Both the position numbers and the translations under genes were made by a program. A stretch of DNA of 45,712 nt from Gemmatimonadota bacterium. GTDB lineage: Bacteria > Gemmatimonadota > Gemmatimonadetes > Gemmatimonadales > Gemmatimonadaceae. Each line of letters starts with the position of its first letter. The stretch's first letter is position 1. Below are positions 1 through 45,712 of this stretch, one piece after another. Location: positions 1 to 45,712 of the forward strand of contig VHBP01000014.1 of the NCBI GenBank assembly GCA_016871915.1, read 5' to 3'. The notes under the pieces are model-generated. The model saw only the letters and a program-made list of their open reading frames with translations, did no database searches and had not been told where the DNA came from.

Positions 1-1
1 G

Positions 2-733
2 ATGCTCTCAGGGTCGTTCCCGGGGATCGCCGCGCACCTCCTCGCCGCGAGCGTGATGAATGCCCCCGCTGGATTGATCCTGTCCAAGATCATCCTGCCA
101 GAGACTGAGATCCCAGAGACACGTGCCGGGATGGCCAAGGCCGCAAGTGCGATGGCGACCGCGACTCCGGGACCCGGCCGAACGCGGTGGCGCCTCGGTG
201 GACATAGCCCCGATGGCGGCGTGATCGAAGCGGCGGCGAACGGCGCCGCGCAGGGGGTCCAACTCGCCATCAATGTGGCCGCGATGATCATGGCCTTCGT
301 GGCCCTGGTCGCGTTGGTGAATGCGCTCCTCGGCGGGCTCGGTGGCCTGGTCGGGATCGACGGGCTGAGCGTGCAGTCGATCCTCGGCACGATGCTGCGT
401 CCCCTCGCCTGGGTGATGGGGGTCCCGTGGGCCGACACCGCGTATGTGGGGAGCCTCATCGGGATCAAGGCGACCCTCAATGAGTTCGTCGCGTATGCGC
501 AGTTCGCAGGGGATCTCGGCGCCGGTCAGGTGCTCGATCCGCGGAGCGCGGTGATCCTCACCTATGCGCTCCTCGGTTTCGCGAACTTCTCTTCGATCGC
601 GATCCAGATCGGGGGAATCGGTGGGTTGGCGCCAGATCGAAAGCGCGACATCGCCTCCCTCGGGCTGCGCGCGATGGTCGCGGGGAACCTAGCCGCCTTC
701 ACCTCGGCGTCTATCGCGGGGATGCTCGCCTAG
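2..733 (+). CDS. NupC-type concentrative nucleoside transporter, C-terminal part (5' truncated by window edge)
   Basis: Inner-membrane symporter that takes up nucleosides with a cation. The visible 243 residues begin inside the family core: the stretch SFPGIAAHLLAASVMNAPAG followed by ILPETE is typical of the CNT gate region. Several hydrophobic segments follow, including the helix-rich YALLGFANFSSIAIQIGGIG region and a C-terminal small-residue helix, as in the Nucleos_tra2_C domain. The ATG at base 2 is probably an internal methionine, because a full CNT is about 400 residues; the 5' end lies outside the window. A residue stretch of about 45 amino acids near position 40-80, rich in G, R, P and A, is less conserved and probably a cytoplasmic loop. 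A perfect 9-bp hairpin begins on the stop codon. Confidence 0.88.
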   Translation: MLSGSFPGIAAHLLAASVMNAPAGLILSKIILPETEIPETRAGMAKAASAMATATPGPGRTRWRLGGHSPDGGVIEAAANGAAQGVQLAINVAAMIMAFVALVALVNALLGGLGGLVGIDGLSVQSILGTMLRPLAWVMGVPWADTAYVGSLIGIKATLNEFVAYAQFAGDLGAGQVLDPRSAVILTYALLGFANFSSIAIQIGGIGGLAPDRKRDIASLGLRAMVAGNLAAFTSASIAGMLA

Positions 734-758
734 CGCCGGTGCTCCCCGCCACCGGCGC
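733..758. terminator. Hairpin directly after the nucleoside transporter stop codon
   Basis: GCGCCGGTG (733-741) and CACCGGCGC (750-758) form a perfect 9-bp stem with an 8-base loop, starting on the last base of the TAG stop. There is no T-tract, so it is a candidate terminator or 3' stabiliser by position and stability only. Confidence 0.45.
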
Positions 759-1005
759 ACCGACTCGAGCGCCGCGGTACCGTTATCGCTCGCACATCTG
801 AGGGGGGATTTCCCCCTTCTCCCCAAAGCGCTCTTGCGCGTTTTCCTGACGCGCCGTAACGTCGCGTAGTCCTCTCTCCCGACCCCCTTCCTTTCTGAGG
901 AAGGGGTCGGAGGGGGGCTTCACCGGTCATCCCAACGAGAACCGGTGCTTGGTGTGGTGACAGTTCACCGTACCGAATCCGAACCCCTTGGAGGAGGAGG
1001 AGACC
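759..1005 (+). promoter_or_regulatory. Hairpin-rich leader upstream of susC
   Basis: This gene-free stretch holds three further inverted repeats. A G-run/C-run hairpin lies at 800-819. A strong C/T-A/G hairpin lies at about 881-909, with CCCCTTCCT pairing with AGGAAGGGG around a TTCTG loop. A 7-bp repeat CACCGGT (921-927) / ACCGGTG (941-947) lies close to the start codon. A purine-rich run at 991-1000 (GAGGAGGAGG) serves as ribosome-binding site. No convincing -35/-10 pair was found. The leader could be a structured 5' UTR for susC, but that is inference. Confidence 0.35.
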
Positions 1006-4000
1006 GTGTTCCATTTCCGCAGTGGCAGCCCAGGCCGCTGGTTCTGCCAAGCGATGCTCGTGGTGGGGGTGCTCCTACCGTCGTGGGCGTTCGCTCAGGG
1101 CCGGAGCGCGACGGTCGAAGGGACCGTCCGTGACGCCGCGAGCAATCGTCCGCTCGAAGGAGCGCAGGTGATCGTCGTCGGCTCTCAGACCGGCGCGGTG
1201 ACGAATGCCCAAGGGCAGTATCGCCTCGTCATCCCCAACGGCACCGGCACGGTCCAGCTGAGGGCCCGCACCATCGGGTACGCCCAGCAGACCAAGTCCC
1301 TGACGCTGTCCGGCGAGGTGGCGCGCGTCGAGTTCACCCTCGCGCAGTCGTCCCTCCAACTCGACCAGGTGGTCGTGACGGGGTCGGGCCAGGCAACCGA
1401 GGTGAAGAAGCTCGGGAACACGGTCGCGATCGTGAAGCCCCCCGAAAACATGCCGATGACCGACGTCTCGAACGTCCTCCAGGGCCGCGAGCCCGGTCTC
1501 GTCGGCCTCCCCTCGGGTGGGCTCACCGGCGAGGGCACCAAGATCCGCATTCGCGGCAACGCCTCGCTCTCACAGACGAACGAGCCGATCATCTTCGTCG
1601 ACGGGATCCGCATCAACGCCGGCGGGGGCCAGCCCGCCAACGGCAACATCGGCTCATCTCGTCTCGACGACTTCGACCCCGCCTCGATTGAGCGCGTCGA
1701 GATCCTCAAGGGCGCCGCAGCCGCGACGCTTTATGGAACCGAGGCCTCGAACGGCGTGATCCAGATCTTCACCAAGCGCGGCTCCGTCGGTGCCCCGAAG
1801 TGGAATATCTCGCTCCAACAGGATGCGATGAGCTTCCCCGACGTCGTCGCTCCGAATGCCTTCTATGTGAAGGATCAGACCGTTGCCGACCGCGTAGCCC
1901 CGATCCTCGGCTACAAGCCGGAACCTTTCACGGTCTACGAGGAGCCGCTCTTCCGCGACTTCCTCACTGAGGCAGGGAGCGCCACCACCATCACCGCGCA
2001 GGTCCAGGGCGGCTCGCCGACGGTCACCTACTTCGCCAGCGTCCGTAACCAGACCGAGGACGGCCCCTTCGGTAATGCGAAGCTCGGCCCCTCAGATGAC
2101 GTGGCGCGCCGGCAGCAGGCGACGGTCAACCTACAGCTCATCCCGACCTCCAAGCTCCGCGTCGGGCTGCGCACCTCGTACACGAACTCCTTTCTTCGTA
2201 GCCCGGAGGCGAACAACAACATCTACGGCTCCAACTCGCTGACGTTCATGGCGCGCCCCGAGTTCGCGAACTGCAACAACTCGGCGCCTGCCGGACGGTT
2301 CGAGTGCACTGGGGCCGGCAATCCCTTCGGCAACCAGGCCTTCATGACGGTCCGGGAGTCGATGCAGCAGCTGAACGACCAGCAGGTCGGCCGGTACTCG
2401 GGCGCGCTTGACCTCCAGTACACCGCCTCCGAGCAGGTCACCCTCTTGCTGACCGGTGGCTACGACTTCACCTCCCAGCAGGACGTCGGCTTCTCCCCCT
2501 TCGGCTACAACATCGACCTCTTCACGGTGCAGACCCCGTTTGGCACCCGATTCGTGCGCAACGAGCGGCAGGGGGTGATCACCGTCGATGCGAAGGCGGC
2601 ATGGAACCGCGCTTTTGGGGAGAGCCTTACCTCCTCGTTCGTATCGGGACTTCAGGTCTTTAATAACCGGACCGCTGCTGCCTCAGGGAGCTCGACTGAT
2701 TTCCCGGGCCCCGGGATCGCAGTGGTCGGGGCCGGTGGCGCAAACATTTCGGTGGGCGAAAATTTTCTCACCTCAATCAACGGTGGCTACTTCGCGCAGG
2801 AGCAGCTCTCGTACCGAGATTATTTGACCCTCACCGTCGGCGGCCGCTACGACTTCTCGTCGGCCTTCGGCGCGAGCGCCGGCGGCGTCTTCTACCCGAA
2901 GACCTCGGTCTCCTACGTCGTCTCGGACCACCCGATGATTCAGTCCAAGCTCCCGGGCTTCCTCTCCACGCTGCGCCTGCGCGCCGCCTGGGGCCAGTCG
3001 GGCCGTCAGCCGGGCGCGTTTGACAAGTTCACGACCTTCACCCCGCTCGCCTCCGAGCTCGGCGCGGGGCTCTCCCCCGCGAACCTCGGTAACCCGGACC
3101 TCCGGCCCGAGATCTCGACGGAGACGGAAGTGGGCTTCGAGGCTGGGCTCCTTAACAATCGCCTTTCTTTGGAATTCACCTCGTGGCAGCGTGAGGTGAA
3201 CGATCTTCTCGTGGCGCAGCAGTTCCCGCTCTCAGGCGGCTTCCGTGCGACGCAGCTGAACAACATCGGGACAATGTCGGCGAACGGCCTCGAGATGGGG
3301 GTGAAGTGGTTCGCCTTGCAGGGGCAGAAGGTCTCGGCGGATCTCTTCTTCAACGCCGCCTACCTGAAGCAGACCCTGACCGACCTCGGCGGCGCGCCGC
3401 CGCTCAAGATCGGCTACATCCGCTACCGCGGCTTCCTGAAGGAAGGGTTCCCGTTGGGCTCGCTCTTCGCCCCGCGGCTCGCGCAGGCCTGCCCTGCCGG
3501 TGGCCCCGCCACCAATTCGGCGGGGAAGCCGATCACCTGCTACAACCCGGCGAGCCAGGTCCCGATCAACTTCAACGGGCAGGGCTCGGCGGCCACCACC
3601 GACCAGCTCCTCGCCTACTTTGCCACCCCGCGGGACCTCAAGAGCTCCGCGGTGCAGAGCGCCCTCAAGCCCCTCCTTGCCGACTATGACGGCAACGGGA
3701 ACCTCGCCGAGCAGTTTGTCGGCGATGGCATCCCCGACTGGACGGGGTCGTTCGGCTTCAACGTTGCCGTCGGTCGGAATTGGAAGGTCTCGAGCCTCTT
3801 CGAGTACAAGCGGGGCTTTCTAATCCAAAATCTCACTGGAGCCTTCCGGGAGTCGCAGCATCCCTCGATCGGGTCAAACACCCGGGCGTACTCGCAGATC
3901 GAGGCGACGCTCAACAACCCGGCGAGCACCCCGCAGCAGCGCCTCGATGCGGCGACGAAGTACATTCTCGAGCATCGCCGACTGATCGAAAACGGGCTCA

Positions 4001-4281
4001 ACGAGCAGCAGCCGGGCGATTTTACCCGGTGGCGTGAGCTCGCGGTCACCTGGATCGCCTCGGAGCGGTTTGCGTCGACCATCGGCGCGAAAAACTTCTC
4101 GGTGACGGCCTCCGGCCGGAACCTCCTGATCTGGACCAAGTACCCCGGGTCTGACCCTGAAGCGAACGCCATCGGCCGAGGGGCCGGCGGGGCGCTCGAC
4201 CAGAACTTCCTCGATTCGACCGACGCGTTCGGGCTCCCGATCCCGCGCCGGTTCTCCCTCTCCTTCAATTACGGCTTCTGA
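1006..4281 (+). CDS. SusC/RagA-family TonB-dependent outer-membrane transporter
   Basis: Outer-membrane beta-barrel that imports oligomeric nutrients with a SusD-like lipoprotein, powered by TonB. The GTG at 1006 is preferred over the upstream TTG at 988 because a GGAGGAGGAGG ribosome-binding site then sits just ahead of the start. The N-terminus becomes a signal peptide ending in SWAFAQG. Next comes a CarboxypepD_reg-like domain (VEGTVRDAASNRPLEGAQV, about residues 30-110), then a TonB plug with RIRGNASLSQTNEPIIFVDG and the hallmark ILKGAAAATLYGTEASNG, then a long barrel ending in an aromatic C-terminus (SFNYGF). Length of about 1091 residues is normal for SusC. susD starts 17 bases after the stop. 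The substrate cannot be read from sequence; no polysaccharide-degrading enzyme is adjacent, so a peptide or other substrate is equally possible. Confidence 0.95.
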   Translation: MFHFRSGSPGRWFCQAMLVVGVLLPSWAFAQGRSATVEGTVRDAASNRPLEGAQVIVVGSQTGAVTNAQGQYRLVIPNGTGTVQLRARTIGYAQQTKSLTLSGEVARVEFTLAQSSLQLDQVVVTGSGQATEVKKLGNTVAIVKPPENMPMTDVSNVLQGREPGLVGLPSGGLTGEGTKIRIRGNASLSQTNEPIIFVDGIRINAGGGQPANGNIGSSRLDDFDPASIERVEILKGAAAATLYGTEASNGVIQIFTKRGSVGAPKWNISLQQDAMSFPDVVAPNAFYVKDQTVADRVAPILGYKPEPFTVYEEPLFRDFLTEAGSATTITAQVQGGSPTVTYFASVRNQTEDGPFGNAKLGPSDDVARRQQATVNLQLIPTSKLRVGLRTSYTNSFLRSPEANNNIYGSNSLTFMARPEFANCNNSAPAGRFECTGAGNPFGNQAFMTVRESMQQLNDQQVGRYSGALDLQYTASEQVTLLLTGGYDFTSQQDVGFSPFGYNIDLFTVQTPFGTRFVRNERQGVITVDAKAAWNRAFGESLTSSFVSGLQVFNNRTAAASGSSTDFPGPGIAVVGAGGANISVGENFLTSINGGYFAQEQLSYRDYLTLTVGGRYDFSSAFGASAGGVFYPKTSVSYVVSDHPMIQSKLPGFLSTLRLRAAWGQSGRQPGAFDKFTTFTPLASELGAGLSPANLGNPDLRPEISTETEVGFEAGLLNNRLSLEFTSWQREVNDLLVAQQFPLSGGFRATQLNNIGTMSANGLEMGVKWFALQGQKVSADLFFNAAYLKQTLTDLGGAPPLKIGYIRYRGFLKEGFPLGSLFAPRLAQACPAGGPATNSAGKPITCYNPASQVPINFNGQGSAATTDQLLAYFATPRDLKSSAVQSALKPLLADYDGNGNLAEQFVGDGIPDWTGSFGFNVAVGRNWKVSSLFEYKRGFLIQNLTGAFRESQHPSIGSNTRAYSQIEATLNNPASTPQQRLDAATKYILEHRRLIENGLNEQQPGDFTRWRELAVTWIASERFASTIGAKNFSVTASGRNLLIWTKYPGSDPEANAIGRGAGGALDQNFLDSTDAFGLPIPRRFSLSFNYGF

Positions 4282-4298
4282 CCGCCGAGGACCACACC

Positions 4299-5675
4299 AT
4301 GCGACATCTTGCCAGCATGCGTCGACTCGGTTCGCTGAGCCGCCTCGTCGGCGCCGCGCTCTCCGGCGCGCTCCTCGTGGGCGCCTGCGCGAACCCGTTC
4401 GATACCGACGTCGACAACCCCAACGCTGTCATCGAGGAAGCCCTCGGTAACGCGGCGGGCGCGACCTCTTTGGTGAACGGGCTTGGCGCGTCGGTGACCC
4501 GGGCGTTGACGGGCATCTACGGACCGTATCACACCGCCACCGACGAGTTGACCTGGGTCGGTTCGCGCGAGTTCTGGAAGAACCTCGATGACGGGGACAT
4601 CTCCGACCCGATCAACGAGTACACCGATGGCGCCTTCCCCTTCGTGGCCGAGGCGCGGTGGCTCGCCGACTTCACGGTGAAGCGCGTCGGGGAGTTCGCG
4701 ACCGCGGGGACCCTCCGGAATCCGAAGGATCGGGTCCGGGCGCACATCTACGGGGCGGTCATCTACATCACGATCGGCGACATGTTCGAGGATTTCGTTC
4801 TCGGCTCCGACCGGACCGAAGCGGCCGCCGCAGTGGGCCCCGCCAACATGGGGGTGACCTACGATTCGGCGGTGGCGATGCTCGACCGCGCCCTCCCGAT
4901 CGCGGTCTCGACCGCGGACGCCGAGCTTCAACGGCAGGTGCTCGGGCTCCGCGCTCGTGCCAAGCACGCGAAGGCCGTCCGCGCGAAGGCGAAGGCGACC
5001 AGCGGATCCCCCCTCGTCGCCGATGCTGGCGCGACGGCGGACGCGAAGGCCGCCCTCGCCGTTCAGGGAACCCCCTCGACCTGGCGCTTCCGGCTCACGC
5101 CGACGGTTAACAACCTGGCCGGGATCAACGTCGGGTTCGAGATGAACAACCGCGGTGAGCTCCGTGCCGGGAACACCTTCGTGAACGTCAATCCGGCCCA
5201 ACCGATCGTCCCGATCGCGGGGATCGCGGGGATCAAGATGCTCGATCCGGTGACCGGCGTGGCGAGCACCACGGTGGCGGCGGCGATCGATGCTTGTTGC
5301 CGGGCAGCAGTTGGTAACCTCTCGCCGATGACGCAGGTCTCGGCTCGCGAGATGATGCTCATCATCGCGGAGGCGGAGTTGGCGGCGGGGAACACCGCCA
5401 ACTTCCTGGCCGAGATCAACAAGTCGCGGGCAGTGGATGCTCTCCCCGGCTACGCGGCCGTGACGAATGGGGTTACGATGCTGGAGTACGAGCGGAAGGT
5501 GCAGCTCTACTTCCATGGCCGTCGCCTCGCCGACATGTATCGCTTTGGTGTCGCCGATGGGCGGTGGCTGACCGGGAACGGGGTGCGCGCGAAGTGCTTC
5601 CTCCCGATCCCTTACCTCGAGCGGCTCACGAACGTGAAGGCCCCGCAGCCGACGACACAGCGTCTCTGCAGCTGA
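4299..5675 (+). CDS. SusD/RagB-family nutrient-binding outer-membrane lipoprotein
   Basis: Surface lipoprotein that caps the preceding SusC-type porin and presents substrate. The N-terminus is basic and hydrophobic and ends in the lipobox LLVGAC, with Cys30 as the lipidation site. The helical body includes RAHIYGAVIYITIGDMFED, a TPR-like SusD feature. The C-terminal third carries the family signature EMMLIIAEAELAAGN, followed by an ER-x-x-x-LYFHGRRLADMYRFG segment and CFLPIPYLER close to the end. At 458 residues it is at the short end for SusD. An Ala/Lys-rich stretch around residues 218-250 looks like a flexible or coiled insertion. The gene is 17 bases downstream of susC and is followed by strong tandem hairpins, so susC-susD is probably one transcript. 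Confidence 0.93.
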   Translation: MRHLASMRRLGSLSRLVGAALSGALLVGACANPFDTDVDNPNAVIEEALGNAAGATSLVNGLGASVTRALTGIYGPYHTATDELTWVGSREFWKNLDDGDISDPINEYTDGAFPFVAEARWLADFTVKRVGEFATAGTLRNPKDRVRAHIYGAVIYITIGDMFEDFVLGSDRTEAAAAVGPANMGVTYDSAVAMLDRALPIAVSTADAELQRQVLGLRARAKHAKAVRAKAKATSGSPLVADAGATADAKAALAVQGTPSTWRFRLTPTVNNLAGINVGFEMNNRGELRAGNTFVNVNPAQPIVPIAGIAGIKMLDPVTGVASTTVAAAIDACCRAAVGNLSPMTQVSAREMMLIIAEAELAAGNTANFLAEINKSRAVDALPGYAAVTNGVTMLEYERKVQLYFHGRRLADMYRFGVADGRWLTGNGVRAKCFLPIPYLERLTNVKAPQPTTQRLCS

Positions 5676-5676
5676 T

Positions 5677-5731
5677 CCGACCGCTTGCGGTCGGTCCCGC
5701 GGGCCGTGACCTTCCGGGTCACGGCCCGCGG
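5677..5731. terminator. Tandem hairpins after susD
   Basis: Two perfect stem-loops follow the susD stop. The first pairs CCGACCGC (5677-5684) with GCGGTCGG (5687-5694). The second has a 15-bp perfect stem, 5697-5711 pairing with 5717-5731, around a TTCCG loop. There is no T-run, but the stability and position argue for a terminator or attenuator closing the susCD transcript. Confidence 0.6.
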
Positions 5732-5761
5732 TGCATTCGCCCTGCCCTCCCCCTGCCTTCG

Positions 5762-6223
5762 ATGCGCCTTCCCCTCCTCGCCTCCTTCCTCGCCCTCCCG
5801 CTCGTCACCGGGTGTCATGTCTCCCGACCGATCACGGGGGTCCCACCCGCCGGCGTGACGGTCGAGGCCGAGTTGTCACCGGAGGGGACACAGCGCCTGA
5901 CCGCCATCGTGGGGCCGAATGCCGCTCGACTCGACGGCCTCATCCTCGCCGCGACGGGAGATTCCCTGACCCTCTCCATGCGGGAGGTCCGGCTCAAGGA
6001 CGGCCGGGTACTCTTCCTCCAGGGTACGACGGTGGCCCTCGATCGCGCGCAGCTCACTGCCCTGCGCGGGCGCACCCTCGACCGCCGCCGCACCGCGATC
6101 GCGACTGGGCTCGGCCTGATCGGCGCGGTCCTCCTGATCGATCAGGTGCGCTTCGGTGGCGGTGGGGAGGGTGGAGGAACCGGGGGTGGGACGAACCCGG
6201 CCGTCGCCCCGCGCCGTCCCTGA
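5762..6223 (+). CDS. Small putative lipoprotein of unknown function
   Basis: No family was recognised. The chosen ATG gives a 153-residue protein with a clean signal peptide, MRLPLLASFLALPLVTGC, placing a lipidation Cys at residue 18; the reading frame is open further upstream, but that part overlaps the susD terminator. The middle segment (TVEAELSPEGTQRLTAIVGP, then DSLTLSMREVRLKDGRVLFL) reads like a small beta-barrel. It resembles the short lipoproteins annotated as hypothetical beside SusCD genes that discuss gene expression of a compact beta domain, but that comparison is weak. Near the C-terminus there is one hydrophobic helix (TAIATGLGLIGAVLLIDQV) followed by a Gly-rich tail. It lies 86 bases after susD and 47 before the propeller gene, on the same strand. 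Confidence 0.75.
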   Translation: MRLPLLASFLALPLVTGCHVSRPITGVPPAGVTVEAELSPEGTQRLTAIVGPNAARLDGLILAATGDSLTLSMREVRLKDGRVLFLQGTTVALDRAQLTALRGRTLDRRRTAIATGLGLIGAVLLIDQVRFGGGGEGGGTGGGTNPAVAPRRP

Positions 6224-6270
6224 CGCACCGACCGCTGACTCCCTCGCCTTCCCTCCCACGCCCACTCACG

Positions 6271-9200
6271 ATGCGCCTCTCCTTCGCCTCCTGGCTCCTT
6301 GCCCCCCTGCTTGCCGTCAGCCTCGCACTCGAGGCGCAGCGCCCCGGTCCGGTCGCGGGGCGCGAGACCATCGATTCCACCGCGCTTGCCGGGATGGCGA
6401 CGCGGATGGTCGGGCCCTTCCGCGGCGGACGGTCGACGGCGGTGACCGGGATCCCCTCCGCGCCGCACAGCTTCGTGATGGGGACCACCGGGGGCGGCGT
6501 CTGGCGGACGGATGACGCGGGCCAGACCTGGCAAAACATCTCCGATGGGACCTTTGGCGGATCGATCGGTGCGGTCGAGGTCGCGCCCAGTGATCCTAAC
6601 GTCATCTATGTCGGCGAGGGCTCGGTCGACATCCGTGGGAACACCTCGATGGGTCGCGGCGCCTGGCGCTCCACCGATGGGGGCCGTAGCTGGACGCGGC
6701 TCGGGCTTCCGACGGCGGGACAGATCGGACGGATCCGTGCGCACCCTGCCGACCCGGATCGCGCCTTCGCCGCGGTGCTCGGGCGTCCCTTCGGGAAGAA
6801 CCCCGACCGCGGGGTCTATCGCACGACCGATGGCGGTACCACCTGGCGCAAGGTCCTCTACCTCAACGACAGCACCGGCGCTGTCGACCTCGTGATCAAT
6901 CCGCGCAATCCGCGCATTGTCTACGCCGCGATGTGGCGCGCGGAGCGGAAGCCGTGGACCCTCATCTCCGGATCGAGTGAGGGTGGGATCTGGCGCTCCA
7001 CCGATGGCGGGGAGTCGTGGACCAAGCTCGGCGGCGGGCTGCCGACAGGCGTCGTGGGCAAGATCGGACTCACCGTCTCGGCGGCGAACCCCGATCGCGT
7101 CTGGGCGATCATCGAGGCGGAGCCCGCCGGTGGGCTCTATCGGAGCGACGACGGCGGCACCACCTGGACCCGCGCCAATGCGGAGAACAAGCTCCGGCAG
7201 CGCGCCTGGTACTACACCCATGTGCGCGCCGATCCGCAGGAGGAGCACGTGGTCTATGTGCTCAACACCTCGCTCTGGCGCTCGATCGACGGCGGGGTCT
7301 CCTTCACCGAGATCGCGGTCCCGCACGGGGATGTGCACGATCTCTGGATCAACCCCACCGACAAGCGGCTCATGGCGGTCGCGAACGATGGGGGCGCGCA
7401 GGTCTCCCTCACGCGCGGGGCGAGCTGGTCGACCTATTGGAACCAGCCGACGGCGGAGTTCTACGACGTCATCACCGACCGCGCCTTCCCGTATCGCATC
7501 TACACGGCGCAGCAAGACAACACGACGATCAGCGTCCCCGCCTGGTCGTCGCCGAACGCGCTGCATCCCTTCGCCGACTATCGCTACGCCTCCGGATGCG
7601 AGACCGGGCCCGTGGCCCTCGACCCCGCCAACCCGCGCGTGATCTATGGCGGCTGCTACGGGGGGGCGATCAACCGCTGGGATACCGTCACCGACGAACG
7701 TCGCAACGTCATCGCCTATCCCGAACTCCAGCTGGGCCAAGCCGCGAAGGACCTGCGCTATCGGTTCCAGTGGGTCGCCCCCATCCTGGTCTCGCGGCAC
7801 GACCCCACCGTCGTCTATCACGGCGCCCAGGTGGTGCTCCGCTCACGCGACGGCGGCCTGACCTGGGACGCGATCTCTCCTGATCTCACCACGAACACCC
7901 CAGCCCATCTCGAGGCGAGCGGGGGCCCGATCAACAACGACATCACCGGCGTCGAGATCTTCAACACCATCTTTGCCCTCGCCGAGGATCGGCGTGACCC
8001 CCGCACCCTCTGGGCCGGCACCGATGACGGGCGCGTGCACGTCACCCGCGATGGCGGCACGACCTGGACCGAAGTGACCCCACCGGGGATGCCGCGCTTC
8101 GGTACCGTCGAGGAGATCGTCGTCTCGTCGCACGCGCCGAACCGCGTCTATGTCGCGGCGCAGGCGTATCGCCTCGATGACTTCCGTCCGTACCTCTGGC
8201 GGTCGGACGACGGTGGTCGCAGCTGGGTGCGACTCACCGACAACACAGGGATCCCCGCCGATCACCCGGTGCGGTCGTTCGCCGAGGATCCCAAGGTGCC
8301 GACGGTGCTCTACGCCGGCACGGAGTACGGACTCTATGTCTCGTTCGATGGGGGGCGCGGGTGGCAGCGCTTCCCGCAGCGCCTCCCGATCACCCCGATC
8401 GCTGACCTCGAAGCGCGCGACGACGATCTCGTGCTCTCGACCCAAGGGCGATCACTCTGGATCATCGACGATCTGAGCCCACTGCGCGAGCTCCCCGGCG
8501 CGGTGACGGCGAGTGCGGCCCATCTGTTCACCCCCGCCTCCGCGGTCCGCGCGCAGAAGGGGGTCGATCCCTTCGACCCGCAGCCGGGGCTCCCCGACCA
8601 ACCGGCCAACGGCGCGGTGTTGCACTACTGGCTCGGGCAGGGGGCGACGGGACCCGTCACACTCGAGATCCGCGACGCCCTGCGTCGCACCGTCCGACTC
8701 CTCACCTCGGACAGCGTGGCGTCGAAGCAGGGGCGCACCATGCGGCTCCCCGTCACGCGCGGACTCCATCGCATCACCTGGGATCTCACCTATCCTGGTC
8801 CCCGGACCGTCGAGGGTCAGGTGACGTGGGGTTACATGGGCGGGGTGAAGGCTCCGCCGGGCACCTATGAGGCGATCCTCACCGCGAACGGGGTGACGAT
8901 GCGTCGCACCCTCACCGTGCTTCCCGACCCGCGACTCCCGCAGATCACCGCCACCGACTACGCCGACCAGTTCCGCATCGCGAGTGCGGTGCGCGACTCC
9001 CTCGACGCGCTCCATCGAACCCTCATCGAACTCCGCGAGGTCCGAGCGCAGATGGACGGGCTGCAGGTCGCGGCCCGTCGCATCAATGCCGAGGGCGACC
9101 TGCGTCCCGGCATCGAGGCACTCGCCACGAAGCTCCAGGGACTCGAGTCGCGCTTCACGCAGACCAAGAGTCGGAGCGGTCAGGATCCGATCCGCTTCGC

Positions 9201-9453
9201 GGGGCAGCTCGACAATCAGTGGGCCGAGCTCTACGGCAACGTCACGGGCCCCAACGGCTACATCTCCGGTGGGGCGGAAGGTCGTCCCACGGCCGGGGCA
9301 GCGGCGCGGCTCGTGGAGCTCAGTGCGCGGTGGGAGCGCCTCCGTCTCACCTGGCAGGAGGTGGTGACGAAGGACCTCCCCGCGTTGAACGCGACGGCCC
9401 AGCGGCTCACCCTCGGCCCGATCGCGATCCCGCAGGGCGCCGTCGTGCCGTGA
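6271..9453 (+). CDS. Secreted Asp-box (BNR/sortilin-like) beta-propeller protein
   Basis: Exported 1060-residue protein of the family annotated as VPS10/sortilin-like or glycosyl hydrolase. The ATG at 6271 gives a signal peptide (MRLSFASWLLAPLLAVSLAL) ending near EAQ; the longer open frame upstream lies over the previous gene in another frame. At least ten Asp-box motifs are visible, such as STDGGRSW, TTDGGTTW, STDGGESW, SDDGGTTW, SRDGGLTW and SDDGGRSW, together with family phrases like DPNVIYVGEGS. They span roughly residues 70-720 and suggest two seven-bladed propellers. The last 300 residues are a beta-sandwich-like part and a helical segment. No glycosidase catalytic residues can be assigned from the motifs alone, so the enzymatic label often given to this family is unproven. 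It may handle the substrate imported by the SusCD pair. Confidence 0.88.
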   Translation: MRLSFASWLLAPLLAVSLALEAQRPGPVAGRETIDSTALAGMATRMVGPFRGGRSTAVTGIPSAPHSFVMGTTGGGVWRTDDAGQTWQNISDGTFGGSIGAVEVAPSDPNVIYVGEGSVDIRGNTSMGRGAWRSTDGGRSWTRLGLPTAGQIGRIRAHPADPDRAFAAVLGRPFGKNPDRGVYRTTDGGTTWRKVLYLNDSTGAVDLVINPRNPRIVYAAMWRAERKPWTLISGSSEGGIWRSTDGGESWTKLGGGLPTGVVGKIGLTVSAANPDRVWAIIEAEPAGGLYRSDDGGTTWTRANAENKLRQRAWYYTHVRADPQEEHVVYVLNTSLWRSIDGGVSFTEIAVPHGDVHDLWINPTDKRLMAVANDGGAQVSLTRGASWSTYWNQPTAEFYDVITDRAFPYRIYTAQQDNTTISVPAWSSPNALHPFADYRYASGCETGPVALDPANPRVIYGGCYGGAINRWDTVTDERRNVIAYPELQLGQAAKDLRYRFQWVAPILVSRHDPTVVYHGAQVVLRSRDGGLTWDAISPDLTTNTPAHLEASGGPINNDITGVEIFNTIFALAEDRRDPRTLWAGTDDGRVHVTRDGGTTWTEVTPPGMPRFGTVEEIVVSSHAPNRVYVAAQAYRLDDFRPYLWRSDDGGRSWVRLTDNTGIPADHPVRSFAEDPKVPTVLYAGTEYGLYVSFDGGRGWQRFPQRLPITPIADLEARDDDLVLSTQGRSLWIIDDLSPLRELPGAVTASAAHLFTPASAVRAQKGVDPFDPQPGLPDQPANGAVLHYWLGQGATGPVTLEIRDALRRTVRLLTSDSVASKQGRTMRLPVTRGLHRITWDLTYPGPRTVEGQVTWGYMGGVKAPPGTYEAILTANGVTMRRTLTVLPDPRLPQITATDYADQFRIASAVRDSLDALHRTLIELREVRAQMDGLQVAARRINAEGDLRPGIEALATKLQGLESRFTQTKSRSGQDPIRFAGQLDNQWAELYGNVTGPNGYISGGAEGRPTAGAAARLVELSARWERLRLTWQEVVTKDLPALNATAQRLTLGPIAIPQGAVVP

Positions 9454-9458
9454 GTGGG

Positions 9459-9491
9459 GCGGCGCGATGCTCCTCGTGAGCCTCGCGCCGC
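9459..9491. terminator. Bidirectional terminator-like hairpin between convergent genes
   Basis: GCGGCGCGA (9459-9467) pairs with TCGCGCCGC (9483-9491). Inside it, GCTC (9469-9472) pairs with GAGC (9478-9481), giving a 13-pair stem interrupted by one mismatch. It fills the 40-base gap between the propeller gene and the M24 peptidase gene, so it could serve both strands. Confidence 0.6.
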
Positions 9492-9493
9492 GT

Positions 9494-10786
9494 TCAGAAG
9501 GGCCGTTCGAGACTCTCGGACTGCGGGGTGAAGAGTTCAGCGCCGGATTCGGTGATGACCATGTCGTCCTCGAGCCGGATGCCGAACTCCCCCGGCAGAT
9601 AGATCCCGGGCTCGTCGCTGAAGACCATCCCTGGCGCGAGCGGGAGGGTGTTCCCTCGCACGAGATAGGGCCACTCATGCCCGTCCATCCCCATCCCGTG
9701 GCCGACGCGGTGGGAGAAGAAGCGATAGTCGGGACCGTAGCCGGCCTCGACGATGACCTTCCGCGCCGCGGCATCGACCGCCTCGCAGGGAAGCCCAGGG
9801 CGCGCCGCGCGCAGCGCGGCGGTCTGCGCCCGATGCTCGAGCTCGAAGAGATCCTTCATCTTCTGCGTCGGTGTGCCGAGCACGAAGGTGCGGGAGATGT
9901 CGGAGCTGTACCCTTCCACCTTGCAGCCGCCATCGACGAGGAGGATGCTCCCCTCACGAATCACCTGCGGGGTCGCCGATCCATGCGGGAGCGCGGAGTA
10001 CTTCCCGACCTGCACCCCCGCCCCACCGGTGTAGCCGAGGCGCGCATGCGCCGCGGAGACGAGCCGAGCGAAGGCGTCCTGCGTCATCCCCTCGCGCAGT
10101 GATTTCCACGCCGCCTCATAGGCGGTGAGGGTGACGGCGCTCGCATGGCGCATCAACGCGATCTCGTGCGCGTCCTTCACCATCCGACACCCCGCGGTGA
10201 CCGGTGTCCCATCGACCACGGTGACGGCGGCGAGCCGCGAGATCCCATGGCTGAACTGGAAGCGCACCGTCTCCTCGCACGCGATCGTCGCCGTGGCGAG
10301 CCCACGCGATCGGAGGGCCTGCGCGACGAGGGCGTAGGGATCCTCGTGCTCCTCCCACGCATAGACGTCAGCGCCTCCCTGCATGGGACCGAGCGCCACC
10401 TGCTCCATCGCGCGCTCCTCCTCGAACTTCGGGGTCACGAGGAAGGGCCGGCCGCGCACCGGGAGGAAGGCCGCGAGGAGTCGCTCGCTGATCCCCCATT
10501 CGATCCCCGTGAAGTAGACCATCGAGGTCCCCCCGGTGAGCATCAGGGCATCGATCCCACGCTCGCGCATCAGGCGCGTGGCGCGTTCGATCCGTCCCCG
10601 GCGCTCGGCGACGCTGATCGGGACGACCCCTGCCGTCATCGGGCGGAGAGCACGGATGGCGGGTGGGAGGTCGGCGGTCGGCTGGCCCGCGCCGACCCCG
10701 GGGTCGGCCGCGGCGCGTGGGGCCCCGATCGCGAGTCCCGCGCCGGCGGTGGTGACAGAGGCGAGGAAGGTTCGACGGGTGGTCAT
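9494..10786 (-). CDS. Tat-exported M24-family aminopeptidase/Xaa-Pro dipeptidase
   Basis: Metallopeptidase with the pita-bread fold that removes N-terminal residues, often before proline. The 430-residue protein opens with a twin-arginine signal, TTRRTFLASVTTAGAG, predicting folded export to the periplasm. A creatinase-like N-terminal domain runs to about residue 190. The catalytic domain shows the five expected metal ligands in order: Asp in LLVDGG, Asp in SSDISR, His in HRVGHGMGMDGHE, Glu in FSDEPGIY and Glu in RLEDDM. It lies 25 bases downstream of mlaD on the same strand, so co-transcription with mlaED is possible, although a functional tie is not obvious. Convergent with the propeller gene. 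Substrate specificity cannot be set from sequence. Confidence 0.9.
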   Translation of the reverse strand: MTTRRTFLASVTTAGAGLAIGAPRAAADPGVGAGQPTADLPPAIRALRPMTAGVVPISVAERRGRIERATRLMRERGIDALMLTGGTSMVYFTGIEWGISERLLAAFLPVRGRPFLVTPKFEEERAMEQVALGPMQGGADVYAWEEHEDPYALVAQALRSRGLATATIACEETVRFQFSHGISRLAAVTVVDGTPVTAGCRMVKDAHEIALMRHASAVTLTAYEAAWKSLREGMTQDAFARLVSAAHARLGYTGGAGVQVGKYSALPHGSATPQVIREGSILLVDGGCKVEGYSSDISRTFVLGTPTQKMKDLFELEHRAQTAALRAARPGLPCEAVDAAARKVIVEAGYGPDYRFFSHRVGHGMGMDGHEWPYLVRGNTLPLAPGMVFSDEPGIYLPGEFGIRLEDDMVITESGAELFTPQSESLERPF

Positions 10787-10811
10787 CGCGCGCGACTCCG
10801 GTGGTGGACGG

Positions 10812-11822
10812 TCAGAAGATCCGGACGTTGATGTACTTCTTGGGGTCAGAACGGAAGTCGACCACGAGCTTCCGGAGATCGATCAGCAATGAATCGGAGT
10901 TCTGATAGAGCGAGGGATCGTTCACGAGGAGGCCGAGCGAGCCTTGGCCACGCTCGATGCGCCCGAAGATCGAATCGGCCTTCCCCACCACGCTCTTGAG
11001 GTTCGCCTCGGTGGAGACCAGTGAACGCGAGAGCGACTCGAACCGCTCCGTCGCATTGCGGAGATTCTGCGACGCCTGTCGACTCTGCCGGAGGATCTCC
11101 TGCACCTCCCCCTGCGAGGTCGCACTGTCGACGCGTCCCATCGTGCGCTGCAGCGCATTCGCCGAGGTCGCGACATCGGCGAAGCTCAGCCGCGCGGTGG
11201 CCGCGAGGGAATCGAGGTTGCGTGACTGCACCTTCACCGCCGTCGCGAGATCGCGCGAGAGGACGCTGAAGTCCCGGATCGAGCGACGGAGCTCACGCGC
11301 CGCGGTGTCGTTGAATGCCGTGCGGACGCGCTCGGAGACCGACGCCACATTTCCGGCGATCCCGCCGGCCACTGTCGTCAACTGCGCGATGTCGGGGAGC
11401 ACGGCACCGCGCAGCGACCCCTCGGGTGCGCCATCGACCTCGGCGAGCTGCGCATCGACCTCGCGATTCACCGGGACCGCTGTGCGCGAGGTGATGATCG
11501 CTTGCCATTCGCCGAAGAGGGTCGCCGCCTGGACGAGGACCACCGGATCGGCGGGCATCAGCGTCCCCTCATTGATCTCCATCGAGATCAGGACCCAGTT
11601 GTTCGGCGCGAGGGCGATCTGTTTCACCCGGCCGGAGACGACGCCGCGGATCACGACGGCGTTCCCGACCTGCACCCCGCCCACATCGCGGAAGTGTGCG
11701 GTCACGAGCTCGGGTTTCTTCCCGAACTCCGCCTGTTGGAGGAAGAGGGTGGAGAAGACGATTCCCACCATCACCACGATGATCGTCGTGCCGACGATCC
11801 AGTCATTCGAACGTCGCTTCAT
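10812..11822 (-). CDS. mlaD: MlaD-type MCE-domain lipid-transport protein
   Basis: Membrane-anchored periplasmic subunit of a phospholipid ABC transporter that shuttles lipids between inner and outer membranes. The ATG at 11822 gives 336 residues. It starts with a single N-terminal membrane helix (DWIVGTTIIVVMVGIVFSTL), then an MCE domain at about residues 38-115 (VTAHFRDVGGVQVGNAVVIRGV). A long helical and coiled C-terminal half with Ser/Arg/Asn-rich heptads follows, suited to building an extended barrel or needle. The start overlaps the mlaE stop by four bases (ATGA), indicating translational coupling. No mlaF ATPase gene is next to it, so the ATPase must be encoded elsewhere if the transporter is functional. 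Confidence 0.88.
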   Translation of the reverse strand: MKRRSNDWIVGTTIIVVMVGIVFSTLFLQQAEFGKKPELVTAHFRDVGGVQVGNAVVIRGVVSGRVKQIALAPNNWVLISMEINEGTLMPADPVVLVQAATLFGEWQAIITSRTAVPVNREVDAQLAEVDGAPEGSLRGAVLPDIAQLTTVAGGIAGNVASVSERVRTAFNDTAARELRRSIRDFSVLSRDLATAVKVQSRNLDSLAATARLSFADVATSANALQRTMGRVDSATSQGEVQEILRQSRQASQNLRNATERFESLSRSLVSTEANLKSVVGKADSIFGRIERGQGSLGLLVNDPSLYQNSDSLLIDLRKLVVDFRSDPKKYINVRIF

Positions 11823-12595
11823 GCTGCCCTCCCGAGGAGCCAGACCACCGCCCAAAAGGCGTCGAGTACGAGGATCATCACCGCGGACTGCACCACCGCC
11901 TGCGTCGCCGAACTGCCGACACCCTGCGCCCCACCCTTCGCGCGCAACCCATTCGTGCAGCCCAGGAGCGTGACCGCGAAGCCGAAGCTCGCCGATTTGA
12001 CGAGCCCATATCGCACGTCGAACCCATCGAAGAAGAGTCGCGCCCCCTTCAGGAACTCGCTCGTCGTCATGTCGAGGAGCCCCAAGGAGGCGGCCCACCC
12101 AGCGCCGAGCCCCACGAACATCGCCGCGCCGACGACCACAGGGAACATCAGGACCCCGGCAAGGATGCGCGGGACCACCAGATAGGCTACGGGATCATAG
12201 CCGAGCGTCTCGAGGGCATCGACCTGCTCGGTCACCGTCATCGTCCCGAGTTCAGCGGCGATGTTCGCTCCGACGCGCCCCGCGAGGGCGAGCCCGGTGA
12301 GGACGGGGGCGAGCTCCATCATGACCGTCTTCTGCACCAAAGTCCCGACGAGATAGCGCGGGACCGCCCCGGTGAAGCTGTAGCTCGCCAAGAGGGCGAG
12401 GACGACGCCGGTGAAGAGGGCGATGAGGATCCCGATCGGGAGGGAGTTCACCCCGAGGGCACGGGCCTGCTGGGAGAAATTGGGACCCCAGGTCTTGAGA
12501 TCGCGCGCAGAGCGCCCTGCCTCCGCGGCGAGCGATCCCGCCTGACCAAAGGCTTCCAGTGCCTCACGAACGACCCGCCCGATCGACTCGAACAT
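11819..12595 (-). CDS. mlaE: MlaE-type ABC transporter permease (lipid trafficking)
   Basis: Inner-membrane permease of an MCE lipid transporter. The 258-residue length is typical of the family. The hallmark segment ELAPVLTGLALAGRVGANIA followed by AELGTMTVTEQVDALETLGY is present, containing the conserved coupling-helix region. Five or six hydrophobic helices can be seen, the first around SLPIGILIALFTGVVLALLA. It is the first gene of a minus-strand mlaE-mlaD(-M24) group. The 127-base gap to the divergent MFS gene contains an inverted repeat that may hold its promoter. Confidence 0.92.
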   Translation of the reverse strand: MFESIGRVVREALEAFGQAGSLAAEAGRSARDLKTWGPNFSQQARALGVNSLPIGILIALFTGVVLALLASYSFTGAVPRYLVGTLVQKTVMMELAPVLTGLALAGRVGANIAAELGTMTVTEQVDALETLGYDPVAYLVVPRILAGVLMFPVVVGAAMFVGLGAGWAASLGLLDMTTSEFLKGARLFFDGFDVRYGLVKSASFGFAVTLLGCTNGLRAKGGAQGVGSSATQAVVQSAVMILVLDAFWAVVWLLGRAA

Positions 12596-12640
12596 CAGTT
12601 AACAATACCCCCGAAGCGAGATACCCCCCCAGAGGGGACG

Positions 12641-12679
12641 GGGGAATCCAGCCCCCCGCATTACCTTAGGGGATTCCCC
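12641..12679. repeat. Inverted repeat in the mlaE/MFS divergent intergenic region
   Basis: GGGGAATCC (12641-12649) and GGATTCCCC (12671-12679) are perfect 9-base inverted copies separated by 21 bases. They lie between two divergent genes, so the repeat could be an operator or a transcript hairpin ahead of the MFS gene. No known regulator was matched. Confidence 0.4.
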
Positions 12680-12722
12680 GTTTTGACCGATCGGAGGGTC
12701 TCTGGGCAAGCTCGTCGTCCTG

Positions 12723-13925
12723 ATGGTCACCGCGTTCCTCGACATGGTCGGGCTCCTCATGGTGCTCCCACTCATGCCGTTCTACGCGCAGCGGTTCGTC
12801 GGGCAGGGACCCCTCTGGGCCTTCTTCGATCGACTGGGGATGGGGGGCGAGGGGGCGGTGATCTCCCTCCTGGTCTCGTCCTTCGCGATCGCCCAGCTGG
12901 TGAGCGCCCCCTTCTGGGGCCGAGTCTCGGACCGAGTCGGGCGGCGTCCCGCGCTGCTGGTCGGGATGGCAGCGAGCGGGATCGCCTACATCGGCTTCGC
13001 CTTCGCGAACTCGTTGGAGCTCCTCTTCCTCTCGCGCATCGTGCAGGGCGCGGGGGGCGGCACGACCGGCGTGATCCAGGCGTATGTGGCCGACGCGACC
13101 GAGCCCAAGGACCGGGCGAAGACCCTCGGGTGGCTCTCGGCCGCCACCAACGCGGGTGTCGCGCTCGGGCCGGTGCTCGGCTCCGGCGCCGCCAAACTCT
13201 TCGGGAATAGTGGACCCGGGCTCGTCGCCTTCGGTCTCACGATCATCACGATGGCGTTCGCCTTTCGGTACCTCACCGAGTCGAACGAGTTCGCGGGGGC
13301 GGCGGCCCACGAGCGTCCGAAGGTCCAGCGCTCGGGGACGGCGGTGCGACGGGTACTCTCGCACCCGATGGAACCCGCGTCACGATTGATCTGGATGTAT
13401 GCCGTGGGGATGGGGGCCTTTCAGGGGATGACGGCGATCCTCGCGCTCTTCCTGAATGCGCGCTTCCAGATCGGCGTGGGCCAGATCGGCTGGGTCTTCA
13501 CCTACATCGGGGTGATCTCCGTCGTCGCGCGCGCGCTCGTACTCGGTCCGGCGGTGGACCGCTTCCGTGAGCCGCGACTCTCCCGGATCGGGCAGACCCT
13601 GCTCGCCATCGGGTTGGGGGCGCTCCCCTTCACGACGAACTACGCCACCCTCGCGCTCGCGATCCTGCTCATCCCGCTCGGCACCGCCTTCACCTTCCCC
13701 TGCGTGACGGGGATGCTCTCGCAGGTGATCGCGAACCACGAGCGCGGGTTGTACATGGGGGTGCAGCAGACCTTCGGTGGTCTGGCCCGCGTGATCGGCC
13801 CGATCTGGGCGGGATTCGCGTTCGATTATCTGGGGAAGGGTGTGCCGTTCTATACGGGAGCGGCGCTCGCGGGGATCACCATCGTGTTGGGGCTTGGGAT
13901 CGAAAAGCACCTCCCAGCGCGCTGA
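12723..13925 (+). CDS. Major facilitator superfamily transporter (TetA-like)
   Basis: Twelve-helix inner-membrane secondary transporter of about 400 residues. The first helix is VVLMVTAFLDMVGLLMVLPL. The conserved loop 2-3 motif of drug/H+ antiporters is visible as GRVSDRVGRRPALLVG, and the TM5 region reads NAGVALGPVLGSGAAK, fitting the DHA/TetA group. The start is uncertain. ATG 12723 has no ribosome-binding site at normal distance and begins inside the first helix. The in-frame CTG at 12702 would add GKLVVL-type residues that the family normally has, but the GGAGGG at 12693 is then only 3 bases away. Substrate unknown; it could be a drug or sugar exporter. Convergent with ndh, with a 45-base gap. 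Confidence 0.87.
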   Translation: MVTAFLDMVGLLMVLPLMPFYAQRFVGQGPLWAFFDRLGMGGEGAVISLLVSSFAIAQLVSAPFWGRVSDRVGRRPALLVGMAASGIAYIGFAFANSLELLFLSRIVQGAGGGTTGVIQAYVADATEPKDRAKTLGWLSAATNAGVALGPVLGSGAAKLFGNSGPGLVAFGLTIITMAFAFRYLTESNEFAGAAAHERPKVQRSGTAVRRVLSHPMEPASRLIWMYAVGMGAFQGMTAILALFLNARFQIGVGQIGWVFTYIGVISVVARALVLGPAVDRFREPRLSRIGQTLLAIGLGALPFTTNYATLALAILLIPLGTAFTFPCVTGMLSQVIANHERGLYMGVQQTFGGLARVIGPIWAGFAFDYLGKGVPFYTGAALAGITIVLGLGIEKHLPAR

Positions 13926-13970
13926 CGTTCAGCGGGCGACATCGCTGTGGCGCGCGCCGGCCGCATCCAC

Positions 13971-15305
13971 TCACACCGCGCGCGGCGTCTCGTACTCCCC
14001 GGTATCTCCCGAGCGCGCCGGATGCCGTGACATCGACGCATCCTCGGTCTCGGTGATCAACCGGACCCCACGCTCGAAGAAGAGATAGTTGTACGCCCAC
14101 TGCATCAGCACGCTCAGCCGGTTCCTGAAACCGACCAGGAACATCACGTGCACGAGGAGCCAGGTGAACCAGGCGAGGTGACCCGAGATCCGGAGCTTCC
14201 CATCGAAGAAGCTCGCCACCGCCTTGTGGCGCCCGATCACGGCGAGATCGCCCTTGTTCAGATAGCGGAAGGGCCGCATCGTGCGCCCCTCGATCTGCGC
14301 GATGATGTTCTCTGCCGCGCGCCGCGCCATCTGCGTCGCCGCCGGCGCCACCGCCGGCACTTCGCGTCCATCAGTCGAGGTCGCCGCCGCCGCATCACCG
14401 ATCACGAAGACGCGGGGATCGTCCGGCAGATGCAGCTCGGGGGTCACCTGCGCACGCCCCATCCGATCCATCGTCGTCCCCAACGTCGCGATCAACGGCG
14501 ATGCCTGATTCCCCGCCGCCCAGAAGACTGACTCCGACTCGATATGCTCGGTCCCGATCGAGACCCCGTGCTCATCGATGTCGGTCACGATCGCATTGGT
14601 TCGCACCTCGACGCCGAGTCGCTCGAGATCGCGTTGTGCGCGGCGCGAGAGCGATTCCGGGAAGGCCGGGAGGATGCGCGGTCCCCCCTCCAACAGGATC
14701 ACACGCACCGTCGCCGTATCGATCCGCCGGAAATCGGCGCGGAAGCCGACCTTACACATCTCCGGCAACACCCCGGCGAGCTCCACCCCCGTCGGGCCAC
14801 CACCGACCACCACATAAGTCAGCAGCGCCTCTCGTGCCTTGGGATCGTCCTCCCACTCGGCGCGCTCGAAGGCGAGCAAGAACCGCTTCCGGATCCGACG
14901 CGCATCCTCGACGCTCTTGAGCCCCGGCGCCCACTTCTCCCACTCGGAGCGCCCGAAGTACGAGTGCCGCGTCCCCGGGGCGACGATCAGATAGTCGTAA
15001 TGGATCGGATCGCTCTCGCCCACCACACGGATGGCGCGCGCGGTGCGATCGATCCGCTCGACCGTCCCCAAGAGCGTCGTGACCTCCTTCTCCTTCCTGA
15101 GCACCCACCGGATCGGCGCCGTCACATCACTCGGCGCGAGTGAGGTCGTCGCCACCTGATAGAGCAGCGGCTGGAAGAGATGGTGGTTGGTACGATCGAT
15201 CAGCAGCACCTCGAGGCCCGGCCGCGCGAGCGCGCGCGCGGCGTTGAGCCCACCGAAGCCGCCACCGATGATGACGACGCGCGTCCGCGCGGAGGGGCGC
15301 GTCAT
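13971..15305 (-). CDS. ndh: Type II NADH:quinone oxidoreductase (NDH-2)
   Basis: Single-subunit, non-proton-pumping respiratory dehydrogenase that passes electrons from NADH to quinone at the inner membrane. The 444-residue protein has an N-terminal FAD-binding dinucleotide fold (VVIIGGGFGGLNAARAL, residues about 9-25) and a second NAD-binding fold (YVVVGGGPTGVELAG, about residue 165). The FAD-contacting VFVIGDAAA motif lies near residue 300. The C-terminal amphipathic or hydrophobic segment (HLAWFTWLLVHVMFLVGFRN) is the membrane anchor seen in NDH-2. It starts 9 bases after the sucA stop and is probably the last gene of the msrP-to-ndh array. Coupling to sucA fits, since the 2-oxoglutarate dehydrogenase complex yields NADH. 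Confidence 0.93.
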   Translation of the reverse strand: MTRPSARTRVVIIGGGFGGLNAARALARPGLEVLLIDRTNHHLFQPLLYQVATTSLAPSDVTAPIRWVLRKEKEVTTLLGTVERIDRTARAIRVVGESDPIHYDYLIVAPGTRHSYFGRSEWEKWAPGLKSVEDARRIRKRFLLAFERAEWEDDPKAREALLTYVVVGGGPTGVELAGVLPEMCKVGFRADFRRIDTATVRVILLEGGPRILPAFPESLSRRAQRDLERLGVEVRTNAIVTDIDEHGVSIGTEHIESESVFWAAGNQASPLIATLGTTMDRMGRAQVTPELHLPDDPRVFVIGDAAAATSTDGREVPAVAPAATQMARRAAENIIAQIEGRTMRPFRYLNKGDLAVIGRHKAVASFFDGKLRISGHLAWFTWLLVHVMFLVGFRNRLSVLMQWAYNYLFFERGVRLITETEDASMSRHPARSGDTGEYETPRAV

Positions 15306-15314
15306 GGTCGGTGG

Positions 15315-18080
15315 TTACCTCGTGGTCCGCGCGGCGCTGCCGGTCCGTCGCGTACCGGTGCTCGGACGCGCCACCAGGGCGAGCGCCTCGCTCACGATCC
15401 GTCCCTGCTCCTCCGCATGCTCCGACGCATACCCCTCGGCGGGGCTCGCCCGCTCCGGACGACCGTAGTAGCGGATCACGAGTGCGTTCCCGGTGGAGAC
15501 GCGGAGCCGCGGCGCCACGAAGCTCCAGGCGCCGTGGTTCTTCGGCTCTTCCTGCACCCACGCCACCTCTTCGATCCGCGGGTAGCGGTCGACGAGCTGC
15601 GCCACCGCCTCATGCGGCCAGGGGTAGAGCTCCTCCACCCGCACGACGGCGACATGCTCCGGGACTCCCTTCGCCACGAGGTCATAGTAGACCTTCCCCG
15701 TGCAGAAGACGAGGCGACGCACCGCATCCCGCTTCGTCGCACCCTGTGGATCGTCGAAGACGACCTGGAAGCTGCCCTCGCTCAGATCGCCGAGCGACGA
15801 CGCCGCCTGCGCGAGGCGCAACAGCGACTTGGGCTGCATCAGCACGAGGGGACGCCGCGGCGAGAGCAACGCCTGACGCCGTAGCACATGGAAGTACTGT
15901 GCCGGCGTGCTCGGATAGGCGACGCGGAGATTCCCCTCGGCGCAGAGCTGCAGATAGCGCTCCAACCGCGCGCTCGAGTGCTCGGGCCCCTGCCCCTCGT
16001 AGCCATGCGGCAAGAGCAGCACGAGCCCCGAGTCCTGGCCCCACTTCGCACGATCCGACGCGATGAACTGATCGATGATCGGCTGCGCCATGTTGCTGAA
16101 GTCGCCGAACTGTCCCTCCCACAGGGTGAGGGTGTCGGGCGCGGTCACGCTGTAGCCGTACTCGAAGCCCATCACCGCCAGCTCGGAGAGCGCGGAGTTG
16201 CAGGCCTCGAAGGCGCTCGACACCCCAGGGAGGTGCTCGAGCGGCGTATAGGTGCCGCCCGTGGTCGGATCGTGCAGTACCGCGTGACGATGCGAGAAGG
16301 TCCCACGCTGCACATCCTGCCCAGTGATCCGCACATGGACACCATCCGCGAGGATCGACGCGAAGGCGAGCGCCTCCGCATGGCCCCAATCGATCCCGCC
16401 CGCCGGACCGACGGCCTCGCGCCGCCGCTCGAGCTGCTTGGCGAGACGCGGATGCGGCGTGAACCCCGCCGGATAGGTGAGGAGCGACTCGTTCCACTGG
16501 GTGAGCGTCGCGGTAGGGACCGCGGTGAGGACCGTGCCGCCCGTCGACTCCTCATGCGTCGCATGCCCGGCGTGCGCGCCAGCCGGCGCCTTCGATGCCT
16601 CGAACGCCGCCTGGAAGCGCACCGCCACCTCGGCGTCGAGCGCCTCGACCTGCGCCGGCGTCACAAATCCCTCGGCGACGAGACGATTCCCCCACACCTG
16701 TCGTGGGGTCGGATGCGCCTTGATCCGCTCGTAGAGCTGCGGCTGCGTGAAGGTCGGCTCGTCTCCCTCGTTGTGCCCCCAGCGGCGATAACCCACGAGA
16801 TCGATGAGGAAGTCCTTCTTGAAGCGCGCGCGATACGCCACCGCGATCCGCATCGCGATGATGCAGGCCTCGGCATCATCTGCGTTGACGTGGATGATCG
16901 GCATCTCGAACCCCTTCGCCACATCGCTCGCGTAATGCGTCGAGCGCGCGTCGGTGGGATCGGTGGTGAAGCCGACCTGGTTGTTCACGATGACGTGCAG
17001 CGTGCCGCCCACGCGGTAGGCACGGAGGCGCGAAAGGTTCATCGTCTCGGGGACGATCCCCTCTCCCGGGAAGGCCGCATCCCCATGGATACAGATCGGC
17101 ACGACGCTCGCCTCATCCCGCTGACGGGGATCCTGTGCGTCGCGCTGCAGCGCGCGGGCGCGTCCCTGCAACACCGGGTTCACGATCTCCAGATGGCTCG
17201 GGTTCGGGACGAGGGAGAGCTCGACCTCACCCGACGGCGTGGTACGTGTCCCTTCGTAGCCTAAGTGGTACTTCACATCACCGGTGGAGGCGCCGCCCAA
17301 GTGATCATGCCGCCCCTGGAACTCGCCGAGGATGAGCGGGAGCGGCTTGCCGAGCACATGCGCGAGGACGCTGATGCGACCGCGATGCGCCATCGCGATC
17401 GCCACGTGGCGCGCACCAGCGGCCGCGGATTCGGTGATCGCGGCATCGAGCATCGGCACCAGCGCATCGGTGCCTTCGATGGAGAAGCGCTTGTACCCGA
17501 CGAAGGTGCGCCCGAGGAAGCGCTCGAAGCCGTCGACCTCGGTGAGTCGTTGCAGGACCCCCTGCTTCTCCTCGGCGGTGAGCGGGCGCGTCAGCTGCTC
17601 GGCGGTGAAGAGCTGCCGGAACCAGGCACGCTCCTCCTCGTCGGCGAGATGCCCCACCTCAACGGCGAGGTTGGTGCAGTAGCGCTTCCGCAGCCGGTTC
17701 GCGACGTCGCGCGCGGTGGCCAGATGCGGGAAGCCGATCGAAGCGCCTGAGGTCTCGTCGAGATCCTGCTCGGTGATCCCGTGGAACTCTGGGGTCAGCT
17801 CCGGCGCGCCCGGCGGCGGCGTACCGAGCGGATCGAGCTGGACGGCGAGATGGCCGAAGGTGCGGATGTAGGTCGTGTAGCGGGCCGCGCCGGCGACCTT
17901 GCGATCGTGGTCCTCGCTGCGCGGGGCGGTCGAGATCGCGCCACCGGAGACCTGCTCGGCGAAACGGAAGAACTGCCGCCACGACTCGTCGACGGAGGTG
18001 GGATCCTGCCGATACCGCTCGAACTGTTCGGCGGCGTAGGCGTCGTTGAAGACGCTGGAGACGGGGCCGGGGGAAGACAT
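15315..18080 (-). CDS. sucA: 2-oxoglutarate dehydrogenase E1 component
   Basis: Thiamine-diphosphate-dependent decarboxylase of the TCA cycle, converting 2-oxoglutarate and transferring the succinyl group to the E2 lipoyl domain. The 921-residue length matches classic SucA. The N-terminal E1-binding segment is NDAYAAEQFERYRQDPTSVD. Core motifs are TGDVKYHLGYEGT, NPSHLEIVNPVLQG with GRARALQRD, the ThDP-binding stretch starting GDAAFPGEG and ending VIVNNQVGFTTDP, and RRWGHNEGDEPTFTQP. The C-terminal OxoGdeHyase_C region is intact. There is no fused acyltransferase domain as in the actinobacterial Kgd, and no E2 or E3 gene in the window. It starts 42 bases after the DUF3006-like gene. Confidence 0.95.
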   Translation of the reverse strand: MSSPGPVSSVFNDAYAAEQFERYRQDPTSVDESWRQFFRFAEQVSGGAISTAPRSEDHDRKVAGAARYTTYIRTFGHLAVQLDPLGTPPPGAPELTPEFHGITEQDLDETSGASIGFPHLATARDVANRLRKRYCTNLAVEVGHLADEEERAWFRQLFTAEQLTRPLTAEEKQGVLQRLTEVDGFERFLGRTFVGYKRFSIEGTDALVPMLDAAITESAAAGARHVAIAMAHRGRISVLAHVLGKPLPLILGEFQGRHDHLGGASTGDVKYHLGYEGTRTTPSGEVELSLVPNPSHLEIVNPVLQGRARALQRDAQDPRQRDEASVVPICIHGDAAFPGEGIVPETMNLSRLRAYRVGGTLHVIVNNQVGFTTDPTDARSTHYASDVAKGFEMPIIHVNADDAEACIIAMRIAVAYRARFKKDFLIDLVGYRRWGHNEGDEPTFTQPQLYERIKAHPTPRQVWGNRLVAEGFVTPAQVEALDAEVAVRFQAAFEASKAPAGAHAGHATHEESTGGTVLTAVPTATLTQWNESLLTYPAGFTPHPRLAKQLERRREAVGPAGGIDWGHAEALAFASILADGVHVRITGQDVQRGTFSHRHAVLHDPTTGGTYTPLEHLPGVSSAFEACNSALSELAVMGFEYGYSVTAPDTLTLWEGQFGDFSNMAQPIIDQFIASDRAKWGQDSGLVLLLPHGYEGQGPEHSSARLERYLQLCAEGNLRVAYPSTPAQYFHVLRRQALLSPRRPLVLMQPKSLLRLAQAASSLGDLSEGSFQVVFDDPQGATKRDAVRRLVFCTGKVYYDLVAKGVPEHVAVVRVEELYPWPHEAVAQLVDRYPRIEEVAWVQEEPKNHGAWSFVAPRLRVSTGNALVIRYYGRPERASPAEGYASEHAEEQGRIVSEALALVARPSTGTRRTGSAARTTR

Positions 18081-18122
18081 GCCCGGAATCTAACGCCGGC
18101 CCCCCGTCTGGCCGACCGGGGT

Positions 18123-18413
18123 TCAGAGGTCGAGATCGCCCCCGGGATCGGCGCGGCGGAGGCGCCGTGTGCGGCCCTCCATCTCGGTGCGGAGCCGAGC
18201 CTCCTCGGCCTCGTCCCGGACCGCCTGCGCCCAGATCGGAGCGCCATCCCGAAGGGGGGCGCGCACAATAGCCCCCTCCATCACGGGAAAGCCGAGCTGG
18301 CCGGCCAAGGCGAGGACGACGTTCCCCGAGGTCTCATCGATGAGCGTGACCTGCGCCTCCCGACCCCGCCCCTCGATCCGATCGACAGCGTAGAGTCTCG
18401 TCCCGGTGGTCAT
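18123..18413 (-). CDS. DUF3006-like small protein
   Basis: A 96-residue protein whose first part (LYAVDRIEGRGREAQVTLID, then LPVMEGA-type turn and PLRDGAPIW) resembles DUF3006, a small beta-barrel family starting with a VDRIEG motif. This family is frequently encoded next to ComEC-like metallo-beta-lactamase hydrolases, exactly as here. The C-terminus is a charged Glu/Arg helix (EAEEARLRTEMEGRTRRLRR). The start overlaps the upstream hydrolase stop by four bases (ATGA). Its function is unknown; it may bind or regulate the hydrolase. The family assignment rests on motif recall and gene order. Confidence 0.7.
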   Translation of the reverse strand: MTTGTRLYAVDRIEGRGREAQVTLIDETSGNVVLALAGQLGFPVMEGAIVRAPLRDGAPIWAQAVRDEAEEARLRTEMEGRTRRLRRADPGGDLDL

Positions 18414-19288
18414 GGCGCGCTCCCGCGTTGGGTGGAGAGATGAAAGCTCCCATCAGCACAGCCGCGGACGGCGATCGTCCCCGCCTGGTCGGTGCGAAGG
18501 ATCGAGCGCTCCGGGGCCTGCCAGAGGGCGAGGGCCTCAGGGTGCGGGTGCTTATACGTGTTCCCTGCGCCGACCGAGATCACCGCGAGCGCAGGCTGGG
18601 TGGCGCGCACGAGGGCAGACGTCGTCGCGTTGCGGCTGCCGTGGTGGCCGACCTTCACCACCTGCACGCGCGGGATCACCTTGGCTTCCGTCCAATGCGC
18701 GAGGGCTTCGAGCTCGGCATCGCCGGTGAAGAGCGCGCGGAACGCCCCGTGTCGGACGACCACGCCGATGGAGGCATCGTTCTGCTCCTTGGCCTGACGC
18801 CACGGCGGGAGCACTTCGAGTTCCAGCCCACCGATGCGAAGCGTGCGCGGCGTCGCCTCGAGGAGGGTGGTCCCGCGGCGTTCCATGGCATAGACGAAGT
18901 CGCGATAGATACGCGTCGTCGTCACCATCCCGTTCTCCATCGCGTTGCGGACCGGCATCGCTTGGAGGATCACGGGGAAGCCGCCGATATGATCGAGATG
19001 GTTATGGCTCCCGATGATGAGCGCGAGGGAATCGACGCCGAGGGTGCGGAGCCAGCGGAGCGCCGTCCCGCGATCGGGGCCGGCATCGATCATCACGTAG
19101 CGACCGTCGGGGGCGCGGATGAGTGCGGCGTCCCCTTGGCCGATGTCGAGGAAGTGGATGAGGATCCCAGTCGGGTCACCGGCGGCGCAGGTGGCTGGCG
19201 CGGGGATGGACGTGCGCAGCGTGGCGGTGGGGCGCTGCGCGGTGCCGACGGTGAGCGGAAAGGCGAGGAGGAGGGCGAGGAACCGCAT
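18410..19288 (-). CDS. Exported ComEC/Rec2-like metallo-beta-lactamase-fold hydrolase
   Basis: Zinc-dependent hydrolase resembling the C-terminal domain of ComEC. The ATG at 19288 gives 292 residues with a signal peptide (MRFLALLLAFPLTVGTAQ). The family-typical HFLDIGQGDAALIRAPDG lies at about residues 45-62. The metal-binding motif SHNHLDHIGG provides HxHxDH at residues 95-100. Further ligands sit in LFTGDAELEAL and VGHHGSRNATT. It stands alone, without ComEC membrane helices, so it is a secreted or periplasmic nuclease/phosphoesterase candidate rather than the DNA-uptake channel. Its start shares one base with the preceding gene's stop (TAATG), and its stop overlaps the DUF3006-like gene. 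Confidence 0.88.
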   Translation of the reverse strand: MRFLALLLAFPLTVGTAQRPTATLRTSIPAPATCAAGDPTGILIHFLDIGQGDAALIRAPDGRYVMIDAGPDRGTALRWLRTLGVDSLALIIGSHNHLDHIGGFPVILQAMPVRNAMENGMVTTTRIYRDFVYAMERRGTTLLEATPRTLRIGGLELEVLPPWRQAKEQNDASIGVVVRHGAFRALFTGDAELEALAHWTEAKVIPRVQVVKVGHHGSRNATTSALVRATQPALAVISVGAGNTYKHPHPEALALWQAPERSILRTDQAGTIAVRGCADGSFHLSTQRGSAP

Positions 19289-20454
19289 TAGCCGACCACC
19301 AATCGGACAGGAATTCCCCCGTTCCGTGTCGCCAGCACCTCCGTGAAGGGGAGGCGCGTCTCCCGTTCGAGCTGACGGTCCGCACTCAAGAGCGCGATCC
19401 GCCACCCCGCCCCGTGCGCGCGGACGATCTGACCGAGCCGCGCGAAGAGATCGCGGAGTCCCTGCGTCTCACCAACCCGTACCCCGTACGGGGGATTCGC
19501 GATGAGCAGCCCACCCGCGCCCTCTGGCCAGGTGAGCGCGGAGAGCGGCGCACACCGGAAGGTGATGTCCGCCGCGACACCAGCACGCTCGGCGTTGGCG
19601 GCGGCGTTCGCGATCGCCCCTTCGTCACGGTCCGAGGCCACGATGGGGGCGGGCGCATGCGGGAGGATCTCAGCGCGCGCCGCCTCCCGAGCCGCTGCCC
19701 ACACGGTGGCGTCACTCGTCGGCCACTGTTCAGCCGCGAAGTGCCGCTGCAGTCCCGGCGCGATCCGGCGCGCGAGCATCGCGGCCTCGATCGCGATCGT
19801 CCCGGAGCCGCACATCGGATCGAGCAGCGGGGTCGCGGGATCCCACGCCGCGCCGCGCACCATCGCCGCTGCGAGGGTCTCGCGGAGCGGCGCACGCCCG
19901 ACGGCGAGTCGATACCCACGGCGATGGAGGAGCTCGCCGGAGGTATCGGCAGAGATCGTGCAGAGATCGCGATCGAACCGCACGACGAAGAGCTGCGGGG
20001 TCGTCGTCTCCTCGAGCTCGTCAGCGTCATCGACGGCCGCGGTGGCGATCGTCAGTTGTGGGATCGCCCGTTGCATCGCGTCGAGTACGCGCTGTGCCAC
20101 CGCATCAGAGTGATAGAGCCGCGACTTGCGACAGGTGACGCGCACCGCGACCTGCGCACTTGGTGAGAGGACGCGCCCCCACTCCACCTGTCGCGCGGCC
20201 CGCTCGAGTTCGTGGAACGCCGTCGCCCGAAAGCGCGCGAGCCGCAGGAGGACGCGTGAGGCGAGGCGGCTGTGTAGGTTCACGCGCGCCAGGGTCGCCT
20301 CGTCGGCGCGGAACTCCACGCCACCAGGGACGACGGTGCTCCTGATCCCGAGCTCGGTGAGTTCGGCGGCGAGCAGCGGCTCAAGGCCGAGCGCCGCGAT
20401 CGCGAAGGCATCAGCAGGAATCGAGGCGGTACGGCGCGGAGCCGATGCGGTCAT
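19288..20454 (-). CDS. THUMP-domain class I SAM-dependent RNA methyltransferase (RlmL-N/TrmN-like)
   Basis: Methylates a guanine or adenine base in rRNA or tRNA. The start at 20454 gives 388 residues. The N-terminal part (FAIAALGLEPLLAAELTELG) is the ferredoxin-like and THUMP RNA-binding module, to about residue 170. The Rossmann methyltransferase domain follows, with the SAM-binding LDPMCGSGTIAIEAA and the catalytic NPPYGVR motif that marks amino-methyltransferases. The RlmL-type label fits best, since one copy of the methyltransferase domain is present as in Gram-positive and archaeal relatives; the target base cannot be read. The start overlaps the msrQ stop by ATGA and the stop overlaps the MBL hydrolase start, so it is translated within the array. 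Confidence 0.9.
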   Translation of the reverse strand: MTASAPRRTASIPADAFAIAALGLEPLLAAELTELGIRSTVVPGGVEFRADEATLARVNLHSRLASRVLLRLARFRATAFHELERAARQVEWGRVLSPSAQVAVRVTCRKSRLYHSDAVAQRVLDAMQRAIPQLTIATAAVDDADELEETTTPQLFVVRFDRDLCTISADTSGELLHRRGYRLAVGRAPLRETLAAAMVRGAAWDPATPLLDPMCGSGTIAIEAAMLARRIAPGLQRHFAAEQWPTSDATVWAAAREAARAEILPHAPAPIVASDRDEGAIANAAANAERAGVAADITFRCAPLSALTWPEGAGGLLIANPPYGVRVGETQGLRDLFARLGQIVRAHGAGWRIALLSADRQLERETRLPFTEVLATRNGGIPVRLVVG

Positions 20455-21134
20455 GCCACGCGCTCCGCGCGTCGGCGTCGAGACGCGACGATGCGCCATC
20501 CGAAGAGTAGGGCCAACACGAGCGCCGCGAGCACGGGTTCGGTGAGATCCTTCTTCACGCTCATCCCCCAGTGCACCACGCCGAGCACGGCGATCAGGTA
20601 GACGAGGCGATGCAGGCGCTGCCACCGGCGACCGAGGCGGCGGATCATCCCCTGCGTCGAGGTGATCGCCAGCGGGGTCATCAGGAGGAGCCCCGTCATC
20701 CCGACGATGATATACGGCCGCTTGGTGAGATCGGTCTCGAGCGTGGCCCACCCCACGTAGTCACTCACCACGAACTGCAGGTCGAGGAAGAGCCAGACCA
20801 CGAAGTGGAAGACGACCGCAAGGAAGGCGTAGAGCCCGAGCGTGCGACGATGCCGGGCGAGCCAGTTCCACCCGGTGATCCCACGGAGCGGGGTGATCGT
20901 GAGCGACGCGAAGAGCAGATAGATCGTCCACTCGCCGAGGAGATGCTCCCCCGACTTGACCGGATCGGTGCCAAGGAGGCGCGTCCCCCAGAAGAGATCG
21001 GTGAGGAGGACGCTGACGATCCCGAAGACGATGAGCGGAGGGGCGAGCGTCACCACGAGGGCGAACCCGCGCGGGGCCTGCGTGAGACCGAGCCAGGGGC
21101 CGGCGCCCGCGCGCTCACCCGAGCGTGACCCCAT
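20451..21134 (-). CDS. msrQ: MsrQ, heme-containing membrane subunit of the methionine sulfoxide reductase
   Basis: Inner-membrane cytochrome b-type protein that passes electrons from the quinone pool to periplasmic MsrP, repairing oxidised methionines in envelope proteins. The 227-residue product has about six membrane helices. Typical features are ASLTITPLRGITGW, RRTLGLYAFLAVVFHFVVW with a heme-ligand histidine, KRPYIIVGMTGLLLMTPLAI and WQRLHRLVYLIAVLGVVHW with further His ligands. The start codon lies on the MsrP stop (TGATG), which decides the start against the longer open frame. The stop overlaps the next gene by four bases. Confidence 0.94.
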   Translation of the reverse strand: MGSRSGERAGAGPWLGLTQAPRGFALVVTLAPPLIVFGIVSVLLTDLFWGTRLLGTDPVKSGEHLLGEWTIYLLFASLTITPLRGITGWNWLARHRRTLGLYAFLAVVFHFVVWLFLDLQFVVSDYVGWATLETDLTKRPYIIVGMTGLLLMTPLAITSTQGMIRRLGRRWQRLHRLVYLIAVLGVVHWGMSVKKDLTEPVLAALVLALLFGWRIVASRRRRAERVA

Positions 21135-22078
21135 CAGTAGTTCTTTCGGAGATCCATCCCCGCGTAGAGCGAGGCGACCTGATCGGCGTAGCCGTTGAAG
21201 GGGAGGGTCGGGATGCGGCGGAAGTTCCCGATCCGACGCTCCGTCGCCTGACTCCACCGCGGATGATCGACGGCGGGATTCACGTTGGCATAGAAGCCAT
21301 ACTCCGACGGGATCGCCACCATCCACGAGCTGCGTGACATCCGCTCGACGAGTCGGATCCGCACGATGCTCTTGATCCCCTTGAAGCCGTACTTCCACGG
21401 CACGACGAGCCGGAGCGGCGCCCCGTTCTGCGGGGGAAGGTCGCGGCCGTAGACCCCGGTCGCGAGCAGCGTGAGGGGGTGCATCGCCTCGTCGAGACGG
21501 AGCCCCTCGAGGTAGGGCCACTCGAGGACCGGATAGCGCTGGCCCGGCATCTGCGCCGGATCCATCAGCGTGGTGAACTCGACGAAGGCGGCCTTGGAGG
21601 TCGGCTTCGCGCGCTTGAGGACATCAGCGAGCATGATCCCGCGCCACGGGATCACCATCGACCAGGCCTCGACGCACCGCATGCGGTAGATGCGATCCTC
21701 GACGACGGAGGGCTTGAGGAAGTCCTCGAGCGCGTAGTTCCCGGGCTTCTCGACGAGCCCGTCGACGCGGACCGTCCACGGCTTGGTGCGGAACCCCTGC
21801 GCGTTCTCCCTGGGATCCTCCTTCCCCGTGCCGAACTCGTAGAAGTTGTTGTAGCCGGTGACGTCCTCCCACGAGGTGGGGGTGTCGCCCGGCTGGAGGC
21901 CGTACGGCTTCCCGAGTGGCTTGGGCTGGGCCAGGTCGGCCGTGGGGGTGAGGGCCTGCAGCGAGCCCGCGCCGACGAGCCCCGCACCGATCAGACCGGC
22001 CGCCGTGAGGAAACGGCGACGGTCGAGGTAGGCAGACTCCGAGGTGATCTCGCTCGAGGGGAGGATGGGGTAGCGCAT
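21134..22078 (-). CDS. msrP: MsrP, molybdopterin-dependent periplasmic protein-methionine-sulfoxide reductase
   Basis: Catalytic subunit of MsrPQ, reducing methionine sulfoxide in periplasmic proteins with a Mo-molybdopterin cofactor. The 314-residue protein has a twin-arginine signal ([16 protein letters not shown], Arg20-22), needed to export the folded cofactor-loaded protein. The Mo ligand is Cys135 in the conserved [34 protein letters not shown] is the cofactor-binding stretch typical of the sulfite-oxidase fold of YedY. It leads the seven-gene minus-strand array, so its promoter should lie in the 141-base gap to the divergent DUF6526 gene. No clear promoter or HOCl-sensor operator was seen there. 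Confidence 0.95.
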
Positions 22079-22219
22079 GACCTATCTATGGGATCTGGCG
22101 GGGGAAGGTTCCCGGGGTGGAGCCGCGAACCCTCGGAACACTAACCGCCGCTCGGGGATTCACCCAAAGACCACCCGATCGACTCGCCTGGACCTTCCCC
22201 TCCTGACACGATCCGACCC

Positions 22220-22660
22220 ATGGCCAAGACCCCGCAGACCTATTCGAATCATGCGATGATGCAGCCGCTCTGGCACTACGTCGCCTTCCCTGCCGCCACC
22301 GTCTTCCTCACCTACGCGATCTCGATGGCGGCGCGCTCGGGTTCGATCGTGCGTGGAGCGATGTTCGTCCTCTTCGGTGCCGGCGCCGTCGCTACCGTCT
22401 GGGCCTCGCGCACGATGGCGCTCACCTTGCAGAACCGGATCATTCGGCTCGAGATGCAGCTCCGTCTGAAGGAGGTGCTCCCTGCCCCGCTCACCGAGCG
22501 CGCGAAGGCGCTAACCCTCGGGCAGATGATCGCGCTCCGCTTCGCGAGCGACGCCGAGCTCCCGGGATTGGTGGAGCGGGTGCTTAAGGGCGAGCTGACG
22601 TCGAGGAAGGAGATCAAGCAGGCCGTGAAGGACTGGCAGGCAGATTATTTGCGCGCCTAG
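22220..22660 (+). CDS. DUF6526-family two-helix membrane protein
   Basis: A 146-residue protein with the family's N-terminal QTYSNHAMMQPLWHYVAFPA opening. Two hydrophobic helices follow, residues about 22-42 and 48-65. The C-terminal cytoplasmic helical part starts at NRIIRLEMQLRLKEVLP and ends KQAVKDWQADYLRA. The function of the family is unknown. It is divergent from msrP. It ends within four bases of the convergent neighbour, the two stops sharing a palindromic CTAG. Confidence 0.82.
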   Translation: MAKTPQTYSNHAMMQPLWHYVAFPAATVFLTYAISMAARSGSIVRGAMFVLFGAGAVATVWASRTMALTLQNRIIRLEMQLRLKEVLPAPLTERAKALTLGQMIALRFASDAELPGLVERVLKGELTSRKEIKQAVKDWQADYLRA

Positions 22661-23151
22661 GTCGCGATCAAACTCCCCTGCCATGACGCCTTGGCCGGCT
22701 TCTCAAAGCGCGCGCGGAAGTCGGCCACGCTCGTGACGGTCGTATCGAAGACCATCGTCTCGCCGTTCACATCGCCATCGATCGCGAGCTCCTGGAACTG
22801 GGCACGCGTACAGCCATGCACCATCCCGCTCGGGCCGCGGAAGTAGACCATCCCGCCCCCGACCATCGAGGTGCCGATCCCCTCCTCGATCCCCTGCAGC
22901 ACGCGGAAGAGTCCGTCGATCGAACACCCTGACGCGCCCGCGGCGCGCTCATCGACGCCGACCACCAGGAAGTGTTCGTCGAGAAAATCCCGCCCACTCG
23001 TTAGCGGGGTCCCATGCGCGGCCCAGGTCAACAAGAAGGCATCGACCGCTGCGAGCAGGCGCGGGGTGTCGACCTCATCGAGGGGCGCGCCCGCGGCGAA
23101 GACCCAGCAGCGGGCGTCATCAGGGAGTTGATCGAACGGGACGAGAGGCAT
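22657..23151 (-). CDS. Small protein of the Bacteroidota family often mislabelled 'ABC transporter ATPase'
   Basis: About 164 residues from the ATG at 23151. The pattern FDQLPDDARCWVFAAGAPL, then FLLTWAAHGTPLTSG and FLVVGVDERAAGASGCSIDG matches, from memory, a small Bacteroidota protein family with the same layout: a 'PF..LP..ARVW' start and a conserved SGCSID. No Walker A, Walker B or ABC signature is present, so an ATPase role is not supported. A GTG at 23193 would extend the protein, but it falls in a 14-bp palindrome and is less likely. The invariant Cys in SGCSID suggests a catalytic or metal-binding role (inference). It is the last gene after the TIGR01777 epimerase, 56 bases downstream. 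Confidence 0.72.
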   Translation of the reverse strand: MPLVPFDQLPDDARCWVFAAGAPLDEVDTPRLLAAVDAFLLTWAAHGTPLTSGRDFLDEHFLVVGVDERAAGASGCSIDGLFRVLQGIEEGIGTSMVGGGMVYFRGPSGMVHGCTRAQFQELAIDGDVNGETMVFDTTVTSVADFRARFEKPAKASWQGSLIAT

Positions 23152-23186
23152 CGCAGCTCCAAGTGGAACGTCGCGCCCAACCGGCG

Positions 23187-23200
23187 CGATCACGTGATCG
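23187..23200. repeat. 14-bp palindrome CGATCACGTGATCG
   Basis: A perfect palindrome with a central CACGTG lies between the epimerase stop and the ATG of the SGCSID-family gene. It may be an operator or a chance product of the GATC/CG-rich composition; no regulator was identified. Confidence 0.3.
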
Positions 23201-23207
23201 ATGAAAT

Positions 23208-24569
23208 CTACGGACGCCCGAGCTCGAACCGGAGGGCATCCTCCAGCGTCGGATGCAAGAAGGAGAAACCCGACCCCTCGAGGGCGGCCGGGCGCACCCG
23301 CTGGCTCGCGAGCACCGTCCCCTCCGCCATCTCGCCAAAGAGCGCGCGTAGCACGAAGGCGGGGACCGGCGCGATCGTCGGCCGATGCAACACACGCCCG
23401 AGCGTCTTCGTGAACTCGCGATTCGTGACCGGTGCCGGCGCCACCACGTTCACAGCGCCCGCGAGCGTTGGCGTCTGGATCGCGTGATGGATCGCCCCGA
23501 TGAGATCCTCACGGGAGATCCAACTCATCCACTGCCGACCATGCCCCAGCATGCCGCCCACGCCGAACTGGAACGGCAGGAGCATCTTGCCGAGCGCGCC
23601 GCCACCGGCAGCGAGGACGATCCCGATGCGCAGCTGCACGACGCGCACCCCCGCTTCCCGCGCGGGCGCCGTCGCCCCCTCCCACTGCTGTCCCACCTCA
23701 GCCAAGAAGTCATCGCCCAGTGCGCTCGACTCGTCGAGCCACTCGTCGCCGCGTGAACCGTAGATCCCGATCGCGGAGGCCGAGACCAGCACCTCGGGCT
23801 TGCGCGTCATCTTCGCTACCGACTCGGCGATGAGGCGCGTCCCCTGGAGGCGCGAGTCGACGATCGCGCGACGACGCGCCGCGGTCCATCGTGCGCCGAC
23901 ATTCTCACCGGCGAGATGCACGACAGCATCGACCCCATCGAGGGACGCGGGATCGAGCTGCCCACGCGCGGGATCCCAGCGCACCGCGCTCGAGGAGCCA
24001 CGCCCGATGGTGCGTACCGTATGGCCACCAGTGGTGAGGAAGGGGACGAGCGCCGACCCGACCATCCCACTCGCACCCGTGATCGCGATGGTGCGGGGCC
24101 CGCGCGCGGCGAAGCGCGCATGGCGATCGAGATCGTTCCGCGTGAGCGTGTGCCGCCACTGGAGGAGCCGCGTGAGCTCCGAGCGCGTGTACCACCCGGC
24201 GACGAGATCGCCGAATGGCGGGACCGGGAGCGCGAAGGTGATCCGATCATCGAGCACCGAGGCGTGCTCGCTCACCGGCTCCATCCGATGGATATGCTCC
24301 CACCGACGGAAGGGCCCGCGGATCTGGATGTCGCGGAACTCCTCGCCGGCCTTGTAGCCCGTGTGGCCGAGGGTCCAGGGAATGGTGAGCGGCCCCATCG
24401 GCAGCGCGATCGTCACCCGCGCGCCATCGCGGATCCCCCCTTCACGATGCCGCAGCTCCACCGGCATCCACGCCGGCGTGAGTCGATCGAACGCCCCCGG
24501 CCGCTCATGCCAGTCGAAGAGCGCCCGTGCCGACACCGGCATCTCAGATTGTCTATGCACGTCCGTCAT
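23208..24569 (-). CDS. TIGR01777-family NAD-dependent epimerase with N-terminal SRPBCC domain
   Basis: A 453-residue fusion. Residues 1-155 form a START/SRPBCC-like domain (ARALFDWHERPGAFDRLTP, then GPFRRWEHIHRMEP and DDRITFALPVPP). A Rossmann short-chain domain follows, with TIAITGASGMVGSALVPFL at about residue 158, VVHLAGENVGARWTA and VLVSASAIGIYGSRGDEWLDE. The last 45 residues are the DUF1731 tail (RPAALEGSGFSFLHPTLEDAL). Proteins of this type are called YfcH or cell-division inhibitor SulA homologues, but the SulA name is a mis-transfer and the substrate is unknown. The SRPBCC fusion suggests a hydrophobic ligand. It lies 36 bases after the glycosylase gene, on the same strand. Confidence 0.9.
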   Translation of the reverse strand: MTDVHRQSEMPVSARALFDWHERPGAFDRLTPAWMPVELRHREGGIRDGARVTIALPMGPLTIPWTLGHTGYKAGEEFRDIQIRGPFRRWEHIHRMEPVSEHASVLDDRITFALPVPPFGDLVAGWYTRSELTRLLQWRHTLTRNDLDRHARFAARGPRTIAITGASGMVGSALVPFLTTGGHTVRTIGRGSSSAVRWDPARGQLDPASLDGVDAVVHLAGENVGARWTAARRRAIVDSRLQGTRLIAESVAKMTRKPEVLVSASAIGIYGSRGDEWLDESSALGDDFLAEVGQQWEGATAPAREAGVRVVQLRIGIVLAAGGGALGKMLLPFQFGVGGMLGHGRQWMSWISREDLIGAIHHAIQTPTLAGAVNVVAPAPVTNREFTKTLGRVLHRPTIAPVPAFVLRALFGEMAEGTVLASQRVRPAALEGSGFSFLHPTLEDALRFELGRP

Positions 24570-24570
24570 C

Positions 24571-24605
24571 TGATCCCTGACCCCTGTGCCCTGGTCCCTG
24601 CCCTT
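24571..24605 (-). repeat. Short degenerate CAGGG heptamer array
   Basis: Read on the minus strand, the gap between the glycosylase and epimerase genes is a run of AGGG units spaced 6-8 bases apart (CAGGGACCAGGG, then CACAGGGGTCAGGGATCAG). It ends one base before the epimerase ATG. It also supplies several Shine-Dalgarno-like AGGG sites for that gene. Confidence 0.5.
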
Positions 24606-25229
24606 CTACCAATCATCTCGGTCATCGACCCGCCGCCAGAGATACCAACTTGCCACCGTCCGATACGGCGCCCATTTGGCCCCCATCCGTGCCAACCGCT
24701 CCGGGGTCGGTTGCGTGCGGAGTCCGTACAGCACCTTCGCCCCGCGCTGGAGCGCGATGTCCAACGTCGGGAGCACGTCAGGACGACCCAGCCGGAACAT
24801 CAACACCATCTGCGCCGTCCACTCCCCGATCCCACGAATCGACGTCAGCGTCGCGATCACCTCATCGTCCGGCATCCCATCGATCTGCTCCAGCGGCAAC
24901 CGCTTCGCCACCAGCTGCTCGGCGAGCCCCTTGATGTACTCCACCTTCCGCCCGCTCAGTCCCACCCCGCGAAGTTTCTCGTCCGGCGTGGCCAGAATCT
25001 GCTTGGGGGTCGGCGCCTTCCCGCGATAGAGCCCGAGCATCCGCCTATAGACCGTCGCGGCAGCGGCCCCCGAGACCTGCTGATAGACGATGGAACGCGC
25101 GACATGGTCGAAGTGGGTCCCGTCAGCCTTCACCTCCCACCCGCAGGGGCCGGCCCGGTCGATCCAGGCCCCGAGGATGGGGTCGACCGCTTTGAGGTGG
25201 GCGATGGCTTTCGTCTGACGCGGAGGCAT
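24606..25229 (-). CDS. AlkA-like DNA-3-methyladenine glycosylase (HhH-GPD)
   Basis: Removes alkylated bases from DNA in base-excision repair. The 207-residue protein covers the HhH-GPD core without the AlkA N-terminal domain. The first core helix reads SIVYQQVSGAAAATVYRRM (residues 47-65). The helix-hairpin-helix is SIRGIGEWTAQMVL (about 130-143), and the catalytic aspartate is Asp157 in VLPTLD. No Fe-S cluster cysteines follow, which fits AlkA/MAG rather than MutY/Nth. It is divergent from the fadN-type gene with only 21 bases between start codons. Confidence 0.9.
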   Translation of the reverse strand: MPPRQTKAIAHLKAVDPILGAWIDRAGPCGWEVKADGTHFDHVARSIVYQQVSGAAAATVYRRMLGLYRGKAPTPKQILATPDEKLRGVGLSGRKVEYIKGLAEQLVAKRLPLEQIDGMPDDEVIATLTSIRGIGEWTAQMVLMFRLGRPDVLPTLDIALQRGAKVLYGLRTQPTPERLARMGAKWAPYRTVASWYLWRRVDDRDDW

Positions 25230-25250
25230 GACGCGAAGCTACTTTGGAGG

Positions 25251-27575
25251 ATGCGTATCACCAAAGTCGGGATCATCGGCGCCGGCGCGATGGGGGCCGG
25301 CATCGCCGCCCTCGCCGCCTCCGCCGGCCTTCCTGTGGTCCTCTTGGACATCCCCGGCGCAGACGACCCCGCGCACCCCGATCGCTCGAGGCCCGCGCGC
25401 GATTCCCTCGAGCGACTCAAGAAGGCGAAGCCCGCCGCGTACATGGACGCGAGCGCCGCCCGCCGCATCACCATCGGGAACACCGCCGATCACCTCAGCC
25501 TCCTCGCCGATTGCAACTGGATCCTTGAGGCGATCATCGAGAAGCCCGCCCCCAAGCAGGCGCTCTTTGCCCAACTCGAGACGATCGCCCCCGATGCGAT
25601 CGTGACCTCGAACACCTCGGGGATCCCGATGGCGATCCTGCTCGAGGGTCGCACCCCGCGCTTCCGCTCCCGCTTCCTCGGCACGCACTACTTCAATCCG
25701 CCGCGCTACATGCATCTCCTCGAGCTCATCCCGACGCCGGAGACGGCGCCCGAGGTGCTCGACACGATGCGCGCCTTCCAAGAACGCATCCTCGGGAAGG
25801 GGATCGTCCTCGCAAAGGATGTCCCCGGCTTCGTCGCCAATCGGCTCGGCGTCCACGGGATGGTCGTCGCCGGTCGATTGATGGTGCAGCACGACCTCAC
25901 CATCCCGCAGGTCGACACCCTAACCGGCGCGCTGATCGGGCGTGCGAAGTCCGCCACCTTCCGCACCGGCGATCTCTCCGGACTCGACGTCTTGGTGCAT
26001 GTGACCGCCGGACTCTCCGAAACCGCGGGAGAGGATCTCGCACTCGAGCCGTTCATCCATGAGCTCGTGAAGTCCGGGCGGCTCGGCGACAAGACGAAGG
26101 CCGGCTTCTACAAGCGTGAGGGGAAGACGACCCTCGCGCTCGATTGGAAGACGCTGACCTACCACGAGACGAAGCGCTTCACCTCGCCTGAGATCGACAC
26201 ACTCATGAAGCGCCCCGCGACGGAGCGACTCGCGCAGGTCACCACACTCCCGGGCGCGCTCGGCGCCTTCGTGCGCGATCTCCTGATCGCGCAGTGTCAC
26301 TATGCGTTGAGCTTGGCTCCCTCGCTCGCCTATGATCTCGCCGCGATCGACCGCGCGATGGAGTGGGGCTACGGCTGGGAGATCGGACCCTTCCGCGCGA
26401 TGGATGCAATCGGACTCGACTGGCTGCGCACCGCCTTCCGTGGGGCGGGGCGTGAGACCCCGCCCCTGCTCGCGAAGGCGGGACGTGCTTTCTACGAGCC
26501 GAGTCCCGATGGCGAGACGATCCCAAAGCTCGACACCGATGCGCGCATCGCGATCCCACCGATCCCTGGACAGCTCTCCCTCGCCGTGCGGCGTCGCCAA
26601 GGGCATGTCCTTCGCGAAAACTCTGAAGCGCGCGTCCTCGACCTCGGCGACGGCGTGCTCGGCCTCGAGTTCTGCGGGAAGATGAATACGCTTGGGCCCG
26701 GCGTGATGGATCTCGCGGCCTTCGCGCTCGAGACCGCGGCGAGCGGCCCATGGCATGGAGTCGTGATCGGGAATGATGATCCCCGCACCTTCACCGCGGG
26801 CGCCAACCTGATGGGGGTGAGTCGGTTGGTGGAAGCGGGCGACTGGCGCGCGATCGAAGCGCTCTGCCAGCGGTTCCAATCGATGGTGATGTCGTTCCGG
26901 ATCGCCCCGGTTCCTGTGGTCGCTGCCCCATTCGGGATGACCTTCGGTGGTGGTTGCGAGGTCTCGCTCCACTGCGATCGCATCCAAGCGCACGCCGAGC
27001 TCTATATGGGGCTCGTCGAGATCGGGGTCGGGCTGTTGCCAGGCGGGTGCGGCACCAAGGAGCTCGCCTTCCGTTTCACCAAGGCACTCGAGGCGTATGA
27101 GGGGGCCGATCCCTTCGAGGGGGTGAAGCGCGCCTTCCAGCTGATCCTCCTCGGCAAGACGAGTACCTCCGCGCATGAGGCGCGCACCCTCGGCTTCCTG
27201 CGGCCGCACGCCGATCGCATCTCGATGAATCGTGACACGCTGATCGCCGACGCCAAGGCGCGCGTGCTCGATCTCGCAACCGACTATGTGGCACCGCTCC
27301 CGCGCACGATGACCTCACTCGGGAGCGGGGGGATGGCCAACCTCGACTATGCCCTCTGGAGCTTCCAAGAGGCGGGCCATGCCTCCGCGCACGATGCACG
27401 AATCGGGCATGAGGTCGCGCGCGTCCTCTGCGGGGGCGAGGGGCCAGCGCGCACCGTCACGGAACAGGACCTACTCGATATCGAGCGGGATGGCTTCCTG
27501 CGACTGTTGGGGACCGCCGAGACGCAGGCGCGCATCGCGCATATGCTGAGCACCGGCACACCGCTGCGGAACTGA
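25251..27575 (+). CDS. fadN: Bifunctional 3-hydroxyacyl-CoA dehydrogenase/enoyl-CoA hydratase (FadN type)
   Basis: Performs the hydration and NAD-dependent oxidation steps of fatty-acid beta-oxidation. From the ATG at 25251 it is 774 residues. The dehydrogenase half comes first: NAD motif [20 protein letters not shown] at residue 5, [12 protein letters not shown], and the family-typical [19 protein letters not shown], with [12 protein letters not shown]. The hydratase domain is C-terminal: [34 protein letters not shown] and [14 protein letters not shown]. This order (dehydrogenase, then hydratase) is that of Bacillus FadN, opposite to E. coli FadB. The ATG directly follows a GGAGG, unusually close for a ribosome-binding site. 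The thiolase gene follows within 10 bases, forming a fadN-fadA unit. Confidence 0.93.
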
Positions 27576-27583
27576 GGATGACC

Positions 27584-28759
27584 ATGCGTACGGATGAAGT
27601 CGTGATCGTCGGCGCCGCACGGAGCGCCGTGGGCCGTGGGAAGAAGGACGGCGCTCTCGCCGGCGTGCATCCGGTGGAGCTCTCCGCCGCAGTGATGCGC
27701 GCGACGGTGGCGCGCGCCGGGGTCAACCCCGCACAGATCGACGATGTGATCTGGGGGTGTGCGATGCCCGAAGCGGGTCAGGGGCTCAACATCGCGCGGC
27801 TCGCGTCGTTACGAGCCGGGTTCCCCGTCGAGGTCTCGGGGATGACCGTGAATCGCTTCTGCTCGAGTGGGCTGCAGACCATCGCGCTCGGCGCGCAGGC
27901 GATCCTAAGCGGGATGAACGATGTGGTGCTCGCCGGTGGGGTCGAGATGATGAGCGCCGTCCCGATGTCGGGATTCACGACGCGGCTCCATCCCGAGCTC
28001 GTCGAAGAGAACATCGGGATGGGGTTCACCGCGGAGCGGGTCGCGAAGCGGTGGGGGATCACGCGAGAGGCGCAGGATGCCTTCGCGTTAGCCTCGCAGC
28101 AGAAGGCGGCGGCGGCGCAGGCCGCAGGGCGCTTTCAACAGGAGATCATCCCGATCCCGGTGGAGCATGTGAGCTGGCGTGGCGCTGAGCAGTCAGTGAC
28201 GACCACGATGTTCGAGACCGACGAACTCGTGCGCGGGGGCACCACACTTGAGGGGCTCGCCAAGTTGCCGCCGGCGTTCAAGCCGGGTGGCACCGTGACG
28301 GCGGGGAACGCCTCACCGTTGAGTGATGGCGCCGCCGCGGTCGTGCTGATGTCACGGGCGCGAGCGGAGGCGGTGGGGCTCACCCCGCTCGCGCGCTTCG
28401 TCACCTTCGCGACGGCCGGGGTCGCCCCCGATGTGATGGGGATCGGTCCGGTCGCGGCGGTGCCCAAGGCGCTGGCGCGTGCCGGACTGAAGCTGGATCA
28501 GCTCAAGAGGATCGAACTCAACGAGGCCTTCGCGGCGCAGGCGCTGGCCGTGATCAAGGATCTCGGGATCGACGAGGCGCGGCTCAACGTGAATGGCGGG
28601 GCGATCGCCCTCGGGCATCCGTTGGGGGCCAGCGGGGCCAAGCTCACGGTGCAGCTCGTGCACGACCTCCGGAATAACGGGGGCGGGCTCGGGATGGTCA
28701 CCATGTGCATCGGGGGCGGGATGGGGGCAGCAGGGATCTTCGAGGTGTTCGCGGCGTAG
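27584..28759 (+). CDS. fadA: Acetyl-CoA acyltransferase (3-ketoacyl-CoA thiolase)
   Basis: Catalyses the last, thiolytic step of beta-oxidation, releasing acetyl-CoA. The start at 27584 is preferred over the in-frame ATG at 27578 because the GAGG over the fadN stop is then 6 bases upstream; the product has 391 residues. The acylated Cys93 lies in [36 protein letters not shown] holds the catalytic His, and [15 protein letters not shown] the C-terminal Cys. It has the thiolase signature [13 protein letters not shown]. Directly downstream of fadN on the same strand; a fadE-type acyl-CoA dehydrogenase was not found in the window. Confidence 0.95.
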
Positions 28760-28799
28760 GGGGGAGGAAGGGTCTCCTGCCCCTCCGGAGCAGCGCCCG

Positions 28800-28814
28800 G
28801 GGGAACGCTTCCCC
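28800..28814. terminator. Small hairpin after the thiolase gene
   Basis: GGGGAA (28800-28805) and TTCCCC (28809-28814) flank a CGC loop, 40 bases after the fadA stop. The stem is short and has no T-run, so it is only a possible terminator. Confidence 0.3.
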
Positions 28815-28868
28815 ACCCCGATATCGTTCGTCTCGCAAGCCCCCCGCCACCTTCTCGCTTCTCCTCGT

Positions 28869-29189
28869 ATGAACGTCGATCGCAGCACCGCCATGTCCCG
28901 GGCCGCCAAGCTCGAGGAGCTCGAGCAGGAGATCCGCGCGCGGATCCCCCGCCCCTCGGCGCGCCTCCATATCTCGCTCTCCAATCCCCCCATCCGCACC
29001 GTCTACCAGACGCAGATGCGCATCGCGGGCAAGCGCGACGACGTGCTCGACTTCATCGCCTCGCTCTATGATGAGGTGAAGGGGATGGTGCGGCCCGACG
29101 GGACCCTCCCGCTCTCCGTGCAGGCGATCGAAAGCGAGAGTAGCGAGCACATCCAGCTTCTCCTCGTGCGCGATCTCTACGAGGGCTGA
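28869..29189 (+). CDS. Small uncharacterised cytoplasmic protein
   Basis: No family was recognised. The ATG at 28869 gives 106 residues; a second in-frame ATG lies eight codons on ([20 protein letters not shown]). The N-terminal part is a charged helix and the rest reads as an alpha/beta fold: [38 protein letters not shown] and a final strand [13 protein letters not shown]. No signal peptide, Cys pair or nucleotide-binding motif is visible. It lies 109 bases downstream of fadA on the same strand and has no obvious link to it. Coding character is supported by a consistent GC-rich third-position pattern and plausible secondary structure. Confidence 0.65.
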
Positions 29190-29220
29190 GCATCGTAAAG
29201 GCCAATCGCATCGCGCATCC

Positions 29221-29580
29221 TCACCCCTTGGCCTGCGCCGAGAAGAAGAACGCGGCGCCGGCGAGCGCGAGGTCTTTCAGGAGTGACGGCATCGCCGCCT
29301 GATCCCCCCCCATGACCATCGGCAACTGGATGGTCAGCGCGAAGATGAGGAGCAAGACGCCGAGGAGTCCAGAACCCAGCTTCTCCTGCTTACCGGTGAA
29401 GAGGCTGATCGCTGCGGCGACCATCGCAACACCGGTGAGATAGACCCAGAGGATCGCCGGTCCCGGCACCCAGGTGGGGACGGCGCCGGTCATGTTCCCG
29501 CCCATCGCGAGATGGAGGAGACCGAAGATCGCGAAGACGATGGCGAAGAGGGGACGACCGAGCTTGCCGAGCATGTCCAT
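29221..29580 (-). CDS. DoxX-like four-helix membrane protein
   Basis: A 119-residue integral membrane protein with four hydrophobic helices: about residues 10-30 (LFAIVFAIFGLLHLAMG), 42-62 (AILWVYLTGVAMVAAAISLF), 69-90 and 98-115. The helix spacing and the N-terminal FGLLHL pattern resemble DoxX/DoxD relatives, which act with redox enzymes or as unknown membrane proteins. A well-placed GGAGG ribosome-binding site lies 7 bases before the start (29588-29592 on the plus strand). It is 42 bases downstream of the VOC dioxygenase gene in the same direction, a pairing often seen for stress-related DoxX and ring-cleaving dioxygenases. The exact role is unknown. Confidence 0.75.
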   Translation of the reverse strand: MDMLGKLGRPLFAIVFAIFGLLHLAMGGNMTGAVPTWVPGPAILWVYLTGVAMVAAAISLFTGKQEKLGSGLLGVLLLIFALTIQLPMVMGGDQAAMPSLLKDLALAGAAFFFSAQAKG

Positions 29581-29622
29581 GGCAGAACCTCCGAAAGGGT
29601 GAGGCGTTGGGTGGAGCTCTTC

Positions 29623-30618
29623 CTAGAATTCCACGGCCGAGTCATCGACGGCGAACCCGGGACCGTCGGTGGCGATCTCCAAGAGTTGCCCATCGGGTGC
29701 CTGGAAGTAGATCGACTGGAAGTAGGTCCGGTCCATCACCGGGGAGACCTCCACGCCGATCGACTGCAGATGCTCGCGCCAGGCGAGCTGTTCCTCCGCA
29801 TCCTTCGCCCGAAAGGCGACATGATGCGTCTGACCGATCCCAACTCGCGCCTGCGGCGCCCGCGGGGACCAACCGAACAACGTCCACGAGCTGCCGGGAA
29901 GCACGCGCGTGCCGTCGTAGTTCGCCCAGAACCAATGCGGCGTATCGGGATCGTCCTGATTGATCGTCTTCTTCACGAGCCGGATTCCGAGCGCCTGTTG
30001 ATAGAAGTCGCTCGCCCGCTCGATATCGTCCGTCATCCCGGTGATGTGATGCAGTCCGGTGAGCGGCATCACCGGCGTGATCGTCGGGACGGGCTCGGGC
30101 CAGGTCGTCGCCGCGATCGCGCGCTCATCGCGTGTGCCCGGGAGCTGATGCGGCTGCTGGCCCATCACCCCCTGACCTAACGCCTCGATCGGTTCATCGA
30201 GGTGATAGCCCGGCCCCGCCGTCGCGATCTCGAGCACCTGCCCGTCGGGATCGCGGAAGTAGAGCGAGGTGAAGTAGCCGCGCGGCATCGGCCCGCTCAC
30301 GGGGAGACCCACGTCCTGCAGGCGGCGCTTCCACATCAGGAGGGAGTCGTAGGTCGGCGTGCTGAAGGCGAGGTGGTGCACGCCCCCGACGCCGAATCGT
30401 CCGCGTGGGCTCCCCGCCCACTCGAAGAAGGTCACGAGGGTCCCCGGGGCGCCGGTGGCGTCGCCGTAGTAGAGGTGCGCCGAGGAGGGGTCGTCGTAGT
30501 TCTTGGTCGCCTTGACCAGCGTGAGCCCTAGGACCTCGGTATAGAACGCGAGGGTCCGGCGCGCGTCAGCGGCGACGAGCGTGATGTGATGGAACCCTTG
30601 GGTGATCGGTGCGGTCAT
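29623..30618 (-). CDS. Two-domain VOC ring-cleaving dioxygenase (MhqA/MhqO-like)
   Basis: Probable extradiol-type dioxygenase acting on hydroquinones or similar aromatic electrophiles. The 331 residues hold two vicinal-oxygen-chelate repeats. The first starts at GFHHITLVAADARRTLAFYT and the second at GLHHITGMTDDIERASDFYQ. Each half has the matching DPDGQVLEIAT or APDGQLLEIAT strand with the metal-ligand Glu; the metal His residues are those in HHIT and HHLAFS / HHVAFR. This layout matches the MhqO group of quinone-detoxifying dioxygenases. It is divergent from recC with 49 bases between, and upstream of a DoxX-like gene. Which aromatic compound it cleaves is not shown by the sequence. Confidence 0.86.
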   Translation of the reverse strand: MTAPITQGFHHITLVAADARRTLAFYTEVLGLTLVKATKNYDDPSSAHLYYGDATGAPGTLVTFFEWAGSPRGRFGVGGVHHLAFSTPTYDSLLMWKRRLQDVGLPVSGPMPRGYFTSLYFRDPDGQVLEIATAGPGYHLDEPIEALGQGVMGQQPHQLPGTRDERAIAATTWPEPVPTITPVMPLTGLHHITGMTDDIERASDFYQQALGIRLVKKTINQDDPDTPHWFWANYDGTRVLPGSSWTLFGWSPRAPQARVGIGQTHHVAFRAKDAEEQLAWREHLQSIGVEVSPVMDRTYFQSIYFQAPDGQLLEIATDGPGFAVDDSAVEF

Positions 30619-30667
30619 GATGTTCGTGCCAGCGCGCAGAGGACGGCGGTAGGATGTACAGAGGAAA

Positions 30668-33600
30668 ATGGCCCGTGTCAGACCAGGTCGCTACTATAGG
30701 AGTGCCATGCCGCCGACCGGCTTCCGCGCCTTCCTGGCCCCCCGACTCACCCCGCTCAAGGAGCACCTGCTCGACCGCATCGCGGCCGAGCCCCTCCCGC
30801 CGCGCGAGTTCGAGTGGCTCTTCGTGCAAAGCCTCGGGATGCGGCATTGGCTGACGCTCCAGATCGCCGATCGCCTCGGCTGCGCGGGATCGCTGCAGCT
30901 CCCCTTCCCGCGGGATCTGATGACGAATGCCGCGCGATGGGTGCGCGAACGGACCGAGGGGAGTGATCGCTTCTCGCGCGAGGCGTTGCTCTGGCGGATC
31001 GAGCATCGCCTGCGCGCGCTCGATCTCGACGATCCGACCTTCGCCCCGCTCCGAACCTATCTCTCCGCTGCTGATGCACGGATGCGCGCGGGACTCGCCT
31101 CACGCATCGCGGATCGTCTCGACGACTACCAGCTCTTCCGCCCCGATCTCCTTGCCGCGTGGGATGGTCGGACACTCCAAACAGACTCCCCGCACGAAGG
31201 GTGGCAGGCGGCGCTCTGGCGTGAGCTGGCGATCGGCGATGCGCCCTACCCCGCGCGCATCGCCGATCGGGTGCTCACGGCGCTACGGCACTCGGTGCGC
31301 GGCACCTTCGAGATCCCGCCGCGGCTCACCGTCTTCGGCGTCAGCTCCCTGCCGGAACGCTTCATCGAGTTCCTGGAGGCGCTTGGTCGACACAGCGATG
31401 TGACGCTCTATGCGGCCCTGCTTCCGGAGACGACCGACCATCCGCTCGTCCGTGCGTCGGGAACGCAGGGCGCGGCGATGCAGCAGCTCCTCGCCCGACA
31501 TGACGCGACGATCACGCATCTCGAATCGGTCGCTGCGCCGTCGATCCCGCTCACGGCCCGCGTGCAGTGTCACTCGACGCATGGCGCACTGCGCGAGATC
31601 GAGGTGATCCGTGATCAACTCCTCGACGCCTTCGCGACCGATCCCTCCCTGAAGCCCGATCAGGTGCTCGTGCTCATCCCGGATGTCGAGGAATGGGGAC
31701 CGACAGTGGAGATGGTCTTTTCCACCGACGAGCCCGGCGCCCCACGGATCCCGATCCATATCGCGGACCGGCCCATTGGGAGCAATCCCGCCGCCGAGGC
31801 CTTCCAACAACTCCTCGCCCTCGAGCACGGCCGCTTCGCGCACTCCGAGCTCTTTGGGCTCCTGCAGCATCCGATGGTCCGCGCGGCGGCGGGACTCGAG
31901 GAGGAGGAGCTCGAACGCCTCGCGCAGCGAACGCATGCGGCTAACGTCCGCTGGGGATACGACGCCTCGGCGCTCGCGGCGCTCGGGCTCCCCGCCGACG
32001 ACATGCCGAGTTGGCGACAGGGTCTCGATCGCCTGCTCATGGGGATCATCGCAGGACGATCGGATCGCCCGGTGCTCTCCGTGCTTCCCGCGATCGGCGA
32101 TACGGCTGGTGAGCCGGAGGCGGTGGGACTTCTGACGCGCTGGGTCGAAGGGATCGCGTCTCTCGTTGCCTCTTGGAAGACGCCTCGCTCGTTGGACGCG
32201 TGGGGCACCCATCTCGCCGAGACGGCGGAGTGGTATCTCGACGGCGTCGACGCGGTCTCGCGGAGTGCGCGTGCCCGACTCATCGCGCAGCTCCGACGTC
32301 TCGCGACCGATCGGCCGGCCCAGGTCGAAGACCCGGAGATGCCGATCGAGTTCGGCGTGATTCGTGAGTGGCTCGAGCGCCAACTCGCGGATGAGGACGG
32401 GACGAAGCAGTTCCTCTCCGGGAAGGTCACCGTCGCCGCACGCAAGCCGATGCGGAGCATCCCCTTCCGCGTGATAGCCGTCGCAGGGCTCGATGACGCT
32501 ACCTTCCCGCGTCGCGACCAGCCCATCGGCTTCGACCTGATCGCACACGCCCCACGCCTCGGCGACCGCTCGCTGCGCGAGGATGATCGTCAGCTCTTCC
32601 TCGATCTCGCGATGGCGGCTGAGGAGACGCTGATCCTGACCTGGTCAGGGCGCGACGCGACGACGCACAGCGAACGTGCGCGGTCGGTGGTGGTGGATGA
32701 GCTCCTCGATCATCTGAAACGGCAGCAATCAGAACTGCCGGTCGTCCAGCATCCCCTGCACCCCTTCTCGCGGCGCTACTTCTCGAACCAGCTAGGCGAT
32801 GAGGCGCTCTTCTCCTACTCCCGCGCGATGGAGCGCGGGGCGCACGCGGCACGCACCGGTGCCTATGTGCTCGCGCCGACCGCGGTTGGCGCCGCCTCGC
32901 CACCGGTGGCGAGCGAGGAGATCCGACTCAAGGACCTGACCGATCTGTGGGAGAATCCCGCCGAGTTCTTCTGTCGGCAGACCTTGCGCCTCACCCTGCC
33001 GGAACAGGATGTGGCGGCGACCGATCTCGAGCGCTTCGCGCTCTCGCCCAAGGATCGAGGATTGCTCCGCCATCTCCTGGTGCAGCGCATCCTCACGGGG
33101 AGCTACGACCCGGCGCGTGAACTCCAGCGCTTCCTCGCTGATGGATTGCTCCCGCCGGGCGCCCTAGGGCGTGCGATCTTCACGGAGATCATGGCGGAGG
33201 TCGAGCCGATTCGTGCCCGCGTCGCGGGTCTCTCGCTCACCTCCGCCTCGGTCCTCATCCAGGGAACGGGGTGGCATCTCCGCGGCACCCTCGATGGGCT
33301 CACCGCCACCGATCGGATCATCCTCCGTGCGGGGCACTATCGCGCCAAGCATCGGATCCGGGCCTGGGTGGAGCATGTGGTACTCCTCGCGGCCGCGCAG
33401 ACGGGTCATCAGGTCCCGCAGCGCACGATCCTGATCGGCAAGGAGAAGGATGAGGACGGCGACGGCGTGACCCAGCACGTGGCGACGCAGGCGTCGTGTC
33501 CGGCGGTCGCCGATCCAATCGCCATGCTGGACCGGTGGGTGCGGACGCTACGCGAGGCACGGACCCGTCCGCTCCCCTTCTTCCAACAGGCAGGGGCGGC

Positions 33601-33810
33601 CTGGCTCGATTCAGTACGAAAAGGGAAGGTGACCGATCATCTGGCCGCCGCGAGGAAGCAGTTCACCGATGGCTACAACTGGTCGGGCGATGAGTCGGAT
33701 CCCTATGTCGCGCTCTGCTTTGGCGAGGACGATCCGCTCGCAGCGCATCGGGAGACATTCGAGCGACTCGCGACGGAGCTCTGCCCCACCTTCGAGCTCC
33801 CGGATCTCGT

Positions 33811-33814
<4 letters not shown>
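30668..33814 (+). CDS. recC: RecC subunit of exodeoxyribonuclease V
   Basis: Non-catalytic subunit of RecBCD, which threads and splits DNA ends and reads Chi-like sites. The longest start gives 1048 residues; a second ATG at 30707 with AGGAG ahead of it is an alternative (1035 residues). The family opening is EWLFVQSLGMRHWLTLQIADRLG (counterpart of VQSxGMxxWL), followed by LPFPRDLM. Further on come ERFIEFLEALGRHSDVTLYA, VLVLIPDVEEWGPTVEMVF and IPFRVIAVAGLDDATFPRRD, the last being the degenerate helicase-like region where canonical helicases carry motifs. The C-terminal part is a nuclease-like fold without an intact catalytic set, as in E. coli. The stop overlaps the recB start by four bases. 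Confidence 0.92.
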
Positions 33815-37094
<3,280 letters not shown>

Positions 37095-37098
<4 letters not shown>

Positions 37099-38648
37099 GC
37101 CGGATGAGGCCTCCGCCCGACCTCACGAACGCCATCGATGACGCGCTGGCGGAGATGCTCGTACGCCGGGTCGGACTGACCGGCACGCGGGCGGAGGTGG
37201 CGAGCGAGGCGATCCGACGGCTCTCCATCGCACGCGCCGATGGACATAGTGCCGTCGTCCTCACTGATGAGCCTGCTGCCGGTGAGTGGCGTCGCACCCT
37301 GATCGAGGGCGGGTTGGCCGGTGATTTCGATGACCTGCGACCGCTCGTCCTCACGGGCGATCTGCTACAATTCCGGCGCTACGCTGAGGCGGAGCGCCGA
37401 ATCGCCGAACGCGTACGGGCACGCGTGACCGGTGCCACGCCGCGTCTGCGAATCATCACTGGCGGTCCGGGAAGTGGGAAGACCACCGAGATCGCACGAC
37501 AGATCGTCGCGCGCGTGACGGCCGACCCCGAGCTCCGCATCGCCCTCGCGGCCCCAACGGGGAAGGCCGCCGCGCGCCTGACCGCGTCCATCGGCGCGCG
37601 ACTCAGTGCGATCGATGCCCCAGCCGAGGTGCGCGCCCGCATCCCGGCCGATGCGCGCACCATCCATCGCCTCCTGAGCTACCGCGCCGCGGATGACCAT
37701 TTCCGCTTCAATCAGGAGCGGCCGTTGGGTGAGGATCTCGTGATCGTCGACGAAGCGAGCATGATCGACGTCCTCATGATGGACGCGTTGCTGGCTGCGT
37801 TGCGCGAGGATGCCGAGTTGATCCTCGTGGGCGATCATCATCAGCTCGCGAGTGTCGATACGGGGGATGTGCTCGGGGCGCTGGTCCGACATCCGGTGGT
37901 GACCCCGGTGGTCACCACATTGACGGGGAACCATCGTTTCACTGGGCAGCCGGGGATCGCGGGGGTCGCCAGCGGCATTCGTGCGGGACAGATCGACGAG
38001 GCGGTGGAGATCCTGATGCACGGCGGGCATGCCGATGCGCGATGCCTCCCGGCCCCGACCACACAGAACGCCTTGCTTGCGCCCATCGCCGAGGGGCTCG
38101 AGGCCTGCCTTCGCGCCGAGACCCCACACGCCATGCTCGATGCCCTCGACGGGGTGCGCATCCTCTGTGCGGAGCGGAAGGGGACCTTCGGCGTCACCGG
38201 CCTCAATGCGATCGTCGAGCGGTGGGGCGCGCGCCGCGGGCTCGACACCCGTGACGTCTGGTATCATCGACGCCCGGTGCTCGTCGGTGCCAACGACTAC
38301 GGCGCCGAGGTCTTCAATGGGGATCTTGGCGTCTGCTGGCGCGATGGGGGACGCACCGAGGTGCACTTCGCGACCCCTGATGGCGGCACGCGACACCTGC
38401 CCGTCGAGCGGCTCCCCGCCGTCACCACCGCATGGGCGATGACGGTGCACAAGTCGCAGGGCTCGGAATTCGGGGAAGTGCTGTTCGTCCTTCCTCGACA
38501 GGAGAGCCGCCTTCTCACCCGCGAATTGATCTATACCGGTCTCACGCGCGCCAAGCGCCGGGTGACGGTGCTGGGCGCGGACGACGTGCTCCGCGCGGGG
38601 CTCTCGGCGACCGCATCGCGGGCGAGTGGGCTGGGGGCGCAGCTCTGA
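37095..38648 (+). CDS. recD: RecD helicase subunit of exodeoxyribonuclease V
   Basis: 5'-3' superfamily-1 helicase of RecBCD. The ATG that overlaps the recB stop (ATGA) gives 517 residues, shorter than the 608 of E. coli RecD. It has an N-terminal RecD-type helical domain (DALAEMLVRRVGLTGTRAEV). Next come Walker A GGPGSGKTT (123-131), LAAPTGKAAARLT, TIHRLLSYR, Walker B VIVDEASMID (Asp219, Glu220) and LILVGDHHQLASVDTGDVL. The C-terminal motif V/VI region reads AWAMTVHKSQGSEF (446-459) and LIYTGLTRAKRRV. All helicase motifs look intact, so the shortness reflects loops rather than loss of function. It belongs with RecB and RecC, not the RecD2 type, which carries a longer N-terminus. Confidence 0.94.
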
Positions 38649-38687
38649 CCGTCATGCACATCGTGTCCACCCAATCATCCTTCGCAC

Positions 38688-39854
38688 ATGATTGACTCAA
38701 CCGTTCTGATCGTGGCGCTGGCTGGGCAGGCGCTCCTCATCGGCATCATCCTCTTCATCACACGACGGAAGACGACCCCACCGCAGACTGGCGGCACCGA
38801 TACCGTGGTCAGCGCTCGGCTCGACGGACTTGACCGGACGATGCAGACCCATTTTCAGGCGATGACCGCGCAGGGGGAGCAGCAACGTCAAGCCCTGGAT
38901 GCGATGCGTCGGGAGCATGAGCAGCGGCTAGAGGCGATGCGGCTGACGGTCGACGAGAAGTTGACGCAGACGCTCAACTCACGAATCACGGAGTCCTTTG
39001 CTTCCGTGAGTGAGCGACTCGAGGCGGTGCATCGTGGATTGGGCGACATGCAACAGCTCGCGGCGGGTGTCGGCGACCTGAAGAAGGTGATGACCAACGT
39101 GCGCGTCCGCGGTACCTGGGGCGAATACCAGCTGAGTGCCCTGCTCGAACAGTTCCTCACCGAGCCGCAGTTCGAGCGGAACTTCCGCCCACGGGCTGAC
39201 TCACGGGAGGTGGTGGAGTTCGCCATCCGTTTCCCAGGACGGAACGGCGATGGAACTCCAGTCTTGCTCCCGGTCGACTCCAAGTTCCCTATCGAGGATT
39301 TCGCACGGTTGGTCGAGGCGTCTGAAACGGGGGATCAGGACGCGGTACGCGTGGCGAGGGCCGCGCTCGTCACCGCTGTCAAGAAGAGCGCGCGGGACAT
39401 CAGCGAGAAGTATCTCGTGCCTCCCGTCACCACCGACTTCGGCGTGCTCTTCCTCCCCACGGAATCACTCTACGCCGAGGTGGTACGCGAGGTGGGTCTT
39501 GTCGAGGAGCTACAGCAGACCTATCGGATCCATCTCGCCGGTCCGACGACCTTGGGCGCGCTTCTCACCTCGTTCCGCGTCGGCTTCCAGTCGATTGTGA
39601 TCGAGCAGCGCGCCGGGGAGATCGAGGTCTTACTCGGGCTCGCCAAACGAGAGTTCGGAAAGTTCAATGAGGTGCTCGACAAGGCCGAGCGGCAGATCGA
39701 CACCGTCGCCCGGAGTCTCAAGGAAGGTCGGCGACGCACCAAGGCGGTCGAGCGGAAGCTGCGGAACGTGGAAACGCTGGATGAGGCGGCGTCGGTCCAG
39801 ATGATTGAGGCGGCTGAAGAATCTGATTTGGAGGATGAGGAGGCCTCCGAATAG
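38688..39854 (+). CDS. rmuC: RmuC-family DNA recombination protein
   Basis: Membrane-anchored protein that limits DNA inversions and rearrangements; its core is a predicted PD-(D/E)XK-type nuclease fold. Residues 4-25 form a membrane helix (STVLIVALAGQALLIGIILF). A coiled-coil follows to about residue 115 (HFQAMTAQGEQQRQALDAMR). The RmuC core starts at GLGDMQQLAAGVGDLKKVMT and includes NVRVRGTWGEYQLSALLEQF, RFPGRNGDGTPVLLPVDSKF, VTTDFGVLFLPTESLYAEV and GPTTLGALLTSFRVGFQ. The last 70 residues are again helical and end with an acidic tail. It is 39 bases after recD on the same strand, so it may be co-transcribed with recCBD; linkage of RmuC to recombination fits. Confidence 0.93.
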   Translation: MIDSTVLIVALAGQALLIGIILFITRRKTTPPQTGGTDTVVSARLDGLDRTMQTHFQAMTAQGEQQRQALDAMRREHEQRLEAMRLTVDEKLTQTLNSRITESFASVSERLEAVHRGLGDMQQLAAGVGDLKKVMTNVRVRGTWGEYQLSALLEQFLTEPQFERNFRPRADSREVVEFAIRFPGRNGDGTPVLLPVDSKFPIEDFARLVEASETGDQDAVRVARAALVTAVKKSARDISEKYLVPPVTTDFGVLFLPTESLYAEVVREVGLVEELQQTYRIHLAGPTTLGALLTSFRVGFQSIVIEQRAGEIEVLLGLAKREFGKFNEVLDKAERQIDTVARSLKEGRRRTKAVERKLRNVETLDEAASVQMIEAAEESDLEDEEASE

Positions 39855-40025
39855 TCGCGTAGCGTATCCGACCCCTCTTCCCAAGACGGACCTCGACGAA
39901 ATTGGGCGTGCGGAGTGCAGTTAATTGAGGCGGTGTGAAATGCATTGGTGTGGCCACCTCTGACCTGCGTGACATCCTGATGGGTCAGGAGTCACCTTGC
40001 GCACTATATAAAAAACGCTATATTC
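39855..40025 (+). promoter_or_regulatory. Intergenic region with candidate promoter/operator of the toxin-antitoxin pair
   Basis: The last part is clearly A/T-richer than its surroundings. TATATA (40005-40010) and TATATT (40019-40024) are candidate -10 boxes; TTGCGC (39997-40002) lies 16 bases before the second. CTGACC (39960-39965) and GGTCAG (39983-39988) form an inverted repeat that could be an antitoxin operator. The toxin ATG follows at 40026 with no ribosome-binding site, so translation may be leaderless. Confidence 0.35.
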
Positions 40026-40349
40026 ATGTCAGAACGGCCAATCGTCTGGCTCGGCACGTCCCTCGCGGTGGTCCGAGCGCTCCCTGGCCGTGCGCGACAG
40101 GCGGTCGGCTACGCCCTTGTCCGCGTGCAAAACGGATGGGAGCCGTCGAACTGGAGACCGATACTAAGCGTCGGACCCGGTGTACGGGAGATCCGGGTCC
40201 AAATCGGTCAGGACTATCGGGTACTCTACGTGACACGATTCTCAGATGCCATCTACGTGCTGCATGCGTTCGAGAAGAAGTCGCAGAAGACCTCACATCA
40301 CGACATCACGATCGCTCGCGCCCGTCTCGCCTCGTTGACCCACTCCTGA
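40026..40349 (+). CDS. HigB/RelE-type toxin (phage-derived Gp49-like)
   Basis: Probable ribosome-dependent mRNA interferase of a type II toxin-antitoxin pair. The 107-residue protein has the Gp49-like layout: an N-terminal helical part (ALPGRARQAVGYALVRVQNG), strands VREIRVQIGQDYRVLYVTRF and the highly characteristic AIYVLHAFEKKSQKTSHHDI near the C-terminus, followed by a helix ending in ARLASL. The basic KKSQKT segment and the Arg/Tyr of YRVLY are the residues usually linked to RNA binding and cleavage. The toxin precedes the antitoxin, the order typical of HigBA. The antitoxin starts 14 bases downstream. Confidence 0.9.
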   Translation: MSERPIVWLGTSLAVVRALPGRARQAVGYALVRVQNGWEPSNWRPILSVGPGVREIRVQIGQDYRVLYVTRFSDAIYVLHAFEKKSQKTSHHDITIARARLASLTHS

Positions 40350-40363
40350 GCCCAACTGCCCCG

Positions 40364-40807
40364 ATGTCCAGACCTCAGCGCACCACTGGAAACGTCTTCG
40401 CCGACCTTGGGTTCTCACCTGAGGAAACGCGACACCTCAAGGTGCGCTCGACTCTCATGATGGCGCTGGAGCGCATCATCAAAGCTCGGGGTCTCACCCA
40501 GCAGCAGGCTGCCACTCTCTTCGGGGTCGCGCAGCCTCGGATCAGTGATCTGATGTGTGGAAAGATCGATCGGTTCAGTAGCGATATGCTGATCGACATG
40601 CTCACCACCGCCGGCGCGGAGGTGCGTGTTCAGGTGCGCCCTACGCGCCCACCCGCCACGGCGGCAACGCGCCCGCCTTCCGCGCCAACGCGAGATTCTT
40701 CCGATAGAGTGTCGCGGTCCGGCCGATCGTCTGGATCACCTCGGCCTTCACCCGCCCCGCGAGGTCGTTCGCGGCCTGCTTCGCCGAGACCTCGGCGGTC
40801 TTGTTGA
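40364..40807 (+). CDS. XRE-family (HigA-like) antitoxin with a C-terminal read-through extension
   Basis: DNA-binding antitoxin partner of the preceding toxin. Residues 1-92 look complete: the family opening TGNVFADLGFSPEETRHLKV and a helix-turn-helix LTQQQAATLFGVAQPRISDL (residues 44-63), then IDRFSSDMLIDMLTTAGAEV and a closing strand. Family members normally end at about 90-100 residues. Here no stop occurs there, and the frame runs another 55 codons across the 3' end of the convergent yhbY gene. The added part is Pro/Arg/Ser-rich and low-complexity, and it reads as the antisense of yhbY. The native stop was probably lost through deletion or insertion at the junction. The DNA-binding part should still work; stability of the extended protein is unknown. 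Confidence 0.82.
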   Translation: MSRPQRTTGNVFADLGFSPEETRHLKVRSTLMMALERIIKARGLTQQQAATLFGVAQPRISDLMCGKIDRFSSDMLIDMLTTAGAEVRVQVRPTRPPATAATRPPSAPTRDSSDRVSRSGRSSGSPRPSPAPRGRSRPASPRPRRSC

Positions 40808-40958
40808 GCTGCACCTTCACGAGCTCGCGCGCGGTGAGGGCCTCATCAAGCGCGGCGGTCAACGCGGGGGTGAGCCCCTCCGTCCCGATATGTACCGTCG
40901 GACGCAGGCGGTTGCATTCCGATCGGAGCGCGGCGCGCTCCTTCCCCGTCATCGCCAT
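40641..40958 (-). CDS. yhbY: YhbY-family ribosome assembly RNA-binding protein
   Basis: CRS1/YhbY-domain protein that binds pre-50S ribosomal RNA. The ATG at 40958 gives 105 residues. It shows the family core GKERAALRSECNRLRPTVHI, then GTEGLTPALTAALDEALTAR, ELVKVQLNKTAEVSAKQAAN and the end stretch IQTIGRTATLYRKN. The GTEGLT loop corresponds to the GxxG RNA-binding loop. It begins one base after the stop of the M23 peptidase gene, so the two are coupled. Its last 167 bases overlap the read-through end of the antitoxin gene on the other strand, but its own C-terminus looks normal. Confidence 0.92.
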   Translation of the reverse strand: MAMTGKERAALRSECNRLRPTVHIGTEGLTPALTAALDEALTARELVKVQLNKTAEVSAKQAANDLAGRVKAEVIQTIGRTATLYRKNLALARKAGALPPWRVGA

Positions 40959-40959
40959 C

Positions 40960-41511
40960 TCAGTTGCCCCCAGCCCGTAAGAGATTGGGGAGCGGATCGA
41001 GCACCGCTCCCTCCCACCAGCGCTTGGGTGGGCCCATCCGAAAGACCTGGAAGTGAAGATGCGGGGCGTCCTTCGTCGCGTTCCCCGTGTACCCCACCGT
41101 CCCGATCCGATCCCCGCGTCGCACACGGTCCCCTTCACTGAGGCCGCGGCGCTGCGTGTCGAGATGCGCATAGTAATAGACGATGCGCTTCTTTGGGTCG
41201 CTGAGATAGATGACCTTGCCGCCGAGGTCGTTGCGGCCGACACGGAGCACATAGCCATCATCGGCGGCGAGGACAGGGGTGCCCTTCTTCGCCATGATAT
41301 CGACCGCCTGATGGATGCGCCCGCCACTTCGGGCCGCACCAAAGGAGTCACGGAGCGCATCCGACTCGACCCCCTTCACCGGGATGATCAACTCGCGAGA
41401 GCGGAGGTACGCCGCCTCGGGGGCCTCGCGTGGTGCGATCGGCGCACGCGGTGCGCCGCACGCCGCGAGGGCGAGGGAGACCAAGAGCATTCCGAGGCGG
41501 GGGGTTCGCAT
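40960..41511 (-). CDS. M23 (LytM-type) peptidase, predicted lipoprotein
   Basis: Cell-envelope zinc endopeptidase that cuts peptidoglycan cross-links or activates amidases. The ATG at 41511 is chosen over an upstream start because it opens a lipoprotein signal, MRTPRLGMLLVSLALAAC, with Cys18 as the lipid site. The LytM domain has GRIHQAVDIMAKKGTPVLA (zinc ligands His67 and Asp71) and APHLHFQVF (catalytic/ligand His151 and His153). The intermediate strand YYYAHLDTQ is typical too. All key residues are present, so it should be active. It is 183 residues long, without coiled-coil or LysM parts. It is divergent from the thioredoxin-like gene (61-base gap) and ends one base before yhbY. Confidence 0.9.
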   Translation of the reverse strand: MRTPRLGMLLVSLALAACGAPRAPIAPREAPEAAYLRSRELIIPVKGVESDALRDSFGAARSGGRIHQAVDIMAKKGTPVLAADDGYVLRVGRNDLGGKVIYLSDPKKRIVYYYAHLDTQRRGLSEGDRVRRGDRIGTVGYTGNATKDAPHLHFQVFRMGPPKRWWEGAVLDPLPNLLRAGGN

Positions 41512-41572
41512 ACACCATGAAAACGAGCCGCGAGGGGGGTGCGTCACGGCGTCCACCCATCAGATTTCAGGG

Positions 41573-42184
41573 ATGACGTCGCTTCTTGACCGCTTCCAGC
41601 AGGGCCTCTCGTACGACGCCTGGCTCGCCGCCTCGACCTACCCCAAGTACGTCGCCCTGCAACAGTCGATTCGCGCTCGGGCGGAGGTCGCCCCCGATCT
41701 CGTCGCGCGGGTGGAGGCGCTCGACCGACCCTGGCATCTCCTCGTGCTGAGCGCCGATTGGTGCTCCGACGCGGTGAGCATCGAGCCCTGGCTCGACGCT
41801 CTCGTGGCAAGCGCCTCTCGTTTGTCTCTCCGACTCCTCGATCGGGACCAGTATCTCGACCTGATGGATCAGCATCTCACCAATGGTCGCTCGCGATCGA
41901 TCCCGGTGGTGCTGGTGCTTGATGAGCGCGGCGTCGAACGCGGGTGGTGGGGACCGCGTCCACGCGCCTTGCAGGGCTGGGTGATGTCCGACGCGGCGCA
42001 GACGATGCCAAAGGAGGAGCGCTTCCGCGAGCAGCGCCGCTGGTACACCGAGGATCGCGGTCGTGCGATCTGCTCGGAGCTCGTCGCGCTACTCGAGCGC
42101 TGCGCCCAGTCGTCCGATGGCGGGCTCATAGCCCCAGACCCGATCCCGCCCTCGACCGGTGAGCTCCCGGGCCACACCGAGTGA
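41573..42184 (+). CDS. Thioredoxin-like protein lacking the resolving cysteine
   Basis: Cytoplasmic thioredoxin-fold protein of the Thioredoxin_9 type, about 203 residues. The helical N-terminus (LLDRFQQGLSYDAWLAAS) leads into WHLLVLSADWCSDAVSIEPW. The active-site motif usually reads W-C-x-D-C or W-C-G-D, and here is Cys64-Ser-Asp-Ala67, so only the nucleophilic Cys remains. The cis-proline loop is RSIPVVLVLDERG. Such proteins cannot run the usual dithiol cycle; a glutathione-linked or non-catalytic role is possible (inference). The last 96 bases overlap the 3' end of the gene on the opposite strand. The C-terminal 25 residues are Pro/Gly-rich and look like an unconserved tail. Confidence 0.83.
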   Translation: MTSLLDRFQQGLSYDAWLAASTYPKYVALQQSIRARAEVAPDLVARVEALDRPWHLLVLSADWCSDAVSIEPWLDALVASASRLSLRLLDRDQYLDLMDQHLTNGRSRSIPVVLVLDERGVERGWWGPRPRALQGWVMSDAAQTMPKEERFREQRRWYTEDRGRAICSELVALLERCAQSSDGGLIAPDPIPPSTGELPGHTE

Positions 42185-42958
42185 GGTGAGGCGCTCGAGC
42201 GCCTGCTGCGCGGCGGGCCGTGAGCAGTCGAGATCTTCAGCGACGATCGGCATGGTGAGGATGATGCTACGGCGGAGGAGATCGAGTACGGGGCGTGTGG
42301 TCACGGCGGCACGACCGAGTGCGGCGAGTCGCTCGTTCTCTCGGGCCTGACCAGCGGTGATCGCGCGCAGTGCGTCGTGACGCGCGCGCAGTTGTGCGAT
42401 GAGAGCGGTGAGCGTGAGGTCTCGCCATGGCGCTTCGTCGCCTACGCGCCAGGCTTCATGCGCGGCAGCGCGAGACTCGACGTCGATGAACGGCAGGAGA
42501 ATGAGTCGATCGGTGCGCCCCGCACTCACCAGCGTGAGCGTGGCAAGGCACTCCCCCACCCCCGTCGACGGCGCCCAGGCGGTGAGATCGAGGATCCGCT
42601 CGAGCACGCCGCGATCACTCCCCGCGCGGAGCGCGGCTTCCAGTCGGTCGGCATCGGGGTACGTTTCGATGGTGGGATCGAGCGAGGTGAGTCGCGCCAG
42701 TGAGGGGATGCCTCCGCTCCGCGCGCGGCGCTCCTCCTCGACCAGCAGGTCTCGCACCGCACGCTCGGCGGGCGTAAGCGCCGCATCATGAAATGGATCG
42801 GCCTCGGCGGCGAGCAATCGATGGAGCGAGTCGCGTGTGCCGGTGGTCAGCCGGGCGGTACAGAGGAGGCGCAGGACGGTCGCCGCGCCGAAAGGGGCGG
42901 CGGTCACGGCGGCATCGAATCGAGCCAGAGCGTCGGCTGCGTCCTCTAGAAGCTTCAC
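42089..42958 (-). CDS. Fic-like protein with degenerate active site and C-terminal winged helix
   Basis: A 289-residue protein from a GTG start. The C-terminal 75 residues are a winged-helix DNA-binding module as found at the end of Fic proteins: PVLDLLRRSIILTMPIVAED, SRPAAQQALERLTSLGVARE and LTGRGRDRVWGYEP. The middle aligns by eye with the Fic core: LEAALRAGSDRGVLERILDL precedes WAPSTGVGE (128-136) at the place of HPFxxGNGR. Next, LTLVSAG, LPFIDVESR and GDEAPW match LLxxxGLL, LSxFIERNR and GDWExW. All catalytic residues (His, Asn, Arg) are therefore replaced. It is likely a transcription regulator derived from a Fic AMPylase, or a relative such as the DUF1612/HTH proteins. Recognition of the Fic core is inference; the wHTH is firmer. 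Confidence 0.62.
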   Translation of the reverse strand: MKLLEDAADALARFDAAVTAAPFGAATVLRLLCTARLTTGTRDSLHRLLAAEADPFHDAALTPAERAVRDLLVEEERRARSGGIPSLARLTSLDPTIETYPDADRLEAALRAGSDRGVLERILDLTAWAPSTGVGECLATLTLVSAGRTDRLILLPFIDVESRAAAHEAWRVGDEAPWRDLTLTALIAQLRARHDALRAITAGQARENERLAALGRAAVTTRPVLDLLRRSIILTMPIVAEDLDCSRPAAQQALERLTSLGVARELTGRGRDRVWGYEPAIGRLGAALE

Positions 42959-43048
42959 AAAAGTAAAATTAGGACTTTAAGGTTAGTTTTGCAAGAATTC
43001 AGTGGCAGCACTTCCATTAAACCATCCGAATAAAAACTCTTAAAGCAT
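42959..43048 (+). promoter_or_regulatory. A/T-rich promoter region with a Bacteroidota-type -7 motif
   Basis: This 90-base gap between divergent genes is visibly A/T-rich, unlike the rest of the window. TAGTTTTG (42984-42991) fits the Bacteroidota -7 consensus TAnnTTTG exactly; a matching -33 TTG was not found at the proper distance. The ChaN-type gene starts at 43049 with an A-rich rather than a GGAGG-type upstream sequence, again Bacteroidota-like. The minus-strand Fic-like gene would also be driven from here. Confidence 0.45.
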
Positions 43049-43948
43049 ATGAAAATAAGATTTAGCATCCTTAATATTGTTTTTTCGGCTATTTTCACTG
43101 TCCAGCTCAGCGCTCAGGCCTATCCCTTCCATCGCGTCTACGATACCAAGGGCAAGCGGTTCGTCGACTTCGAGGCGATGGTCGCCCGCCTCGCCACCCA
43201 GGATCTGGTCTTCCTTGGCGAACAGCACAACGACCCCCGCACCCACCAGCTCCAGGCGGCGGTCCTCGAGGGGATCGCGCGGCGCCGTTCTGGGCCGATC
43301 GTCCTCGCCCTCGAGATGTTCGAGCGCGATGTGCAGGGGCCGCTCGACGACTACCTCGCCGGCACGCTGAGCGAGGAGCAGTTCCTCGCCACCTCGCGCC
43401 CCTGGCCCAACTACCCGACCGACTATCGCCCGATGGTCGAGTTCGCGCGGAGCAAGCAGTGGCCCGTGATTGCGGGGAACATCCCGCGGCGCTACGCCTC
43501 GCAGGTGGCGCGTCGCGGCCTCGCCGCGATCGACTCGTTGCCGGCCGCCGAGCGTGGGTGGGTGGCAGCGCAGCTCGACTGCCCGCGCGACGAGTATTGG
43601 GAGCGTTTTCGTGGCGTGATGGGGGACATGGGTGGCCACGGCACGCCGATGACGAAGGAGCAGCTCGAGGCGACGGTCTGGCGTACCTATGAGGCGCAGT
43701 GCGTGAAGGACGAGACGATGGGGGAGTCGATCGCGGCGGCGCATGCGAAGGCCGACGCGCTCGTGATCCACGCCAACGGTGCCTTCCACTCGGATTACCG
43801 GCTCGGGACGGTCGATCGTGCAAAGCGTCGCTCGCCAACGGCGAAGATCGGCGTCGTGAGCTTCATCCCGGTCGCCGATCTCGATACCGCGAACGGGAAG
43901 CCACAGCGGAAGATCGGCGATTACATCGTCTTCACGTTGAAGCCCTAA
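43049..43948 (+). CDS. ChaN-family (DUF399) haem-binding uptake protein
   Basis: Exported 299-residue protein of the ChaN/Cofac_haem_bdg group, linked to haem or iron uptake. The signal peptide KIRFSILNIVFSAIFTVQLS is Lys/Ile/Phe-rich and encoded by A/T-rich codons, with cleavage near SAQA; there is no lipobox Cys. The mature part has the family motifs LVFLGEQHNDPRTHQLQAAV, VLALEMFERDVQGPLDDYLAG, WPVIAGNIPRRYASQVARRG and LVIHANGAFHSDYRLGTVD, encoded in G+C-rich codons like the neighbours. The switch occurs at about 43110. The stop overlaps the convergent neighbour by CTAA/TAG sharing four bases. No TonB receptor for haem is adjacent. The mosaic 5' end suggests recombination or acquisition from a low-GC relative. 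Confidence 0.9.
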   Translation: MKIRFSILNIVFSAIFTVQLSAQAYPFHRVYDTKGKRFVDFEAMVARLATQDLVFLGEQHNDPRTHQLQAAVLEGIARRRSGPIVLALEMFERDVQGPLDDYLAGTLSEEQFLATSRPWPNYPTDYRPMVEFARSKQWPVIAGNIPRRYASQVARRGLAAIDSLPAAERGWVAAQLDCPRDEYWERFRGVMGDMGGHGTPMTKEQLEATVWRTYEAQCVKDETMGESIAAAHAKADALVIHANGAFHSDYRLGTVDRAKRRSPTAKIGVVSFIPVADLDTANGKPQRKIGDYIVFTLKP

Positions 43949-44844
43949 CGATCCTCCCACGCGAACCCAGACGCGAGCCGCGTGAAGCGGCGCGCCGCGC
44001 GATCGAAGCGCAAGATCGAGGTCGCCCCGCCCCGCTCCGTTCGCCCGATGGCAGCGAGATCGTCGACCCCATCGCCATCGGCGTCGAGCGCGTGCAGCAG
44101 ATCGTGCACCTTGAGACGGAAGTCCTCTAGGGGCACCGCGCGCACCATTCCCTTGGCGTCGATGAGCACGAGTCGTTGCCGCGTCCACTCCAGCGTCGGC
44201 GTCCGGAGACTCACCACAAGCGCGATCGTCGCGCGATCGAAGCACCCCGCGACCTCAGACGATGCACTCGTCACTCGGCTCGCGAGTCGCGGATAGGGCG
44301 GGAGGCCGGCGGCACGCAGCACCTTCACGAGTGAATCGCGGACGACCTGCACGCGCTTCTTCTCGTCCGCAGTGAGCGGCTCGCGTACACAGGCGGAAGC
44401 GTTCGGACCCTTCGCCGTGGTCACCGACGCGACCACGGTCGCGGTCCGCTGCGCGAGGGAGTCCATCACCGCCGACCCCTGCAGGACGAGCACGATCCGT
44501 CCGTTCCAGGTATCCACCGCCTGCGCCGTGACCGCCTCGCTCCCCCAGGGCCCGCGGAGCTGGAAAGTCGTCCCCACGGTGATCGGGGAACGTTCGGCGA
44601 CGGCGGTGCGATACGCGGTCGCCACGGCGGAGTCCTTCCGCACCTCAAGATCCACGCGGCCGATATCGAGGAGCATCCGCTTGCCGCGGTTCGCCGCGAC
44701 GAACCAACTTTCGTCGACCGGACGAAAGACGAGATAGGGACGGATGCTGTCAGGGGTGATCTGCGCCGCGCCGTCACGTGGCGCGAGGCCGATCGCACTC
44801 GCCACGACGACGACCGTCAGAAATGCTCCGCACACGCTTCGCAT
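43945..44844 (-). CDS. Secreted protein of unknown function with a DxDxDG loop
   Basis: No family was recognised. The ATG at 44844 (two codons after a possible TTG) gives 299 residues with a signal peptide (MRSVCGAFLTVVVVASAIGL) and cleavage near DGAAQ. The first half contains beta-strand-like stretches (YLVFRPVDESWFVAANRGKR, VGTTFQLRGPWG). Two cysteines (CVREP and GCFDRA) could form a disulfide. Close to the C-terminus is DADGDGVDDLAAIG (from about residue 254), a DxDxDGxxD calcium-type loop as in EF-hand-like or VCBS/FG-GAP repeats. It is followed by ILRFDRAARRFTRLAS, which also fits a propeller-blade repeat. Divergent from the xdhB-type gene with only 11 bases between starts. An extracellular or periplasmic role is likely. 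Confidence 0.7.
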   Translation of the reverse strand: MRSVCGAFLTVVVVASAIGLAPRDGAAQITPDSIRPYLVFRPVDESWFVAANRGKRMLLDIGRVDLEVRKDSAVATAYRTAVAERSPITVGTTFQLRGPWGSEAVTAQAVDTWNGRIVLVLQGSAVMDSLAQRTATVVASVTTAKGPNASACVREPLTADEKKRVQVVRDSLVKVLRAAGLPPYPRLASRVTSASSEVAGCFDRATIALVVSLRTPTLEWTRQRLVLIDAKGMVRAVPLEDFRLKVHDLLHALDADGDGVDDLAAIGRTERGGATSILRFDRAARRFTRLASGFAWEDR

Positions 44845-44855
44845 AGGCAAGGAAT

Positions 44856-45712
44856 ATGACCGGGTTCGCGTATCACCGCCCCTCCTCCCTCGACGATGCG
44901 CTCGCGGCGCTCGCCGAGCGCGGGAGTTTGCCGATCGGTGGGGGGAGCGACCTCCTGGCGGCGGTCGAGGAGGGCCATGCGGCGCCGGCGCGCGTGGTCG
45001 AGCTCGAGCGGATCCCTGAGCTCGCGAGCATCACCGTGCAGCACGATGGCGGTGTACGGATCGGCGCCGGGGTGCACATCGCCACGTTGGCCGAGGCACC
45101 GGAGCTGACGGCGTTCCCCGTGCTCCGTGCGGCCTGTGCCGCCGTCGGGACTCCCGCGCTCCGTGCGATGGGCACACTCGGCGGGAACCTCGCGCAGCGG
45201 CAACGCTGCTGGTACTTCCGGTCGGGGGTCGGGTGCTTCAAGCACGGGGGTACCGGGTGCGCGGCGGTCGATGGCGAGCATGTCTATCACGCGATCTTCG
45301 CTAGTGGGACCTGCCATGCGGCGCATCCTTCGGATCCCGCGGTGGCGTTGCTGGCGCTCGATGCGCGCGTGGAGGTACGTTCGATTCGAGGGTCGCGGAT
45401 GCTCGACATCGCGGCGTTGTACGAGGGCGCGGCGGACAACGCACGAAGCGAGACCGTGCTCGCGGAGGATGAGGTGATCGTCGCCGTGCATCTGGGTGCC
45501 GCGGCGCGCGATGGGGCGCAGCATTGGGAGAAGCTCACGCAGCGTGGGGCGTTCGATCTCGCGTTGGTCTCGTGCGCAGGAGTGCGGCGTACTGACGGCT
45601 CGGTGCGAATCGCGCTTGGCGGCGTAGCAGCAGGTCCCTGGCGCGCGCCGCATTCGGTGGAGGAGGATATCGCCTCCGGCGGGCTCGACGACGAAAGCAT
45701 CGAGGCCCTCGC
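44856..45712 (+). CDS. XdhB/PaoB-type FAD- and Fe-S-binding subunit of a molybdenum hydroxylase (3' truncated by window edge)
   Basis: Middle subunit of a xanthine dehydrogenase/aldehyde oxidoreductase-type enzyme. It carries FAD between the 2Fe-2S and Mo subunits. The visible 285 residues start MTGFAYHRPSSLDDALAALA. The FAD-binding loop is PIGGGSDLLAAVEEG (residues 31-45), and TLGGNLAQR contacts the flavin. Four cysteines, Cys118 (RCWYF), Cys127, Cys135 (GTGCAA) and Cys153 (GTCHAAHPSD), match the extra 4Fe-4S cluster of PaoB/YagS and 4-hydroxybenzoyl-CoA reductase beta subunits. The frame is open to the last base, so the C-terminal CO_deh_flav_C end lies beyond the window. It was not obvious at first because it has no stop here. 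The Mo subunit is expected just downstream; the substrate is unknown. Confidence 0.92.
   Translation, partial: MTGFAYHRPSSLDDALAALAERGSLPIGGGSDLLAAVEEGHAAPARVVELERIPELASITVQHDGGVRIGAGVHIATLAEAPELTAFPVLRAACAAVGTPALRAMGTLGGNLAQRQRCWYFRSGVGCFKHGGTGCAAVDGEHVYHAIFASGTCHAAHPSDPAVALLALDARVEVRSIRGSRMLDIAALYEGAADNARSETVLAEDEVIVAVHLGAAARDGAQHWEKLTQRGAFDLALVSCAGVRRTDGSVRIALGGVAAGPWRAPHSVEEDIASGGLDDESIEAL

Follow-up and report, generated by a model that had tools for sequence, protein, structure and literature searches.

The window, a stretch of 45,712 nucleotides from an uncultured Gemmatimonadota bacterium, encodes next to chaN a compact protein that appears to derive from class-II Fic proteins with a C-terminal winged helix and to have dispensed with their active site. 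Sequence comparisons established the Fic ancestry, the loss of the catalytic apparatus throughout a clade, the conservation of the winged helix, and the pairing with chaN. We propose that the protein is a non-catalytic, Fic-derived regulator with a putative DNA-binding winged helix, probably acting on its own gene and on chaN.

Table 1. Features of the Fic-derived locus (window coordinates).
Feature	Position	Strand	Evidence
Compact Fic-derived wHTH protein gene, 289 aa	42089..42958	-	GTG start; orthologues; codon-position bias
Residues 3-120, Fic_N-like N-terminal helices	42599..42952	-	hhalign; profile match of residues 1-207
Residues 128-136 WAPSTGVGE, lost catalytic loop site	42551..42577	-	Alignment; neither sequence nor length constant among relatives
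Residues 137-185, post-loop Fic core (LPF; WRxGDxxPW, resembling VRxxGDWExW of Fic)	42404..42550	-	Profile alignment, conservation
Residues 214-277, HTH_13-like winged helix	42128..42319	-	Pfam match; conservation
AT-rich intergenic region, candidate control region for both genes	42959..43048	.	Gap between divergent genes
chaN, haem-binding ChaN/Tiki family, divergent partner	43049..43948	+	PF04187; synteny

The open reading frame, whose translation is as first described, is a genuine gene since 15 other genomes of the genus have a counterpart (one of them a fragment at a contig end) and it shows a codon-position bias: between the window protein and its closest relative, codon positions 1, 2, and 3 differ at 40, 28, and 103 sites across 289 codons. 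Further counterparts occur in two more genera of the same Gemmatimonadota family. A scan of genome contigs with the single protein returned one relative, the nearest named record being an uncultured Gemmatimonadetes MAG, and no relative was found in viral contigs. All 30 motif-less members examined formed one clade (support 99/96) that excluded both canonical Fic proteins and RHE_PE00001, in a tree where some distant rows have long branches and the deep order is unsure. At its 3' end, the gene overlaps a thioredoxin-like gene (41315-42184, +) tail to tail by 96 bp (42089-42184). Elsewhere in the window, a Gp49-like gene (PF05973; 40026-40349, +) lies beside an HTH_37 gene (HTH domain within 39935-40807, +), and the two are a probable type II toxin-antitoxin pair.

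The preliminary description had aligned the protein with the Fic domain before and after the active site, and profile comparisons bore this out. A profile of 18 relatives matched a profile of 11 canonical Fic-wHTH proteins from the same order at 99.6% over the full length (289 columns). When the winged helix was removed (leaving residues 1-207), the Fic match was still 92.8% in the same register, compared to 0.2-0.6% for reversed controls. Among solved structures, the family profile retrieved one significant match only, the Fic protein 7CB8 (positions 9-293, E = 1.8e-8). The SoFic model of PADLOC also matched residues 173-281 (7.7e-11), spanning the post-loop core and the winged helix. With the full-length and winged-helix-less profile matches, 7CB8, and the SoFic model all pointing the same way, Fic ancestry is well supported at the level of sequence. 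In the HMM search suggested at the outset, neither the Fic nor the DUF1612 models matched, and only HTH_13, the companion of DUF1612, did. Pfam Fic (PF02661) and Fic_N gave no match to the window protein at E-values up to 10, and PF02661 matched nothing in the window genome (2.07 Mb assembly); matches to Pfam Fic are present in other genomes of the genus and order. An AlphaFold model built from two sequences had a pLDDT of 50, too poor to rely on for the fold, and the best two hits of this model in a PDB search were Fic proteins, neither of them significant (E = 0.098 and 0.88). Our literature search for 7CB8 and for Fic proteins of Gemmatimonadota returned no useful papers.

Fic catalysis requires the His, Asn, and Arg of the catalytic loop. 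Because this loop is lost, AMPylation by the Fic mechanism is not expected for the window protein, judging from its sequence, and the protein presumably performs no other chemistry either. Neither HPF nor GNGR occurs in the window protein or in 29 relatives, and the loop of catalytic Fic proteins, HPFx[D/E]GN[G/K]R, is likewise absent from all of them (the Fic catalytic motif is described in PMC2686095). It had been noted that WAPSTGVGE replaces the motif and that no other HPFxDGNGR exists in the protein. The second point held, and WAPSTGVGE does occupy residues 128-136 (W128 to E136), but in the best alignment register approximately seven loop residues are deleted rather than substituted one-for-one, as is the flap. 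In this register, S131-T132-G133 lie over N-G-R and V134-G135-E136 over VGR; the canonical helix ending in QFET pairs with WAP, seven loop residues are left unpartnered, and VGRLL pairs with VGECL. The beta-hairpin flap is missing after about residue 94: by sequence, a canonical segment of ~35 residues, which includes PGEFRRSQNWIGG and ends in NARFV, has no counterpart in the profile alignment. The motif of the inhibitory helix persists as a remnant at T39-G40-T41, where canonical Fic proteins have EGT, so that the Glu is lost; the SxxxEG motif has become TTGT in the window protein and IEPT or TDRT in relatives. The disappearance of loop, flap, and inhibitory Glu across the clade agrees with the earlier suggestion that AMPylation was lost.

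The C-terminal winged helix is intact, and the segment SRPAAQQALERL...GRDRVWGYEP spans residues 246-279. Pfam HTH_13 matched residues 224-276 with 28.3 bits, above its cut-off of 26.1, and the winged helix ranks first in conservation among the long segments of the family (mean conservation 0.74, compared to 0.41-0.66 for the other segments, one short one excepted), as the first reading of a well-preserved winged helix had anticipated. In CbFic2, a characterized Fic-wHTH protein, the C-terminal HTH binds DNA; CbFic2 is an active enzyme, and its DNA binding was assayed on random DNA (PMC10628234).

The preliminary description also placed the gene next to an A/T-rich promoter region and a ChaN gene. 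The neighbor was confirmed as ChaN (PF04187, 3.8e-60), and the gap between the two genes is indeed AT-rich (GC 0.33 over 87 bp). In each of the 27 loci in which both could be read (15 in the window genus, and eight and four in two other genera), the Fic-derived gene and chaN are divergent, with intergenic distances estimated at 39-206 bp from start codons chosen by rule. One genome, G116, has a duplicated pair in which each copy of the gene has its own chaN. In two others (G035 and G164; loci L112 and L114), the Fic-derived gene is kept and chaN is not detectable; instead, a pair of FAD_binding_5 (FAD-binding molybdopterin-dehydrogenase subunit) and MobA-like genes lies nearby. A third genome, G013, was considered as a joint loss of the pair; this was rejected and G013 was left out of the counts, as the end of its contig falls within chaN. 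Contig ends also truncate the loci of G004 and G158. Synteny extends to the yhbY, M23, and thioredoxin-like genes (block yhbY-M23-thioredoxin-like-gene-chaN), hence part of the chaN linkage may reflect block conservation. An old block common to the whole family does not fully account for the pairing, however, because 12 chaN genes in nine other genera have no such divergent partner and show no linkage to the block's M23 gene. A gene at 43945-44850 (-), which has no Pfam match, is a conserved chaN neighbor in three genera.

Searches of the intergenic regions yielded no conserved inverted repeat (best z = 2.4 among 45 tests) and no shared operator, and no sigma70-like site was found in the gap. 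A TAnnTTTG promoter box occurred in six of the 27 regions versus 1.9 expected, but the maximum among shuffles was seven, and the box is not claimed.

We envisage an ancestor among the class-II Fic proteins, equipped with a C-terminal winged helix, that lost its catalytic loop (HPFxDGNGR), its substrate-binding flap, and its inhibitory Glu, and with these would have lost AMPylation by the Fic mechanism. The helical body that remains would serve in dimerization and perhaps in binding a signal, while the winged helix would bind the divergent intergenic region and thereby control transcription both of the gene itself and, in genomes that have it, of chaN. DNA binding, dimerization, regulation, and any signal are steps that we infer. 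Haem as the signal is a guess from chaN, given that the family alignment contains no conserved His or Cys of the kind typical of haem ligation and suggestive of haem sensing. We also entertain, tentatively, a bolder version for the whole clade, in which an AMPylating Fic protein might have turned into a dedicated transcription factor for the haem-binding ChaN, its catalytic groove either emptied or reused as a signal pocket.

The same Fic-derived, catalytically dead protein might instead regulate only itself or distant genes, with the chaN neighborhood being inherited synteny without function. The retention of the gene without chaN in G035 and G164, the conservation of the larger block, and the lack of a shared operator would all fit such an arrangement. 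We nevertheless consider it rather unlikely, since the divergent pairing holds in every readable locus of three genera, including both copies in G116, and chaN is unlinked elsewhere. Far less probable is a pseudoenzyme that binds protein instead of DNA and works through heteromeric contact with a second Fic protein. A precedent is reported from Campylobacter fetus, where Fic proteins are neutralized by heteromeric Fic-Fic contact in which one with a degenerate motif takes part (PMC5651007), but the window genome has no canonical Fic protein to act upon, and no long segment is as well conserved as the winged helix.

The C. fetus system also bears on whether the window protein could still be an enzyme with a non-canonical active site, as Fic2 of C. 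fetus is toxic despite its degenerate motif (PMC5651007). Fic2, however, retains the catalytic His, whereas the window protein has both loop and flap deleted at a site that varies in sequence and length among relatives, and we give continued catalysis the least credence of all. Fusion of a winged helix to a helical domain unrelated to Fic would explain the silence of Pfam Fic and Fic_N and the poor AlphaFold model, and alanine-rich helical sequences can align by chance. Yet the part before the winged helix matched Fic in register far above the reversed profiles, and the only significant solved structure was a Fic protein, which makes an origin outside the Fic family very improbable. If the Fic-derived regulator that we favor is real, it would show clearly how the fold of an enzyme can give up catalysis and yet persist, through its DNA-binding arm, as a stable regulator across genera, and ~30 proteins with a fixed neighbor make the idea of Fic-wHTH proteins as regulators directly testable. 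It also serves as a warning that hits to SoFic or Fic-wHTH models can flag proteins unable to be AMPylases.

Canonical class-II Fic proteins with Fic_N and a wHTH (SoFic, 7CB8, and CbFic2) share with the window family a full-length match in register, the winged helix, and a post-loop segment like VRxxGDWExW. By contrast, the window family lacks their catalytic loop, flap segment, and inhibitory Glu, and, counted from the first helix that both have, is ~50 residues shorter. A second comparison is with RHE_PE00001 and DUF1612 + HTH_13 proteins of rhizobial plasmids, which are also motif-less, combine a remotely Fic-like N-terminus with a winged helix at the C-terminus (described for DUF1612 by Kinch et al., 2009, PMC2686095), and share the HTH_13 Pfam family. 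Their profiles and ours, however, match each other solely in the winged helix (6-7% without it), and the window family falls in a clade separate from RHE_PE00001. Membership in RHE_PE00001 was rejected (NCBIfam NF040876, 23.1 bits against a cut-off of 250 bits), as was membership in DUF1612. Since the DUF1612 model (PF07756) has no match and only its companion HTH_13 does, the window family is a cousin of DUF1612, not a member. It is closer to canonical Fic. The RHE_PE00001 model weakly picked up a genuine Fic protein (L032, genome G034; E = 1.6e-8), in line with a Fic ancestry of RHE_PE00001 itself.

The third comparison is with HTH proteins encoded on Rhodobacterales plasmids, a large group with a DUF1403-like C-terminus (alignment A5; L139-L146 and L040), mostly annotated as hypothetical, several of which adjoin a recombinase gene. 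These are motif-less as well and matched the window family at 97.3% over most of its length, but differ in their hosts, plasmid setting, and conserved residues; the group looks like another motif-less Fic-wHTH family. The window protein itself was not assigned to DUF1403, as PF07183 reached 25.6 bits against a cut-off of 31.8 and covered the C-terminal third only. There thus seem to be three or more groups of motif-less Fic-wHTH proteins. No description of the window clade with its chaN pairing was found in the papers and libraries searched; the clade is a separate, unannotated branch, of the kind foreshadowed by the 2009 account of DUF1612.
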